Shown here: positions 1 through 64,000 of the stretch, in pieces
Layout: the number at the start of each line of letters is the position of its first letter
Position numbering within the stretch: position 1 is the stretch's first letter
DNA from: Methylotenera sp.
GTDB lineage: Bacteria; Pseudomonadota; Gammaproteobacteria; Burkholderiales; Methylophilaceae
Assembly (NCBI GenBank): GCA_030655015.1
Contig: JAURWJ010000115.1
Location: 1 to 64,000 of the forward strand
Direction: 5' to 3'
DNA length: 64,000 nucleotides
The notes under the pieces: model-generated
What the model saw: the letters and a program-made list of their open reading frames with translations, nothing else
Told to the model about the DNA's origin: nothing
The model's database searches: none
Made by a program: the position numbers and the translations under genes

Positions 1-7
1 GGGTATT

Positions 8-83
8 TGGTAGGAGATGGGGGGTTCGAACCCCCGACAAATGGATTAAGAGTCCACTGCTCTACCAACTGAGCTAATCTCCC
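8..83 (-). tRNA. tRNA-Lys (anticodon CTT)
   Basis: Read on the minus strand this is a complete 76-nt cloverleaf including an encoded CCA. The 7-bp acceptor stem GGGAGAT/ATCTCCT includes one G-U pair, the D arm is GCTC/GAGC, the anticodon arm is GTGGA/TCCAT and the T arm is GGGGG-TTCGAAC-CCCCC. The anticodon loop CTCTTAA puts CTT at positions 34-36, which reads the lysine codon AAG. No integrase gene or attachment-site duplication is visible beside it. Confidence 0.95.
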
Positions 84-178
84 GCAAGGGCTTGGATTAT
101 CAAGATAAAGTAGCCCAATGTCAAACAGAAAACCAAATAAATAGCACTGATGAACCCAGATTATCCATTAGACACCTA

Positions 179-217
179 TTCCCTCCCCTTTATAGGGGGA
201 GGGCTAGGGAGGGGGTG
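179..217 (-). repeat. Partial, inverted copy of the dispersed CCCTCCCC repeat
   Basis: The stretch ttccctccccttt...gggagggctagggagggggtg is the reverse complement of the central block of the two longer repeat copies at about 1270-1480 and 18935-19150. Only the G/C-rich palindromic core is present. The rest of the 84-309 gap shows no gene; it also holds a short AACCCAGATTATCCATTAG motif near 155 that resembles a reverse copy near 2410-2430. Confidence 0.6.
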
Positions 218-309
218 AAAATGCCACCTTTCGCTGCATGGGGAAGGAACTAGTTTAGTTCTAATGAACAATCTCGGATCAATTCAGCTCACCGACGCTG
301 TCCATGCCG

Positions 310-1155
310 CTATTCATAACGCTCACGCAAAAAACTTGCAAACCTTGGCTTGCCGCTAGCCGTTTTATCGCGGTAGGTATAGGTAACAAGGCTGCCAATT
401 TTTGGCGGATCTTCGCGTTGCGCATCACTCAAGCCTGTGCCCAGTTTGAAGCGTATGCCTTCAGGGGTTTCTACGACCAGCGCACCAAGCTTGCCTCTAT
501 ATTTTCCGCGCCCTGGTGTATGTGCCACCACGGTGGCCTCAGCATCGTTTTGCAATTTTAATTTTAGTAGCGTATCACTTCGCCCTGTCACATATTGCGC
601 ATCGGCTCGATGTAACATGAGCCCTTCTCCACCAAGAGCTACAACTTGTTTAAGCTGTGCGTTGAGCGCAGCCTCATCTTTAACACGAAGTTGCGTCACG
701 GCTTTTAGGTGTGGGATGTTGACCTGTGTAACGATTTCAACAATGCGTTGCGCGCGTACTTGAAATGCTCCCTGCGCGTTTGGTAACTCAAAAACAAGAT
801 AGGAAATGCCGCGCCACTCTTCATCAATAGGCACGTTTTTCCTCACCGCGCCTGAAAGCATCTCAAACTTGCCGCGTGCAAGCCACAACTCACCATCAAG
901 CGGTGTTGCTGGAAAACCTTGAGTAAACCACGCTGGGGCTGCAATAACGCGCCCAGAACGCGTATGAAAAGTTTTGCCATCCCACACTGCACGTACACCA
1001 TCAAATTTTTCACTCACCAAAAATTGCCGCACATCAATGCCAGACTGGTAAACCTGCGCCAACAATACATTGGACGTCATTTGTTCAGCCAATAATGGTG
1101 AAACAGGCGCACCAGCAATAGCGATTAAAAGTAATAAACGGATGAGCTTCATCAC
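310..1155 (-). CDS. Exported minimal ATP-dependent DNA ligase (Lig E type)
   Basis: A 281-residue nucleotidyltransferase of the ATP-dependent DNA ligase family. It should seal nicks through a lysyl-AMP intermediate: motif I is EKFDGVR with the nucleophile at K50, motif III is LDGELW (85-90), motif IV is EGLML (176-180), motif V is LLKLKL (195-200), and a small OB fold follows. The first about 23 residues (LIRLLLLIAIAGAPVSPLLA) form a signal peptide, so the enzyme probably acts in the periplasm. No extra DNA-binding domain is present, as is typical of Lig E proteins. Family knowledge links Lig E to DNA uptake or extracellular DNA in some proteobacteria, but no competence gene lies beside it here. 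It is transcribed alone, with a repeat-rich gap upstream. Confidence 0.88.
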   Translation of the reverse strand: MMKLIRLLLLIAIAGAPVSPLLAEQMTSNVLLAQVYQSGIDVRQFLVSEKFDGVRAVWDGKTFHTRSGRVIAAPAWFTQGFPATPLDGELWLARGKFEMLSGAVRKNVPIDEEWRGISYLVFELPNAQGAFQVRAQRIVEIVTQVNIPHLKAVTQLRVKDEAALNAQLKQVVALGGEGLMLHRADAQYVTGRSDTLLKLKLQNDAEATVVAHTPGRGKYRGKLGALVVETPEGIRFKLGTGLSDAQREDPPKIGSLVTYTYRDKTASGKPRFASFLRERYE

Positions 1156-1236
1156 GTCAGTCTAAAACAATAAGTTAAAACTGTGGCGCAATTTTTTTAA
1201 CTTGCCATTGGCAAGTTGCGAATTCCCGATAGTCAA

Positions 1237-1264
1237 GGGTGGGCAACTGGTTGCCCACCCTTTA
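1237..1264 (-). terminator. Strong hairpin between methyltransferase and ligase genes
   Basis: The sequence gggtgggcaac-tg-gttgcccaccc (1237-1260) is a perfect 11-bp inverted repeat with a 2-nt loop, followed on the plus strand by ttt. It lies downstream of the minus-strand methyltransferase gene and upstream of the ligase gene. A terminator role fits, but the T-run is on the plus-strand side, so the direction is uncertain. Confidence 0.45.
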
Positions 1265-1269
1265 ATACT

Positions 1270-1480
1270 CCTTCCCCCTACAAGGGGGAAGGTTGGGATG
1301 GGGGTTCGAAGTTAAAATTAAACTGCATATCACTTGCAACGCTTTACCCCCACCCTAACCCTCCCCCTGAAATGGGGAGGGAATAGTATTGCTTAATTTT
1401 AATTTCAATATTATTGACCCACGTATAGGTCAAACCTTACTGAGTCCCCGACAAAGCCGGGGTTTACCTTATTAAATTAA
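1270..1480. repeat. Dispersed repeat, copy A (about 210 bp)
   Basis: This intergenic block is recognisably homologous to 18935-19150. Both run through a palindromic cttccc...gggaagg unit, GGTTGGGATGGGGGT, an AT-rich spacer, CCACCCTAnCCCTCCCCCT...GGGGAGGGAA, a long AT-rich tract and a terminal CCCCG-nCAAAG-CCGGGG hairpin ending in ATTAA. It contains no ORF. On the minus strand the CCCCGGCTTTGTCGGGG hairpin lies just after the methyltransferase stop codon and may serve as its terminator. It looks like a non-coding, MITE-like or REP-like mobile repeat. Confidence 0.75.
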
Positions 1481-1483
1481 GCT

Positions 1484-2338
1484 TTACGATACAAACCGAT
1501 GGCGCATCTCATCCAAGTTAAGTTCGTGCAAAATAGCCTCTAAGCGCTGTTGTGCATTTTTGCGTGGCTGGCCTGTATATTTAGCAATAATCAGCTCATT
1601 TTTCATGGAGTGCTCCCAGCCTACCAACTCAGTCACGGTGACACTATAACCTGCGGCTTCTAACTGCAAACAACGCAATACATTGGTAATTTGGCTACCA
1701 AATTCACGCGTATGTATCGGATGGCGCCAAATTTCACTCAATGGCGTTTTGCCGAAACTTTCATTTTTATGCTGCCTTAACACCTCCGCCACCTCCGCCT
1801 GACAGCAGGGCACTAGCACCATGTACTTCGCCTGTTTTTTCAAGCCAAATTGTATTGCATCATCAGTTGCGGTGTTGCAAGCATGCAGCGCTGTCACAAT
1901 ATCTACTTTAGCTGGAATGGCATTTGAAGTTGTAGATTCCTCCACCGTTAAATGCTCAAAACGCATGCGTGTAAAGCCTAATTTCTGTGCCAAGCTTTTG
2001 GATTTTTCTACCAATTCAGCCCGTGTTTCTATGCCAATTACTTCGCCGGCATCCAGTTGTTTTAACAGTAAATCATATAAAATAAAGCCCAGATAAGACT
2101 TGCCTGCGCCATGATCAACCAATACAGGATTAGCGTTGTGCGTTAATACATCGTTAAACAGCGGCTCAATAAAATTGACCAGATGATAAACTTGCTTAAG
2201 CTTGCGCCGACTGTCTTGGTTAAGTTTGCCATCCCGTGTCAGGATATGCAGCGCTTTAAGTAACTCGATGGATTGATTAGGTTTGATTTCAGGGATATTT
2301 TGCATAACGCTATTTTCCATTAAAAATGTCATCTGCAA
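1484..2338 (-). CDS. SAM-dependent methyltransferase, Methyltransf_32-like
   Basis: A 284-residue class I methyltransferase. The SAM-binding glycine-rich loop is VDHGAGKSYLG (about residues 74-84), followed by an acidic residue in the region IGIETRAEL, and later motifs TALHACNTATDDAIQFG and VLVPCCQAE. This VPCC-bearing arrangement resembles the Methyltransf_32 family (GSTCD/METTL25-like), for which bacterial substrates are largely unknown; I cannot name one. Three in-frame ATG codons occur within the first 12 residues and none has a clear ribosome-binding site, so the start may be at residue 7 (MENSV) or 12 (MQNIPEI). It stands alone on the minus strand, about 100 bp downstream of kup. Confidence 0.75.
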   Translation of the reverse strand: MQMTFLMENSVMQNIPEIKPNQSIELLKALHILTRDGKLNQDSRRKLKQVYHLVNFIEPLFNDVLTHNANPVLVDHGAGKSYLGFILYDLLLKQLDAGEVIGIETRAELVEKSKSLAQKLGFTRMRFEHLTVEESTTSNAIPAKVDIVTALHACNTATDDAIQFGLKKQAKYMVLVPCCQAEVAEVLRQHKNESFGKTPLSEIWRHPIHTREFGSQITNVLRCLQLEAAGYSVTVTELVGWEHSMKNELIIAKYTGQPRKNAQQRLEAILHELNLDEMRHRFVS

Positions 2339-2441
2339 AATGTTTTTTATCAGACAACTCGTTATAGCCCCAGACTATCCATCAGATCTACAAGTAGATG
2401 TGAAATCGCCTAATGGAAAATCCGGGTTGAATATAGCCTGC

Positions 2442-4319
2442 CTAAATATACACTCTTGAACCCAACTCAATCACACTATTATTAGGAATGTTAAAATAAC
2501 TCACCACACTGCCTGCATTGCGAGACATCAGTACAAATAAGTGATCACGCCATTTTGCCATTTTGCCGCCATGCCCTGAAATAACCGTTTCTCGACTGAC
2601 AAAATAGGAAGTTGTAAATGGATCAATAATCACATGCTCTATTTTGCAATCTTCAAGTGCTTTGGGAACATTAGGCGTTTCCATAAATCCGTATTGCAAC
2701 ATCACTTGCCAAAAGCCAGACCCTATTTCCTTGATGTGCAAACGCTGCTCTTTTGCTATGACTGGTACATCTAAAAAAGCCACCGTGAGTATCAAGTTGG
2801 TTTTATGTAAAACTTGATTATGTTTTAAATTGTGCATCAAAGCTTGCGGAACATTATCTGGATTAGCACAGAGGAATACAGCTGTACGTTCTATCCTTGC
2901 TTTAGTTGAACTCGCAATATTTTGCACAAAGTCTTCTAATTTCGGGTCATCTTCATGAATATGTTCAAGTAAAATTTCACGGCCTTGTTTCCATGTCCAC
3001 ATAGCAATCACTAGCAACACACCTAACGCTACGGGGAACCACCCTCCATGGAAAAATTTGACTGAGCATGAAGCTAACAATAATGAATCTAAAATAATAA
3101 ATGTAATAGTGGCACCCAATGCTAACCATATCGGATATTTCCAACTATATCGCAGTACAAAGTAGCTCAAAATAGTAGTAATCAGCATTGTGCCCGTGAC
3201 GGCAATACCATAGGCCGCGGCAATTGCAGAAGAGTTTTGAAACGTAATGGTTGTGATAATGACGGCAATCAGTAAGAACCAATTAATAGCAGGCACATAG
3301 ATTTGTCCAGACTCACCAGCAGACGTATGTAGAATTTGCATTCTAGGTAGAAAGCCTAGCTGTATGGCTTGCTGGGTAATGGAATAGGCACCTGAGATGA
3401 CTGCCTGCGAGGCAATAATAGTGGCTAAGGTAGCAAGTATTACCGCAGGGATTAACAGTTGTTCAGGAAACGACAAATAGAATGGGTTGCTGACGGCCTC
3501 AGGTGTTGATAGCAAGAGTGCACCTTGACCTAAATAATTAAGCGCTAAACCCGGCAATACTAAACATGACCATGCAATGCGGATGGCTGGTTTTCCAAAG
3601 TGCCCCATATCTGCGTAAAGTGCTTCTGCACCAGTGATGGCAAGTACCACCGCACCTACGGCTAAAAATACACCTACGCCACGATCAGCCAAAAAATGAA
3701 ATGCATAAATTGGGTTAAGTGCGTTCAATATCATGGGATTTTGGATGATGTGGTACATGCCGATAGCACCGAGTACCGTGAACCAAACGACGATAATAGG
3801 GCCAAAAAATTTACCTACCACGTTAGTGCCATATTTTTGAAACGCAAATAATGTCACCAGAATGGTGATTGAAACAGGAATAATGAATGTACTAAGCCCG
3901 GGGGTAATAAGCTCAAGACCTTCCACTGCGGAGAGTACAGAAATGGCTGGCGTTAGAATGCTATCGCCATAAAATAGCGCAGCGCCAAATACACCTAAAC
4001 CTAATAATATTTTTTTACGTTTAGGAGCTTCATTAGCTGTAGAAACCGCTAATGCAAGTAAAGCCATAATGCCGCCTTCTCCGCGGTTATCAGCCCGTAG
4101 CACCAAAATGACATATTTAAGCGTCACGACCAGCATTAATGCCCAAAGTACCGCTGAGATTGCACCGGTGATGTTGACTTGAGTCAACGCGATACCGGTT
4201 GATTCACTAAAAATTTCTTTGATGGTGTAAAGCGGACTGGTGCCGATGTCGCCATACACCACGCCAATGGCGCCAAGAGTGAGTGCGGCAACGCTTTTTG
4301 ATTGTGTGTTTGTATTCAT
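2442..4319 (-). CDS. kup: Low-affinity potassium transporter Kup
   Basis: A 625-residue protein close to the usual Kup length. It begins with the diagnostic [20 protein letters not shown], has about twelve hydrophobic segments over the first 430 residues, and ends in a roughly 190-residue cytoplasmic domain. It imports K+ by proton symport in the inner membrane. The gene follows a KdpE/KdpD-like two-component pair on the same strand, after a 97-bp gap with an inverted repeat, which suggests the pair may control it. No kdpFABC operon is present in the window. Confidence 0.96.
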
Positions 4320-4331
4320 GATTTTTTGAAA

Positions 4332-4363
4332 AATGACCTTGTATAAATGAAGACAAGGTCATT
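4332..4363 (-). promoter_or_regulatory. Inverted repeat just upstream of kup
   Basis: AATGACCTTG (4332-4341) and CAAGGTCATT (4354-4363) are perfect 10-bp arms with a 12-nt loop. On the minus strand the structure ends about 12 nt before the kup ATG and is followed by TTTC. It could terminate the two-component operon, act as an attenuator for kup, or be an operator; the sequence alone does not decide. No good ribosome-binding site lies between the repeat and the ATG. Confidence 0.45.
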
Positions 4364-4416
4364 AAATCAAGAGGGGTGTATCAATCGCATAAACAAACAT
4401 TGATACGTATAAATTT

Positions 4417-5106
4417 TTAAGTGGCGGCTAACCTGTAACCGATGCCTGCTTCAGTCAGAATATAACGCGGTGCTGCGGGACTTTTTTCCAAACGCGCACG
4501 CAGCCTGCCCATGTGGATGCGTAAGTAATGCGTGTCATCTACATATTCTGGCCCCCAAACTTCGGTGAGTAATTGGCGATGGGTGAATACTTTGCCTGGT
4601 TTTTTAGCCAGCATAAATAAAAGCTTAAACTCGATGGGAGTGAGGTGCACTGGTTGCTTATTTAATAAAACGCTAGCGTTGACAGTGTCTATTTCTAAAT
4701 CATCCAGCTTGAAAACATCATCGCGCAACGACATCATTGCGCTACGTTTCAGCGATACTTTGATGCGTGCGAGCAGCTCGTTTACGCCGAAAGGTTTCGC
4801 TAAATAATCGTCCGCGCCTAAAGTAAAACAATCCACTTTTTCTTGCTCAGATTGGCGCGCTGATAGCACTAAAATTGGCAGGTCAGAGCTGATGCGTACA
4901 TGCTCAATAAAGCTTCTGCCATCGCCATCTGGCAAGTTTAAATCCAATATGACCAGCGTGGGTTTCTGCTCACTAAATATGCGTGTTCCATCGGCAAGCG
5001 TGCGCGCAAGCATGGTGTGATAACCACTCGCTTTCAGGCTGGATTGAAGAAACTGGCTAATCTGCAAGTCGTCTTCAATCATTAATATTTGTGCTTTTTC
5101 AGACAT
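4417..5106 (-). CDS. kdpE: KdpE-like response regulator (OmpR family)
   Basis: A 229-residue response regulator. The receiver domain carries the acidic pair EDD (11-13), the phosphoacceptor D55 in LVILDLNLPDGDG and the conserved lysine in LAKPFGVNELLARI. An OmpR/PhoB winged-helix domain follows (LTPIEFKLLFMLAKKPGKVFTHRQLL...YLRIHMGRLRARLE). Similarity over the whole length is to KdpE. Its first bases overlap the end of the upstream kinase gene by 8 nt, which implies translational coupling. As kup is the next gene on the strand, kup is the most likely local target (inference). Confidence 0.88.
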   Translation of the reverse strand: MSEKAQILMIEDDLQISQFLQSSLKASGYHTMLARTLADGTRIFSEQKPTLVILDLNLPDGDGRSFIEHVRISSDLPILVLSARQSEQEKVDCFTLGADDYLAKPFGVNELLARIKVSLKRSAMMSLRDDVFKLDDLEIDTVNASVLLNKQPVHLTPIEFKLLFMLAKKPGKVFTHRQLLTEVWGPEYVDDTHYLRIHMGRLRARLEKSPAAPRYILTEAGIGYRLAAT

Positions 5107-6595
5107 GGCTGGTGTCTACATCTGGCGCATGAAAGCTTAACGTGACGCAAGCACCACCGCCATCTCGGTTGCTGATGGTAAGCGTTGCATCATGTGCTTT
5201 TGCAATCGCTTGCACAATGGACAGACCCAAACCAAAGCCTTTGGCATGACCAGAAGAGAACTTTTTGATTTGTGAGGCATTAAATGCTTCGCCAAAACCA
5301 ACTCCACGGTCTTTAACACTGATATGAATTAGGTTGCCAGTTTTAGTGACCTCAATCAGGATTGGTTCCTGAGTTTGATTAGATGCAGCAAGATAGGCTT
5401 GTTTAGCGTTATCAATCAGGTTCACCAGTGCTTGCGTGAGCAGATTAGCGTTGGCTTTAATTAACAAATCCGGCTCGCTGATTGTTGCCAGCAAATCAAC
5501 GCTGTCGCCACGGCTTTTATAAAGCGCAGTGACAATGCCGATGATTTCTTCGGGCGATTGCATATCCATTGGAATCGCTTTTACGGCGCTGGATTCCAGA
5601 CGTATCAGAGACAATATGTTTTCAGTAGTACTCGCCAAATATTGCGCTTGTGATGCAATGAGCGCCGTTAAATGCGCCGTCTGCTCGGCATCTAAATCGA
5701 CGTCTTTTTGTTGCAATGTAGTTGCCGCGCCTAGAATTGATGTAAGCGGCGTGCGCATGTCATGGGCGATGGAGGCCAGTAGCGCACTTTGTATGGCTTC
5801 CTCTTGTGCCATTAATTCAGCCAGCCGCGCTCTTTCACTGTTAATCAGCCGTTGATAAGCCATTGATACTTGGTCGACACAGGATTTGATCGCGATATAC
5901 ATTTCAATATTGTCATTCGTATCAATATCGCACACCACTAAAATCGGGAGTTGACTTGGTAACCGATTGAATGGCATCAGCCAATATAATGACTCTGGCC
6001 AGTTGCCGGTATGTGGACCAATCGGTTTGCCATTGTTAGCCACCCATTCCAGAGCGCTTTGGTCTGGCAGTTTTATATTATCGGGCGGCGAAGTGATGCT
6101 ATAAGTATTGTTTACATCAGGTTTAGCAATAAAGAATTGCTTATTAAACTCAGCTTTTAACAAGTTGCAGGTATCGTGCAGCATGGTATTGGTATCTTTT
6201 GCCAAGGCGAGATTTTCAGCTAAGGTTCTAGCGAACTCCGCACGTTTTGATGCAAGGAGTGATTGATTGGTTTGAGATTTTAAGCGCTTGGCCAACGAGG
6301 TGATGACGAGCGATACGACCAAAAAGCTCATCAAGCTCACCCAGGATTCAATATGCTCGACTTGGAATGTATAGCGCGGCGTAACAAAAAAATAGTTGAT
6401 TGCAAAAAAAGCAGCAAAGGCCGTGCTAAATGCAATAAAAAAAGTGTAGAAATATGCGGCAGCGACAACTATCAATAGATACGACATAGCGACACCTGTC
6501 GTACTTAATAAATTAAATAATTTATCATTAATGACGGTTATCAATGCCAATAAAACCGTCATGTAAAAACATTGTATAAGTTCTTTTTTCAACAC
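5099..6595 (-). CDS. kdpD: Short KdpD-like sensor histidine kinase lacking the N-terminal KdpD/Usp domains
   Basis: A 498-residue kinase that starts directly at the membrane domain. Four hydrophobic segments lie within residues 8-104 (DUF4118 type, including SYLLIVVAAAYFYTFFIAF and AINYFFVTPRYTF), followed by a GAF-like linker, the HisKA box SIAHDMRTPLTSILG with H278, an N box (LVNLIDNAKQAY) and G boxes (DRGVGFG, GFGLGLSIVQ). Full KdpD is near 900 residues and has an N-terminal cytoplasmic domain with a Walker site and a universal-stress-like domain; both are absent. The gene lies upstream of kdpE with an 8-nt overlap. The truncated layout suggests altered input sensing. Confidence 0.86.
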   Translation of the reverse strand: MLKKELIQCFYMTVLLALITVINDKLFNLLSTTGVAMSYLLIVVAAAYFYTFFIAFSTAFAAFFAINYFFVTPRYTFQVEHIESWVSLMSFLVVSLVITSLAKRLKSQTNQSLLASKRAEFARTLAENLALAKDTNTMLHDTCNLLKAEFNKQFFIAKPDVNNTYSITSPPDNIKLPDQSALEWVANNGKPIGPHTGNWPESLYWLMPFNRLPSQLPILVVCDIDTNDNIEMYIAIKSCVDQVSMAYQRLINSERARLAELMAQEEAIQSALLASIAHDMRTPLTSILGAATTLQQKDVDLDAEQTAHLTALIASQAQYLASTTENILSLIRLESSAVKAIPMDMQSPEEIIGIVTALYKSRGDSVDLLATISEPDLLIKANANLLTQALVNLIDNAKQAYLAASNQTQEPILIEVTKTGNLIHISVKDRGVGFGEAFNASQIKKFSSGHAKGFGLGLSIVQAIAKAHDATLTISNRDGGGACVTLSFHAPDVDTSHV

Positions 6596-6860
6596 TTGGA
6601 CCCAAATATTTTCATTGAATAAATTATGCTCTAAATATTCCCTAGCAGATAATAATAAAACAAATGAGTCTTTTGAATAAACATTGCATCAATGCAGATA
6701 AAAATTTGAATTGATGCGCTCAATGCTAAAATACTGCCTCACTGAAGCAAACCTCATGTTTTAAAATCAAAAAATACGCGAAGGCGAGCTAAATACAGTG
6801 AGTTTTGTGCGGCAAAGCAATGTCGACAAAGATTTTTTTGCAATTTCAAACGGAGTAAGA

Positions 6861-7817
6861 ATGGCAATTCAATGGTACCCGGGTCACATGACTCAAGCAC
6901 GCAAGAAAGCTGAAGAGACAATGGAGTTTACCGACATGGTCATCGAAGTGCTAGATGCGCGCGTACCTGCCGCCAGTCATAACCCGATGATTGATGAAAT
7001 GCGTTTGTTTCGCCAACGCCCGCAGCTTAAAATTTTGAATAAAGCGGATCTGGCTGACCCAGCGGCCACACAAGCGTGGCTCAATTACTTTAATGCACAA
7101 CCCAACACTAAAGCCGTCGCGCTATCTTGCAAAAAGCCTGGCGATGCTAAAAAGATTCCTGCCATTTGCAGAAAAATAACACCGCATCGCGGTACACATT
7201 TAAAACCGTTACGCATGTTGATTATGGGCATTCCTAACGTGGGTAAATCAACATTGATGAACGCCCTGCTCAACCGCCGCGTGGCAAAAGTTGGCGACGA
7301 GCCCGCTGTGACTAAAAGCCAACAGCGTTTTGATTTAGATGACACCATGAGCATCACCGATACACCAGGGATGATGTGGCCAAAAATCGCTTATGAGTCT
7401 GATGGCTACATGCTGGCAGCGAGCCATGCGATCGGTCGCAACGCTGTGATTGATGAAGATGTTGCACTATTTTTAGCGGATAATTTACTCAAAAACTACC
7501 CAGCCCTACTCAATGCGCGCTACAAGCTAGATACCATGAAACATGATGGCGAGTTTTTGGATGTGCTTAAAATGGATGGTGTTGATTTGATGGAAGCCAT
7601 TGCTAAACGTCGCTCTTACAAACGCCATGATGGCTTGTGGGATACTGAAAAAACTGCAGTGGCTTTTTTAACAGATTACCGCAGTGGCGCCATAGGTCGC
7701 GTGAGTTTAGAAACCCCCGCTTCAAGAGCTGAAATGACATCACAGACAGAAACTAATAAACCAAATACCTCAGAAAGCGATTCAGACACTGACAGCGCGA
7801 CTGACACGCCGCAATAA
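6861..7817 (+). CDS. ylqF: YlqF/RbgA-type circularly permuted GTPase, ribosome assembly
   Basis: The chosen start gives 318 residues beginning MAIQWYPGHM, the conserved family N-terminus, with a good ribosome-binding site (CGGAGTAAG) just upstream; the track's earlier start adds 21 unsupported residues. The GTPase motifs come in permuted order: G4 NKAD (60-63), G1 GIPNVGKST (123-131), G3 DTPG (167-170). RbgA/YlqF proteins act in maturation of the large ribosomal subunit. The last about 30 residues are a low-complexity Ser/Thr/Asp tail. It may be cotranscribed with rep, which begins 9 nt downstream. Confidence 0.92.
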   Translation: MAIQWYPGHMTQARKKAEETMEFTDMVIEVLDARVPAASHNPMIDEMRLFRQRPQLKILNKADLADPAATQAWLNYFNAQPNTKAVALSCKKPGDAKKIPAICRKITPHRGTHLKPLRMLIMGIPNVGKSTLMNALLNRRVAKVGDEPAVTKSQQRFDLDDTMSITDTPGMMWPKIAYESDGYMLAASHAIGRNAVIDEDVALFLADNLLKNYPALLNARYKLDTMKHDGEFLDVLKMDGVDLMEAIAKRRSYKRHDGLWDTEKTAVAFLTDYRSGAIGRVSLETPASRAEMTSQTETNKPNTSESDSDTDSATDTPQ

Positions 7818-7826
7818 TCCGCTGTA

Positions 7827-9860
7827 ATGCTCAATAACATGAATGTGCCTCAACGTGAGGCGGTAAAATATTTGGACGGCCCGTTACTCGTGCTTGCCGG
7901 CGCTGGCAGTGGAAAAACGCGCGTCATTACACAAAAAATCAGTTATCTGATTAACGAAGCTGGCTACAACCCAAAAGAAATCGCAGCGATTACCTTTACT
8001 AACAAAGCCGCGTTAGAGATGCAAGAACGCGTAGCTAAGCTCATGCAAGGTAAAAATACCAAGGGGTTGACCATTGCCACATTCCATTCACTTGGCTTGC
8101 AAATGTTACGTGCCGAGGCGGCTTTACTCGGTTACAAGCCACAATTTTCCATTTTGGATTCATCAGACAGCTTTAAAATTTTGGCAGATGTACTCGCCAC
8201 TACCGATAAACAACTGTTACGCAAAACGCAATGGCAAATCTCCAACTGGAAGAACTCTTTTATCAATCCAGATCAAGCCAAAGCTACGGCGGATGAAGAA
8301 CTCACCCACGCTGCCGCCAAGGTGTATCAAATCTACCAACAAACATTAAAAGCCTATCAAGCGGTGGATTTTGATGACCTGATCAAGCTGCCTGTTGAGT
8401 TGTTTGAGCAACACGAAGAGGCGCTTAATAAATGGCAACGCAAGCTGCAATACCTGCTCATAGATGAATACCAGGACACCAATGCCTGCCAGTATAAACT
8501 GGTAAAAATGCTCACCGGCGTACGCGGCCAATTTACAGCGGTGGGCGATGACGACCAAGCCATTTACGGCTGGCGCGGCGCGGATGTAGAAAACCTACGC
8601 CAACTCACCACTGACTTTAGCAAATTAAAAGTGATTAAATTAGAGCAAAATTACCGCTCTACCGTGCGTATTTTGCGCGCTGCCAATCAAGTGATTTCAA
8701 ATAATCCTAAGTTATTTGAAAAAAAATTATGGAGCGAGCTGGGCATGGGCGATTTACTGCAAGTGACCGCAGCCATGAGCGAAGAGCATGAAGCTGAGGG
8801 CGTGGTGATGAAGCTACAAGCGCACAAGTTTGAAAACCGCACTTTTTATAAAGATTATGCAATTCTCTATCGTGGCAATCACCAAGCGCGTATCTTCGAG
8901 CAACATTTACGTAATCAAAAAATTCCCTACACCGTCTCTGGTGGACAATCATTTTTTGATAAAGCTGAAATTAAGGATTTAATTAGCTACTTACGTTTAG
9001 TCGCCAATGAAGATGACGACCCTGCGTTTATCCGTGCCGCAACTACGCCTAAAAAAGGCATCGGCAACACCACGCTGGAGCGGCTTGGTGAATATGCCAG
9101 TGCACATAAAATTTCACTGTTCGCCGCCGCGTTTGAAGGTGGCTTTCAAAGTGAAATCGGTAATAAACAGTTAGAAGACCTGCTCAACTTTTGCCAATAC
9201 ATCAATAAACTACAGCACCGCGCAGTACGCGACCCAGCAGGTGACTTACTCAATGATTTACTGGCGACGATTCAATACGAAGCCTTTTTATACGATAGCG
9301 AAGAACCGCGCGCTGCCGAAGTGAAATGGGCAAACGTACTCGATTTTATCGGCTGGCTGACTAAAAAAGGTGAACCAAATACGGAGTATGGCAACGAGTC
9401 TGCAGGCAAAAACCTGCTTGAACTCACGCAAATGGTCTCGCTGATGAGCATGCTGGAAGGCCGCGAAAACGGTGAGCCGGATGCGGTAAAACTCTCGACC
9501 CTGCATGCCGCTAAAGGGCTGGAGTTTGGTCATGTGTTTTTAATAGGTGTTGAAGAAGGCATATTGCCGCATCGCGAAAGTATCGATGCCGGTATTTTAG
9601 ACCCGACAAAAATTGAAGAAGAACGACGTTTGATGTACGTAGGCATTACGCGTGCACAAAAATCACTTAACATCTCATGGTGCAAAAAACGCAAGCGCGC
9701 TGGTGAAATGCAAATGTGCGAACCCAGCCGCTTTATTGCCGAAATCCCCAAAGATGACGTGCGCCACTTTGGCAACCCTTTCAACAAAGACCCCGAAGCC
9801 AGCAAGGATTTTGGTAAATCCAAGATGGCGAACATAAAAGCCATGTTAGGTAAAAATTAG
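7827..9860 (+). CDS. rep: ATP-dependent DNA helicase Rep
   Basis: A 677-residue UvrD/Rep-family superfamily 1 helicase. It shows the Q motif (NVPQREAV), Walker A AGAGSGKT (24-31), motif Ia ITFTNKAALEM, motif II LLIDEYQDTN, motif III QAIYGWRGAD, motif V LSTLHAAKGLEF and motif VI RRLMYVGITRAQ. Length and sequence fit Rep rather than UvrD or PcrA. Rep unwinds DNA 3' to 5', clears proteins ahead of replication forks and aids restart. An internal ATG four codons in (MNVPQREAV) is an equally plausible start. It follows the ylqF-type gene directly. Confidence 0.94.
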   Translation: MLNNMNVPQREAVKYLDGPLLVLAGAGSGKTRVITQKISYLINEAGYNPKEIAAITFTNKAALEMQERVAKLMQGKNTKGLTIATFHSLGLQMLRAEAALLGYKPQFSILDSSDSFKILADVLATTDKQLLRKTQWQISNWKNSFINPDQAKATADEELTHAAAKVYQIYQQTLKAYQAVDFDDLIKLPVELFEQHEEALNKWQRKLQYLLIDEYQDTNACQYKLVKMLTGVRGQFTAVGDDDQAIYGWRGADVENLRQLTTDFSKLKVIKLEQNYRSTVRILRAANQVISNNPKLFEKKLWSELGMGDLLQVTAAMSEEHEAEGVVMKLQAHKFENRTFYKDYAILYRGNHQARIFEQHLRNQKIPYTVSGGQSFFDKAEIKDLISYLRLVANEDDDPAFIRAATTPKKGIGNTTLERLGEYASAHKISLFAAAFEGGFQSEIGNKQLEDLLNFCQYINKLQHRAVRDPAGDLLNDLLATIQYEAFLYDSEEPRAAEVKWANVLDFIGWLTKKGEPNTEYGNESAGKNLLELTQMVSLMSMLEGRENGEPDAVKLSTLHAAKGLEFGHVFLIGVEEGILPHRESIDAGILDPTKIEEERRLMYVGITRAQKSLNISWCKKRKRAGEMQMCEPSRFIAEIPKDDVRHFGNPFNKDPEASKDFGKSKMANIKAMLGKN

Positions 9861-9932
9861 CACGCGGTTAACTCAACGCATCACCTGTAAACGATTAAAA
9901 TACTCACGTAAAGAAATTTTTGAAAGTCACCT

Positions 9933-11873
9933 ATGCCCTACATCACCCTAGACAACGCCTCTTTAGCTTTTGGTCACCATGCCCTGCTTGATCACGCCTC
10001 ATTTCAGCTCGATGCTGGCGAGCGCGTAGGTTTAATTGGCCGCAACGGTGCAGGTAAATCCAGTTTATTAAAGGCGATTGCCGGCACCATTAAATTAGAT
10101 GATGGCATCGTATGGCGCGAGCCTAATGCACGCGTGGTTTATGTGCCGCAAGAGCCGGAGCTTAACACCCAGCATACCGTGTTTGAAGCCGTGGCAGAAG
10201 GCTTGGGCAACCTGCAACAAATACTGGTAGATTACCACCAAGTGACACACGACATGGGTGAACCTGACGCAGATATCAATGCGCTGATGGAACGCATGCA
10301 ACACTTACAACATGATTTAGATGTGCAAAACGGCTGGGCAGCACAATCGCGTGTTGAGGCGGTATTAAGCCGCCTGAATTTGGATGCAGATGCGCTAATT
10401 AGCACGCTGTCCGGTGGCTGGCGTAAGCGCGTAGCGTTGGGTCGTGCGCTAGTGGCGGAGCCTGAAGTATTACTGTTAGACGAACCCACCAACCACTTGG
10501 ATTTAAGCGCCATTGAATGGCTGGAAGATTTATTACTCGGCTTTAATGGCAGCGTGTTGTTTATTACCCATGATAGACGCTTTTTAGATAAACTCGCCAC
10601 CCGTATTACTGAGTTAGACCGTGGAATACTCACTGACTTTATCGGCAACTTTACCGCTTACCAAGTTAAAAAAGAGGAATTAGTAGCGGTTGAGGAAACC
10701 CACGCTGCCAAGTTTGATAAGATTTTAGCGCAAGAAGAAGTTTGGATAAGACAAGGTATCAAAGCGCGCCGCACCCGTAATGAAGGCCGCGTCAGACGTT
10801 TAGAAGCCTTGCGCTTAGAGCGTGCGGCACGCCGCGAACGCCAAGGTAACGTTAAACTCAATGTAGATACAGGCGAACGTAGCGGCAAACTGGTGGCAGA
10901 ACTTGAGAACGTCAGCAAAGCTTATGGCGATAAAGTGCTGATTAAAAACTTCAGCACCCGCATTTTACGTGGCGATAAAATTGGCTTATTAGGCCCTAAC
11001 GGTATCGGTAAAACTACGCTGCTTAAACTAATTCTAGGAGATATTGAGCCAGATAGCGGCAAAATTGAACGTGGCAGTAAACAAAGCGTCGCTTATTTTG
11101 ACCAAATGCGTGAGCAGCTGGATGAAGAAGCCACGCTGGTCGATACTATTAGCCCAGGTTCAGATTTTATTGAAATCGGTAATGAACGCAAACACGTCAT
11201 TAGTTATTTGGAAGACTTTTTGTTTCCGCCACAACGCTCACGCTCCCCGGTTAAATCACTCTCAGGTGGTGAACGCAATCGCTTATTACTGGCGCGTTTA
11301 TTTGCGCGCCCAGCCAATATATTAGTGCTGGATGAACCCACCAATGATCTGGACATTGATACTTTAGAGCTATTAGAAAACTTATTGCAAGACTTTAATG
11401 GCACCTTGTTTTTAGTTAGCCATGACCGCGCATTTTTAGAAAATACCGTCACGCAAGTGATTGCGTTTGAAGGCAATGGCGTACTGACAGAGTTTGGCGG
11501 TGGTTATGATGATTGGCAACGCTATACGCAACAGCGTTTGCAAGATAACCGTGCCGAAGAAAAACGTTTAGCTGAAGTTGCACAATCGACAAAAAACGAT
11601 ACTAAATCAACCAATGTCGCGCAAAACAAAGCCACCCCGAAACTGAGCTTTAAAGAACAAAAAGAGCTGGATGAAATTCCAGTTAAAATTGAACAACTAG
11701 AAGCCGAGCAGGCCAGTATCAATTTAAAACTTGCCGACAGCACCCTTTACCAAACCGAAGACAAAACAAAAAGCGACGAAATTAAACAACTACAATTAAG
11801 ATTGACTGAAATTGAACCGTTGCTAGAAAGTTTGCTTGCGCGCTGGGAGCTGTTAGACGCAAAGGCCAGTTAA
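9933..11873 (+). CDS. uup: ABC-F ATPase Uup
   Basis: A 646-residue soluble protein with two ABC ATPase domains and no membrane segments. Walker A motifs are GRNGAGKSS (about 37-45) and GPNGIGKTT (about 352-360). The signature motifs are LSGGWRKR and LSGGERNR, followed by Walker B LLLDEPTNHLD and LVLDEPTNDLD. The acidic, coiled-coil C-terminal domain after about residue 545 is characteristic of Uup rather than EttA or YheS. Uup proteins act on ribosomes and affect transposon precise excision and branched DNA. A second ABC-F gene, of YheS type, lies at 46351-48252. Confidence 0.92.
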   Translation: MPYITLDNASLAFGHHALLDHASFQLDAGERVGLIGRNGAGKSSLLKAIAGTIKLDDGIVWREPNARVVYVPQEPELNTQHTVFEAVAEGLGNLQQILVDYHQVTHDMGEPDADINALMERMQHLQHDLDVQNGWAAQSRVEAVLSRLNLDADALISTLSGGWRKRVALGRALVAEPEVLLLDEPTNHLDLSAIEWLEDLLLGFNGSVLFITHDRRFLDKLATRITELDRGILTDFIGNFTAYQVKKEELVAVEETHAAKFDKILAQEEVWIRQGIKARRTRNEGRVRRLEALRLERAARRERQGNVKLNVDTGERSGKLVAELENVSKAYGDKVLIKNFSTRILRGDKIGLLGPNGIGKTTLLKLILGDIEPDSGKIERGSKQSVAYFDQMREQLDEEATLVDTISPGSDFIEIGNERKHVISYLEDFLFPPQRSRSPVKSLSGGERNRLLLARLFARPANILVLDEPTNDLDIDTLELLENLLQDFNGTLFLVSHDRAFLENTVTQVIAFEGNGVLTEFGGGYDDWQRYTQQRLQDNRAEEKRLAEVAQSTKNDTKSTNVAQNKATPKLSFKEQKELDEIPVKIEQLEAEQASINLKLADSTLYQTEDKTKSDEIKQLQLRLTEIEPLLESLLARWELLDAKAS

Positions 11874-11990
11874 TCTGCACAGCTCAAATAAAAACGCATC
11901 TCCAAAGATTTGAGTCTATTTCAATTGTTAATCTATTAGAATCAACTAGTTAGATACATTATTCATTGTAGATATGGAGTTGCCATTCTT

Positions 11991-11999
11991 TGCTATACT
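11991..11999 (+). promoter_or_regulatory. Candidate extended -10 promoter element
   Basis: TGCTATACT matches an extended -10 element (TGnTATAnT) and lies about 60 bp before the start of the CHASE-PAS-GGDEF-EAL gene. No convincing -35 hexamer at 17 bp is seen, as expected for extended -10 promoters. The call rests on the motif alone. Confidence 0.35.
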
Positions 12000-12058
12000 G
12001 TTCGGCTTAAAGCACCTTAACTTGGACCGTAAAACTAAATTTTAGCAATGTATTGACA

Positions 12059-15000
12059 ATGCCCGTTAACGCTATCAAAAATATCCAGAACCTAGTCAGC
12101 CCGCGACTAATGCCGCTAGTGCTGGCTTGCCTCGTGTTGATTGGCGGGCTGAGTACGACTTATGTGCTGTGGCATCAGGCGCAGCAACAACAAGCCATGC
12201 ATCTTCGCAACACATTCGAGTTTGCATCAACACAGGTCACCAGCAATATTATCAGCCGCATTAACAACTACATTGTAGTCATGCGCGGTATTCAAGGATT
12301 TATTCACGGCTCTGATCAAGTCACCAAAAATGAATTCACCATTTATATTCAGGGTTTGCAACTGCAAGAAAAACTCCCCGGGGTACAAGGGGTTGGCCTA
12401 ATCAAAATGGTATTGCATGCCGACAAAAACAAACATATCACAGAGATGCGTCATCAAGGCAATGCAGTCTATAAAATCAACCCTGATGCCGAGCGTGAAC
12501 GCTATGCACCCATCACGCAGATGGAACCATTAACTAAAGAAAACTTTAAAGCAATCGGGCTAGATGTGTTAACAGTACCAGCCGCCGCACTCGCTATGCA
12601 ACAGGCACTAGCACTTAATGATGTCACAATTACTTCAAAAATCACGCTGGTTCAAGATGCTGGCAAAAATGATGTGTTTGGTTTTGTGATGTACCTACCC
12701 CTATACAAAAATACAACCAACCTCAACACCTTGCCTGACAGACAAGCTGCGATTGCTGGTTGGGTCGATGTGCCCTTTCGTATTCAGGATCTCATCACGA
12801 GCCTCCAAAATGAAATTGACCCCGATATTGATCTTGAAATCCATGATGGCGAACCGCAGCTTGCCGATAGCCTGATGTATCACTCTGATCATGTGTCTCA
12901 TCAAAAAAGATTAGCTGACGGCAGGCAGCAGCTCAGCCGTATTATTGAGATTGGCGGTCGTCAGTGGACGCTGCTGATGAGCACCACCCCGGCATTTGAA
13001 GCACGCGCCACCTCAGGTCATCAAACAACTTTGCTTGGACTCACTGGAATAGCGCTCACACTAACACTGAGTTTATTAACATGGTTACTCTCGATAGGCA
13101 AAGAAAACGCGCAAACGCGCTTTCAGCAGCTATTCAATCAGGCAAGTGACGGTGTTTTAATCATGAACCGTGACTATCGCTTTGTTGATGCAAATAACGC
13201 CACGTTAGCGTTGTTGGGCTATACCAGAGACGAACTGTTTAAACTGCACTTACCCGACATTCTGACAAAGCAAGAGTTGCCACGCTTACACCGCGTACTT
13301 TCCAACATTATGTCAGGCACGCCAAACCGTGATGAATGGACGCATGTACGCAGTGATGGCTCTGAATTTCCAGTCGAAGTTAGCACCCACAAATTAGACA
13401 ACGAACGTTTTTTTGCTATTTTGCATGACCTCACCGAGCGCAAAAAGAATGAGCAAATGATCAAAGACTCTGAGGCGCGCTACAAATTACTATTCACCGC
13501 TAACCCAGTGCCAATGTGGGTATATGACATCAACACGCTTGCGTTTATTGCAGTCAATAATGCCGCAATCGTTCAGTATGGCTACACCAATGAAGAGTTC
13601 ATTGGGATGAAAATCAGCGATGTCAGACCAAAAGACGACCTGCAGCACTTGCAAGATAATATCAAAGAAACTGCCGGAAAAACCGACCTATACAACCAGG
13701 CAGGTATCTGGCAACACCGCAAAAAAGATGGCAGCCTAATTTGGGTAGACATTACATGCCATACTTTAACCTTTGAAGGTCGCGCTGCAGAGATAGTTTT
13801 AGCGCAAGATGTCACGGCACGCGTTGAAGCTGAACAGCAATTGCATATTAGCGCGAAAGTATTTGAATCTAGCCATGAAGGGCTAATCATCACCGATGCC
13901 AATACTCTAATTCTTTCTGCGAATCGTGCTTATAGCGAAATGACTGGATACTCACTCAAAGAACTTATCGGCAATACGCCTACCCTTAGTAAATCAAAAG
14001 TTCAAAACAAAGAATTTTACAAATCCATGTGGGCTAGCCTGAGCCATGAACATCACTGGCAAGGTGAAATCTGGAATCAACGTAAGAACGGAGAAATATA
14101 TCCTGTATGGCTCAGCATCACTGCCGTGATTGATGAAGCTGTCAAAGTAAGCAACTACATTGCTTCATTTTCTGACATTTCACAATCTAAAAAAGCCGAA
14201 GAAACTATTCACAACCTTGCTTATTACGATGTACTCACAGGGCTTTCCAACCGCCAACTGCTACGAGAACGTTTGAAACAAATCGTATCGTTTGACTCAG
14301 AACAACAACACCAAGGTGCTATCCTTCACATTGATCTGGATGATTTTAAGTCGCTTAACGACACCAAAGGCCATGATGTGGGCGACCAACTGTTAATCGA
14401 GGTCGCAAAGCGCATTCGTAGTTGCACCTACCCTGATGACACTGTTGCACGTCTGGGTAGCGATGAATTTGCCGTCATGCTCGACTTATTAAACATGGAA
14501 CAAGAGCAAGCCACCAGAGAAGTCGAAAAAATTGCCGAAAGAATTCACAACGCGATCAAGCAACCCTTTGATTTGGGTGGCAGTGAATACCATTGCACCT
14601 CCTGCATAGGCATTAATATCTTCCGCAACGACAAAACCTCGATAGAGGAAATTCTGCGCAAAGCTGATGCAGCAATGTTCCAAGCCAAAAAGTCTGGTCG
14701 AAACAAAATTCACTTTTTTGATGCCAAAATGCAAGCTGCACTTGAACAGCGCGTTAAGCTCGAATCCATGTTACACAATGCAATCCCGGACCAGTTTGTA
14801 CTGCATTACCAGATGCAGGTCGATGATACCGGAAAAATTTTTGGCGCAGAGGCGCTCATCCGCTGGCAGCATCCAGAACAGGGCCTGATTCCACCCGCCG
14901 TTTTTATCCCCTTGGCAGAAGAAACCGGACTGATACTACCCATTGGTCACTGGGTATTAGAGACCGCTTGCAAGCAACTTAAAGCATGGGATCACCATTT

Positions 15001-15514
15001 AAAAACAAAACATTTGCAACTTGCGGTCAATGTGAGCGCCAAACAGTTTCATCAACCTGACTTTGTAGAACAGGTATTAGAGGTACTGGAGCTTACGGGA
15101 GCCGAACCTACACGACTTAAATTGGAGCTCACCGAAAGCCTGCTAGTAGAAAATGTGGACACCGTTATACAAAAAATGACCCAACTAAAAGCCAAAGGCG
15201 TGCATTTTTCACTAGATGACTTTGGCACCGGATTTTCTTCACTTTCTTATCTAAAACGATTACCAATCGACCAATTAAAAATCGACCAATCCTTTGTGCG
15301 CGACATTCTAAATGACCCCAATGATGCCTCTATTGTCCGCACCATTATTACGCTAGGCGAAAGTTTAGGATTATCCGTTATCGCTGAAGGTGTTGAAACG
15401 GAAGCGCAGCGTAAGTTTCTTATCACCAACGGCTGTCACAACTATCAGGGCTACCTATTTAGCCGGCCCGTATCTGTAAGTGAATTTGAACACTTGGTAT
15501 TGCAACAATCTTAA
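12059..15514 (+). CDS. Membrane CHASE-PAS-PAS-PAS-GGDEF-EAL protein with degenerate GSDEF
   Basis: The track starts at a TTG; the ATG six bases later gives 1151 residues. Order: membrane segment (about 18-40), periplasmic CHASE sensor domain (about 75-270), second membrane segment (about 325-350), three PAS domains (about 360-715), GGDEF (about 720-885) and EAL (about 895-1150). The cyclase motif reads RLGSDEF instead of GGDEF, and the RxxD inhibitory site position reads YPDD. By contrast the EAL domain keeps EALIRW, the LKLELTES stretch and DDFGTGFSSL. It is therefore probably a c-di-GMP phosphodiesterase with a regulatory GGDEF remnant (inference). It converges on a diguanylate cyclase gene. 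Confidence 0.88.
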   Translation: MPVNAIKNIQNLVSPRLMPLVLACLVLIGGLSTTYVLWHQAQQQQAMHLRNTFEFASTQVTSNIISRINNYIVVMRGIQGFIHGSDQVTKNEFTIYIQGLQLQEKLPGVQGVGLIKMVLHADKNKHITEMRHQGNAVYKINPDAERERYAPITQMEPLTKENFKAIGLDVLTVPAAALAMQQALALNDVTITSKITLVQDAGKNDVFGFVMYLPLYKNTTNLNTLPDRQAAIAGWVDVPFRIQDLITSLQNEIDPDIDLEIHDGEPQLADSLMYHSDHVSHQKRLADGRQQLSRIIEIGGRQWTLLMSTTPAFEARATSGHQTTLLGLTGIALTLTLSLLTWLLSIGKENAQTRFQQLFNQASDGVLIMNRDYRFVDANNATLALLGYTRDELFKLHLPDILTKQELPRLHRVLSNIMSGTPNRDEWTHVRSDGSEFPVEVSTHKLDNERFFAILHDLTERKKNEQMIKDSEARYKLLFTANPVPMWVYDINTLAFIAVNNAAIVQYGYTNEEFIGMKISDVRPKDDLQHLQDNIKETAGKTDLYNQAGIWQHRKKDGSLIWVDITCHTLTFEGRAAEIVLAQDVTARVEAEQQLHISAKVFESSHEGLIITDANTLILSANRAYSEMTGYSLKELIGNTPTLSKSKVQNKEFYKSMWASLSHEHHWQGEIWNQRKNGEIYPVWLSITAVIDEAVKVSNYIASFSDISQSKKAEETIHNLAYYDVLTGLSNRQLLRERLKQIVSFDSEQQHQGAILHIDLDDFKSLNDTKGHDVGDQLLIEVAKRIRSCTYPDDTVARLGSDEFAVMLDLLNMEQEQATREVEKIAERIHNAIKQPFDLGGSEYHCTSCIGINIFRNDKTSIEEILRKADAAMFQAKKSGRNKIHFFDAKMQAALEQRVKLESMLHNAIPDQFVLHYQMQVDDTGKIFGAEALIRWQHPEQGLIPPAVFIPLAEETGLILPIGHWVLETACKQLKAWDHHLKTKHLQLAVNVSAKQFHQPDFVEQVLEVLELTGAEPTRLKLELTESLLVENVDTVIQKMTQLKAKGVHFSLDDFGTGFSSLSYLKRLPIDQLKIDQSFVRDILNDPNDASIVRTIITLGESLGLSVIAEGVETEAQRKFLITNGCHNYQGYLFSRPVSVSEFEHLVLQQS

Positions 15515-15605
15515 AAAAATCTGCCCAAAACGGAATAATTTATGATGGTTTTAGAATGGTCGAGCAGGTAAGCAAACTGATGAAGTTAGCTTGGATTTAG
15601 CTAGC

Positions 15606-17294
15606 TTACGCTGCAATTCTCACACAATTTCTACCATCATTTTTAGCTGCATATAAAGCACTATCTACTTTTTGAAGCATCGTATCTAAAGTCTCCGGGA
15701 TACGTGGATGATGTACGCCAATACTCACGGTTAAGTGAAATACATGGCCGCCGGATTGCATCACAAGCGTAGCAATTTCTAGACGAATTCGCTCAGCCAC
15801 CATCATCAGGTCATCTTTTGAACAATTAGGCATGAGCATCAGAAACTCTTCCCCACCCCATCTCGCCACATAATCGTAACCTCGTTTTGAAGTCTGCAAC
15901 ACCTTAGCCACTTCACAAAGCGCCAGATCGCCAGCAGCATGTCCAAACGTATCATTCACATTTTTAAACAAATCCAAATCCAGTAGCAACAGCCCCATTG
16001 AACCACCCTGGCGTGCCTGACGTGAAAATTCAGTTTCAAATCGATCCATCATGCCGCGACGGTTCAATAATCCGGTGAGTGGGTCCATCTCTGATAGATG
16101 ATGTAATTCCTCAGTACGCTCACGTACTTTTTGCTCTAATTCATGATTAGTATCAATCACAAAGCGTGCCATACGCTCAAAAGAGCGTGATAAATGCGCT
16201 ATTTCACTAGAGCCTGTTAGCGGTGGATCAATTTCAAAGTCGCCACTACCAATTTTTTCAGTAGACGCGCGCAATGCTGATATAGGCTTAAATATCCAAT
16301 AATGTAGCGCCCAGCCTAATATCACTAATGCCAGCAAAAGTGCCAACCCAAACCACACATGACCTTTTAGAAGCTCATCATGCAAATTCAAGCTTTGATC
16401 GTTCATCAAAGTTAAGTCATACCAACCAATTTCAGGTAAATATGCTACACCTAGTAAATATTGACTGCCTTTATAATCAACCTTAAGTGTTGCCACCTCG
16501 GATGGATTATTTTCTAAGGCAAGCATCACTTGTCTCAGATGCTCAATATCGTCATTATTCTTTAATAGTTTATCGATCTTAATACGCTGACCTACATCTT
16601 TGGCAATCGTCATGTAATCAATAAGTTCAGGATCACTATTTAATTGAATCGCCATACTTTTATCAATAAATAGATTTTCTACACCATGTTGCGAAATACT
16701 CACGGTTTCTTTAATCAAGTCCGACAGGTCTATACCAGTCCCAATAATGCCAAGCGTCTCACTGCCTTTTGTGATGAGTACATTAATCCATGCTTTAGTC
16801 ACATTAAGATGAATATCGGGATCCAAATTCACCTGATATTTACTACCACTGACTAATGTGGCATAAAACCACTTATCTTTTGCGGCAGTTGGCGACAATA
16901 CATAACGCAATTGTTTATCGGCATATTGGTTTTGAGCATCATTAAAATAATAATGACCACTCTTTGCAAAGGCCGCAAAATAGCTATGGTCTCTGAAGTT
17001 AAAGCGATACTTTTCCATGGCGGCGATTCCGCGCTTCTGCACTTCTGGATTCTGTTCATTTAGTGCCATTTCAATAATGGCAGGCTCTGCCGCCATTTGT
17101 CTGGCTAGCGCTATCTCTCTAATAAGCGGTGCCAAAGTACGATACTTATCAAACATCACTTGGCGCTGGGCAAATTGCTCACCCCACTTTTGGTTCAGCT
17201 TATTCATTAAGCGGCCAGACAAAGACCAAGTAATAAAAATAAAGCCGATAAAAATTAGGGCCATCAGCAATAAAAATCTTATTTTTAGTTTCAT
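15606..17294 (-). CDS. Cache-HAMP-GGDEF diguanylate cyclase
   Basis: A 562-residue membrane sensor cyclase. A membrane segment (about 5-25) precedes a roughly 290-residue periplasmic region resembling a double Cache domain (PAIIEMALNEQNP, DHSYFAAFAKSGHYYFND, LGIIGTGIDLSDL). A second membrane segment (about 313-333), a HAMP linker and a C-terminal GGDEF domain follow. The active-site loop is RWGGEEFLML, and RGYD, five residues before it, fits the RxxD inhibitory site, so an active, product-inhibited cyclase is likely. It makes c-di-GMP in response to an external ligand that I cannot name. The gene converges on a probable phosphodiesterase. Confidence 0.9.
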   Translation of the reverse strand: MKLKIRFLLLMALIFIGFIFITWSLSGRLMNKLNQKWGEQFAQRQVMFDKYRTLAPLIREIALARQMAAEPAIIEMALNEQNPEVQKRGIAAMEKYRFNFRDHSYFAAFAKSGHYYFNDAQNQYADKQLRYVLSPTAAKDKWFYATLVSGSKYQVNLDPDIHLNVTKAWINVLITKGSETLGIIGTGIDLSDLIKETVSISQHGVENLFIDKSMAIQLNSDPELIDYMTIAKDVGQRIKIDKLLKNNDDIEHLRQVMLALENNPSEVATLKVDYKGSQYLLGVAYLPEIGWYDLTLMNDQSLNLHDELLKGHVWFGLALLLALVILGWALHYWIFKPISALRASTEKIGSGDFEIDPPLTGSSEIAHLSRSFERMARFVIDTNHELEQKVRERTEELHHLSEMDPLTGLLNRRGMMDRFETEFSRQARQGGSMGLLLLDLDLFKNVNDTFGHAAGDLALCEVAKVLQTSKRGYDYVARWGGEEFLMLMPNCSKDDLMMVAERIRLEIATLVMQSGGHVFHLTVSIGVHHPRIPETLDTMLQKVDSALYAAKNDGRNCVRIAA

Positions 17295-17501
17295 ATCACA
17301 ACCATTCTAAATCACTTCATCTATTACATAAAATTTAAACTATTAACATTAGTGCTGCTTTCAATTTGTACGTTACAACACAAGTGCAAAGTTTACAGAT
17401 TTAATGTTCGATAATTTGAATCATTAGCGATAATAGTTTGCTTTGGTTTGTTGGTTGATGCTTGAGTTAAGTAAGCTATCAATCCTAAGGGCTATGTTTG
17501 T

Positions 17502-17598
17502 GCGGTAATAACAGTCAATTATTACCGCAGATAAAGCGGTGATAATTGACTGCGCGGTCATAACATGTAATGATTACCGCATGAATAGCGGTAATCAT
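17502..17598. promoter_or_regulatory. Six-half-site inverted operator array over the Fic start codon
   Basis: Six copies of a GCGGTAAT-like half-site alternate in orientation: gcggtaataa (17502), ttattaccgc (17519-17528), gcggtgataa (17536), gcggtcataa (17554), atgattaccgc (17570-17580) and gcggtaatcat (17588-17598). Two adjacent pairs have exactly 7-bp spacers (17529-17535 and 17581-17587), and the second spacer begins with the ATG of the Fic gene. Other pairings give arms of up to 17 bp with one mismatch (cagtcaattattaccgc with gcggtgataattgactg). The array probably binds a repressor, plausibly the Fic protein through its C-terminal winged helix. Confidence 0.7.
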
Positions 17599-18702
17599 TT
17601 AAAATACATCTGGCAGCAAGCTGAATGGCCGCAATGGTCATTTAATTCTGCGGCATTTTCACAACTATTATCACAGGTTAATCTTGAGCGCGGTCGTTTG
17701 CTTGGCGCTATGCAAGCATTAGGCTTTAAGCTGGCTGAAGAGGCTAGCCTTAAAGTATTGACCAGTGAAGTAGTTAAGTCTAGTGAAATAGAGGGCGAGC
17801 GGTTGAATCCTGAAGCGGTGCGCTCATCTATAGCCAGAAGATTAGGCATAGATGCAGGTGGTTTAGTGCCTTCAGATAAACATGTAGATGGTGTGGTTGA
17901 AATGGTAATAGATGCTACACGGAATCATGCCAACCCCTTAACTCAAAATAGGCTATTTGGTTGGCACGCAGCACTTTTCCCTACTGGTCATAGAGGCATG
18001 TTCAAACTCACCGTGGCTGCTTATAGAGATGACGCGGCAGGGGCGATGCAAGTAGTTTCAGGTGGGATAGACCATGAGAAAGTGCATTATGAAGCACCTT
18101 CAGCCGCAGTTATTCAAACTGAGATGACACACTTTTTAGACTGGTTTAATCATGAGCTAGGATTAGACCCTGTAATCAAGGCTGGGTTAGCACACTTGTG
18201 GTTTGTTACCTTGCACCCGTTTGATGATGGTAACGGGCGTATAGGCCGTGCAATATGCGATATGGCTTTAGCTCGCGCTGATGGCTCACCACAAAGGTTT
18301 TATAGTTTATCAGCGCAAATGCAACGTGAGCGTGAAGACTACTACAATAGCTTAGAACAATCGCAAAAAGGCACTTTGGATGTGACTGCTTGGCTGGCGT
18401 GGTTTTTAGGTTGTTTATTACGTACAGTGCAAGCCGCAAATGAAGAACTAAAAAGCGTAGTGTATTTAGCTAATTTAAGTCGTCAATTGCCTAGTGGCAA
18501 GTTAAATGAACGTCAAATGAAAATGCTGAGCATGATGATGCACGGTTTTAATGGCAATCTTACTACGGGTAAGTGGGCGAAGATCGCACAATGCTCTACT
18601 GATACTGCTTTGCGTGATGTGAATGAGCTGGTTGAATTAGGTGTGTTGCTAAAAGCTGGCGAATCAAAACGTGCAGCTCATTATGTTTTAAGTGAGCTTT
18701 AA
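17581..18702 (+). CDS. Fic family protein (DUF4172-Fic-winged helix), class II
   Basis: The start at ATG 17581 gives 373 residues; the track's GTG start adds 14 residues inside the operator array. The N-terminal DUF4172 part (WPQWSFNSAAF...) contains the inhibitory helix motif SSEIEG (67-72), matching (S/T)xxxE(G/N). The catalytic Fic motif is HPFDDGNGRIGR (H212 onward). A C-terminal winged-helix domain follows (LNERQMKMLSMM...ALRDVNELVELGVL). Fic enzymes usually transfer AMP to a protein hydroxyl; the target is unknown, and no antitoxin gene is adjacent. No Shine-Dalgarno sequence precedes the ATG, because the operator occupies that position. Confidence 0.9.
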   Translation: MNSGNHLKYIWQQAEWPQWSFNSAAFSQLLSQVNLERGRLLGAMQALGFKLAEEASLKVLTSEVVKSSEIEGERLNPEAVRSSIARRLGIDAGGLVPSDKHVDGVVEMVIDATRNHANPLTQNRLFGWHAALFPTGHRGMFKLTVAAYRDDAAGAMQVVSGGIDHEKVHYEAPSAAVIQTEMTHFLDWFNHELGLDPVIKAGLAHLWFVTLHPFDDGNGRIGRAICDMALARADGSPQRFYSLSAQMQREREDYYNSLEQSQKGTLDVTAWLAWFLGCLLRTVQAANEELKSVVYLANLSRQLPSGKLNERQMKMLSMMMHGFNGNLTTGKWAKIAQCSTDTALRDVNELVELGVLLKAGESKRAAHYVLSEL

Positions 18703-18774
18703 TGGCTAGCTGTTTCGTGACTCACTAAATATCTAATTTAAAAAATCAAAAATAATAAAAGAGGTACTTATTAA

Positions 18775-18924
18775 ATGAATTGTATTGCAGAAGGCCGCAT
18801 CGCCTATGGCAGACGCTTTGCCACGGTAGAACCTGTATTTGGTAATATGACACAACGAAATAGCGATGTGAGTGACCATGGCACGTTACAAACACATAGA
18901 CCCCCAGCCCTAGATTTTTATTAA
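18775..18924 (+). pseudogene. IS1182-like transposase C-terminal remnant
   Basis: A 49-codon reading frame, too short for the ORF track, encodes GRIAYGRRFATVEPVFGNM. This resembles the RRxxTVEPVFGNI block near the C-terminus of IS1182-type DDE transposases (the E is part of the catalytic triad region). The rest of the transposase is absent and no inverted repeats are evident. A GAGG lies upstream of the ATG, but the fragment is best seen as a decayed element next to repeat copy B. Confidence 0.5.
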
Positions 18925-18934
18925 ATCGTGTCTG

Positions 18935-19150
18935 CCCCATCCCAACCTTCCTCAATTAGAGGGAAGGTTGGGATGGGGGTGCGAATGATAAATTGCGCTG
19001 GTTTAAATTCTACCCCACCCTAGCCCTCCCCCTACAAGGGGGAGGGAACAGTATTACTGAATTTTTATTTCAATATTATATGACTGATGTATAGATCAAA
19101 CCTTGCTTAATCCCCGGCAAAGCCGGGGGGGTTACCTCATTTAATTAATT
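18935..19150. repeat. Dispersed repeat, copy B (about 215 bp)
   Basis: Homologous to copy A at 1270-1480 in the same order of blocks. It begins with a near-perfect palindrome, ccccatcccaaccttcc (18935-18951) and ggaaggttgggatgggg (18962-18978). The CCACCCTAGCCCTCCCCCT...GGGGAGGG block, an AT-rich tract and the CCCCGGCAAAGCCGGGG hairpin (about 19111-19128) follow. It lies between the transposase remnant and the Mla operon and has no coding potential. The 18703-19214 gap contains nothing else that I can support. Confidence 0.75.
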
Positions 19151-19214
19151 CAATTTCCCCTAGCTTGTCTTATCAAGGTTTCACTGCGTATAATCAAGTC
19201 TAAAGGGGGACTTA

Positions 19215-20330
19215 ATGACCGCAGCCAGCTTTCGTGTTGCTCAGGATGACCAAGGCCGTCGCCATGTCCGGCTTTTGGGCCAATGGTCATTACGGGAAGC
19301 AACGAATGATTTTGCCAAACTTAAAAAATCACTACAGCCATTTTTTGCAGACACTTTCACAAAATGGGATCTGCAAGAGGTAGAACAACTGGATGCCGCC
19401 GGGGCCTCTACTCTCCTGTCTGGGTGGGGTAACAAACTCGATAGCAACATATCACTCAGGCCAGAACATACAGCGCTTTTCAATACACTGATTGGTTTAG
19501 CAAAACCTCCTGACAAAAAAACTGAACGTGACTGGCTCTCGCCACTTAATAGTTTAGGCAAAGGTGTATTCCACCTCCTGCACCATTTCACTGAGTTTTT
19601 TCGTTTACTCATTTCACTGCTCATCGAAATTGCCTATCTGCTCAGGCACCCGCAAGACTTTCCCTGGTGCGAATTCAGCGCTAACGTATACAAAAGCGGC
19701 GTGAACGCCCTGCCAGTGACAGCATTGCTGGGCTTTATGATTGGCGTTGTCATGGGTTATTTAATGTCCAAGCAACTGCATACGTTCGGTGCCGACATTT
19801 ATATCGTCAATATTTTGGGGCTTAGCATCATTCGTGAACTCGGCCCCGTGCTAATGGCGGTGCTGGTCGCTGGGCGCTCAGGTTCTGCGATGACAGCACA
19901 AATCGGCGTGATGCGTGTAACAGATGAAATCGACGCGCTGACCACCATGGGGATTTCGCGTATTTTACGGGTTGTTCTACCCAAGGTGCTGGGGCTGACT
20001 TTTGTCGCGCCCTTACTGGTGTTATGGACATCTGGCTGGACGCTTGCCGGAGGTGCCTTTGCTTCGAATTTAGAGCTAGGTATCAGCCTACGCTTCTTTT
20101 TTGATTACTTACCGTTGGTTGTTGAACCCATCAACCTCACACTCAGCCTGATCAAGGGGTTGATGTTCGGTTTTGTTGTTGCGCTGGTTGCCTGCCACTT
20201 TGGTTTGCGTATCAAACCAAACACCGAGAGCTTGAGTAATAGTACAACGAGCTCGGTGGTAACCGCGATATCCGGAGTGATTCTGGTCAATGCATGGTTT
20301 GCAATCATGACGCGTGGCATTGGTGTATGA
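19215..20330 (+). CDS. MlaE-type ABC permease with N-terminal STAS domain
   Basis: A 371-residue inner-membrane permease. Residues 1 to about 95 form a STAS-like domain (LLGQWSLREA...WDLQEVEQLDAAGASTL), corresponding to MlaB of E. coli but fused here. The MlaE domain follows, with about five membrane segments and the conserved LGFMIGVVMGYLMSKQL, IRELGPVLMAVLVAGRSGSAMTAQIG and EIDALTTMGI. It transports lipids between inner and outer membranes as part of an MCE complex. AAGGGGGAC before the ATG is a strong ribosome-binding site. Its stop codon overlaps the start of the ATPase gene by 4 nt (ATGA), so the genes form an operon. Confidence 0.92.
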   Translation: MTAASFRVAQDDQGRRHVRLLGQWSLREATNDFAKLKKSLQPFFADTFTKWDLQEVEQLDAAGASTLLSGWGNKLDSNISLRPEHTALFNTLIGLAKPPDKKTERDWLSPLNSLGKGVFHLLHHFTEFFRLLISLLIEIAYLLRHPQDFPWCEFSANVYKSGVNALPVTALLGFMIGVVMGYLMSKQLHTFGADIYIVNILGLSIIRELGPVLMAVLVAGRSGSAMTAQIGVMRVTDEIDALTTMGISRILRVVLPKVLGLTFVAPLLVLWTSGWTLAGGAFASNLELGISLRFFFDYLPLVVEPINLTLSLIKGLMFGFVVALVACHFGLRIKPNTESLSNSTTSSVVTAISGVILVNAWFAIMTRGIGV

Positions 20331-21130
20331 GCGAAAATCTCATTCAAAATACCCCGAGCGAAAGTATTCCTGATCAGGACATCATCTGTGATATACAAAA
20401 TGTCTGTACGGAATTCGGTGACAATATTGTTCACCATAATCTCAACTTAGAAGTCAGACGCGGCGATATCACTGCCCTGGTTGGCAGGTCTGGTTGTGGT
20501 AAAACTACATTATTGCGACACATCATTGGCCTGACCAAACCCCAAAGCGGCAAGGTATTACTGTTCGGAGAAAATCTGCTCGACATGGAACGTGTAACAC
20601 AGCGGCGACTGATGGATCGCTTTGGCGTACTGTTTCAACAAGGCGCATTGTTTTCAGCGCTTTCAGTATTCGATAATATCGCCTTCCCGCTGCGTGAATT
20701 AAAACAGTTTGATGAATCCGTTATCTACCAGTTAGTGATGCATAAACTGGCACTGGTAGAGCTTGATCCGCGCGACGCAAACCTGCTGCCTGCTGAAATT
20801 TCAGGTGGCATGGTTAAACGCGTGGGGCTTGCCCGGGCGCTTGCTCTGGAGCCGGAACTGCTGGTGCTGGACGAACCCACCGCAGGGCTGGACCCTGACC
20901 GCAGCCATAATTTTATTGATCTGGTTAAACAGCTCAAAAAATCATTGGGGTTAACCGTGCTTTTTGTCACTCATGATATGGATACGCTGGCATCGCTCGC
21001 CGAACGTGTGGCTGTACTGGAGGATAAACACATTATTGCAGATTGCCCATTAGCGGAACTGGCTAAAATTGATCACCCCTTTGTAATCAATTTCTTCCAA
21101 AGTATCCGCAGCAGGCTTGAGAAGCTATAA
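20327..21130 (+). CDS. MlaF-like ABC transporter ATPase
   Basis: From ATG 20327, which overlaps the preceding TGA, the product is 267 residues beginning MSENLIQNTPS; the track's upstream start lies inside the permease gene. Walker A is VGRSGCGKTT, the Q-loop region reads VLFQQGALFSAL, the signature is ISGGMVKRVGLA, Walker B is LLVLDEPTAGLDP and the switch histidine is in FVTHDM. ISGGM in place of LSGGQ is typical of MlaF/MCE-associated ATPases. It powers lipid transport with the MlaE-type permease and the MCE protein encoded 6 nt downstream. Confidence 0.93.
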   Translation: MSENLIQNTPSESIPDQDIICDIQNVCTEFGDNIVHHNLNLEVRRGDITALVGRSGCGKTTLLRHIIGLTKPQSGKVLLFGENLLDMERVTQRRLMDRFGVLFQQGALFSALSVFDNIAFPLRELKQFDESVIYQLVMHKLALVELDPRDANLLPAEISGGMVKRVGLARALALEPELLVLDEPTAGLDPDRSHNFIDLVKQLKKSLGLTVLFVTHDMDTLASLAERVAVLEDKHIIADCPLAELAKIDHPFVINFFQSIRSRLEKL

Positions 21131-21136
21131 TAAGTT

Positions 21137-22087
21137 ATGGAAAACAGAGCTTACGCAATTGCAGTCGGCATCTTTACCTTAGTACTTGGAATAGGGTTGG
21201 CACTTGCCTATTGGTGGATCAGCGGCTCGCAGCAGGCCCGCACCGAGTACACCGTAAGCTCCCAACTGCCGGTTACCGGCTTAAGCCCGGAAGCTACAGT
21301 TAAATTTCGTGGCGTAGATATCGGCAAAGTAGTAGAAATATCACTAGCCCCCTCCGCTCAAACCACAGTCCTGATTAAGATTGCAGTCGAACAGAACTTA
21401 AAACTCAGTAGTGAAGCTTATGCCGAACTACGCCGGCAAGGTCTAACCGGGCTTGCTTATATCGATTTAAATGATGAAAGCAAAAACGCACCTGCACTGC
21501 CAGCCGGCAGCATCATTCCGCTTCGGCCAACCTTTGTGGATAACCTAATGTCCAAAGCGCCGGAACTGCTTGCTCGAATTGAAGTGCTTCTGCAAAGCAG
21601 TAGCCAGCTTACCGAGTCGGCCAACCGTGTTTTGACCAATATTGATATTCAGAAATTGAATAATTCAATTGCAAATTTTGAGAAGGCATCCGAGAAAGCG
21701 ATACCAGCAATCGATTCCGCAACCAATATGTTCAACAATGCCAATAAAATGGTGTCAGAGAAAAATCAGGCACAACTCGTACAAACATTAGAAAGCGCAC
21801 AACAGACTTTTGACTCTGCAAAACCGCTTATCAACGAGCTGGCTTTAACGACTCAAAAATTCCGCAACACAGCTGAACAGATTGAAATCAGCACAGGCCA
21901 ACTCAGTAACACACTAGAAAATCAAACCTTGCCGCAGCTGCATACGCTGACTCAAAACATGAATCAAAGCGCAATTCATTTCAACCAGTTTATTGATACG
22001 CTGGAAGACAATCCGCAAAGCATCATTTTTGGAAAACCGGTTCCACCGCCAGGGCCAGGTGAAGAAGGCTTCACCATCAAACCATGA
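21137..22087 (+). CDS. MCE/MlaD domain substrate-binding protein
   Basis: A 316-residue membrane-anchored periplasmic protein. One N-terminal membrane segment (about 5-30) precedes an MCE domain (YTVSSQLPVTGLSPEATVKFRGVDIGKVVEISL, to about residue 125). A long helical region rich in Gln, Asn and Ser (about 145-290) follows and ends in a proline-rich tail. Such proteins form rings or tubes that carry lipids across the periplasm. The long helical extension is more like PqiB/LetB or MCE proteins of betaproteobacteria than the short E. coli MlaD. Its stop overlaps the ATG of the lipoprotein gene by 4 nt. Confidence 0.9.
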   Translation: MENRAYAIAVGIFTLVLGIGLALAYWWISGSQQARTEYTVSSQLPVTGLSPEATVKFRGVDIGKVVEISLAPSAQTTVLIKIAVEQNLKLSSEAYAELRRQGLTGLAYIDLNDESKNAPALPAGSIIPLRPTFVDNLMSKAPELLARIEVLLQSSSQLTESANRVLTNIDIQKLNNSIANFEKASEKAIPAIDSATNMFNNANKMVSEKNQAQLVQTLESAQQTFDSAKPLINELALTTQKFRNTAEQIEISTGQLSNTLENQTLPQLHTLTQNMNQSAIHFNQFIDTLEDNPQSIIFGKPVPPPGPGEEGFTIKP

Positions 22088-22695
22088 GAATCAAAATGCG
22101 CCATTTCATTTTAGTGTTAACCGGCAGCCTGATGATAAGCGGCTTGGCCGCTTGTGTTGGTATCAACAAAACCAAACTAAATATGGCCGTTTACGACTTT
22201 GGTTTATCTGTTTCAAACGAAAACAATCAACAGATCACGTCAAAATTATTGTTTGAAGAACCGATTGCTGCAGAATCTCTCAACCATAATAAAATTCGTT
22301 ACCGTCTTAATTACCAAAATCCTTCGCGCGTTTTTTTCTATACTGAAAGCCGCTGGGCAGCTACTCCACCAGAGCTATTATCAAGCAAGCTGACTAACCT
22401 AGCCCATATAGCAAACACCACTAAAAACTGTAGCTTAAAGCTAAAAATAGAGGTTTTTGACCATGTGTTTCAGAGTGCAACTGCCAGCGAAGGTATCGTT
22501 CAACTGAGCGCACAGCTAGTTGAGAAAAAATCCAAAAAAATCATCCTCACTCAGCTGATTACCGAAAGTGCCCCTTCATCCACACCCAATGCGCAAGGCG
22601 GTGCAGCCGCACTACAAATGGCGAGTGAAAATGCCCTAAAAAAAGCAATCAACTGGGGAAACACAGCTGCTGAAAGCAACTTGCTTTGCCAATAA
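22084..22695 (+). CDS. ABC-type transport auxiliary lipoprotein (PqiC/DUF330-like)
   Basis: A 203-residue lipoprotein. The N-terminus MRIKMRHFILVLTGSLMISGLAAC is a lipoprotein signal, with lipidation at C24 (lipobox LAAC). The mature part resembles the ABC-type transport auxiliary component family, including the RYRLNYQNPSRVFFYTESRWAATPPELL stretch seen in PqiC-like proteins. These are outer-membrane lipoproteins that work with MCE complexes. It is the last gene of the four-gene operon and overlaps the MCE gene by 4 nt. There is no toluene-tolerance MlaC-type protein here, so the operon is closer to a Pqi/Mla hybrid. Confidence 0.85.
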   Translation: MRIKMRHFILVLTGSLMISGLAACVGINKTKLNMAVYDFGLSVSNENNQQITSKLLFEEPIAAESLNHNKIRYRLNYQNPSRVFFYTESRWAATPPELLSSKLTNLAHIANTTKNCSLKLKIEVFDHVFQSATASEGIVQLSAQLVEKKSKKIILTQLITESAPSSTPNAQGGAAALQMASENALKKAINWGNTAAESNLLCQ

Positions 22696-22880
22696 ACACA
22701 TATTCCAGATTTGCTTACCAGAATTACTTAAAGGTGTAAGGTTATATCGTGTATGCTTTTTCTTAACCCAACACGTTTCTCATATCTCCCACCACATTCT
22801 TGCTTGATGCAATTAACACAAGTTTTGAGCTGGCAACCAGCGACGGTGATTGATTAGTAGATTTTATTGAAGGAGTTGTC

Positions 22881-23057
22881 ATGAAAAAATTATTGTTAGT
22901 TTTAAGTTTGGTAGTGATTGGATTGAGTGGCTGCTATATCAGGGGGCACCATGATGAGGGCTACCATAGAGGCCATGACCATGAAAGAGGTCATGATGAA
23001 CATAGAGATAAGCATCGTGATAATCGCCATGGAGATCATTACGATCAACACAGGTAA
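22881..23057 (+). CDS. Small histidine-rich lipoprotein (58 aa)
   Basis: Below the ORF-track cutoff but convincing: AAGGAG stands 6 nt before the ATG, and the first 18 residues (MKKLLLVLSLVVIGLSGC) are a lipoprotein signal with lipidation at C18. The 40-residue mature part is almost entirely His, Asp, Arg, Glu and Gly (RGHHDEGYHRGHDHERGHDEHRD and on), with about eleven histidines. This suggests metal binding at a membrane surface (inference); I do not recognise a named family. It stands alone between the lipid-transport operon and tRNA-Arg. Confidence 0.7.
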   Translation: MKKLLLVLSLVVIGLSGCYIRGHHDEGYHRGHDHERGHDEHRDKHRDNRHGDHYDQHR

Positions 23058-23146
23058 GATAGTACATTGAGGGCTGCACTGTTAAGTTTCAAGACAACCA
23101 ATAATTCTTAAATAAATACTAATGTATTGTTTTTAATATATATTCT

Positions 23147-23222
23147 TGGTGCCCCCGACACGAATCGAACGTGTGACCCTCCCCTTAGGAGGGGGATGCT
23201 CTATCCACTGAGCTACGGGGGC
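23147..23222 (-). tRNA. tRNA-Arg (anticodon CCT)
   Basis: On the minus strand a 76-nt cloverleaf with encoded CCA: acceptor GCCCCCG/CGGGGGC, D arm GCTC/GAGC, anticodon stem TCCCC/GGGGA with loop CTCCTAA, T arm ACACG-TTCGATT-CGTGT. The anticodon CCT reads the rare arginine codon AGG. No integrase or duplicated 3' end is seen nearby. The remaining sequence between 23223 and 23489 shows no further gene. Confidence 0.95.
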
Positions 23223-23489
23223 GGCTTACTTTGCAAGGGCTATATTATATAGTTTGTGGGCGCTTTAAATTTACAATTATTTCTGCTATTTTGATATTCT
23301 TCAGCAAAATATACTCAAACTAGACTTTGCAAGTATGTCCTTGCTGCTGAAATTCAGGAATATAATTTGCCAAGGTCATCACATTAAAATGCGTTGCTCT
23401 TACTGTAACTTGCATTATTTATAACGGTCATAGTTTAGTCGAGTAATTGTGCATCATTTGCTAAGCTAGTTTCAGAGGTGAGGTCAGCC

Positions 23490-24269
23490 ATGAATACGCT
23501 ATCTTCTATCAAAGGCATTCTGTTCGATCTGGATGGCGTGCTCTACGTTGGGTCGCACGCGATTGAAGGTGCGGTTGAGGCTGTAGGCAAAATTCAAGCC
23601 AGCGGCATACCATGCCGCTTTGTGACTAACACCAGCACGTTGTCTCTGGTGTCGTTACAACAAAAAATCAATGCATTAGGCTTTACAATCCATATCGATG
23701 AAATTATCAGCGCACCTCAGGCTACCCTACTTTACCTTCAGCGTCAGCACAATCCGGTTTGCCGTTTGCTACTGGCGGATGATGTAAAGAAAGATTTTAA
23801 AGCGTTTCGTCAATCGGATACGGCAGCAGATTACATTGTAGTTGGCGATATTGGCGACGCTTGGTCTTATGCGTTATTGAATGAGGTTTTCAATTGCCTG
23901 ATGCATGGTGCAAAACTCATCGCCATCCATAAAAACCGGTTCTGGCAAACGGAACATGGCTTGCAAATGGATATCGGCGGGTTTGTTGATGCCTTGGAGT
24001 ATGCAAGCGGCATCAAAGCGATGATTATTGGCAAACCTTCGCCTGATTTTTTTAAAATCGCTTTGGATGATATGGGGCTTAAGTCTAGCGAAGTTGCAAT
24101 GATAGGAGATGACATTGACGTGGATGTGGCGGGTGGTCAGCAGGTCGGCTTAAAAGGGGTCTTGGTTAAAACCGGCAAATACCGGCAGAGCTATGCAGAG
24201 GCTTCAACCATCAAGCCGGATTTGCTTATCGACTCGATTGTAGATTTACCTAAAGTGCTTAGGCTTTAA
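23490..24269 (+). CDS. HAD-IIA family hydrolase (LHPP/NagD-like)
   Basis: From ATG 23490, preceded by GAGGTGAGG, the product is 259 residues; the track's GTG start adds four. The HAD nucleophile motif is FDLDGVLY (D13, D15), motif II is the threonine in RFVTNTST, and motif IV is MIGDDIDVDVAGGQQVG. The region between them is a C2-type cap as in NagD and human LHPP. The family dephosphorylates small phospho-metabolites or phospholysine/phosphohistidine; the substrate here cannot be named. The next gene, of the DUF6494 family, follows on the same strand. Confidence 0.85.
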   Translation: MNTLSSIKGILFDLDGVLYVGSHAIEGAVEAVGKIQASGIPCRFVTNTSTLSLVSLQQKINALGFTIHIDEIISAPQATLLYLQRQHNPVCRLLLADDVKKDFKAFRQSDTAADYIVVGDIGDAWSYALLNEVFNCLMHGAKLIAIHKNRFWQTEHGLQMDIGGFVDALEYASGIKAMIIGKPSPDFFKIALDDMGLKSSEVAMIGDDIDVDVAGGQQVGLKGVLVKTGKYRQSYAEASTIKPDLLIDSIVDLPKVLRL

Positions 24270-24338
24270 TACTGGTTTGCCAGTAGCTATTCGGTGTATG
24301 TTGAATCATTTACCAAACTGTTAATGAAGGAGTCTGCC

Positions 24339-24545
24339 ATGAACGATGATACTTTTAATATGAGCATCCGCAAGTTCCTGAAAATGGTGGGAGTCTCATC
24401 CCAACACGAGATTGAGCGGGCCGTCGCACAAGCCATTGCGAACGAACAGCTTAAAGGTAACGAGAAGCTGCCGATAAAAATGACACTGACCATTGGTTCA
24501 GCGCAGCTTAATGTCAGCTTCGATGGAATAATTGAGCTGGATTAG
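24339..24545 (+). CDS. DUF6494 family small protein
   Basis: From ATG 24339, preceded by GAAGGAG, the protein is 68 residues: MNDDTFNMSIRKFLKMVGV...ELD. The track's start 15 codons upstream has no support. The MSIRKFLKxVGVxSQxEIE opening and KLPIKMTLTIGSAQLNVSFDGIIEL end match my recollection of DUF6494, a small uncharacterised proteobacterial family. It is predicted cytoplasmic, with no signal or membrane segment. It sits between a HAD phosphatase and a convergent pterin dehydratase gene. Confidence 0.65.
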   Translation: MNDDTFNMSIRKFLKMVGVSSQHEIERAVAQAIANEQLKGNEKLPIKMTLTIGSAQLNVSFDGIIELD

Positions 24546-24583
24546 GCGCACAAAAAGACACCCAGCCCAAGAATGGGAGCGCC

Positions 24584-24931
24584 TTAGTGTGCATTTGCCG
24601 CCAGCTCATTGACCTTGGCTGCCATGATGAAGTCATTCTCATGCAGACCGTTGATTTTGTGAGTCAGGAATACTACTTTGGCGTAGCCCCATCCTACGGT
24701 GATATCGGGATGATGCCCTTCTGCTTCACACAGCTCGCCAACTTTCTGCGTAAATGATAGTGCATCCTTAAAGTTGTTGAATTTATAAGTACGCTTCACC
24801 TTTGTGGCATTTTCCAGCAACTCCCAGCCTGGAACATCAGTGATATATCTCTCGGCAATGTCACAACTCATTGGTAGTACACCGCCTTGGCAAGGTGTAC
24901 ATTTCTTTGCGGTTAGGTTCAAATCGTCCAT
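24584..24931 (-). CDS. phhB: Pterin-4a-carbinolamine dehydratase
   Basis: A 115-residue protein of the PCD/DCoH family. The active-site block is EGHHPDITVGWGYAKVVFLTHKINGLHENDF, which carries the conserved His-His-Pro, Trp and second His positions. The enzyme dehydrates 4a-hydroxytetrahydropterin formed by aromatic amino-acid hydroxylases. No phenylalanine hydroxylase gene lies in the window, and in such genomes the protein may serve molybdopterin or other pterin metabolism. AAGGAGAAATTATC precedes the ATG on the minus strand. An AGGCGC/GCGCCT inverted repeat at 24544-24584 covers its stop and may be a shared terminator with the DUF6494 gene. Confidence 0.9.
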   Translation of the reverse strand: MDDLNLTAKKCTPCQGGVLPMSCDIAERYITDVPGWELLENATKVKRTYKFNNFKDALSFTQKVGELCEAEGHHPDITVGWGYAKVVFLTHKINGLHENDFIMAAKVNELAANAH

Positions 24932-25014
24932 GATAATTTCTCCTTAATAGATTATTTCTCTACGACAATATAAAAAGCAAAAAGATTTGCCTAGAATCAC
25001 ATTAATAGTGCCCA

Positions 25015-26193
25015 TTAGTCAGCTATCCGTCCTATCAACGTTGCACGGGAGTGTATGGCTTTTTCCTCAATCAAACGGGTGGCGGCGGCAACCTGCCCCC
25101 AGGTATTCCACAGCAGCACACCGCGTACGCGTCCATCACGCAAATAGTAAAGCACGCCCTTGCGGAAAGGTTCTTTCCAGTCTTCGACAATATCAAGGCT
25201 GGCATCAAGCTCTCCTACGGCTTCAAAGCCCAGATTAAACAGGTCAGAATAAAAGAATGGCAGGTGGCGATAGGCATTGGATTGGCCCGCCATGTTACTA
25301 CCCGCCATTTCGCCCATGACATTGGCGTTGTCTTCATGTTCTACGCGCATGCGTTTATCCAGTGCAGCGCTGTGGAAATTCGCCACATCGCCTGCTGCAT
25401 AAATGTCGGGATTGCTTGTGCGTAGCATTTCATCCACCACAATGCCATTGTCCACCGCGAGGCCGGCTTGCTCGGCCAACTCTGTGTTGGGCTGGATACC
25501 TAACCCGGCCACTACCCCGTCGGTGGTGATTTCTAGGCCTTTGCCAGTAGTCACAATTGTTCTGGCACCAGCCATCCGCACAGATTGGACGGTTTCAGAC
25601 GCAAGCAAGGTGACACCCTTCTTCTGATAATAGGAATTCAGGAACTCCACGAGTGGTTGTGGATAAGCACGCGAGCCGATTCCGTTTGTCGGGAAGATCA
25701 TCGTCACCCGTTTGCCATTCATTGCCAGCGCAGCGGCAATTTCAGAGCCGATGAAGCCGCCGCCAATCACGACAAAATCCGAACCATGATCGCTCAGTTT
25801 ACGCAGATTTTGGTAATCGTCCGCAGTTCTGAAGTAGATTACGCCTTCGTCAGGTTGAGGTAGGCGGCGTGGTGTGCCGCCCGTGGCAAGCAGAAGTTTT
25901 TCATAAGTGTAGATACTTCCAGCAGCATCAATCGCCGTCTTCTTTGCCGGGTCAAGGGTGACTATTTTCCTGCCCAGACGCATGCTGACATTAATGTCAC
26001 CAGTGTTGCGCCAAATGGATTCGAACGGCTTGTCCTTCCATAAGGATTTGGAAAGTGGCGGGCGGTCATAAGGCGGGTATTGCTCATCGCAAATCATGGC
26101 AATAGTACCACTTTGGTCGATTTTGCGGATGCCGCGGACGGCAGAGTCGGCAGTCATTCCGCCGCCGATGATGAGGTATTTGTGATGCTCCAT
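25015..26193 (-). CDS. AIF-like FAD/NAD(P)H oxidoreductase (ferredoxin reductase type)
   Basis: A 392-residue flavoprotein. An FAD-binding GGG motif is at the N-terminus (YLIIGGGMTADSAVRGI), a second dinucleotide fold lies near 142-160 (FVVIGGGFIGSEIAAALA), and the FAD-contacting IYAAGDVANF is near 267. It has the AIF/ferredoxin-reductase layout, with PPYDRPPLSK near 40. It has no fused Rieske domain. It is divergent from the SUF regulator gene, and the SUF operon ends with a stand-alone Rieske ferredoxin that could be its partner (inference). No signal peptide is seen, so it should be cytosolic. Confidence 0.83.
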   Translation of the reverse strand: MEHHKYLIIGGGMTADSAVRGIRKIDQSGTIAMICDEQYPPYDRPPLSKSLWKDKPFESIWRNTGDINVSMRLGRKIVTLDPAKKTAIDAAGSIYTYEKLLLATGGTPRRLPQPDEGVIYFRTADDYQNLRKLSDHGSDFVVIGGGFIGSEIAAALAMNGKRVTMIFPTNGIGSRAYPQPLVEFLNSYYQKKGVTLLASETVQSVRMAGARTIVTTGKGLEITTDGVVAGLGIQPNTELAEQAGLAVDNGIVVDEMLRTSNPDIYAAGDVANFHSAALDKRMRVEHEDNANVMGEMAGSNMAGQSNAYRHLPFFYSDLFNLGFEAVGELDASLDIVEDWKEPFRKGVLYYLRDGRVRGVLLWNTWGQVAAATRLIEEKAIHSRATLIGRIAD

Positions 26194-26243
26194 AATCTAT
26201 CTCCCTTGACAACATAGCGCGTTGACACACGCTGAAAACCAGC

Positions 26244-26374
26244 TTACCTGTGCCTGTTGAAATTGCACCAGGTAATTGTACTCTGATAAATTTACCTGTA
26301 TTGATTTTGCAGATTCGCTCATGATTAACTGAAATTACACCTGCGTAAATATATTGTATTGGAACTAATATAGT
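26244..26374. promoter_or_regulatory. Divergent regulatory region between reductase and SUF regulator
   Basis: Three TTACCTG motifs alternate in orientation: ttacctg (26244-26250), caggtaa (26269-26275) and ttacctg (26292-26298). Closer to the SUF regulator, ACTAATATAGT (26364-26374) is a palindrome of the ACTAnnnTAGT shape resembling IscR-type Fe-S boxes, and it overlaps a probable -10 region 30 bp before the regulator ATG. I infer autoregulation by the Rrf2 protein; the TTACCTG sites could bind another factor. Confidence 0.4.
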
Positions 26375-26403
26375 ACAGAATCAGTCCCATTAATGAGCGG
26401 AGA

Positions 26404-26892
26404 ATGATGATGTTACGTATGGGAAAGTTAGCTGATTACGCTACGGTGATTATGACTTATATGGCGTGTGAGCCTGAGCTGGTAGTGAATGCTCAAAAGG
26501 TTGCATCGGCTATTGGGATTGAACTACCTACAGTCAGCAAGATACTCAAGATGCTTACGCAGGGGAAATTATTACGCTCCCAGCGAGGCTCTAAAGGTGG
26601 TTATACATTGGCCCGTACGCCAAATGAGATTTCGGTGGCCGAGATTATCGACATCATGGAAGGCCATCCGATGGGACTGACCGAATGTAGTAGCAGCCCT
26701 GGACTTTGTGCAAGGGAATCTGTATGTGCTATCCGGGGAAATTGGCAACAGATTAGCCAGACTATTCGTGAGGTTCTGGGGCGCATTACGTTGGTGGAAT
26801 TGAGCCGTCCGGCTTTGCAAAATAAAAATATAGATGCCGGTCCGGTTCAAAAAAAGGCAGCTGAGTTTCAAGAAATATATGTAGAAGGCTAA
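26404..26892 (+). CDS. Rrf2-family SUF system regulator
   Basis: A 162-residue Rrf2/IscR-like regulator. The N-terminal winged helix (KLADYATVIMTYMA...SRQ RGSKGGYTLARTP-like block) is followed by three cysteines, C95, C102 and C108, positioned as ligands for an Fe-S cluster. It resembles the SUF-specific regulator family of proteobacteria (suf_reg, TIGR02944 type). It should sense cluster status and repress the sufBCDSU operon, whose first gene starts 24 nt downstream on the same strand. The GCGGAG before ATGATGATG leaves a choice of three closely spaced starts. Confidence 0.9.
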   Translation: MMMLRMGKLADYATVIMTYMACEPELVVNAQKVASAIGIELPTVSKILKMLTQGKLLRSQRGSKGGYTLARTPNEISVAEIIDIMEGHPMGLTECSSSPGLCARESVCAIRGNWQQISQTIREVLGRITLVELSRPALQNKNIDAGPVQKKAAEFQEIYVEG

Positions 26893-26916
26893 ACCAAGGA
26901 GTGAGTAGGAGTAAAT

Positions 26917-28365
26917 ATGACTACTGCGACCAAACAACTGGATGAACTGATTAGCCGTGAGTACAAGCATGGCTTTTACACCCAGCTTGAAGCTGACACT
27001 ATCCCGCGTGGCCTTAACGAAGATACTATCCGGCTGATTTCCGCCAAAAAAAACGAGCCGGAGTTCATGCTGGAATGGCGGCTGAAAGCCTACCGGCACT
27101 GGCTAACCATGACCGAGCCACAATGGGCTAACGTGCATTATCCGCCGATTGATTACCAGAATACATTTTACTATTCCGCACCGAAATCTGAAAAAGACGG
27201 TCCACGCAGTTTGGCTGACATAGACCCTGAACTATTACGCACTTACGAGAAGCTGGGCATTCCGCTGAAGGAACAGCAGATATTGGCTGGCGTGGCAGTG
27301 GATGCGGTATTCGACAGCGTATCAGTGGCAACTACCTTTAAGGCAAAGTTGGCAGAACTCGGCATTATCTTCTGCCCGTTCTCCGAGGCTGTGCAAAAGC
27401 ACCCCGAGCTAGTGCAGCAATACTTGGGCACGGTGGTACCCTATACCGACAACTTCTTTGCCAGCCTCAATTCGGCGGTATTCAGCGACGGCTCGTTCTG
27501 CTACATTCCGCCCGGCGTACGCTGCCCGATGGAGCTTTCTACCTATTTTCGCATCAACGCCAAGAATACGGGGCAGTTCGAGCGCACGCTCATCATTGCA
27601 GATGAGGACGCCTATGTTAGCTATCTGGAAGGCTGCACGGCACCGATGCGCGATGAGAATCAGCTACATGCTGCTGTGGTAGAGTTGATCGCACTGAAAG
27701 GCGCTCGCATCAAGTACGCCACCGTGCAAAACTGGTACCCTGGCGATAAAGAAGGCAAAGGCGGTATTTACAACTTTGTTACCAAGCGCGGAGAATGCCG
27801 TGGTGACAGCTCGCACATTTCCTGGACGCAGGTAGAAACCGGCTCAGCCATTACCTGGAAATACCCGGGCGTAATTTTGCGCGGTGACAATTCAGTGGGC
27901 GAGTTCTATTCAGTCGCCCTCACCAACCATTACCAGCAAGCTGACACCGGCACCAAGATGATCCACATTGGCCGCAATACCAAGAGCACCGTGCTGTCCA
28001 AGGGTATTAGCGCCGGCCACGGCCAGAACTCATATCGCGGACTGATAAAGGTGCTGCCTTCAGCTGAAAACGCGCGCAACTATACACAGTGCGATTCATT
28101 GTTACTCGGCGACAAGTGCGGCGCACACACTTTTCCTTACATCGAGGTAAAAAATCCCAGCGCTAAAGTCGAACACGAAGCCTCCACCTCGCGTATCGGT
28201 GAAGATCAGTTGTTCTATTGCACGCAGCGCGGCATTGCGCCAGAGGATGCGGTGTCGATGATAGTCAGCGGCTTCTGCAAGGCAGTGTTCCAAGAACTAC
28301 CAATGGAGTTCGCGGTGGAAGCACAAAAGCTGCTTGGTGTCAGCCTCGAAGGTGGTACAGGTTAA
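26917..28365 (+). CDS. sufB: Fe-S cluster assembly scaffold SufB
   Basis: A 482-residue protein at the usual SufB length. It shows the core beta-helix sequences [61 protein letters not shown] and the C-terminal [17 protein letters not shown]. With SufC and SufD it forms the SufBC2D scaffold, where clusters are assembled from SufS-derived sulfur. CAAGGAGTGAGTAGG upstream gives a strong ribosome-binding site. It is the first structural gene of the operon behind its regulator. Confidence 0.97.
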
Positions 28366-28376
28366 AGGGGGCTAAT

Positions 28377-29156
28377 ATGATGCTCACAGTAAAAAATTTG
28401 CATGTGGCTATAGATGACAACGGTAACGGCAAGGAAATTCTACGCGGTATCGACCTTAATGTAAAAGCCGGGGAAGTACACGCCATCATGGGGCCGAACG
28501 CCTCTGGCAAGAGTACGCTGGCGCAGGTGCTCGCCGGGCGCGAAGGCTATCAAGTGACCGCCGGCAGCGTGCGTTATTCGGGACAAGACCTGTTAGCAAT
28601 GACGCCAGAACAGCGGGCGCGTGAGGGCATATTCCTCGCTTTTCAGTATCCGGTAGAAATCCCTGGTGTAAGCAACGCGCTGTTCCTCAAAACCGCCCTC
28701 AACGCAATACGCAAGCACCACGGACTGCCAGAGCTGGACGCCATGGATTTTCTGAGCCTAGTGCGCAAACAAATGAAGCATGTTGGAATGGACGAGGCCC
28801 TGCTTTCGCGCGCCGTTAATGAAGGCTTCTCTGGTGGAGAAAAGAAGCGCAACGAGATTTTGCAATTAAGCGTGCTGGAACCGAAACTGGCCATTCTCGA
28901 CGAAACTGACTCAGGCTTGGATATAGATGCACTCAAGCTGGTAGCTGACGGCGTAAATGGCATGCGTAGTCCAGAACGAGCCATCGTGCTGGTCACCCAT
29001 TACCAGCGCCTGCTGGATTACATCGTGCCAGATGTTGTGCATGTGCTGTCGCAAGGACGTATCATAAAATCAGGCGGCCCCGAGTTGGCGCGGGAACTAG
29101 AGCGCCACGGCTACGGCTGGGTTGAGGCTGAAAGTACGGCAAGGCAGGTGGCATAG
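28377..29156 (+). CDS. sufC: Fe-S assembly ATPase SufC
   Basis: From the first ATG of ATGATG after AAAGGGGGC, the product is 259 residues. The track's start lies 159 nt upstream inside sufB and is not supported. Walker A is GPNASGKST, and the SufC hallmarks are LAGREGYQVTAGSV, FLAFQYPVEIPGVSN, signature FSGGEKKRNEI and Walker B LAILDETDSGLDIDALK. The ATPase drives rearrangement of the SufB-SufD scaffold. Its stop is 9 nt before sufD. Confidence 0.97.
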   Translation: MMLTVKNLHVAIDDNGNGKEILRGIDLNVKAGEVHAIMGPNASGKSTLAQVLAGREGYQVTAGSVRYSGQDLLAMTPEQRAREGIFLAFQYPVEIPGVSNALFLKTALNAIRKHHGLPELDAMDFLSLVRKQMKHVGMDEALLSRAVNEGFSGGEKKRNEILQLSVLEPKLAILDETDSGLDIDALKLVADGVNGMRSPERAIVLVTHYQRLLDYIVPDVVHVLSQGRIIKSGGPELARELERHGYGWVEAESTARQVA

Positions 29157-29165
29157 GAGCGATAA

Positions 29166-30494
29166 ATGAACACTCAAGCGAAATCTTGGCATAACTTGGA
29201 ACTAGAGCATGTACCTTACGCACTGGCTGGTCATGATGTGCCATGGGTATTGGCGGCGCGCCAGTCAGCATTCGCGCGTTTTGCGGCGCATGGGCTCCCG
29301 ACTCGGCGTGAAGAAGAATGGAAATATACCGATGTGTCGGTGATCGGCAGGCGCACTTCTCTGGCACCTGATCACATTCCGCCCGACCCGTCATCTGAGG
29401 CCAAGTTGCTTGCGTGGACATTAGCGAGCGAAGATATGCATCTTATGGTGTTCGTTAACGGCCATTATGCTCCCGGGTTATCCATGATCGGCGATTTGCC
29501 TGCGGGCGTGCGAATAACAAGCCTGGCTGACACGTTAGATGATGCGGCTGACTTGCCACAGTATTTATTCGATCAGCAGCATGAACATACCATTTTCGCT
29601 GCCCTTAATAACGCTTTTGCTACCGATGGCGCGCTGCTGAATCTAGCACCAGGGACAGTACTGAAAGCACCGATTTACCTGCTGTTTATCGCCAGCGGAC
29701 ACGGTGTGGCGATTTATCCGCGTAATATCGTAGTTGCTGGGGATGGCGCACATGCCACGATAATCGAACATTACATGGGCACGCTGGACGCACACAATTT
29801 CACTAATGTTGTGACGCAAATCAATCTCGGTACTCACGCTGAAATTGAACATTGCAAGTTACTACAGGAAGGTCCTGCCGCCACCCACATTGCCGGCATC
29901 CATGCTGAGCAAGCCGCGGACAGCCATTTTGTTTCGCACGCCTTCTCTCTAGGCGGTCGCCTCGCACGTAATGACATCACAGCGCAACTGTTAGGCAAGG
30001 GTTGCCATTGCACCATGAATGGTTTATATCTACTTGATGACCGTCAGCATATTGATCACCACACTCGTGTTGACCATTTAGGAGCCGAGGGCGTCAGCCG
30101 GGAACATTATCGAGGCATTCTGGATGGGGAGTCGCGCGGCGTATTTAACGGCAAGGTAGTGGTTCACCCCGGAGCCAACAAAACTGATGCTCACCAGGCC
30201 AATCACAACCTGCTACTGTCGCGGCAAGCTGAAGTGGATACCAAGCCACAACTGGAAATTTTTGCTGATGACGTGAAATGTACGCATGGTGCCACGGTCG
30301 GGCAGTTGGATGATGATAGCCTGTTCTACCTGCGTTCGCGTGGAATCGATGCCGAGCTGGCACGTTCAGTGCTGATCTACGGTTTTGCCAATGACATTAT
30401 CGGACGCATTGGCGTGCCGGATCTGCGCACACGCATCGAACATCTGGTGCTAGGACGTTTGCCACAAGGCGACCAGATCAAGGAGTTGCTATGA
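29166..30494 (+). CDS. sufD: Fe-S assembly scaffold SufD
   Basis: A 442-residue partner of SufB. It has the RREEEWKYTD motif near residue 40, the beta-helical core (HVFEHYMGTLDAHNF-like region, LLEQGPAATHIAGI-like region) and the conserved end TKPQLEIFADDVKCTHGATVGQLDDDSLFYLRSRGI. SufD lacks catalytic activity and stabilises the SufBC2D complex, contributing to iron delivery. GGAGCG precedes the ATG. The stop overlaps the sufS start (ATGA), which indicates tight coupling. Confidence 0.96.
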   Translation: MNTQAKSWHNLELEHVPYALAGHDVPWVLAARQSAFARFAAHGLPTRREEEWKYTDVSVIGRRTSLAPDHIPPDPSSEAKLLAWTLASEDMHLMVFVNGHYAPGLSMIGDLPAGVRITSLADTLDDAADLPQYLFDQQHEHTIFAALNNAFATDGALLNLAPGTVLKAPIYLLFIASGHGVAIYPRNIVVAGDGAHATIIEHYMGTLDAHNFTNVVTQINLGTHAEIEHCKLLQEGPAATHIAGIHAEQAADSHFVSHAFSLGGRLARNDITAQLLGKGCHCTMNGLYLLDDRQHIDHHTRVDHLGAEGVSREHYRGILDGESRGVFNGKVVVHPGANKTDAHQANHNLLLSRQAEVDTKPQLEIFADDVKCTHGATVGQLDDDSLFYLRSRGIDAELARSVLIYGFANDIIGRIGVPDLRTRIEHLVLGRLPQGDQIKELL

Positions 30495-31765
30495 TGATGG
30501 ACCATCTATTTCAACCCTTGGCTTACCGCGACGAAGGTGCAGAGAATCTGGCAGTGCAGCGTTGGCGTACAGATTTTCCTATTCTGGAAACCAATGTCCA
30601 CGGCAAGCCGTTAGTCTATTTAGATAACGCAGCCACCACGCAGAAACCACTAGCGGTGATTGAGGCCGAGAGCCTGTATTACCGTCATGACAATGCTAAC
30701 GTGCATCGCGGCGTGCATGCCCTGAGCCAGCGTGCCACCGATGCCTTTGAAGCGGCGCGAGTCAAAGTACAAGGTCTGATCAACGCTGCCAGTTCCAATG
30801 AGATTATTTTCGTACGCGGCACCACCGAGGCCATCAACCTAGTGGCACAAAGCTACGGGCGTAGCCGTTTCAAAGCTGGTGACGAGATCATCCTGAGCCG
30901 GATGGAGCACCACTCTAACATCGTACCCTGGCAGATATTGTGCCAGCAGACTGGTGCCAGCCTGCGCATTATCCCTATTAACGATGCCGGCGAGCTGGAA
31001 CTGAAAGCTTACGAACAACTGCTTGGTCCGCGCACCAAACTGGTAGCAGTGGCACATGTTTCTAACGCGCTGGGCACAATCAACCCTGTCAGGGCAATGA
31101 TAGACTTGGCTCATGCTCACGGTGTGCCGGTACTGCTCGATGGTGCGCAGGCCATCGCTCACTTGCCAGTCGATGTGCAGGCACTGGATTGCGACTTTTA
31201 CGCATTTTCTGGGCACAAGCTGTATGGTCCCACCGGCGTTGGCGTGCTCTACGGCAAAAACGCTTTGCTTAATGCCATGCCGCCGTACCAAGGCGGCGGC
31301 GATATGATTCGCTCGGTCAGCTTTGATGGCACCACCTACAACACGCTGCCATACAAGTTTGAGGCCGGTACGCCCAATATTGCTGGCGTCATCGGTCTGG
31401 GCGCCGCGGTAGATTACGTGGCCAATATCGGCTTTGATGCGCTTATTGAGCATGAACAAGCATTATTGACTTATGCAACGCAGGCGGTCATTGATATTCC
31501 GGGATTGCGCATCATTGGTAATGCACAGGAAAAAACCGGCATCCTGTCATTCGTGTTAGAGGGTGCGCATCCCCACGATATTGGCACGATACTGGACCGC
31601 CAAGGCGTAGCAATCCGCACTGGGCACCATTGCACAATGCCGCTGATGGAGCATTTCGGCGTATCAGCCACAGCACGCGCCTCGTTCGCCTTGTACAACA
31701 CGAGAGCTGAGGTGGATAAACTGGTAGCGGCAATTTATCAGGTGAAAGAGGTATTTGGACGATGA
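30491..31765 (+). CDS. sufS: SUF cysteine desulfurase SufS
   Basis: A 424-residue PLP enzyme of the group II cysteine desulfurases. The conserved start of the fold is LVYLDNAATTQKP (41-53), the PLP lysine is K243 in AFSGHKLYGPTG, and the persulfide cysteine is C381 in RTGHHCTMP. It removes sulfur from cysteine for the SufU/SufBCD pathway. Its catalytic part aligns with that of the encapsulin cargo enzyme at 34523-36406 with a constant offset of 200 residues at both K243/K443 and C381/C581. It overlaps sufD by 4 nt and sufU by 4 nt. Confidence 0.96.
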   Translation: MMMDHLFQPLAYRDEGAENLAVQRWRTDFPILETNVHGKPLVYLDNAATTQKPLAVIEAESLYYRHDNANVHRGVHALSQRATDAFEAARVKVQGLINAASSNEIIFVRGTTEAINLVAQSYGRSRFKAGDEIILSRMEHHSNIVPWQILCQQTGASLRIIPINDAGELELKAYEQLLGPRTKLVAVAHVSNALGTINPVRAMIDLAHAHGVPVLLDGAQAIAHLPVDVQALDCDFYAFSGHKLYGPTGVGVLYGKNALLNAMPPYQGGGDMIRSVSFDGTTYNTLPYKFEAGTPNIAGVIGLGAAVDYVANIGFDALIEHEQALLTYATQAVIDIPGLRIIGNAQEKTGILSFVLEGAHPHDIGTILDRQGVAIRTGHHCTMPLMEHFGVSATARASFALYNTRAEVDKLVAAIYQVKEVFGR

Positions 31766-32202
31766 ACGACCTCCGTGAACTCTATCAGGAAACCATCTTT
31801 GACCATTATCGTCAGCCGCGCAACTTTGGCCGACTGCAAGCTGCCAATCGCAGGGCTGAAGGCTACAACCCACTGTGCGGCGACAAAGTAACGTTGTATC
31901 TACAGGTAGAAGACGGCGTAATCAAAGATGCAAGTTTTGAGGGTTCCGGCTGTGCTATTTCTACGGCCTCGGCCTCGCTGATGACAGAAAGTCTTAAGGG
32001 CAAGCGAGTGGAAGAAGCGCTACACCTGATGGATAAGTTTCACAGCATAGTAACCGGCACCGCCACGGCTGACGACTTGGGAAAACTTGCGGTCTTGGCT
32101 GGGGTGCGTGAGTTTCCACAGCGGGTGAAATGTGCAACGCTGGCTTGGCACACAATGCAAGCGGCTTTGGCAAACGTAGAAGAACCAGTAACCACGGAAT
32201 AA
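31762..32202 (+). CDS. sufU: SufU-type sulfurtransfer/scaffold protein
   Basis: A 146-residue IscU-like protein of the SufU branch. Metal or cluster ligands are C39 (NPLCGD, with D41), C64 (GSGCAIS) and C124 (RVKCATLAW), and the insertion between them is SufU-like. SufU accepts sulfur from SufS and passes it to SufBCD. Its presence, in place of SufE, is consistent with a SUF operon of Gram-positive-like composition that is also found in some proteobacteria. It overlaps sufS by 4 nt. Confidence 0.93.
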   Translation: MNDLRELYQETIFDHYRQPRNFGRLQAANRRAEGYNPLCGDKVTLYLQVEDGVIKDASFEGSGCAISTASASLMTESLKGKRVEEALHLMDKFHSIVTGTATADDLGKLAVLAGVREFPQRVKCATLAWHTMQAALANVEEPVTTE

Positions 32203-32213
32203 AGTCCATATAA

Positions 32214-32582
32214 ATGGCTAAGAAAATGTTTGATTGGATAAAATTTAGCAAGCAACAACAAGAGCAACCGCCTGGTAAAGACGAGTTAGAAACGCGTGTT
32301 GTTGAGATGCTACGTACTATCTACGACCCGGAAATGCCTGTAAATATTTACGATCTCGGCTTGGTGTACGGTTTGGATGTCGAATCATCAGGGTTGGTAA
32401 ACGTCCGCATGACCCTCACTGCACCCAACTGCCCAGTGGCACAGAGCTTTCCTCAGAATGTGCAGGAAGTATTGATGTGCGTGCCTGGAGTCAGCGAGGT
32501 AAAGGTAGAGTTGGTATGGGAGCCGCCGTGGAGCCGTGAGTGCATGTCAGAGGCAGCGAGGTTGCAACTTGGAATGCTTTAG
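32214..32582 (+). CDS. sufT: SufT, MIP18/DUF59-domain Fe-S assembly protein
   Basis: A 122-residue protein with the DUF59 core LRTIYDPEMPVNIYDLGLVYGLDV, LTAPNCPVAQSFPQNV and VELVWEPPWSRECMSEAARLQLGM. The conserved Asp-Pro-Glu and Cys positions are kept. SufT helps mature or maintain Fe-S proteins when demand is high. The lysine- and glutamine-rich N-terminal 25 residues are poorly conserved. It begins 11 nt after sufU and is followed 10 nt later by the Rieske gene. Confidence 0.92.
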   Translation: MAKKMFDWIKFSKQQQEQPPGKDELETRVVEMLRTIYDPEMPVNIYDLGLVYGLDVESSGLVNVRMTLTAPNCPVAQSFPQNVQEVLMCVPGVSEVKVELVWEPPWSRECMSEAARLQLGML

Positions 32583-32592
32583 GAGGTGAATC

Positions 32593-32922
32593 ATGAGCGA
32601 CTGGATTGATGTTGTGGCAGTAGAAGACTTTATGCCCAGTACTTGCCGCGTAGTAACGACAGATGAAACCCCTATTCTTGTATTCAACCTTGATGGCCGC
32701 TATTACGCTGTTGAGAATAGATGCACCCACGAGGAAACTGAACTATCCGATGGCGTGCTGGAGGGCGAGGAAATCATTTGCCCACTACATGGCGCACGCT
32801 TCTCAGTTGTGACAGGCGCGGCATTAACCCCGCCAGCTTACGAGAACTTGCGCACCTTTCCCACCCGCGTCACTAATGGCTGGGTAGAGGTGGATGCCGA
32901 AGCGCAATGGAACATCGCATAA
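32593..32922 (+). CDS. Rieske [2Fe-2S] ferredoxin
   Basis: A 109-residue soluble Rieske protein. The cluster motifs are CTH (C44, H46) and CPLH (C63, H66), with spacing typical of dioxygenase-type ferredoxins. It lacks a signal or membrane anchor. As the last gene of the SUF operon, it may donate electrons for cluster assembly; an AIF-like reductase encoded at the other end of the locus is a candidate partner (inference). AGGAGGTGAATC is a strong ribosome-binding site. Confidence 0.92.
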   Translation: MSDWIDVVAVEDFMPSTCRVVTTDETPILVFNLDGRYYAVENRCTHEETELSDGVLEGEEIICPLHGARFSVVTGAALTPPAYENLRTFPTRVTNGWVEVDAEAQWNIA

Positions 32923-33355
32923 CAACGCGTACACACGTTAATTAGTCCAGCAATTTGCAATCATGGGGTCAATTTGCATCGTCAGATCAAAGCAACTTGT
33001 TTGCCCATTCGTCGTGATTTAAACAACATTTATATTCTTTTTAGTTGTTAAGATATAGCAATTAAGTATTTTTTATTGTAAATAAAATACTTTAAAGTGC
33101 ATGTATTCGCAATTTCACTCAATATGAATCGATAACTCAAGCAAGGTTCTAGCTATGGCCCTGCATAAATTGTTTTACGCGAAAATTGAAAAATAAGAAA
33201 GCGTTAGCCTAGGTACATTGAATAGAAATGGCTAATCCAGCTTAACAAACCCAGCAATAATTTTTACAGATTTATCAGAAATAATGGTTAATTTTTAAAA
33301 TACACGCATTGCAAGACAAAATCTGGCACTGCACTTAATCAGGAGTACTCTTATC
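32923..33355. other. AT-rich intergenic stretch, no gene seen
   Basis: No reading frame of note in either direction. The only structure is an AT-rich inverted repeat, aagtatttt (33064-33072) and aaaatactt (33084-33092), without a T-run. The promoter of the DUF2325 gene is presumably in the second half. A weak AGGAG stands 11 nt before that gene's ATG. Confidence 0.4.
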
Positions 33356-33700
33356 ATGAGTTCAGTATTAATCGTAGGTGGTGACCAAATTGATGGCATC
33401 AAACAAGTGTTATTGAATTATGGTATTGAGCATATCAATCATTGGTCAGGTCGAAAAGTGGGTGACAGCAATAAAGTCATCCCGCAGGATACCAAGATTA
33501 TTGTGTTAATCACCAACTGGATTAGTCACTCCATTACGCATAAAGTAAAACGCAATGCGCTGAAACGCGGCATAAAAGTAATTTATACGCCTAATGGTCC
33601 AAGTGCATTACAAAGCCGATTACAAAAAATCGGGCCTGATTTAGCACTGGAGGCTGATTGTAAATACCCCCATAGCACACACTCACATTTACTGCATTAA
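33356..33700 (+). CDS. DUF2325 domain protein
   Basis: A 114-residue protein matching the DUF2325 pattern: VLIVGGDQIDGIKQVLLNYGIEHINHWSGRK, then IIVLITNWISHSITHKVKRNALKRGIKVIYT. It looks like a small Rossmann-like fold without signal or membrane segment, and a single cysteine lies near the C-terminus. The function of the family is unknown. It precedes a 1-Cys peroxiredoxin gene by 17 nt on the same strand and converges on the encapsulin operon, so a link to redox or sulfur stress is possible but unproven. Confidence 0.75.
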   Translation: MSSVLIVGGDQIDGIKQVLLNYGIEHINHWSGRKVGDSNKVIPQDTKIIVLITNWISHSITHKVKRNALKRGIKVIYTPNGPSALQSRLQKIGPDLALEADCKYPHSTHSHLLH

Positions 33701-33717
33701 CACTAAGGAATAACCAA

Positions 33718-34362
33718 ATGGCCACATTACGCTTAGGCGATACCGCACCTGATTTTGTTCAGGAATCAAGTGCTGGCATCATTGATTTTCATACTTGGTT
33801 AGGAAATAGCTGGGGAATATTATTCTCACACCCTGCTGATTACACCCCTGTATGCACCACTGAACTTGGTGCCACAGCAAAGCTGGCAGATGAGTTTAAA
33901 AAACGCAACGTTAAGGTCATTGCACTGTCAGTTGATCCTGTTGAATCACATTTGGGTTGGATCAAAGACATTAACGAAACACAATCGACTACGGTTAAAT
34001 TTCCTATCTTAGCCGATGCGGATAGAAAAGTTTCGACACTTTATGGGTTGATACACCCAAATGCCAGCAGCACAGCCACTGTGCGCTCAGTATATGTGAT
34101 TGATCCGAACAAGAAGATTCGCCTAACACTGACTTACCCTGCCAGCACAGGTCGGAACTTTAATGAAATTCTGCGCGTGATTGACTCACTGCAATTGACG
34201 GAATATCACAGCGTTGCAACGCCCGCCAATTGGCAGGATGGTGATGATGTGGTGATTGCGCCTTCGATTACCGACCCTGAAGTGCTAAAAAGCAAATTCC
34301 CTAAAGGATTTAATGCCGTTAAACCATACCTACGATTTACGCCTCAGCCAAACAGGCTATAA
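33718..34362 (+). CDS. 1-Cys peroxiredoxin (Prx6 type)
   Basis: A 214-residue AhpC/TSA-family peroxidase of the Prx6 subgroup. The peroxidatic cysteine is C46 in HPADYTPVCTTELG. The C-terminal extension (WQDGDDVVIAPSITDPEVLKSKFPKGFNAVKPYLRFTP) is the Prx6 signature. It reduces hydrogen peroxide and organic hydroperoxides in the cytosol. AAGGAATAACCAA precedes the ATG. It is cotranscribed with the DUF2325 gene and ends at a strong terminator shared with the convergent encapsulin operon. Confidence 0.93.
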   Translation: MATLRLGDTAPDFVQESSAGIIDFHTWLGNSWGILFSHPADYTPVCTTELGATAKLADEFKKRNVKVIALSVDPVESHLGWIKDINETQSTTVKFPILADADRKVSTLYGLIHPNASSTATVRSVYVIDPNKKIRLTLTYPASTGRNFNEILRVIDSLQLTEYHSVATPANWQDGDDVVIAPSITDPEVLKSKFPKGFNAVKPYLRFTPQPNRL

Positions 34363-34463
34363 GCACAAAAACTACAGATAAATCACAGATGTAGTTGATA
34401 CATATTTAAGAAAAGTGGGGGCCGCTTAACACTTTAAACAAAGCGGTGCTCTTCTCCTTAGTT

Positions 34464-34510
34464 GTCCGGCACCTGTATTTAAATTGCGTACAGGTCACCG
34501 GACTTTTTTT
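34464..34510 (+). terminator. Rho-independent terminator after the peroxiredoxin gene
   Basis: gtccgg (34464-34469) pairs with ccggac (34498-34503), and acctgta (34471-34477) pairs with tacaggt (34489-34495), giving a long stem followed by seven Ts (34504-34510). Polarity fits the plus-strand DUF2325-peroxiredoxin unit. It sits in the gap facing the end of the encapsulin cargo gene. Confidence 0.85.
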
Positions 34511-34522
34511 ACTTATCACTAA

Positions 34523-36406
34523 CTAAAGCCCACCTGGCGTTTTATGTGAAGTTAAACGCAGCAAAGCATTTACCATTACATCTACTTCAGCAGGAGTGTT
34601 ATAAAAAGCAAGTGATGGTCTCACTGTAGTTTCTAAACCAAAACGACGCAAAATCGGTTGCGCGCAATGATGTCCCGAACGCACCGCAATACCCTCTTGG
34701 TTTAATGCCGCGCCCACCTCTTCACTCTTATAACCATCCAGCGTGAAAGATAGCACACTCGCTTTTTCTTTAGCAGTGCCCACCAAATGCAAACCTGGTA
34801 CTTTTTGCATGGCAGTTGTTGCATACAATAACAACTCATGCTCATAACGTGCAATATTATCAATGCCTACGCGCTCTACATACTCTAAAGCTGCACCCAA
34901 ACCTACTGCATCGGCAATATTACCCGTACCGGCCTCAAACTTAGATGGCGCTTCATGATAGACGGTTTTATCAAACGTCACATCTTGAATCATATTACCG
35001 CCACCTTGCCATGTTGGCATATCAGCCAGCAACTCAGGCTTACCATATAGTGCGCCAATACCGGTTGGGCCAAATACTTTGTGTCCTGAGAACACAAAAA
35101 AGTCTGCATCTAAAGCCTGTACATCTGAGCGCATGTGTGACACGGATTGCGCACCATCCAGTAGCACTTTAGCACCTGCACGATGCGCCATCTGTATCAT
35201 CTCTGTTGCAGGCGTCACTGTGCCCAACGCATTAGAAACCTGCGTAAATGAAACTAATTTCACCCGTGAAGTAAGTAGCTTTTGATATTCGGCCAGCAAC
35301 ACTTGACCACTATCATCCACAGGCGCAACTTTTAACTTGGCACCTGTTTCTTGGCATAGCTGCTGCCAAGGCACAATATTAGCGTGATGCTCGAGGTGTG
35401 AAATTAGAATTTCATCTCCTTCACCTATGTGCTTTTTGCCCCATGATTTAGCTACCAGATTAATCGCTTCTGTTGTTCCGCGAACAAACACAATGTTATC
35501 TACCGAAGGCGCATTGATAAAACGGCGCACCGTTTCACGAGCACCTTCATAGGCATCGGTTGCACGAGCCGCTAACTCATGTGCTGCACGGTGAATGTTT
35601 GAATTTTCATGCTGGTAAAAGTAGGCAATCCTATCAATTACCGCTTGTGGCTTTTGCGTAGTGGCTGCGTTATCAAACCAAATCAGCGGACGCCCATTCA
35701 CCAACTCGCGTAAAATTGGAAAGTCTTTGCGTACTAAATTAGCATCAAACGGCGGATACGCCGCTGTTGGCAATTGTTCAGATTGGTTAAATGGCGAGTC
35801 CTGTAAAAAATAATATGGGCTGCTACTAAAATTGCTTGTAATAGGGCTACCTGAACCATTATTGCTAGAACCACCAGTTTGCCTACCTGATGAGCTACCA
35901 AGCAAATTTTTCAGCTCGTTTTCATAAGGATTATCAAAACTGCCAAGCAATTGTTCAAGTGCGATATCATTTGTAGCAAATGGACTTGACGCATATTGCA
36001 ATTGCAAAACCTCTACATTTGCAATATCAGGTTTAGTTGATGCAATGCTGGGACTTGCTGACAAAATAGAAGGCGTAGGCGTTTGCACCGCACTTTGCTG
36101 CGTACTTAGCGGTGCACTGGCACTGGGCAAAACAGAATCCGTAGCAATGTGTGATAACGAAGCATTAGAAGGGAAATCCGGTTGCCTTCCTAATGGCGAA
36201 TCCGCAGGAAACCCTTCTGCATAGATTTCATTAACCATACGGCTTAACTCAACCACATCTAAATACCCCGTTTCGCTGGCTTGCCTACCTGATCCTAATG
36301 CCGCCGCCATGCGTGGATGCTCACCTGGCAGTGATACCAAAATAGCTTCTGGTTCAAATGACGATAAATCAGCCAAACTAGATGAAAATGTATTATTTGT
36401 ACTCAT
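34523..36406 (-). CDS. Family 2A encapsulin cargo cysteine desulfurase
   Basis: A 627-residue protein. Residues 1 to about 220 are low in complexity, rich in Ser, Pro, Asn, Gly and Gln, and contain short ordered-looking motifs (LPGEHPRMAAALGSGRQ, VNEIYAEGF, SSPYYFLQDSPF). The rest is a complete SufS-type desulfurase: LIWFDNAATTQKP (241-253), PLP lysine K443 in VFSGHKVFGPTG, and persulfide cysteine C581 in RSGHHCAQP. In family 2A encapsulins such a leader directs loading into the shell, and the enzyme stores or mobilises sulfur. The ATG lies inside the end of the shell gene (14-nt overlap). It differs from SUF SufS by the 200-residue leader. Confidence 0.93.
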   Translation of the reverse strand: MSTNNTFSSSLADLSSFEPEAILVSLPGEHPRMAAALGSGRQASETGYLDVVELSRMVNEIYAEGFPADSPLGRQPDFPSNASLSHIATDSVLPSASAPLSTQQSAVQTPTPSILSASPSIASTKPDIANVEVLQLQYASSPFATNDIALEQLLGSFDNPYENELKNLLGSSSGRQTGGSSNNGSGSPITSNFSSSPYYFLQDSPFNQSEQLPTAAYPPFDANLVRKDFPILRELVNGRPLIWFDNAATTQKPQAVIDRIAYFYQHENSNIHRAAHELAARATDAYEGARETVRRFINAPSVDNIVFVRGTTEAINLVAKSWGKKHIGEGDEILISHLEHHANIVPWQQLCQETGAKLKVAPVDDSGQVLLAEYQKLLTSRVKLVSFTQVSNALGTVTPATEMIQMAHRAGAKVLLDGAQSVSHMRSDVQALDADFFVFSGHKVFGPTGIGALYGKPELLADMPTWQGGGNMIQDVTFDKTVYHEAPSKFEAGTGNIADAVGLGAALEYVERVGIDNIARYEHELLLYATTAMQKVPGLHLVGTAKEKASVLSFTLDGYKSEEVGAALNQEGIAVRSGHHCAQPILRRFGLETTVRPSLAFYNTPAEVDVMVNALLRLTSHKTPGGL

Positions 36407-37310
36407 AGTAGTTGCCTACATCAACGTTTTCAAGCACGGCGATTGCGTCATCAGTTAACACCGCTAGTGAGCAATAGAGTGAAACCAAGTATGATGCAAT
36501 TGCCTTATGGTTAATGCCCATGAAACGTACTGACAAGCCCATGCTTTGTTGGCCGGGCAAGTTTGGCTGATACAAACCAACCACACCTTGACGGCTTTCA
36601 CCTGTACGTAACAATAGAATATTCGTTTTACCTTTGGTAACTCTTAATTTATCACAAGGGATAATCGGCACGCCACGCCATGTAATGAATTGTGAGCCAA
36701 ATAAGGCAACTGTTGGCGGCGGCACGCCACGACGTGTACACTCGCGACCAAATGCTGCAATTGCTTGTGGATGCGCTAAGAAAAATGCAGGTTCTTTCCA
36801 TACTTTTGAAAGCAACTCATCAAAATCATCAGGGGTTGGAGAACCACTGCGTGATTTCACTTTTTGTGCCGCCGCTACATTATGCAATAAACCATATTCT
36901 TTGTTGTTAATAAGCTCGCTTTCTTGGCGTTCTTTTACCGTTTCAATAGAAAGGCGTAATTGCTCTTTAATTTGGTTATGTGGGCTACTGTAAAGATCAG
37001 ACACACGCGTATGCACATCCACCACCGTGTTTACCGCGTTCAAGACATATTCACGCCCCCACTCTTCGTAGTCCACAAAGGTTGCAGGTAAGTCACGCTC
37101 ATCCTTAGCAGAACAATCTACTTCAATGGCATTTGGGTCTTTAGCTTTATTCAGGCGATAAATACCTGCTTCAACAGGCACCCAATGCATTAAATGCACT
37201 AACCAACGTGGCGTAATCGTGCTCAGCATTGGTGTCGATTTGGTTGCATTTGAAAGCGTACGTGCGGCAACGTCACCTAATGCGGTTTGATGATGGTTAA
37301 TATCTGTCAT
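36393..37310 (-). CDS. Family 2A encapsulin nanocompartment shell protein (SrpI-like)
   Basis: A 305-residue HK97-fold shell protein. It matches family 2A (SrpI-like) encapsulins through TPRWLVHLMHWVPVEAGIYRLNKAK, FVDYEEWGREYVLNAVNTVVDVHTRVSDLYS, PHNQIKEQLRLSIE, TPDDFDELLSKVWKEPAFFLAHP and GVVGLYQPNLPGQ...MGINHKAIASYLVSLYCS. The family self-assembles into icosahedral shells. No cyclic-nucleotide-binding insertion, as found in family 2B, is present. TAGGAGATTTAC before the ATG is a strong ribosome-binding site. It lies between an acetyltransferase gene (43-nt gap) and the cargo gene (14-nt overlap). Confidence 0.93.
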   Translation of the reverse strand: MTDINHHQTALGDVAARTLSNATKSTPMLSTITPRWLVHLMHWVPVEAGIYRLNKAKDPNAIEVDCSAKDERDLPATFVDYEEWGREYVLNAVNTVVDVHTRVSDLYSSPHNQIKEQLRLSIETVKERQESELINNKEYGLLHNVAAAQKVKSRSGSPTPDDFDELLSKVWKEPAFFLAHPQAIAAFGRECTRRGVPPPTVALFGSQFITWRGVPIIPCDKLRVTKGKTNILLLRTGESRQGVVGLYQPNLPGQQSMGLSVRFMGINHKAIASYLVSLYCSLAVLTDDAIAVLENVDVGNYYEYK

Positions 37311-37353
37311 GTAAATCTCCTAATAAAGTTTAGTGCGAGTAGGTTTTTGGGTT

Positions 37354-38385
37354 TTAATGATGCTGTTGAGTTTCGTGTGTCGGTTTGCCTTCGCTGTTAG
37401 CATTTGTGTGATGCTGACTTGCATCTAATGGCGTAGCCAAGTTTTGCGCTTGGGTAATATTACTGCCAGCAGGCACGCTACGCGTGAGCCACACATTACC
37501 GCCAATTGCAGATCCGCGCCCAATGGTAATGCGCCCTAGTACGGTGGCACCTGCATAAATCACTACGTCATCCTCAACAATAGGGTGGCGCGCATTACCT
37601 TTTATCAAATAGCCATCTTCATCAACAGGAAATCGTTTAGCGCCCAGCGTCACGGCTTGATAAATGCGCACATGTTTGCCAATAATGGTCGTTTCACCAA
37701 TGACGACACCTGTACCGTGGTCGATAAAAAAACTTTCTCCTATATCTGCCCCAGGGTGAATATCAATGCCAGTAACCGAATGTGCAATTTCCGTCATCAT
37801 GCGTGCAATGAGCGGCAAGTTTAAGCCATGCAGTACATGTGCTAACCGATAATGAATCGTCGCCAATATGCCTGGATAACACACCAATACCTCATCAATA
37901 CTTCTGGCGGCAGGGTCGCCCTCAAACGCCGCTTTAATGTCGGTATCCAGCAACAAACGCACGCCAGGCAATTGTTTTGCAAACGCGCGCACAATGTCGA
38001 TAGGTGATTTTGTAACGTCACTCAAAGATTTATTCTGGTTAAACTGATTTTTTGTATCAACGACAAAATTTAATTCCAGTTTTACTTGTGCAATGAGTTC
38101 ACGCAACGCTACATCCAGTGTATGCCCCACAAAGTAATCAATGCCGTCATCTTTTAAGTCTGGCAAGCCTAAGCGGTTTGGAAATAAAGCCGCAGCCAAG
38201 CCTTCAACCACATCTTGCAATGCTTTTCGAGATGGCAACTTAGGTGGCTTATCGCGCCGTTTTCTAGTTTCTAGTGAAGAAAGCCGCAAGTTACGTAACT
38301 GCATCACAATTTGGCTAATGCCTAAATCGCTGGTAATTGCACTGGTAACGACACTTTCATCATCGTTATTTTGGTTAATTTTCAT
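37354..38385 (-). CDS. Long serine O-acetyltransferase of the encapsulin operon
   Basis: A 343-residue acetyltransferase, first gene of the operon. The N-terminal helical part (to about residue 195) precedes the left-handed beta-helix: GIDIHPGADIGESFFIDHGTGVVIGETTIIGKHVRIYQAVTLGAKRFP, then HPIVEDDVVIYAGATVLGRITIGRGSAIGGNVWLT. It makes O-acetylserine from serine and acetyl-CoA, the cysteine precursor. It is longer than CysE and resembles the EpsC-like enzymes that accompany family 2A encapsulins. Pairing with a desulfurase suggests cysteine supply and sulfur storage. The leader holds a terminator-like hairpin. Confidence 0.92.
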   Translation of the reverse strand: MKINQNNDDESVVTSAITSDLGISQIVMQLRNLRLSSLETRKRRDKPPKLPSRKALQDVVEGLAAALFPNRLGLPDLKDDGIDYFVGHTLDVALRELIAQVKLELNFVVDTKNQFNQNKSLSDVTKSPIDIVRAFAKQLPGVRLLLDTDIKAAFEGDPAARSIDEVLVCYPGILATIHYRLAHVLHGLNLPLIARMMTEIAHSVTGIDIHPGADIGESFFIDHGTGVVIGETTIIGKHVRIYQAVTLGAKRFPVDEDGYLIKGNARHPIVEDDVVIYAGATVLGRITIGRGSAIGGNVWLTRSVPAGSNITQAQNLATPLDASQHHTNANSEGKPTHETQQHH

Positions 38386-38423
38386 CTTTTTTCACTTTTA
38401 TCACCTAATAATTTCAGTGATTT

Positions 38424-38475
38424 AAAAACGCAAAAAGCCAGCGGTCTCTCGACACGCTGGCTTCCGGTTGTCCGG
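38424..38475 (-). terminator. Terminator-like hairpin in the leader of the encapsulin operon
   Basis: On the minus strand AAGCCAGCG and CGCTGGCTT (38455-38463 and 38435-38443) form a 9-bp stem with an 11-nt loop, followed by TTTTTGCGTTTTT. A smaller CCGG-ACAA-CCGG unit adjoins it at 38464-38475. It lies about 40 nt before the acetyltransferase ATG, and the gene beyond it is divergent, so no upstream transcript needs terminating. This suggests transcription attenuation of the operon. Confidence 0.6.
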
Positions 38476-38700
38476 TCAGCACACGCTAACTAATTAAAAT
38501 TAAATATTTGACTGGTAAATTTTAAATTACTAACCAACTAATATCTGCAATATACACCACTCTAGTAGGTAAAAAAAGAGCTGCCATAAAATTACTTTTT
38601 ACAATATTTAATTATAAATATATTACTTAACATTCTTTTAAATTATTTATAAAGACGTTTAAGATAACTAACTTCTAAATCTTTATCCTAGAGTAAACCC

Positions 38701-39699
38701 ATGTTTAAAAAATCCATTATTTCAAGTTTGTTTGTAATTTCAAACTTACTGCTAGTACCGAGTGCAAATGCAGATACAACATTGCTAAATGTTTCATATG
38801 ATGTCACCCGCGAGTTTTACAAAGACTTTAACCCCTCTTTTATTAAGCACTGGAAGCTAAAAACAGGCGAAACTATCACCATCAATCAGTCACATGGCGG
38901 CTCTAGTAAACAGGCTAGGTCGGTAGCTGATGGACTTGAAGCTGACATCATCACCATGAATCAAGCACCAGACATTGATATTTTGTATGAGCGCTCAAAG
39001 CTTATTCCTAAAGATTGGCAAAACCGTTTACCTAATGCCAGCGTGCCAACCACTTCAACCACAGTATTTTTGGTACGCAAAGGAAATCCCAAACAAATTA
39101 AAGACTGGGATGATTTAATTAAACTAGGCATTGCTGTGGTGCTTCCCAACCCAAAAACCTCTGGTAACGGCAAATATAGCTACTTGGCTGCCTGGGGTTA
39201 TGTGATTAAAAAAGGGGGCGATGATGCCAAGGCAAAAGAATTTGTCACCAAACTCTTTAAAAACGTACCTGTTTTGGATGCTGGTGGGCGTGGCGCAACC
39301 ACCACCTTCGCTCAGCGTGACATTGGTGATGTATTACTAACCTTTGAAAATGAAGTCAATTTAATCAAAAAAGAACTCGGCGATAAATTTGACGTTGTAT
39401 ATCCTTCAGCAAGTATTCTTGCCGAAAACCCTATTGCGGTGGTTGATAAATATGTAAATAAACATAAAAACCGTACCGTAGCAGAAGCCTATGCACAATA
39501 TCACTACTCTGAGACTGCACAGGAGATCGCAGCGCAGCATTACATCAGACCGAGTTTGGCCTCTGTGGCAGAAAAATACAAAAGCAGATTTAAAGTGCTA
39601 GATTTGTTCAGCGTCGATGAAGTATTCGGTAGCTGGACTAAAGCTCAAAAAACACATTTTGCCGATGGCGGTACGTTTGATCAGATTTATCAAAAGTAG
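38701..39699 (+). CDS. sbp: Periplasmic sulfate-binding protein
   Basis: A 332-residue solute-binding protein with a signal peptide (about residues 1-24, cut after SANA). The mature part matches Sbp/CysP: LLNVSYDVTREFYKDFNPSFIKHW, NQSHGGSSKQARSVADGLEADIITMN, VLPNPKTSGNGKYSYLAAWGYV and LDAGGRGATTTFAQRDIGDVLLTFENE. It captures sulfate, or possibly thiosulfate, for an ABC importer. No CysT, CysW or CysA genes are next to it. It is divergent from the encapsulin/serine acetyltransferase operon, which fits a shared role in sulfur supply. Confidence 0.94.
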   Translation: MFKKSIISSLFVISNLLLVPSANADTTLLNVSYDVTREFYKDFNPSFIKHWKLKTGETITINQSHGGSSKQARSVADGLEADIITMNQAPDIDILYERSKLIPKDWQNRLPNASVPTTSTTVFLVRKGNPKQIKDWDDLIKLGIAVVLPNPKTSGNGKYSYLAAWGYVIKKGGDDAKAKEFVTKLFKNVPVLDAGGRGATTTFAQRDIGDVLLTFENEVNLIKKELGDKFDVVYPSASILAENPIAVVDKYVNKHKNRTVAEAYAQYHYSETAQEIAAQHYIRPSLASVAEKYKSRFKVLDLFSVDEVFGSWTKAQKTHFADGGTFDQIYQK

Positions 39700-39746
39700 C
39701 GCCTTAACTTAAGGTTCTCTACACTTAAGTTTTTATCAGCAGTATA

Positions 39747-39786
39747 TTAAGTGCCAAGTGAATGCCAGCATTTACTTGGCACTTAA
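39747..39786 (+). terminator. Hairpin downstream of sbp
   Basis: ttaagtgccaagt (39747-39759) and acttggcacttaa (39774-39786) are perfect 13-bp arms, extended inside the loop by aatg/catt. There is no strong T-run after it, so it is a probable rather than certain terminator of sbp. Confidence 0.55.
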
Positions 39787-39933
39787 TACATATATAGGAT
39801 TGAAATCCGGTGGTTAATTTGGCTCCATCAATAACTATTAAGCGATTGATTTTATTTAATAAAAATATATTTTTGATGGTTTAAATTTTCCAAAAACGCA
39901 ATAATAACGCATTGATTTCTTGCAAATTTCAGA

Positions 39934-40203
39934 GTGTTTTTATGGACCACAATCGTCATTCTTGCCAATGGTGAACTGTTCCATCAACCGTTGATTGAAC
40001 CCATCAATATGGAACATCCTTTAGTTAAACTCGTCGTGTTGATTGATTGGCAGGTCTTTAAAATGCAATGGGCAGGGTTCTTTCCGTCTAAGACAGAGCG
40101 ACCTACCACACCGCAGCTAATTTCAGGCTTACATACCTTGCCCTCGGCAGTTGCTCATGCGTGCACTCACTACTTGCACACCAAAAGCGGTGTTTGTGGA
40201 TAG
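39934..40203 (+). pseudogene. IS5-family transposase N-terminal remnant
   Basis: The translation LFHQPLIEPINMEHPLVKLVVLIDWQVFKMQWAGFFPSKTERPTTPQLISGLHTL resembles the opening of IS5-family transposases (xxxHPLVKLAxxIDWxxF...RPxxPxRLxxGLxYL). Similarity fades after about codon 60, the frame ends soon afterwards, and the DDE catalytic part is missing. No inverted repeats are evident. The rest of the 39787-40429 gap holds no other feature I can support. Confidence 0.55.
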
Positions 40204-40420
40204 AGGCTGGCATCGAGGTTACTAGTGAGACAATCTGTCGTAGAGAGCCATCCGGCTTTTTTGCATCCAGTGTTTTGTGAGCCAACTGCAATTGTTGATT
40301 GTTGCCATACCACAACTATTACTTATTGCTCAGTTCAATCAGCTAAAAACTGCATGAACTGAGCTATTCAGAATCGACTAACTAGCCTGCCACTGGGTCG
40401 TTCGACGAGAGTTACCCATT

Positions 40421-40445
40421 TAAGGTAAAATGGCGTTTTACCTTA
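40421..40445 (+). promoter_or_regulatory. Inverted repeat over the prfC start
   Basis: taaggtaaaa (40421-40430) and ttttacctta (40436-40445) are perfect 10-bp arms around tggcg. The repeat covers the only Shine-Dalgarno-like AAGG and the upstream ATG at 40430, so folding would hide this start. It might limit translation of prfC, or be an operator; it might also be chance. Confidence 0.4.
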
Positions 40446-42031
40446 AATCCCTACCGCACATGTCTCTGCAAGAAGAAATCACCCGCCGTCGCACCTTTGC
40501 TATTATCTCTCACCCTGATGCGGGTAAAACCACGCTCACTGAAAAACTGTTATGGTTTGGTGGCGCGATTCAAGTCGCGGGTGAAGTCCGCGGCCGTAAA
40601 GCCTCGCGCCATGCCACATCAGACTGGATGGAGCTTGAAAAACAACGCGGTATTTCGGTGACGTCTTCCGTCATGCAGTTTCCATACCGTGAGCACATGA
40701 TTAACCTGCTCGATACCCCCGGCCATGATGATTTTTCTGAAGATACCTATCGCACATTAACCGCAGTGGATTCTGCGGTGATGGTGATTGATGCAGTCAA
40801 TGGTGTAGAAGCGCAAACCATCAAACTGCTCAACGTATGCCGCATGCGCGATACGCCTATTATCACGTTTATCAATAAACTAGACCGAGAAAGCCGCCCG
40901 CCGATTGAGTTGCTGGATGAAATTGAAACTACTTTAGGCATGGAATGCGCGCCGATGACGTGGCCGATTGGCATGGGAAAAAGCTTCCGTGGGGTTTATA
41001 ACCTCTATACCGATACTATTTCATTTTTTGATCCGCGTGCCGAAAAAGGCACTTCAGAAATCATTCAGGGCTTGGATAATCCGCGCCTGGACGAATTGCT
41101 AGGGCACTTGGCGGCTGAGTTGCGCATAGACATTGAACTGGTGCGTGGCGCCTCTCACGCGTTTGATAAAACACGTTATTTAAATGGTAAACAAACCCCA
41201 GTTTACTTTGGCTCTGCAATTAACAACTTTGGCGTGCAATCATTGCTGGATGCGGTGGTGGACTTATCCCCTGCCCCGCTTGCACGCAATACGGCAAGCC
41301 GCTTAATTGCGCCCGATGAACCTAAGTTTTCAGGTTTTGTGTTTAAAATTCAAGCCAATATGGACCCGAAACACCGCGATAGAATTGCATTTTTGCGCGT
41401 ATGTTCTGGTCGTTTTGAACGCGGCATGAAGATTAAACAAGTCAGCACGGGCAAATTAATGGCGGTGAACAATGCCATCACCTTTATGGCGCAAGACCGC
41501 ACCACCATGGATGAAGCGTATTCCGGTGACATTATCGGCATCCCCAACCACGGTACGATTAAAGTAGGCGACACCTTCTCTGAGGGCGAAGCGCTAAAAT
41601 TCACTGGCATTCCATCATTTGCCCCTGAGTTTTTCCGCCGTGCGCGCATTAAAAACCCAATGAAAATGAAGCAATTGCAAATCGGCCTGAAACAGCTGGC
41701 AGAAGAAGGTGCGGCGCAATTATTCCGCCCATTGCTTTCAAACGACCTGATTTTAGGCGCGGTAGGGATGCTGCAATTTGAAGTCGTCGCACACCGTTTA
41801 GAACATGAATATAGCGTGGATATGGTGTTTGAACCTTACGACTGCTACACCGCGCGCTGGCTACGCGGTAAAGACGCTGACCTTAAAGCCATTGCCGATA
41901 AATACGGCTTTAACGTGGCACTCGATGGCGCGGATGAATACGTTTACTTAGCGCCTAACCGCGTTAACCTGCAATTGGCACAAGAACGCTACCCAGAGAT
42001 AGAATTTTTAGAAACACGTGAAATCGCTTAA
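40430..42031 (+). CDS. prfC: Peptide chain release factor 3
   Basis: A translational GTPase of 533 residues from ATG 40430, or 523 from ATG 40460. The later start ([14 protein letters not shown]) aligns better with known RF3 N-termini, while the earlier one has the AAGG ribosome-binding site; I keep the earlier. G1 is HPDAGKTT, G3 is DTPGHDDF and G4 is [32 protein letters not shown] and the C-terminal domain are those of RF3 rather than EF-G. RF3 recycles RF1/RF2 after termination in the cytoplasm. The gene overlaps ychJ by 14 nt. Confidence 0.95.
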
Positions 42032-42419
42032 AGCACCTTTAACTAACTGTCTATGTGAAAGCGGCAAGCCTTACCAAGCTTGCTGCAAACCATATCATCT
42101 TGGTACCGCTCCAGCACCCGCCGCCGAAGCGCTTATGCGCTCACGCTACACCGCCTATGTATTGGGGTTAGAAGATTATCTATTAAACACATGGCATCCT
42201 GACACCCGCCCGCAAGCACTTAATCTCGCAGATGACACAGCGATTAAATGGCTGGGCTTGCAGGTAGAGCATGCGGAAATAACTAGCAACAACACTGCAA
42301 CAGTAGCGTTTATAGCGCGTTATAAAATCGGCGGCAAGGCTGAAAAAATGCATGAAGTCAGCCAGTTTGTCCGCATAGAAAACCGTTGGTATTATTTGTC
42401 TGGTGTGCATATCGGTTAA
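42018..42419 (+). CDS. ychJ: YchJ family SEC-C motif protein
   Basis: A 133-residue UPF0225/YchJ-like protein. The N-terminal zinc-binding SEC-C motif is [13 protein letters not shown] (about 11-23), followed by the NTF2-like YchJ core ([61 protein letters not shown]). E. coli YchJ also has a C-terminal SEC-C motif, which is missing here. The molecular role of the family is unknown. It starts inside the end of prfC, so the two are probably coupled. Confidence 0.88.
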
Positions 42420-42436
42420 TCAGTTGCTGTTAAACA

Positions 42437-42510
42437 TTCTCAAACACCTCACATAACTGGCTTAACAATTGCCCGAAAATCGTCGCACTTCGTCCATATC
42501 ATTTGGATTC
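42437..42510 (-). pseudogene. Degenerate copy of the 3' end of the gene at 45626-46192
   Basis: The stretch cattctcaaacacctcacataactggcttaacaattgcccgaaaat and the following about 25 bases match 45632-45704 (cactctcaaatgcctcacacaactggcttagcaattgcccgaaaat...) at roughly 80 percent. That region encodes the C-terminus PIFGQLLSQLCEAFESA of the minus-strand gene there. Similarity stops near 42510, so this is a tail fragment only. Confidence 0.7.
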
Positions 42511-42535
42511 TTTGAAGCATAGGCCAATCGACGCG

Positions 42536-43204
42536 CTACTCACTCCCAGGTAGACTAACCCCCACAATTGAGCCAATGACCTCTTTTGCTGTTCCAGATT
42601 CACTCACAACCAGTTTCAGCTCTTCTCTTACCTGTAGCCAAGCCCCATTTGCCGTTAAAAACCTGTACTCATGTATTAACAAATCACTTGCGTTCATATT
42701 TTGTAAACGCACCATTACATTGGGTAGATCATCTTGATGAATATGCGCATGCCAAAACCCGCTGTGCGCCATGAACTTGTCTTTGTCATAGCCAAATAGT
42801 TGGCTGATATTTTTGCTCACAAAGGTCATCGCGTATTCTGGCATAGGCGTTCTGGCAAAAAAGATAATAGGGATTGTATTCACAATCTCACCGATACGCG
42901 ATTTTTCACGCTCGGACTCCAAAACATCTAAACGGCGCAGCTCTTCATCAATGTCTGTGTATAAATAATTTTGCACATTGCCAGCATGAATCTGCTCTTC
43001 GACAATATGCAGTAACTCATAACTTTTCATATTCATCGCATGTGCAAGACTGCTCACAGTTTTTAAACTGGGCTGTTTAACTCCACGCTCTAACATAGAA
43101 ATAAAAGTACGCTCTAAGCCAGAAAGTGAGGCTAACATTTCTTGTGTAAGACCAAGATCCAAACGAATTTTTTTTATCACTACACTAAATAAAGATTTAT
43201 GCAT
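42536..43204 (-). CDS. XRE helix-turn-helix regulator with PAS domain
   Basis: A 222-residue regulator. The N-terminal XRE helix-turn-helix (about 8-65) reads IRLDLGLTQEMLASLSGLERTFISMLERGVKQPSLKTVSSLAHAM. A PAS domain follows (about 110-215: FVSKNISQLFGYDKDKFMAHSGFWHAHIHQDDLPNVMVRLQ...). The PAS part would sense a ligand or redox state, and the XRE part binds DNA. It begins 28 nt after the stop of the CBS-PAS-GGDEF gene on the same strand, so the two probably form an operon linking a sensory cyclase to a transcription factor. Confidence 0.87.
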   Translation of the reverse strand: MHKSLFSVVIKKIRLDLGLTQEMLASLSGLERTFISMLERGVKQPSLKTVSSLAHAMNMKSYELLHIVEEQIHAGNVQNYLYTDIDEELRRLDVLESEREKSRIGEIVNTIPIIFFARTPMPEYAMTFVSKNISQLFGYDKDKFMAHSGFWHAHIHQDDLPNVMVRLQNMNASDLLIHEYRFLTANGAWLQVREELKLVVSESGTAKEVIGSIVGVSLPGSE

Positions 43205-43232
43205 GTGCTTCCGTTTTTTTAAGCGTTACTGT

Positions 43233-45320
43233 TTAAGATTGAGTTTGAGCACAAATCGCTGTATTTTTACCGGCACTTTTAGCTTGATATAAGGCATCGT
43301 CAGCACTAGCCACAAGTATTTTTGGGTTATCTCCAGCAATAGAGGATAGTGCAATACCAATACTAGCCGTCACAGATACGGTGCTTTCCAGTAGCATAAT
43401 CGGTTGCGAGATAGATTCTATCAATTTATAGGCAACATCCATCGCCCCAAACTGTTCGGCAATATCTTCTAACACAACAACAAACTCATCGCCACCCAGG
43501 CGGGAAACGGTGTCTTCACCGCGTGTATTGGCTATTAAACGCTCAGCCACAACTTCAAGCACGCGATCACCTGCCTGATGACCATAGTGGTCGTTGATTA
43601 ATTTGAATCCATCCAGATCTATCATTAGCACTGCCACTAAGTCACCAGTGCGCTTGGTACGAGATAAAGAATGACTTAATCGCGCATTAAACAAAAGGCG
43701 GTTTGGCAGTTTGGTTAAAGGATCATGATGCGCTAAAAACTCAAATTCGTCATGCGCTAATTTTGAAGAGGTAATGTCAGCAAACACCGCAATGTAATTC
43801 TTCACCTGCTTTTTAGCATCCAAAATGGCGCTGATTGTTAGCCACTCAGCATAAGTTTCACCACTTTTCCGCCGATTCCACAACTCGCCTTGCCAATAAC
43901 CGCTAGCGTTTAGCGATTCCCACATGCGTCCATAAAAAGCTTTATCTTGCCTACCTGAACTAAGTACACTTGGGTTTCTGCCACGCACTTCATCTTCCTC
44001 ATACCCTGTAATTTTCATAAATGCAGGGTTGACTGACAGAATGTTAGCCTTGGCATCGGTAATAATGATGCCTTCAATGGTATTGTCAAAGATAGAAGCC
44101 GCCTGTTTTAACTTGCGTTCTGAATGTTTCTTTTCAGTTTCATCCTGTATGGTTTGCACAAAACCCAAGAGATTATTGTCTTGATCTTGAATCGGTGCCA
44201 TCCGCACGTGCAGCTCAAACATTTCATCTTTAATCTGATGCGCTAAATCATACTCATAACTCTCGCCAGCTTGCACTTTATCTAAGGCAATCAGTAGATG
44301 ATCCACAGGCATATTTGCCTTGTTAAATAACAACTCAAGTTGTTCACCGCTTATATTTTCATGTGCAATACCAAATAAAGTTGAAGCGGCAGGATTTAAA
44401 TAGCGCACATTTTTTTCCGGGTCTGCAATAATCAAACTCACCCCAAGGGACTCATGCAGCACAGCAGAAAGTACATGCCGTTCATCCAACTCTTTACGGA
44501 TACGCACAATGTCATCCGCTTGTCTTTTAATAATCGTATTCAGCATACGCACATAGTGACTCTCAATTTTTTTCACTACGTCATGTTCAGTCATCAGGCC
44601 TTCTAGCATGCCTTGATCATTCACCACCACCAAAGTGCGTATTTGTTGCTCACGCATGCGCTCTATCGCAAAGTAAATGGATCGCTGACTATGCACAGAA
44701 ATAACTGGTGAAGACATAACATCGGCCAATCGCACACGGCTGTTCGCATGGTCTCGCCCTAACCTCACCAAATCTCGCTCGGTGATTATGCCAATCGGCT
44801 TATCTGACTCAGTAATCACAATGCCGCTGGCTTTGGATTTGACCATCAAAACAATGGCATCATGTAGCGTGTCATCCTTGGTCAGCGTACAAATATCCAG
44901 ACTCATGATATTTTCAACAATTTCCTGACCAGAAAGTACGTCAAACCCCAGCAGCTTCATGAAATCGCTATCTGTAGCGATTCCATATAAATCACCTTCG
45001 CTATCCACCACAATTAAGTGACGTAAATTCTTTTGTGCGCAAAGATGGTACGCCTCAAATAAATCGAGATGTAATGGTGCTACAACAGGCACATCACTCA
45101 TCACACTACTAATTGATGTGGTGGCTGGGTTCAATAATTCAGGAATGATGCGCAAGGCATCTCGCTCAGTAAAAATGCCGATTGGACGTTTACCCTCAAC
45201 CACCACAACCGAGCTGATACGATGACCAGCCATCATTTCCAATACCTCGGCCAATACCGCAGTTTGCGATACGCACGTGGGGTTAGTCGTACAAATTTCT
45301 TTTAACGAAATTGAGGTCAT
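43233..45320 (-). CDS. Soluble CBS-PAS-PAS-GGDEF diguanylate cyclase
   Basis: A 695-residue cytosolic protein with four CBS motifs in two pairs (about 1-265), a PAS domain (about 275-395), a second PAS/PAC (about 400-520) and a GGDEF domain (about 525-695). The cyclase motif RLGGDEFVVVLED is intact, and RGED, five residues before it, fits the inhibitory RxxD site, so it should make c-di-GMP. CBS pairs usually bind adenine nucleotides, which suggests energy-state control of c-di-GMP (inference). No EAL domain or membrane segment is present. Confidence 0.9.
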   Translation of the reverse strand: MTSISLKEICTTNPTCVSQTAVLAEVLEMMAGHRISSVVVVEGKRPIGIFTERDALRIIPELLNPATTSISSVMSDVPVVAPLHLDLFEAYHLCAQKNLRHLIVVDSEGDLYGIATDSDFMKLLGFDVLSGQEIVENIMSLDICTLTKDDTLHDAIVLMVKSKASGIVITESDKPIGIITERDLVRLGRDHANSRVRLADVMSSPVISVHSQRSIYFAIERMREQQIRTLVVVNDQGMLEGLMTEHDVVKKIESHYVRMLNTIIKRQADDIVRIRKELDERHVLSAVLHESLGVSLIIADPEKNVRYLNPAASTLFGIAHENISGEQLELLFNKANMPVDHLLIALDKVQAGESYEYDLAHQIKDEMFELHVRMAPIQDQDNNLLGFVQTIQDETEKKHSERKLKQAASIFDNTIEGIIITDAKANILSVNPAFMKITGYEEDEVRGRNPSVLSSGRQDKAFYGRMWESLNASGYWQGELWNRRKSGETYAEWLTISAILDAKKQVKNYIAVFADITSSKLAHDEFEFLAHHDPLTKLPNRLLFNARLSHSLSRTKRTGDLVAVLMIDLDGFKLINDHYGHQAGDRVLEVVAERLIANTRGEDTVSRLGGDEFVVVLEDIAEQFGAMDVAYKLIESISQPIMLLESTVSVTASIGIALSSIAGDNPKILVASADDALYQAKSAGKNTAICAQTQS

Positions 45321-45625
45321 AGGGCTTTATTATTTCATCGAAGTTATTTTGACGGATATCAAATATATTTATATCGCGCCCCATTCTATGAGGTTTTGGC
45401 TTAGGGTGCCATAGACTATGGTATACATCATGACTACAGAAAATTAAGATAACGAAACAGAACCAATCTGCCGGCAAAAATAGTGATGGTCAAAGCTATT
45501 TGAATTGATGCTGCCGATGATTACCTTGGCATAGGGAAATAGTCACTATTGGAAACAAGGGGTGAATTCGACTCCCAACTGCAACACTAAAGTGAACCGA
45601 TCTAAATCAGATCAGTTCCAGCTAA
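45321..45625. other. Intergenic stretch, no gene seen
   Basis: No reading frame with a plausible start or ribosome-binding site on either strand; the ORF at 45283-45477 is an out-of-frame shadow. The stretch presumably holds the promoter of the minus-strand CBS-PAS-GGDEF gene and the end of the gene at 45626. I see no terminator or repeat in it. Confidence 0.4.
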
Positions 45626-46192
45626 CTAAGCACTCTCAAATGCCTCACACAACTGGCTTAGCAATTGCCCGAAAATCGGCAACACTTCATCCATGCCATA
45701 CGGACTATCATCATCGGTGCCTGCTATCACAAATGAAATCACTAATTTATCCAGGTTTTCTCTAAACTCGGTCCAATGCTCGACTTCTGTGTCGGCGATC
45801 AGTTGAAATTTATTAAAGCCTGATTCAATAATCTCAATGAGCTCAGCCTCTGGCAGGCCTGCAAATAATGTTTTTGCGATGGTAATTTGCACAGTCTGAA
45901 AGTCTGGCGTTACGCCTTCTTGCACTAATGGCGAGGTAAAAAACGCATAGGCCAGCATGGCGTAGGCTTGATACACGCTCAGCATATCGAAGTTTTCAGT
46001 GCGCTCGGCTAAAGGTGAACGATCAGCGGCCTGAATAGCTTTAAACGTCACATAACAACTTAGATAATCCGCTGCGCTGAGTGGGTCGTATTCATCTAAA
46101 TTGGTGTTAGGTTTTGCTTCATCATCACGCAAAGTTGCCGCTAAACATAAGGCATGCATGAGTGTTAAGCGTTGTGAGTATTGAGTTTCCAT
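45626..46192 (-). CDS. Conserved hypothetical protein, unknown family
   Basis: The likely start is the second ATG of ATGATG after AGGATTT, giving 188 residues (METQYSQRLTLMHALCLAATLRDDE...). The first 46 residues in the track (RQAQGTDSVPFDKLRERQ) are a translation of the palindromic CTGAGCTTGTCGAAGG repeat, not protein. The sequence is acidic and largely helical (ADYLSCYVTFKAIQAAD, YQAYAMLAYAFFTSPL, VLPIFGQLLSQLCEAFESA), with no signal or transmembrane segment. I do not recognise a family. A degenerate copy of its last 73 bases lies at 42437-42510. Confidence 0.65.
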   Translation of the reverse strand: METQYSQRLTLMHALCLAATLRDDEAKPNTNLDEYDPLSAADYLSCYVTFKAIQAADRSPLAERTENFDMLSVYQAYAMLAYAFFTSPLVQEGVTPDFQTVQITIAKTLFAGLPEAELIEIIESGFNKFQLIADTEVEHWTEFRENLDKLVISFVIAGTDDDSPYGMDEVLPIFGQLLSQLCEAFESA

Positions 46193-46260
46193 CATAAATC
46201 CTATTTTTGAACTTGAATAAAAATGTTTATCTGATTTGCTATTACCTAATACCTGCCGTT

Positions 46261-46344
46261 CCCTGAGCTTGTCGAAGGGGACACTATCCGTCCCCTGAGC
46301 TTGTCGAAGGGTGCAACGTGTTCCCTTCGACAAGCTCAGGGGAC
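46261..46344. repeat. Three CCCTGAGCTTGTCGAAGGG units, two forming a hairpin
   Basis: Unit 1 is at 46261-46280, unit 2 at 46292-46311, and unit 3 is inverted at 46323-46342. Units 2 and 3 form a stem of about 22 bp (gtcccctgagcttgtcgaaggg with cccttcgacaagctcaggggac) around tgcaacgtgtt. The unit is a widespread bacterial intergenic palindrome. On the minus strand it lies 7 nt after the ABC-F gene stop, so it may also serve as an mRNA end. A weaker copy (catcctgagcctgttgaaggac) is near 53483. Confidence 0.85.
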
Positions 46345-46350
46345 GGGTTA

Positions 46351-48252
46351 CTACTCTAGCACTGGCATTGCCTCTAACAACTCGTGCAATGTTAACCAGC
46401 GCTCTTCAGCTGCTTCTAATTTTGTTGCAAACTCCGCTTGCGTTTTTAGTAATTGCTGCAATGCGCTTTTATCAGCGGCGGTATAAAGTGCACCATCATT
46501 TAAGCGTTCATCACAATCTTTTTTACCAGTTTGCCACTGTGCCATGTTGCGCTCAATAAGCTCCAACTCCTTTAGCAACGGACGACGCTCGGCAATTCTA
46601 GCCTGGCGCTCTGCTTTATTAAGCGCACGCTCGTTTTTGTTGGGCTTTTCAAGCACCGCTTGCGTCGCTTGTTTTTCTTTTAAACGTTGTTCATTTAACC
46701 ATCGGCTATAGCCTTCTAAATCGCTATCAAACGGTTCAGCTTTGCCGTCTGCTACTAAAATAAATTCATCACAACTGGCGCGTAATAAGGCTCTGTCGTG
46801 CGATACCAAAATCACACCACCGGCAAAATCTTGCAAGGCCAGCGTGAGTGCATGGCGCATTTCCAAGTCCAGATGGTTAGTTGGCTCATCTAATAATAAC
46901 AAATTTGGGCGCGTCCAAATTAACAAAGCCAACGCTAAACGTGATTTTTCACCGCCTGAAAAGTTCGCGCAAGGTGACCTTGCCATCTCACCTTTAAAAT
47001 CAAAACCGCCTAAGTAATTTAGATGTTCCTGCTCACGTGTTTGTGGGTCTAATTTCATCATGTGCTGTAAGGGCGATTCATCAGGGCGCAACTGCTCTAA
47101 CTGATGCTGTGCAAAATAACCGATATTGAGATCTTTACCTTCTACCCGCTTGCCAGACAACGGCTCTAGCTCATGCGCTAATAATTTGATCAGCGTAGTT
47201 TTACCTGCGCCGTTCCTACCCAATAAGCCAATGCGCTCACCTGGCCTAATCGCCAACTCAATATTGCTAATTAACGCGACACCGCCGTAACCAACACTCA
47301 TGCCATCCAGCACTAGCAGTGGGTCAGGTGCAGCGATTGGCGCTCTAAACTCAAAGTTAAATTGTGAGTCCACATGCGCGGCAGAAATCATTTCCATGCG
47401 TTCGAGTGCTTTAATGCGACTTTGCGCTTGGCGCGCTTTGGTGGCTTGCACCCGAAAACGGTCGATATAACTTTGCAAGTGCGATACTTTGCGTTGCTGC
47501 TTTTCAAACATGGCTTGTTGCAAGGCTAGTTTTTCTGCGCGTTGACGCTCAAAATCTGAATAACCACCACGATAAAGCGTGAGCGTTTGTTGCTCAATAT
47601 GGGCGATATGGTTCACAATCGCATCCAGAAAATCTCTATCATGCGAAATCAATAGCAACGTACCGCGATAGCTTTGCAACCAGCCCTCTAGCCAAATCAC
47701 CGCATCTAAATCCAAGTGATTAGTCGGCTCATCCAGCAACAGTAAATCAGAACGGCACATCAGCGCACGCGCTAAATTGAGGCGCACGCGCCAACCGCCA
47801 GAGAACGTAGAAACGGCTTGTTGCAAATTGGCTTGGCTAAAACCCAAGCCGCTTAACAACTCAGCCGCGCGCGCCTTAGCACTGTAACCCTCAATATCAG
47901 TGAGTCGCTGATGCAGTTCAGCAATCAATTCGCCTTGATGGTTAGTTTCAGCTGACACCAGCTCGGCCTCAATTTCACGTAGCTCGGCATCGCCATCTAA
48001 TACAAACTCGATAGCGGGCATAGCCAACGCGGGGGTTTCTTGCGCTACATGTGCCACCACCCAGCTTGCGGGCATGTCTAAATCGCCTTTTTCAGGGTGC
48101 AGTTCACCACGCAACAAGGCAAAAATGGATGACTTACCCGCGCCATTGGCACCCGTTAAACCTACTTTATGACCAGGGTGTAGCTGCAAGGATGCGTCCT
48201 GAATGAGGATTTTTGAACCGCGCGTGAGTGTGAGTTGTTTAAACTGAATCAA
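46351..48252 (-). CDS. yheS: ABC-F ATPase, YheS type
   Basis: A 633-residue soluble protein with two ABC domains. Walker A motifs are GANGAGKSS (about 34-42) and GRNGAGKTT (about 343-351), the signatures FSGGWRVR and FSGGEKSR, and Walker B LLLLDEPTNHLDLD occurs twice. The connecting linker FRVQATKARQAQSRIKALERME and the C-terminal extension are those of YheS. YheS-type factors act on ribosomes stalled by particular nascent sequences. It is one of two ABC-F genes in the window and lies alone on the minus strand. Confidence 0.9.
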   Translation of the reverse strand: MIQFKQLTLTRGSKILIQDASLQLHPGHKVGLTGANGAGKSSIFALLRGELHPEKGDLDMPASWVVAHVAQETPALAMPAIEFVLDGDAELREIEAELVSAETNHQGELIAELHQRLTDIEGYSAKARAAELLSGLGFSQANLQQAVSTFSGGWRVRLNLARALMCRSDLLLLDEPTNHLDLDAVIWLEGWLQSYRGTLLLISHDRDFLDAIVNHIAHIEQQTLTLYRGGYSDFERQRAEKLALQQAMFEKQQRKVSHLQSYIDRFRVQATKARQAQSRIKALERMEMISAAHVDSQFNFEFRAPIAAPDPLLVLDGMSVGYGGVALISNIELAIRPGERIGLLGRNGAGKTTLIKLLAHELEPLSGKRVEGKDLNIGYFAQHQLEQLRPDESPLQHMMKLDPQTREQEHLNYLGGFDFKGEMARSPCANFSGGEKSRLALALLIWTRPNLLLLDEPTNHLDLEMRHALTLALQDFAGGVILVSHDRALLRASCDEFILVADGKAEPFDSDLEGYSRWLNEQRLKEKQATQAVLEKPNKNERALNKAERQARIAERRPLLKELELIERNMAQWQTGKKDCDERLNDGALYTAADKSALQQLLKTQAEFATKLEAAEERWLTLHELLEAMPVLE

Positions 48253-48543
48253 GTGATAGTAATCTCAAAAAAATTGTTTGCCCGATTGGTCAACCAATTT
48301 TTGGTTAAGCCAGCTTTTGGCTTGTCCGTAGAATATATGAGCTAAAGCTCATTATTCATACGCCAAAACCGCTATTCTAAATGATTCAGAGAATAGTCTT
48401 TACATCTGTTTAGTTATTACAACCGTAATTTACTTAAAATTACTCAGTTTTACATACGCAATGCCTTGAATATCAATCGTTTTGAGTGATATTGCAGTAA
48501 AATGGTCGCTACTTACACACTAAAAATAAACCCTACTATATCT

Positions 48544-51500
48544 ATGGTCAAAAAATCTCTATTTTGGGTTTACCGCGCAGCGCTCTGGCTCACAAGCGCC
48601 GTGATTACCATTTTGCTTGTAGTCGCATTAAGCCTGCACTTTTGGTTGATGCCCAACATCAATCAATACAAGGAATCCATTGCCACATTTGCCAGCCAAG
48701 CTACTCAACAAAAAGTGGTCATCGGCAATATTAAGGCAGATTGGCGCGGTGTTAATCCACATTTATCACTCAGTAATATTACTATTTTTGATCTCCAAAA
48801 CCGTCCTGCTTTGCAACTTGAACAGTCGGATATTTCTTTGTCGTGGCTCAGCATTCCGTTGCTTGATCCGCGTCTAGCAGAGCTCGTTATCCACACACCA
48901 GAGCTGACGATTCGCCGCGTTGCCAGTGGTGAGATTTTTGTTGCCGGCATCAGCATGCTGGGAGAATCTAAACCTGATTTACCTAACTGGTTATTAAGAC
49001 AAAATAAACTCATCATCAATAACGCTAAAGTGATTTGGCTGGATGAAAAACGTGGCGCACCCGCGTTAAGCTTGGATAAGCTAAATATTGAGGTTGTTAG
49101 CTCGCCATGGAGAAACTTAATTAAAAACCATTTATTCACAGTGAGCGCACAGCCTTCTACTGGTAGCAAACATCCAATTGTCATGCGCGGCAATTTCTAC
49201 GGTAATGATGTCGGCCAGATGGCTACGTGGCGTGGCAATATTGCGGTACAGCTCAAAGACGCCAATTTAGCCGCTTTTAAACCGTGGCTTGATTATCCAT
49301 TAGATTTACAGTCTGGTACTGGTAGCGCTGATGTCAGCATTAAGTTTGCCGGTAATCAAGTGCAATCCATCACGAGTGAGGTCAACCTTATAAATCTGCA
49401 GTTACAACTTAAACCCAGTGCAGCGCCAGTAGCGCTAAGCAAGCTAGCGGGAAAGATTGACTGGAAAAACTTAAACAAACTTAATTTTTCAATGATGCCT
49501 AAAGTAGGCACGGCTAAAAAAAGTTTTGGCCATTCAGTGAGCCTGAATGAACTGACGCTTATTGCAAATAATGGGTTGAATTTACAAAATATCAATGCTG
49601 ACTATGCCCAAACCAACGAGGGTCAACAAACCTTTAACTTAAAGGTGCCTCTGCTTGATTTAGCGCTGATTCAACCCATCCTGTTGCAACTGCCATTACC
49701 AGAAATAATCATACAAAAAATCACTGGAATGGCTTCACAAGGCACACTCAATAACTTAGCAATGCACTGGGGCGCACAAAATAATAAAACAAGCGCATAC
49801 CAGATTGATGCCAAATTTAATCACTTAAGTATTCAGGCATACGAAAAAATACCCGGTTTTACTAACCTATCGGGTGAAATACAAGCAAATGAAAAAGATG
49901 GGCACTTACAGCTAGACTCGCAAAATGCCAAATTAGATATTAAAGGCATACTACGCGGAGCAATTCCTGCAGATAAGCTAAGTGGGCAAATATCCTGGAG
50001 CATCGGCGATAAAATGACCGAGATTAAAGCCAGTAAACTTAGTATTAGCAGCCAGCATCTATCTGGCGTAGTAGATGCCAATTACAAGATGGATGGCATT
50101 AAGGGCGGCTATCTTAATTTACAAGGTAAATTTAGCAATGGCAACGCGAAGTTCGCATCATTTTACTACCCGATCATGCTCGGTGAAACCACGCTGCATT
50201 GGTTGGATACCTCAATCTTGGCCGGGCGCGCCGAAGACATCAACCTCACCGTAAAAGGCCGTTTGGGTGACTTTCCGTTTGTCGATAGTAAAAACAATTT
50301 AGATCCGAAACAAGGTTTATTTAAAGTCACAGCTAAAATAAGCGATGCAGTTTTAGAATATGGGACTGGCTGGCCAGTGATAGAAAAGCTTGGATTAACG
50401 ATGCTGTTTGAAGGCAAGCGCATGGAGTTGAATGCGCATACTGGACGCATCCTTGGCAACCAAATCATTAAGAGTAAAACAACGATTGCACAACTGGATG
50501 CCGACTATCCTATACTCAGCATTGACTCTGAAATTCAAGGTCCAGTGAGTGAAGGTATAAACTTTGTCAATAAAAGCCCGGTACGTGAAGTTACGCAAGG
50601 CTTTACTGACGACCTAAAAACCAGCGGCGCAGGGAAGCTTAACCTGGGTTTAAAAATTCCACTGCAAAATGTAGAGGCGGCTAAATATAAGGGCTTGTAT
50701 CAAATTACTAACGGCACAATGGCGAATGCAAGCATCCCGGCACTCAGTAATATCAACGGCGTATTGGAATTTACCGAAAGCAGCCTTACTGCAAAAAACA
50801 TCAAAGCCACCGCTTTTAGCTCACCAGTGGCCTTTAATTTAACCTCAGGCAAAGATAAATCTATTCGTATAGCAGTAAGAGGTAAACTTAACGACGAAGG
50901 CCTTAAACAAATTTTTAAAGAGCAAAATTTTGCCAAAGCCTCGCAATACATCAGTGGCAATACTGACTGGGTAGGTAATATTTTAATTCAAAAACCTCGC
51001 GTAAATATTGGCATCCGCTCTGATTTAAACGGCATTACCTCTCACCTACCTGCACCCCTTAACAAATCGGCCAGCCAACCCTTTAGTCTGCGTGTAGATA
51101 AAAAGCAAGACGCCAATACCGACACCTTAATTGTCAATATTGATAACAAAATCGGCGCAAAAATAATACACACCGCAAGCAATGGAAAAATGCAGTTGGA
51201 TTACGCCAGTATCAATTTGAATAGCAATGCTGTTAATTTCAGTGAAATTAACAATGAAGCTCGTCAGCCCAAAGGCATTCAAGTGACTGGCAACCTAGAC
51301 TATCTTGACGCAGATGCCTGGCGTGGTGTGTTGCGTAATTTCACAGAGCCATCAAAACCAGCAACAACACTCTCTATTCAAAAAATCGCGCTTAAGGTCA
51401 ATGCGCTCGATATTTTTGACCGACGTTTAAACCAGCTCACCATCACCAACAACCCCTATAAAGAGGGCTTACAAGCAAACATACAAAGTCGTGAAATTAC

Positions 51501-52500
51501 GGGCGACTTGCAATGGAAAAGTCAAAATAACGGCACATTGATTGCACGATTAAGTAACCTGAGCATTCCAGATATCGCGCCGCATAAAATATCAACCAAT
51601 TTGGAGAGTGATACCCTAAATGCGAATTTAAAGCAGTTTGTAAAGCTTGATCAAGACTACCCATCGCTTGATATCGCTGCAGATAACTTTGAACTGGATA
51701 ATAAAAATTTAGGCGCCTTAGAACTCGTTGCTTACCCACAAAACGATAACTGGAATATTCAAAAATTTAAACTCAATACCCCTGAAGGGACAATGAGCGG
51801 TGAAGGACAATGGAACAACTGGGTAAGAAGCCCTAACACCTACCTAAATTTAACTTGGAATATTAAAGATTTAGGTAAAACGCTAAAACGGTTTGGTTAC
51901 CCAGACACCATTAAAGACGGTGAAGGCGAGTTAACTGGTACGCTACATTGGCCGGGCAGTCCGCGTCAATTTGATACGACTCGCTTAAATGGCGAACTGC
52001 AATTTGAAGTACGTAAGGGGCAAGTTTTACAGGCGCAACCAGGTGTTGGTCGCCTACTAGGACTACTTAGCCTACAAAGTTTGCCGCGTCGTTTAACGTT
52101 AGACTTCAGAGATTTATTTAGTAATGGTTTTGCTTTTGACAAAATTAACGCAACCGTTAAAATTAACCAGGGCGTGATGCGCAGTGACGACTTTGCAATG
52201 TCGGGTCCAGCTGCCGACGTTAAAATCAAAGGTGAAACCAATTTAAAAAAAGAAACGCAACATCTTTTTGTTAAGGTGATGCCGCGCATTAGTGACAGCG
52301 TTTCTCTCGCAGCCTTAGCCGGCGGTCCACTGGTTGGCGCTGTGGCATTTTTAGCACAAAAAATATTAAAAGATCCTCTTAATAAAATTGCATCATCTGA
52401 GTATGAAATTACCGGTACATGGGATAATCCTCAAGAGGTAAAATCTACCGGTAGTAATAAAAAGAATCAACAAAGTAACGATATTTCACCACTTAATTAA
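48544..52500 (+). CDS. yhdP: YhdP family AsmA-like protein
   Basis: From ATG 48544 (MVKKSLFWVYRAALW...) it has 1318 residues; the track's start 14 codons upstream is also possible, and neither has a clear ribosome-binding site. One N-terminal membrane segment (about 8-34) anchors a very long periplasmic region of repeated beta-groove units, with a DUF3971-like start and an AsmA-like C-terminus (GPAADVKIKGETNLKKETQHLFVKVMPRISDSVSLAALAGGPLVGA). YhdP-type proteins bridge the periplasm and carry phospholipid toward the outer membrane. It begins a conserved order yhdP-nit-tldD. Confidence 0.9.
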   Translation: MVKKSLFWVYRAALWLTSAVITILLVVALSLHFWLMPNINQYKESIATFASQATQQKVVIGNIKADWRGVNPHLSLSNITIFDLQNRPALQLEQSDISLSWLSIPLLDPRLAELVIHTPELTIRRVASGEIFVAGISMLGESKPDLPNWLLRQNKLIINNAKVIWLDEKRGAPALSLDKLNIEVVSSPWRNLIKNHLFTVSAQPSTGSKHPIVMRGNFYGNDVGQMATWRGNIAVQLKDANLAAFKPWLDYPLDLQSGTGSADVSIKFAGNQVQSITSEVNLINLQLQLKPSAAPVALSKLAGKIDWKNLNKLNFSMMPKVGTAKKSFGHSVSLNELTLIANNGLNLQNINADYAQTNEGQQTFNLKVPLLDLALIQPILLQLPLPEIIIQKITGMASQGTLNNLAMHWGAQNNKTSAYQIDAKFNHLSIQAYEKIPGFTNLSGEIQANEKDGHLQLDSQNAKLDIKGILRGAIPADKLSGQISWSIGDKMTEIKASKLSISSQHLSGVVDANYKMDGIKGGYLNLQGKFSNGNAKFASFYYPIMLGETTLHWLDTSILAGRAEDINLTVKGRLGDFPFVDSKNNLDPKQGLFKVTAKISDAVLEYGTGWPVIEKLGLTMLFEGKRMELNAHTGRILGNQIIKSKTTIAQLDADYPILSIDSEIQGPVSEGINFVNKSPVREVTQGFTDDLKTSGAGKLNLGLKIPLQNVEAAKYKGLYQITNGTMANASIPALSNINGVLEFTESSLTAKNIKATAFSSPVAFNLTSGKDKSIRIAVRGKLNDEGLKQIFKEQNFAKASQYISGNTDWVGNILIQKPRVNIGIRSDLNGITSHLPAPLNKSASQPFSLRVDKKQDANTDTLIVNIDNKIGAKIIHTASNGKMQLDYASINLNSNAVNFSEINNEARQPKGIQVTGNLDYLDADAWRGVLRNFTEPSKPATTLSIQKIALKVNALDIFDRRLNQLTITNNPYKEGLQANIQSREITGDLQWKSQNNGTLIARLSNLSIPDIAPHKISTNLESDTLNANLKQFVKLDQDYPSLDIAADNFELDNKNLGALELVAYPQNDNWNIQKFKLNTPEGTMSGEGQWNNWVRSPNTYLNLTWNIKDLGKTLKRFGYPDTIKDGEGELTGTLHWPGSPRQFDTTRLNGELQFEVRKGQVLQAQPGVGRLLGLLSLQSLPRRLTLDFRDLFSNGFAFDKINATVKINQGVMRSDDFAMSGPAADVKIKGETNLKKETQHLFVKVMPRISDSVSLAALAGGPLVGAVAFLAQKILKDPLNKIASSEYEITGTWDNPQEVKSTGSNKKNQQSNDISPLN

Positions 52501-52521
52501 AAAAAACTATCTGGACTATTC

Positions 52522-53397
52522 ATGGCTATTACTTCCCGCTTAAAAACCACCAAAGCTAAACTAAGCAAACAAGAAATCAATCAAGACATTATCAAATTGG
52601 CGGCCATACAAATGGCCTCTGGCCCTTACGTAGGTGCTAACTTGAGCGAGGCGGAACGACTGATTGAAATTGCAGTGAATCAAGGCGCAAAATTAGTCGT
52701 ATTACCTGAGTATTTTGCCATCATGGGCCTCAAAGAAACCGACAAAGTCGCGGTGCGTGAAGACGACGGCAAAGGACCAATTCAGGAATTTTTAAGCAAA
52801 ATTGCGAAGAAACATAAAATCTGGTTGATCGGCGGCTCAGTTCCGCTAGTGAGTAATTTCCCTAACAAGGTACGCAACAGTTGCTTGGTGTATGACGATA
52901 AAGGTAAACAAGTCGCACGCTATGACAAAATTCATTTGTTTGGCTTAGATTTAGGTAACGAACATTACTATGAAGAAAAAACCATTGAAGCTGGCAATGA
53001 AGTCGTCGTCGTAAAGTCACCTTTTGGCAAAATTGGCTTGTCTATTTGTTACGATTTGCGCTTCCCGGAACTTTATCGCGCCATGGGTGAAGTGGACATT
53101 ATCATCATTCCTGCCGCGTTTACTGACACTACTGGCAAGGCACATTGGGAAAGCTTAATTCGCGCACGCGCGATTGAAAATCTAAGTTACGTCATCGCCC
53201 CGGCACAGGGTGGCTACCATATTTCAGGGCGTGAAACTCACGGCAATAGCATGATTGTTGACCCATGGGGCGTGATTCTTGATAGATTACCACGCGGTTC
53301 AGGGGTTGTAATGGCCACGATGAACCCCAGATACCAAGAGAGCCTCAGAAAAAGTTTACCTGCGCTGAAACATCGCACCATTAAGGTTGTCGGATGA
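52522..53397 (+). CDS. Nitrilase-family amidohydrolase (Nit1/Nit2-like)
   Basis: A 291-residue carbon-nitrogen hydrolase. The catalytic triad is E63 (VVLPEYFAIMG), K136 (RYDKIHLFGLDL) and C176 (GLSICYDLRFPELYR). This layout matches the Nit subfamily, whose bacterial member removes amide from deaminated glutathione, a metabolite-repair reaction. The first about 20 residues (MAITSRLKTTKAKLSKQEIN) are an unusual basic extension before the domain. It starts 21 nt after yhdP and precedes tldD, a common arrangement in proteobacteria. Confidence 0.9.
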   Translation: MAITSRLKTTKAKLSKQEINQDIIKLAAIQMASGPYVGANLSEAERLIEIAVNQGAKLVVLPEYFAIMGLKETDKVAVREDDGKGPIQEFLSKIAKKHKIWLIGGSVPLVSNFPNKVRNSCLVYDDKGKQVARYDKIHLFGLDLGNEHYYEEKTIEAGNEVVVVKSPFGKIGLSICYDLRFPELYRAMGEVDIIIIPAAFTDTTGKAHWESLIRARAIENLSYVIAPAQGGYHISGRETHGNSMIVDPWGVILDRLPRGSGVVMATMNPRYQESLRKSLPALKHRTIKVVG

Positions 53398-53482
53398 GTT
53401 AAACATCAATTGAGCTTAAGTTACGCCTTAAATTACGCATGGTTCGACGATCTCACCACGAACGGTATTCATTAAACGCCAT

Positions 53483-53505
53483 TCATCCTGAGCCTGTTGA
53501 AGGAC
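53483..53505 (-). repeat. Degenerate CTGAGCTTGTCGAAGG unit
   Basis: catcctgagcctgttgaaggac matches the palindromic unit at 46261-46344 with a few changes. It lies in the 142-bp gap between the nitrilase-like gene and tldD. Confidence 0.5.
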
Positions 53506-53539
53506 TAACAACTACCAACAATCTGGTTAAAAATTATTC

Positions 53540-55015
53540 ATGAAAACCCAAGAAACTCCAAGTAGTTCAAACCTCATCAAAGGTTCACACTTTGATGCCG
53601 CGACCAAGGCGCTGTTAGCGCCTTCTAACTTAGACGTTGCAAAGTTACAGAATGTACTGAGCGACATGATGTCGCACAAAATTGATTACGCCGACTTGTA
53701 CTTTCAATACAGCCGCAGTGAGAGCTGGGGGCTTGAAGAAGGACAGGTTAAATCCGGGAACTTTTCAATTGACCAAGGCGTAGGCGTTCGTGCCGTAAGC
53801 GGTGAAAAAACCGCATTTGCTTATTCTGACGATATTAACCTGCAGGCGCTGCTAGAAGCCGCTAAAGCAACAAAATCTATCGCCAGCCTGGGTCATGAGC
53901 AGACGGCAAAATCAATTATTACCGCACAGCCAAAACAACTGTATTTGCCACAAGACCCCATCGCCTCATTATCAGCTGAGGCAAAAGTAAAGTTGTTAGA
54001 ACATTTAGAATCTATCGCCAGAAAGCTAGACCCGCGCATTACTCAAGTGACCGCATCAATTGCGGGGGAGTATGAAGTGGTGTTGGTAGCACGCCATGAC
54101 GGTGTGATGGCAGCCGACGTACGCCCCTTGGTGCGCGTCGGTATTAGCGTAATTGCAGAAAGCAACGGACGCCGCGAGCAAGGTTCAGCAGGCGGCGGCG
54201 GGCGTTTTGACTACAGCTACTTTACTGATGAGGTGTTGCAGGATTACGCGCAAAAAGCTGTGCATCAAGCCATTATTAACCTGGATGCACGCCCTGCCCC
54301 CGCAGGCAGCATGACGGTAGTATTAGGTGCCGGTTGGCCTGGCATTTTATTACACGAGGCTATCGGCCATGGCTTAGAAGGTGACTTTAACCGTAAAGGT
54401 AGCTCTGCTTTCAGTAACATGATTGGTCAGCAAGTCGCGGCAAAAGGGATCACTATTGTGGATGACGGCACGATTGCCGATCGCCGCGGCTCGCTTAGCA
54501 TAGATGATGAAGGCAATCCCACCAACAGAACCGTACTGATTGAAGACGGTATTCTACGTGGCTACATTCAAGATACGCTCAACGCACGATTAATGAACAT
54601 GCCGATCACAGGCAACGCGCGCCGCGAAAGTTACGCACATATTCCGATGCCACGCATGACCAATACCTACATGCTCAATGGCACGGTACCACCGGAAGAA
54701 ATCATTAAATCGGTGAAAAAAGGCTTATACGCAGCCAATTTTGGCGGCGGGCAAGTGGATATTACCAGTGGTAAGTTTGTATTTAGTGCCGCAGAAGCTT
54801 ATATGATTGAAGACGGCAAAATCACTTACCCCGTTAAAGGCGCAACACTAATTGGTAACGGCCCAGATGTGCTGAAACGCGTTTCCATGATTGGTAATGA
54901 CATGTCGCTAGACTCTGGCGTGGGCACTTGTGGCAAAGAAGGACAAAGCGTACCAGTGGGTGTTGGGCAACCTACCCTTAAAATTGATGCGCTAACAGTG
55001 GGCGGTACTGCTTAA
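53540..55015 (+). CDS. tldD: Metalloprotease TldD
   Basis: A 491-residue protein of the TldD/PmbA family. The zinc-binding motif is HEAIGH (272-277, within LLHEAIGHGLEGD), followed by GLEGDFNRKGSSAFSNMIGQQVA and the C-terminal domain GATLIGNGPDVLKRVSMIGNDMSLD. TldD forms a heterodimer with TldE/PmbA that cleaves unfolded peptides such as microcin B17 and CcdA; no tldE gene is in the window. The usual upstream neighbours, yhdP and nit, are present, consistent with a conserved chromosomal order. Confidence 0.94.
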   Translation: MKTQETPSSSNLIKGSHFDAATKALLAPSNLDVAKLQNVLSDMMSHKIDYADLYFQYSRSESWGLEEGQVKSGNFSIDQGVGVRAVSGEKTAFAYSDDINLQALLEAAKATKSIASLGHEQTAKSIITAQPKQLYLPQDPIASLSAEAKVKLLEHLESIARKLDPRITQVTASIAGEYEVVLVARHDGVMAADVRPLVRVGISVIAESNGRREQGSAGGGGRFDYSYFTDEVLQDYAQKAVHQAIINLDARPAPAGSMTVVLGAGWPGILLHEAIGHGLEGDFNRKGSSAFSNMIGQQVAAKGITIVDDGTIADRRGSLSIDDEGNPTNRTVLIEDGILRGYIQDTLNARLMNMPITGNARRESYAHIPMPRMTNTYMLNGTVPPEEIIKSVKKGLYAANFGGGQVDITSGKFVFSAAEAYMIEDGKITYPVKGATLIGNGPDVLKRVSMIGNDMSLDSGVGTCGKEGQSVPVGVGQPTLKIDALTVGGTA

Positions 55016-55030
55016 AATAACCCGGAATAT

Positions 55031-55061
55031 ATAACGGTTGCAGCGTGCTAACCGTTATAAT
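55031..55061 (+). promoter_or_regulatory. Inverted repeat with TATAAT upstream of mfd
   Basis: ataacggtt (55031-55039) and aaccgttat (55050-55058) are perfect 9-bp arms, and TATAAT occupies 55056-55061 about 33 bp before the mfd ATG. The combination could be the mfd promoter with an operator, or the tldD terminator; no convincing -35 element is seen. Confidence 0.35.
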
Positions 55062-55093
55062 CTTGCCCTTACTCATTGCAACAAACCAAACAC

Positions 55094-58000
55094 ATGACGC
55101 AGACAACCCTGCCAATTCCGAGCCTTGGTCTAGCTAGCCGTTTAGTGCTAAATACCAGCGGTGAAGATGCGTTTGCACTCGCAAACTTAGCCACTCAAAT
55201 CAAGACAAGCAAACCTAGCCAACCGCTAGTGATTATCACGGCCAATGCTTTTGATGCGCAGCGTTTGCTAGAAGAAATTCCCTACTTTGCACCAAGTTTA
55301 AGCGTGCATTTATTACCAGATTGGGAAACGCTGCCTTACGACCAGTTTTCACCGCACCCCGACTTAATTTCAGAACGCCTCACTACCTTGTACCACATTG
55401 CACAAAGTGCCTGCGATGTGATTATTGTGCCATTAGCAACTGCACTCATTCGATTAAGCCCCAAAGTCTATTTGAATGCTAATACTTTTATGCTCAAAAA
55501 AGGGCAAAAACTAGACCTTGAAGCACTTCGACGCCAGTGTGCTGAAGCCGGTTACCATCATGTGACACAAGTCATTAGTCACGGAGAATTTAGCGTGCGC
55601 GGCGGTTTGGTTGATTTGTTCCCCATGGGCTCTGCTCTGCCCTACCGCCTTGATTTATTTGATGATGAAATTGAAACTATCCGCACCTTTGATGTGGATA
55701 CGCAACGTAGCCTTTACCCAGTACCAGAAATCAGGCTGCTGCCTGCGCGCGAATTTCCATTAGATGAAACTGGGATTGCACTGTTTCGCAGCCAATTCCG
55801 CGAAGCATTTGAGGGCGACCCGCAACGGGCAAAAATTTATAAAGATGTCAGCAAAGGTGTCGCCTCTGGCGGTATTGAGTGGTATTTACCGCTATTTTTT
55901 GAACAAACAGCCACCCTGCTCGATTACCTGCCAGCCAACAGCCTGCTTTGCCTGCATGGTGATTTAGACCAAAGTGCGCAACAGTTTTGGCGCGAAGCGC
56001 AATCACGCTACCGCACACTGGCGCATGACGCTGAACGTCCATTATTAGTCCCCGAAAAATTACTGATTAAAACTGAAGATTTTTTCAGCGCCACACACGC
56101 CTTTGCCAGAGTTGCGTTAACTATCAGTAAAAGCGCAAACAACCTGCCCGCGCTGGACATTGAACGCAGGGCAGAACAGCCATTACACAAACTGACAGAC
56201 TTTATCAGCCAATTTAAAGGGCGCATTTTAATTGTGGCAGAAAGCTTAGGTCGTCGTGAAACCATGACACAGCTTTTTACCGAGCATGGACTCAACGTCA
56301 GCATTTGTGAAACTTGGACAGAGTTTCAAGCGAGCAATGCACATGTCATGTTAGGTGTTAGTTCACTGCACGCTGGCGTTGCACTGACTGATAGCGTCCC
56401 GGCCATCGCAATCATTAGCGAAGCCGAACTCTACGCCGCCACAGTACGCCAACAGCGCCGACGCGAAAAAGAAAAAGCGCGTAGCACTGAAGGCATGCTC
56501 AAAGATTTATCCGAGCTACGCATTAACGACCCCGTAGTCCATGAACAGCATGGTGTTGGCCGCTACAAAGGTTTAATCAACCTCGATTTTGGTGAAGGTG
56601 AAACTGAGTTTTTACTGCTGGAATACTTTGGCGACGATAAGTTATACGTGCCGGTTTCACAGCTATTCCTGATTTCACGCTATTCTGGCGGACCGCCGGA
56701 GTCTGCACCATTGCATCGATTAGGCAGTGGTAACTGGGAAAAAGCCAAGAAAAAAGCACTCAAACAGATTCGCGATACCGCGGCTGAACTGCTCAATCTT
56801 TACGCACAACGCGCGGCGCGGCGCGGCCATGCCTTTACCTTGAGCTTGCATGATTACGAAGCGTTCTGTGAAGGTTTCCCATTTGAGGAAACGCCAGACC
56901 AGCTGGAAGCCATTGAAAACGTCATTAAAGACATGCAATCAGGGCGCCCAATGGACCGGTTGGTATGTGGCGATGTAGGCTTTGGTAAAACAGAAGTCGC
57001 CCTGCGTGCCGCATTTGTAGCGGTGATGGGTGGGCGTCAGGTTGCGGTACTGGTACACACTACGCTACTGGCTGAACAGCATTTTAATAACTTTAAAGAT
57101 CGCTTTGCAGAATGGCCGATTAAAATTGCAGAAATCTCACGCTTTAGAACCGCCAAAGAACAAAAAGAAGCGCTGGCAGGTTTAGAGGCTGGGCAAATTG
57201 ACATTATTATCGGCACGCATCGCTTGATTCAAAAAGATGTGAAGTTTAAAAACCTAGGCTTAGTGGTATTGGATGAAGAGCACCGTTTTGGCGTACGCCA
57301 AAAAGAGCAGTTAAAAGCGCTACGCGCTGAAGTCGACGTGCTCACACTCACCGCCACGCCAATTCCACGCACTTTAAGCATGGCAATGGAAGGCTTGCGT
57401 GAGTTTTCTATCATCACCACGCCGCCACAAAAACGGTTGAGTATCAAAACATTCCATACTGATTACTCTGAAGGCATTATCCGTGAAGCCGCCATGCGCG
57501 AGTTCAAACGTGGCGGGCAAGTGTATTTCCTGCATAACGAGGTAGATACCATCCACTCCATGCGCGAGAAACTGGAGCGTATTCTGCCAGATGCCCGCAT
57601 TGCCGTGGCGCATGGACAATTACGCGAACGCGAGCTTGAACATGTGATGCGTGATTTTTACCATCAACGCTACAACCTGCTACTTTGCACGACGATTATT
57701 GAAACAGGCATTGATGTGCCTACCGCCAATACCATTATCATGAACAAAGCCGATATGTTCGGCTTAGCGCAGATGCATCAATTACGTGGTCGCGTCGGGC
57801 GCTCTCATCACCAAGCCTACGCTTACTTGCTCACTGACCCAGACCGTAAAATTACGCCTCAGGCGCAGAAACGTCTGGATGCAATTCAGCTCATGGAAGA
57901 CTTAGGCGCAGGCTTTCACCTTGCCATGCATGATTTGGAAATTCGTGGTGCAGGTGAATTGCTAGGTGACTCACAAAGTGGTGAAATGCAGGAAATTGGC

Positions 58001-58516
58001 TTTCATTTATATTCTGACATGCTCAACCACGCGGTTAAGCAACTTAAAGCAGGTAAAGAACCTGACTTAAACGCACCGCTAAGCGTCACCACAGAAATCA
58101 ATCTGCACACTCCTGCATTACTGACCAATGCTTATTGCCCAGACGTGCATGAGCGCTTGGTGATTTATAAACGCCTCGCCAACTGTGTTGAAGATGATGA
58201 TTTAGATAATCTGCAAGAAGAACTGATAGACCGCTTTGGATTGCTACCCGAGCAAGGCGAAGCTTTAATCGCCTGCCACCGCTTACGCATTGCGGCAAAA
58301 CCATTGGGTATTATTAAAATTGACGCGAGTGATACTGCAATTCAGCTGCAATTTAACCCCAAAGCTGATATCGACCCAATGAAGTTAATTAACCTGTTGC
58401 AACGCGATAGAAGATGCCGCATGAATGGACCGGACAAGTTAAGGGTGACGGTAGGGCTAGAAGCCATTAATCACCGCGCAGACTTTGTAAAAACATTATT
58501 AAAAGAGTTCATCTAA
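55094..58516 (+). CDS. mfd: Transcription-repair coupling factor Mfd
   Basis: From ATG 55094 it has 1140 residues; the track starts at a TTG six codons earlier. Order: UvrB-like N-terminal domains (PDWETLPYDQFSPHPDLISERL), the RNA-polymerase interaction domain (NDPVVHEQHGVGRYKGL, LEYFGDDKLYVPVSQL), the RecG-like translocase with Walker A GDVGFGKTEVA, DEEHRFGV and the RGRVGRSHHQAYAYL motif, and the C-terminal regulatory domain. Mfd removes stalled RNA polymerase and recruits UvrA to the lesion. Length and domain order are standard. Confidence 0.96.
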   Translation: MTQTTLPIPSLGLASRLVLNTSGEDAFALANLATQIKTSKPSQPLVIITANAFDAQRLLEEIPYFAPSLSVHLLPDWETLPYDQFSPHPDLISERLTTLYHIAQSACDVIIVPLATALIRLSPKVYLNANTFMLKKGQKLDLEALRRQCAEAGYHHVTQVISHGEFSVRGGLVDLFPMGSALPYRLDLFDDEIETIRTFDVDTQRSLYPVPEIRLLPAREFPLDETGIALFRSQFREAFEGDPQRAKIYKDVSKGVASGGIEWYLPLFFEQTATLLDYLPANSLLCLHGDLDQSAQQFWREAQSRYRTLAHDAERPLLVPEKLLIKTEDFFSATHAFARVALTISKSANNLPALDIERRAEQPLHKLTDFISQFKGRILIVAESLGRRETMTQLFTEHGLNVSICETWTEFQASNAHVMLGVSSLHAGVALTDSVPAIAIISEAELYAATVRQQRRREKEKARSTEGMLKDLSELRINDPVVHEQHGVGRYKGLINLDFGEGETEFLLLEYFGDDKLYVPVSQLFLISRYSGGPPESAPLHRLGSGNWEKAKKKALKQIRDTAAELLNLYAQRAARRGHAFTLSLHDYEAFCEGFPFEETPDQLEAIENVIKDMQSGRPMDRLVCGDVGFGKTEVALRAAFVAVMGGRQVAVLVHTTLLAEQHFNNFKDRFAEWPIKIAEISRFRTAKEQKEALAGLEAGQIDIIIGTHRLIQKDVKFKNLGLVVLDEEHRFGVRQKEQLKALRAEVDVLTLTATPIPRTLSMAMEGLREFSIITTPPQKRLSIKTFHTDYSEGIIREAAMREFKRGGQVYFLHNEVDTIHSMREKLERILPDARIAVAHGQLRERELEHVMRDFYHQRYNLLLCTTIIETGIDVPTANTIIMNKADMFGLAQMHQLRGRVGRSHHQAYAYLLTDPDRKITPQAQKRLDAIQLMEDLGAGFHLAMHDLEIRGAGELLGDSQSGEMQEIGFHLYSDMLNHAVKQLKAGKEPDLNAPLSVTTEINLHTPALLTNAYCPDVHERLVIYKRLANCVEDDDLDNLQEELIDRFGLLPEQGEALIACHRLRIAAKPLGIIKIDASDTAIQLQFNPKADIDPMKLINLLQRDRRCRMNGPDKLRVTVGLEAINHRADFVKTLLKEFI

Positions 58517-58548
58517 ACCATGCCAATTAAATTAGCTGTTAACCGTTT

Positions 58549-61500
58549 ATGCATTGCTCACTAGAAGCTAACATTCGCATTTCGCTTTCCACGCCAATCA
58601 CTACATTGTCGGTGGATGAACATATCTATGCTCTGCTTGGTTTCAATGCAAATGATTTTATTAGCGGCAAAATTAACTTACAAAATCTAATACATCAGGA
58701 TGATCAGGACATTGCCGCTACGTTATTTTCTAGTGAATTACCTACTAAAACCACCACAAATTCACGCAGTTTTAATGTTAGATTAAGGCACGCGGACGGT
58801 CGAATCCGCTGTATTAAAGGTTATTACAAAAAAATCGTGCTTGATAACGTATTGGTACTTGACCTGTTATTGCAAGATGCCAAAAGCCTGTGGCAACCTC
58901 AAAGCGATCAGTCCTTGATGGCTAACTTTAAAGCCATGATGGATAACACTGATGACTACATCTATTTTAAAGATCGTAACCATGTGTTTACAGGGGCTAG
59001 TCAAGCACTGGTAAAAATCACAGAATCGACTCTACACTGGACAGAGTTTCTCGGTCTGACTGATTACGATGTATTTTTAGAAGCGTACGCTGATATTTAT
59101 TACAGCTTAGAGAAAAAAGTATTTTCTGGCGTTGATGTCGCACACGACATACAAGAAACATTATTGCAAGACGGCAGTAAGGGCTGGATTAACAACCGCA
59201 ACTACCCGATAAATAATGAGAATGGCGAAATCGTTGGCTTATTTGGTATTGCTCGAGATATTACCGAAAGCAAACAGGCTGAATTAGCACTGCAGGTGAG
59301 TGAGGCCTATTTAAAAGAATCACAGAAAATCGCAGGACTTGGTAGCTATGTTTTCAATATCCAAGACGGAACATGGCAAAGCTCGGCAATTCTCAATCAA
59401 ATACTAGGGATAGATGACAGCTATGAGCGTAATGAGCAAAGCTGGGATGCGCTGATTCATCCAGATGACCTTATAAAAGCAAAATACTATCTCAGGCGAC
59501 GATTTGCTGCCAAAAGCTCGACCTTCGATAGAGAGTATCGTGTCATTCGCCCCAACGACCACGCTGAGCGATATATTCGCGGTATCGGCAGACTGGTTCT
59601 GGATAAACAAGGACGCCCGCTACAAATGCATGGCACTATTCAGGACATTACCTCAGTAAGACACGAACTTCTGAATGAAAAACGGGCAATTTTAGGCAAT
59701 CAGCTCGTTGGCGCACTTGCATTAAAACAACGCAAAATTATCTGGGCAAATACCGCTTTTGAGACCATGTTGGGTTATGCACCTGGTGAACTGGTAGGCG
59801 TGCCTACGCGTAGGTTTTACATCAACGAAGATGAATACAAATCTGTTGAGATAATTTATGCAGATATCGCAAAAAACAACATAGGACATACCCAGCACGA
59901 ATATGTTCGTAAAGATGGGCGTCGAATTTGGCTGGCAATGAGTGGCGCACAACTGAATAAAGATACTGACGAATCACTTTGGACATTTGTTGACATCACC
60001 CAACAAAAACTTGCAGAGAGTGAATTACGTATTGCCGCAGTTGCATTTGAGTCGCAAGAATCAATGATTATTACAGACGCAAACAACGTGATACTACGTG
60101 TCAATCGCGCCTTTACCGATACTACAGGCTATACAGCAGCAGACGCGATAGGCAACAGCCCTAAAATGCTCAACTCGGGTCGTCATGACCCGTCTTTTTT
60201 TGCTGATATGTGGAATACAATCCAATCCATAGGAACATGGAATGGTGAAGTTTGGAACCGCCGCAAGAATGGTGAACTTTACCCGGAGCATCTCACCATT
60301 ACTGCCGTTAAAAATGCAGTGGGTGAAATCACCAATTATGTTGGTACAGCAACCGACGTTACTACCAGCAAAGCCGCTGCTGCTGAAATTGAAAATCTGG
60401 CATTCTATGACCACCTAACAGGTCTACCCAATCGGCGCTTGTTAGTGGATAGACTCAACCACGCATTATTATATAGTGCAAGGCATGATAAAGATGGCGC
60501 AGTGCTGTTTCTTGATCTGGATCATTTCAAAACCATTAATGATACCCTTGGGCACGATGTAGGCGATGTGCTATTGCAACAAGTCGCCACGCGTCTGACC
60601 AACTGTGTGCGCGAAGGTGACACCGTTGCCCGCTTGGGAGGGGATGAGTTTGTAGTCATGATTGAAGGCTTGAATGAGCAAGGGGCTGAAGCCGCCACCC
60701 AAACAGAAGAGGTTGGTGAAAAAATTCTCTTAGCACTCAACCTGCCTTATCAACTTGTAGGGCAAGAGCACCAAATTGGTTGCAGTATCGGCGTGGCACT
60801 TTTTAGCGACCACAAACAATCCCTCGATGACCTGCTAAAACATGCTGATATCGCCATGTATCAAGCCAAGAAATCTGGCCGAAATGCATTGCGATTCTTT
60901 GACCCCAAAATGCAGGCAAGTATCAACACTCGCGTTGCCTTAGAAGCAGATTTACGCATCGCACTTAAAGAAAAACAATTTAAGCTCTACTTTCAACCTC
61001 AGGTTTATCACAATAGACAAATTACAGGTGCAGAAGTACTCATCCGCTGGCAACACCCTAACCGCGGTCTGGTTTCGCCCTATGATTTTATCCCATTGGC
61101 TGAAGAAACCGGCTTGATATTACCTATCGGGCAGTGGGTATTAGAGACTGCTTGCCAGCAAATCAAAGCTTGGGAGAATAACCTTCTTACCCAACATTTA
61201 CAGTTGGCAGTTAACGTGAGTGCACGGCAGTTTTTTCAGCCCAACTTTGTAGAGCAAGTGCTTCTGGCTATCCATCAAACTAAAATCAACCCCGATAAAC
61301 TCAAGCTTGAGCTCACAGAAAGTTTAGTACTTGATGACATCACTGACACTATCGACAAAATGCATCAACTACAAAAAGTTGGCGTTCGATTCTCTATGGA
61401 TGACTTTGGTACGGGGCAATCATCACTCGCTTATCTAACGCAGTTACCGCTCGATCAACTTAAAATTGATCAGTCATTCACCCGCAACATCGGCGTTAAA

Positions 61501-61689
61501 CGCAGTGATGCGGTGATTGTACAAACCATCATCGGTATGGGGAACAATCTAGGCATGGAAATTATCGCCGAGGGTGTAGAAACAGAAGCTCAGCGTGAAT
61601 TTTTGCAGGCGCATGGATGCCCCGTGTTTCAAGGCTATTTATTTAGCAAACCAGTACCATTAGAAACCTTTGAAAGGATGCTTAAATAA
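58549..61689 (+). CDS. Soluble multi-PAS GGDEF-EAL protein
   Basis: A 1046-residue cytosolic protein with about five PAS-like modules over residues 1-620, for example ITDANNVILRVNRAFTDTTGYTAADAIG. A GGDEF domain (about 625-790) and an EAL domain (about 795-1046) follow. The cyclase motif RLGGDEFVVM is intact, with REGD at the inhibitory RxxD position. The phosphodiesterase signature reads EVLIRW rather than EALIRW, a common and usually active variant, and DDFGTGQSSL is kept. Both activities are therefore possible. The start lies 32 nt after mfd. Confidence 0.88.
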   Translation: MHCSLEANIRISLSTPITTLSVDEHIYALLGFNANDFISGKINLQNLIHQDDQDIAATLFSSELPTKTTTNSRSFNVRLRHADGRIRCIKGYYKKIVLDNVLVLDLLLQDAKSLWQPQSDQSLMANFKAMMDNTDDYIYFKDRNHVFTGASQALVKITESTLHWTEFLGLTDYDVFLEAYADIYYSLEKKVFSGVDVAHDIQETLLQDGSKGWINNRNYPINNENGEIVGLFGIARDITESKQAELALQVSEAYLKESQKIAGLGSYVFNIQDGTWQSSAILNQILGIDDSYERNEQSWDALIHPDDLIKAKYYLRRRFAAKSSTFDREYRVIRPNDHAERYIRGIGRLVLDKQGRPLQMHGTIQDITSVRHELLNEKRAILGNQLVGALALKQRKIIWANTAFETMLGYAPGELVGVPTRRFYINEDEYKSVEIIYADIAKNNIGHTQHEYVRKDGRRIWLAMSGAQLNKDTDESLWTFVDITQQKLAESELRIAAVAFESQESMIITDANNVILRVNRAFTDTTGYTAADAIGNSPKMLNSGRHDPSFFADMWNTIQSIGTWNGEVWNRRKNGELYPEHLTITAVKNAVGEITNYVGTATDVTTSKAAAAEIENLAFYDHLTGLPNRRLLVDRLNHALLYSARHDKDGAVLFLDLDHFKTINDTLGHDVGDVLLQQVATRLTNCVREGDTVARLGGDEFVVMIEGLNEQGAEAATQTEEVGEKILLALNLPYQLVGQEHQIGCSIGVALFSDHKQSLDDLLKHADIAMYQAKKSGRNALRFFDPKMQASINTRVALEADLRIALKEKQFKLYFQPQVYHNRQITGAEVLIRWQHPNRGLVSPYDFIPLAEETGLILPIGQWVLETACQQIKAWENNLLTQHLQLAVNVSARQFFQPNFVEQVLLAIHQTKINPDKLKLELTESLVLDDITDTIDKMHQLQKVGVRFSMDDFGTGQSSLAYLTQLPLDQLKIDQSFTRNIGVKRSDAVIVQTIIGMGNNLGMEIIAEGVETEAQREFLQAHGCPVFQGYLFSKPVPLETFERMLK

Positions 61690-61725
61690 AGTTCGTTTAA
61701 GTTAAGTATGGCTTTAAATTAAAAA

Positions 61726-62307
61726 CTACCCATACATTTTAACGGTTACCACAATCGCCACCAAACCTACCGTTACCCAACCGATACGGTCCACGTATTG
61801 ATGCAATGAGGCCTCCATCTTAGCTCCACCCCACTTCATTAATCCTGCCACTATAAAAAAGCGCATGCCACGCCCAATGACAGAGGCTATGGTAAACGGC
61901 AGCAATGCCATCGAGAGCGAACCTGCGGCAATAGTGAACACTTTGTAAGGAATCGGCGAAAAACCTGCAACAAATATCGCCCAAAATCCCCACTGTTCAA
62001 ACCATAACACTGCAGTTTGATAATGCGCCCAGTAACTACTGGTTCTCAGGTGCGGTTCAATCATATCAAACAATGATGCGCCAATAAAATAGCCCAATAA
62101 ACCGCCCAGCACCGAGGCGATGGTGGTAATCAAGGCAAATCGCCATGCGCGTGCAGGGTTTGCCAAACTCATGGGAGCTAACATTACATCAGGCGGAATC
62201 GGGAAAAATGATGATTCAGCAAAACTCAGTGCGCTCAAATACCATGGCGCATTGGGTAACCTTGCCCAGACCATGGCACGTTGATAAAGAAGTGAGAATA
62301 TTTTCAT
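61726..62307 (-). CDS. yqaA: YqaA family (DedA/VTT-like) membrane protein
   Basis: A 193-residue integral membrane protein with several hydrophobic segments. It resembles YqaA within the DedA/VTT (SNARE-associated) superfamily: FAESSFFPIPPDVMLAPMSLANP near 30-50, a glycine-rich TTIASVLGGLLGYFIGASLF and FVAGFSPIPYKVFTIAAG. Acidic and Pro residues in the two re-entrant regions match the fold. DedA-type proteins are linked to lipid scrambling and proton-motive-force homeostasis; the exact substrate here is unknown. It sits convergent with the GGDEF-EAL gene. Confidence 0.87.
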   Translation of the reverse strand: MKIFSLLYQRAMVWARLPNAPWYLSALSFAESSFFPIPPDVMLAPMSLANPARAWRFALITTIASVLGGLLGYFIGASLFDMIEPHLRTSSYWAHYQTAVLWFEQWGFWAIFVAGFSPIPYKVFTIAAGSLSMALLPFTIASVIGRGMRFFIVAGLMKWGGAKMEASLHQYVDRIGWVTVGLVAIVVTVKMYG

Positions 62308-62439
62308 TTATTTTTAACTTTCAAAAGTGGTGTGCAATCGACTGTTGTCCACGAAATACACAAAAACTACAAAAATAAACAGTTTGGAACTGTTCGTGTG
62401 TTGGGTATATTTCGTCGACGGTAGCTTTTTACAACATAA

Positions 62440-64000
62440 TCAATCCAACACCACCAACTTCCCTATCGCCATAAAAAACACCGCACATTTTACCTGTTTA
62501 CTTTCATCTGCAAACAGTGTTGCATAGTTTTTCAGCTGATCCTGATAATTTTTTGCAGTACTTTTTAACGTACTTTCTGGTAAATTTGGTGCTAAATCTA
62601 TCGTTTTATAGTCAATAATCCAGCGTGTGTTCGCTTCAATAAATGTCCGGTCAACAATGTAGTTTTTAACTTCGCCATTTTGCAAGGTCGTGATCGCAAG
62701 CTCCGCCTCACCGCGCGGCTTAAGTAACCATTGGCCATTTTCACTTTCCAAGGTAACTTTGAGCAAGTTTTGCACTTGCCCGCTAGCATTTACCGCCATT
62801 GTTTCTGCATGCCCACGTTGGCGTAGCCAATGTTGCATGGCAGGCTTGAGTGATGCAATACGTGCTATCGACCAAGCCGTTAAGCCCTGCTGCGCGATCA
62901 TTTCCATGTATCGATGTGCCAAAGTACCAATATCAGCGTCTAAGCTCTGTGCAAGGTTTTGCTGACCGGAGAAATTATTTTGTGAAGTTGCAGCTACGGC
63001 ATTTTTTACTTGCAATATCACAGGCACTTGTGGCTGCTTTAAACGCACCAAACGTGGCGTAAAGTTAGCGATATTATCTTCTAAACTTGCTTGTTGCCGA
63101 GGTGGTTCTGCTGATTCATACATCGCGGACAGTGCAGGCCACAGCAAATCCAAATAGGAGTTTTTGGTTGGGTTAATTTCCCCTTTTGCATTTTGATTAG
63201 CAATGCCCACCAAATGCAACTGTCGCTCTGCGCGTGTAGCGGCCACATACAGCACCCTTGCATCTTCATTTGCGTCGCGCGCTTTTTCACGCGATTCTAG
63301 GTAGTCATAAGCGCTGACTTTATCTGTATCCCGTGCACCTTTAGGGATAAACGGCGCCGCCAGCAGCTCATATTGGGCATGGTCATGATGTGGATTAACA
63401 AGGACCTCCTCCCACAATACCAAAGGCTTATCACCATGATTACCACCAGTGCTTGCACCCAGCCCTGGCAAAATGACGGTATCAAATTCCAGCCCTTTAG
63501 ATTTATGTATCGTCATCATTTGCAAATGCTCGCCATGACTATCCGGCGTGGCAAATAATTTGGTAATTTCAGTTTGCATGCGCTCGGGTGAAAACTGATT
63601 GCTACGGTCAAGGTTATCCAAACATGCAAAAAACGCTTGTACATCAATCACGTCAGACTGCTCCCACAGGCAAGCGGTGCCGTTTAACATGAGCCACACG
63701 CCGCGTACCCAGCGACTCACGTTCATGCGCCCCTGTGTAGCAAAGGCCTCAGCAAAAATCTCACGTACATGGCACAAACGCACTTGTCCATCAGCAGATA
63801 AGCCATTCACAATTTCATCATTTTGCATCAGCGTCCATACGCTGCTGTGGTGGTCCTGCCCTGCCAAGGCATGCAAATCATGCAAAGTTAAGCCACACCA
63901 AGGCGCGCGCAATAAGCTAAGCCAATGCACACGGTTTGCTCTATGATGCAACGCATGCGTGAGCGAGAGCAAATCCTGCACAATCTGGCGCCCTTCTAAC
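62440..64000 (-). CDS. AddA/RecB-like helicase-nuclease, C-terminal part (runs off the window)
   Basis: The reading frame is open to the right edge (LEGRQIVQDLLSL precedes the track's GTG start), so only about the last 520 residues are present. UvrD-type motif V is MTIHKSKGLEFDTVILPG, motif VI is RVLYVAATRAERQLHLVG, and a C-terminal PD-(D/E)XK nuclease domain has GEAEL, IVDRTFI and WIIDYKT as likely metal and catalytic positions. The enzyme processes double-strand breaks before recombination. A partner AddB-like nuclease would be expected upstream, outside the window. Confidence 0.85.
   Translation of the reverse strand, partial: LEGRQIVQDLLSLTHALHHRANRVHWLSLLRAPWCGLTLHDLHALAGQDHHSSVWTLMQNDEIVNGLSADGQVRLCHVREIFAEAFATQGRMNVSRWVRGVWLMLNGTACLWEQSDVIDVQAFFACLDNLDRSNQFSPERMQTEITKLFATPDSHGEHLQMMTIHKSKGLEFDTVILPGLGASTGGNHGDKPLVLWEEVLVNPHHDHAQYELLAAPFIPKGARDTDKVSAYDYLESREKARDANEDARVLYVAATRAERQLHLVGIANQNAKGEINPTKNSYLDLLWPALSAMYESAEPPRQQASLEDNIANFTPRLVRLKQPQVPVILQVKNAVAATSQNNFSGQQNLAQSLDADIGTLAHRYMEMIAQQGLTAWSIARIASLKPAMQHWLRQRGHAETMAVNASGQVQNLLKVTLESENGQWLLKPRGEAELAITTLQNGEVKNYIVDRTFIEANTRWIIDYKTIDLAPNLPESTLKSTAKNYQDQLKNYATLFADESKQVKCAVFFMAIGKLVVLD

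Follow-up and report, generated by a model that had tools for sequence, protein, structure and literature searches.

Why a terminator-like hairpin should stand in front of an operon whose upstream neighbor is transcribed in the other direction is the question raised by the encapsulin locus of Methylotenera sp. analyzed here within a 64,000-nucleotide stretch of DNA (the window). The operon lies on the minus strand and begins with an epsC/cysE-type serine O-acetyltransferase gene (37354 to 38385; orthologues match TIGR01172 and NF041874), followed by genes for a Type 2A, SrpI-like encapsulin shell protein (36393 to 37310; PF19307, E = 7e-108) and a cysteine desulfurase with a long N-terminal extension, the probable encapsulin cargo (34523 to 36406; PF00266, E = 2e-144). 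The next gene upstream is divergent, as the first-pass annotation had stated, and encodes a sulfate/solute-binding protein (38701 to 39699, plus strand; PF13531) that is also the divergent neighbor in most relatives. Bacterial sulfur control is mostly ascribed to proteins (CysB, CymR) or to the SAM riboswitch. Sequence comparison identifies the hairpin as one copy of a short putative RNA switch that precedes sulfur-acquisition genes in distantly related bacteria and probably allows them to be read only at sulfur shortage.

The hairpin is exactly where it had been placed, a GC-rich 9-bp stem and U tract before the first gene. On the minus strand, AAGCCAGCG/CGCTGGCTT pairs 38455 to 38463 with 38435 to 38443 around GUC-GAGA-GAC, the terminator tail TTTTTGCGTTTTT has its 3′ end at 38424, and the epsC/cysE start codon (38385) lies 38 nt beyond the end of the U tract (UUUUUGCGUUUUU, 38424 to 38436), which is kept U rich in relatives. 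A general terminator scan missed this hairpin because the tool permits only loops of 3 to 8 nt. The intrinsic terminator (38435 to 38463) is the 3′ half of a leader element spanning 38424 to 38480 (minus strand), a functional unit that reaches 5 nt past the end first given. Abutting the terminator stem is CCGG-ACAA-CCGG (38464 to 38475), the upper stem-loop of a 21-nt hairpin, GCU-GA-CCGG-ACAA-CCGG-A-AGC (38460 to 38480), whose last 3 bases double as the terminator foot (AGCC/GGCU, with AGC in common). The leader folds at −38.8 kcal/mol, versus −24.5 ± 3.1 in shuffles (z = −4.7; 0 of 200 as stable), and the window contains a single copy of its 22-nt core, GCTGACCGGACAACCGGAAGCC, where chance predicts 0 even with 3 mismatches. 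A further hairpin, GUUAGC-GUGU-GCUGAC (38475 to 38490, minus strand), is found in many, not all, relatives; it is lineage specific at the genus level, not conserved outside the family and missing from more distant copies, and from its predicted fold it could sequester the 5′ strand of the 21-nt hairpin.

Leaders of orthologous operons were compared for covarying alternative stems, as the first-pass annotation had proposed. The element is kept in 26 of 29 relatives carrying the encapsulin operon (L059 to L061 are without it), and both folds covary in a wider alignment. In those 26, GCTGACCRGANNNCYGGARGCC stands before the first gene (a few with one altered base) with a terminator immediately 3′, and the region upstream of the core is not conserved. 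With one exception (194 nt), the U tract of every measured leader ends 19 to 82 nt, often about 20 nt, from the start codon; being so near, it leaves little space for a second promoter, that one leader excepted. A −10-like element, AGTGGTGTATAT (38550 to 38561, minus strand), is the probable leader promoter: it occurs in 18 of the 26 element-bearing relatives as well as the window, and its motif, TGGTGTATATT, lies 33 to 93 nt upstream of the element in 19 of 27 leaders, window counted, several relatives being without a recognized promoter element. The terminator is placed between this putative promoter and the first gene, the arrangement of an attenuator. Between the divergent genes and closer to the solute-binding protein gene, a box conserved in relatives (AATAATGTAAAAGAAT; AATAATTTAAAAGAATG in the window, 38631 to 38647, minus strand) is likely a promoter or regulator site of that gene.

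Covariation was assessed in a structure alignment of 135 distinct sequences, fitted to the terminator rather than to the lower stem of the 21-nt hairpin. For the upper stem plus terminator, 11 of 12 pairs covary (score, 0.67 versus 0.22 in shuffles, which leave relatedness in). For the antiterminator (upper stem plus GCU/RGC), 98.5% of cells are paired and the score, 0.33 versus 0.19, is above all shuffles, which again leave relatedness in; no slid version of this pairing came close. Two-sided changes in the upper stem include CG to UA, GC to AU, and GC to UA. The lower stem is largely invariant, with a few double changes (forms seen, GCU/AGC, GCU/GGC, ACU/GGU, GUU/GGC, GCC/GGC, and GCU/GGU; 5 ACU/GGC exceptions). 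On either side of the internal loop, one unpaired adenine (alignment positions A8 and A34) is invariant in 135/135. The loop of the core stem is mostly 4 nt, otherwise 5 to 7 nt. Since RGC is part of both terminator and antiterminator, the folds are mutually exclusive. The suggestion that CCGG-ACAA-CCGG might contribute to an alternative fold is thereby supported, this segment being the antiterminator’s upper stem-loop, which the terminator fold also retains.

Predicted energies in the window are −26.3 kcal/mol for the terminator fold and −22.6 kcal/mol for the antiterminator fold (gap, 3.7 kcal/mol), and across 130 members the predicted median gap is 6.5 kcal/mol in favor of the terminator. 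In predicted folding of growing prefixes, the antiterminator forms first and flips to the terminator once the 3′ arm is out. By this prediction, the unaided leader should terminate, and a binder that adds several kcal/mol would let transcription run on.

Core matches number at least 123 across phyla (genome and viral contigs), with a terminator directly 3′ in 63 of the matches listed. Two covariance models were built, R1 from 37 diverse copies and R2 from 140 matches with an effective number of 140 (no down-weighting); E-values of both are rough. R1 found one copy in the genome of origin, 5 in Moorella, and 13 to 17 in some Geobacter-like genomes (several with copies clustered in one region); among 250 evenly sampled Bacillales, 20 genomes were positive. 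R2 found the element in 126/300 Bacillales genomes and 99/244 genomes of the class of Geobacter (up to 16 copies per genome). The window’s own class served as a negative control and yielded 9/274 genomes, 7 at only 26 to 29 bits and 2 above 30 bits; the element is also present in methanotrophs and almost nowhere else in that class. Matches lie outside long open reading frames in 123 of 140 cases, versus 27% of random positions, and the median distance from terminator to start codon is 50 nt. Paired copies before one gene were seen at L228:2459-2565, L229:3733-3894, and L227:1076-1296, and divergent pairs at L226:3965-4244.

Judged from sequence, the genes downstream are mostly sulfur genes: sbp, cysE/epsC, cysK, cysH, cysJ, sat, ssu, tauD, metN/Q, metK, metY, msrA, cymR, and Type 2A encapsulin. 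The core-match set also precedes O-acetylhomoserine sulfhydrylase, SsuA-like, TauE-like, NifH-like, and NifB-like genes (named from sequence, using family models), and the R1 Bacillales copies precede sbp, ssuB, ssuA, cysH, cymR-like, metN, metQ, tauE, and tauD. Pfam assignments were made for best-scoring matches rather than a random draw, the downstream gene being picked by a simple start-codon rule. The top Bacillales set (n = 33) held 8 SBP_bac_11 (sulfate-binding type), 4 ABC ATPases, 3 phosphoadenosine phosphosulfate (PAPS) reductases, 3 TauE, 3 Rrf2, and 1 each of MsrA, TauD, and arylsulfotransferase; the top Geobacter-class set (n = 27) held 4 SAM synthetases, 2 cysteine-synthase-type PALP, 2 NifH-like, 1 Cys/Met PLP enzyme, and 1 sulfite/nitrite reductase. 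Porins and HlyD-type proteins (both in the Geobacter-class set) and a CitMHS-type transporter, with no obvious sulfur role, also lie downstream. Gene islands of Geobacter relatives carry up to 12 copies before NifH-, NifB-, and NifX-like, corrinoid, metK, and rhodanese genes (L212 to L216 [G101:C155:103-181 kb], L217 to L221, and L224 to L227) and are probably organosulfur or methionine-salvage islands. On phage and prophage contigs, core and terminator stand before late or regulatory genes (L062, L064, L264, L268 to L270, L275, L278, L280, L283, L285, L291, and L292), with a terminase small subunit gene next in L064 and HNH-like and regulator-like genes elsewhere.

We therefore read the leader, with a probability of about 0.8, as a transcription attenuator that is off by default, serves a sulfur regulon, and is relieved when sulfur is limiting. 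Both folds, their overlap, their conservation, and the sulfur gene context come from comparison; the promoter, termination, and direction of control (on at low sulfur) are inferred. Transcription would start from the promoter near 38550, and the 21-nt hairpin would fold first. With sulfur plentiful, the 3′ arm would emerge, the terminator would capture AGC, and transcription would stop at about 38424. With sulfur limiting, a binder would stabilize the small hairpin (the two invariant adenines sit in its asymmetric internal loop), keep the terminator foot open, and so let epsC, encapsulin, and desulfurase be transcribed. The direction is suggested by gene content and by Synechococcus elongatus, where sulfur starvation upregulates the SrpI encapsulin together with its desulfurase (PMC8049743). 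Premature termination as attenuation, which the first-pass annotation had put forward, thus gains comparative support from overlapping, covarying, conserved folds, and the sulfur-related signal that it had offered as a possibility gains the same from the genes downstream; such a signal does not account for the phage and prophage copies. If true, this would be a single RNA switch for sulfur acquisition common to several bacterial phyla, a handle on the timing of Type 2A encapsulin production, and a marker for organosulfur-use gene islands (nitrogenase-like and corrinoid genes in Geobacter relatives), and it raises a testable question: which binder engages the 21-nt hairpin once sulfur runs out.

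For that binder, an RNA-binding antiterminator protein that stabilizes the hairpin in the manner of LicT/SacY at RAT sites is close to an even bet. A RAT site is a short hairpin that contains an asymmetric internal loop and overlaps, at its 3′ end, the foot of the terminator; its default state is off. The element shares each of these properties, its predicted energetics being default off, and tandem copies (L228 and L229) fit as well. Unlike RAT sites (BglG/LicT), it has another sequence and stands before sulfur rather than sugar genes. Against a protein, no gene common to the surroundings of the copies was found. A BglG-type (CAT_RBD) protein was rejected as the common partner (0 in the genome of origin; 20 of 26 element-bearing genomes lack one), and so was an ANTAR protein, which is present in the genome of origin yet absent from 11 of 26 carriers. 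ANTAR target RNAs have two hexaloop stems with A1 and G4, a layout that the element, with one core stem and a loop mostly of 4 nt, does not share.

The other form of the attenuator model is a small riboswitch in which the hairpin itself binds a sulfur-shortage metabolite, e.g., O-acetylserine, with no protein, a possibility we hold tentatively. A patchy distribution among distant phyla, whole genomes with a single copy (such as the genome of origin), the invariance of the unpaired A residues, and the failure to find, among ANTAR and CAT_RBD proteins, an RNA-binding partner common to carriers speak for it; an aptamer as small as about 21 nt in which few unpaired bases are conserved, the need for a ligand that rises in starvation to switch genes on, and the existence of phage copies speak against it. 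Its broadest version, equally speculative, is a widespread minimal riboswitch class of about 21 nt sensing a sulfur-shortage metabolite and spread horizontally through Firmicutes, Geobacter relatives, methanotrophs, and methylotrophs and into phages. A binder that is neither protein nor small molecule is improbable.

Outside the attenuator model, two readings are unlikely: an unregulated terminator whose one effect is to lower expression, and a small RNA made between the divergent genes and ending at the hairpin. A strong terminator with its own promoter could yield a stable RNA of about 100 to 120 nt, but the antiterminator strand and its overlap are conserved across phyla, the stretch upstream of the core is not, and a location before start codons is general. 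Leader-peptide attenuation was rejected (by eye, no conserved reading frame was seen in the relatives’ leaders), as was a T-box-like pairing of UGGA with tRNA-Cys (Bacillales copies have CCGAAGGC instead of UGGN-like bases). A hairpin arisen by chance, a relic terminator, and a dispersed repeat can all be dismissed. The gttgtccgg string pointed out at the peroxiredoxin terminator is indeed present near it (34461 to 34469) but is a chance string and no second copy of the element, for which the covariance model has one match in the window and one in its genome, and single copy number, conservation, covariation, and a chance expectation of 0 refute all three.

No Rfam 15 family matches the element at curated or lax thresholds, including T-box and the four-way-junction SAM-I/S-box aptamer (RF00162). 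Like the element, the S-box exerts terminator/antiterminator control of sulfur genes; the element is far smaller and has no Rfam riboswitch match. SAM-I riboswitches lie about 0.6 kb (L196:809-927) and about 0.2 kb (L199:1800-1918) from element copies in Bacillaceae, and both sulfur leader types thus coexist. The HMP-PP (thiS) riboswitch is described in the accessible text as a terminator-embedded aptamer (PMC6478431); it resembles the element in its compact leader and its sensor fused to the terminator and, by that description only, is set apart by its other genes and by the lack of an Rfam match at the element.

Our search of the open literature found no paper describing this class, and two sources probably touch on it. 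In its accessible text, Naville and Gautheret (2010) has an unexplained bacilli attenuator (“ABC-leader,” Fig. 4d) before an alkanesulfonate transporter operon (PMC2965389), and van der Ploeg, Barone, and Leisinger (2001), by its title, places regulation of the Bacillus subtilis sulphonate genes at both initiation and termination (doi 10.1046/j.1365-2958.2001.02327.x). As far as these texts go, they agree with the reading proposed for the element in control of ssu genes at termination, an antiterminator, and an unassigned sensor, and differ in not joining these leaders to a cross-phylum regulon. The element precedes ssuB/ssuA in Bacillales (L246, L247, L254, L258, and L259). Judged by description and not by leader sequences, both the ssu leader of B. 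subtilis and the ABC-leader are likely this same element.

DUF2325 as the partner finds no support in gene neighborhoods: it was not found near Geobacter copies, and in L059 it lies beside an encapsulin operon without the element. One DUF2325 gene (33356 to 33700, plus strand) lies near the encapsulin operon of the window and another (L309:1574-1873) directly after an element copy in a Bacillales genome, and the family might belong to the sulfur response.
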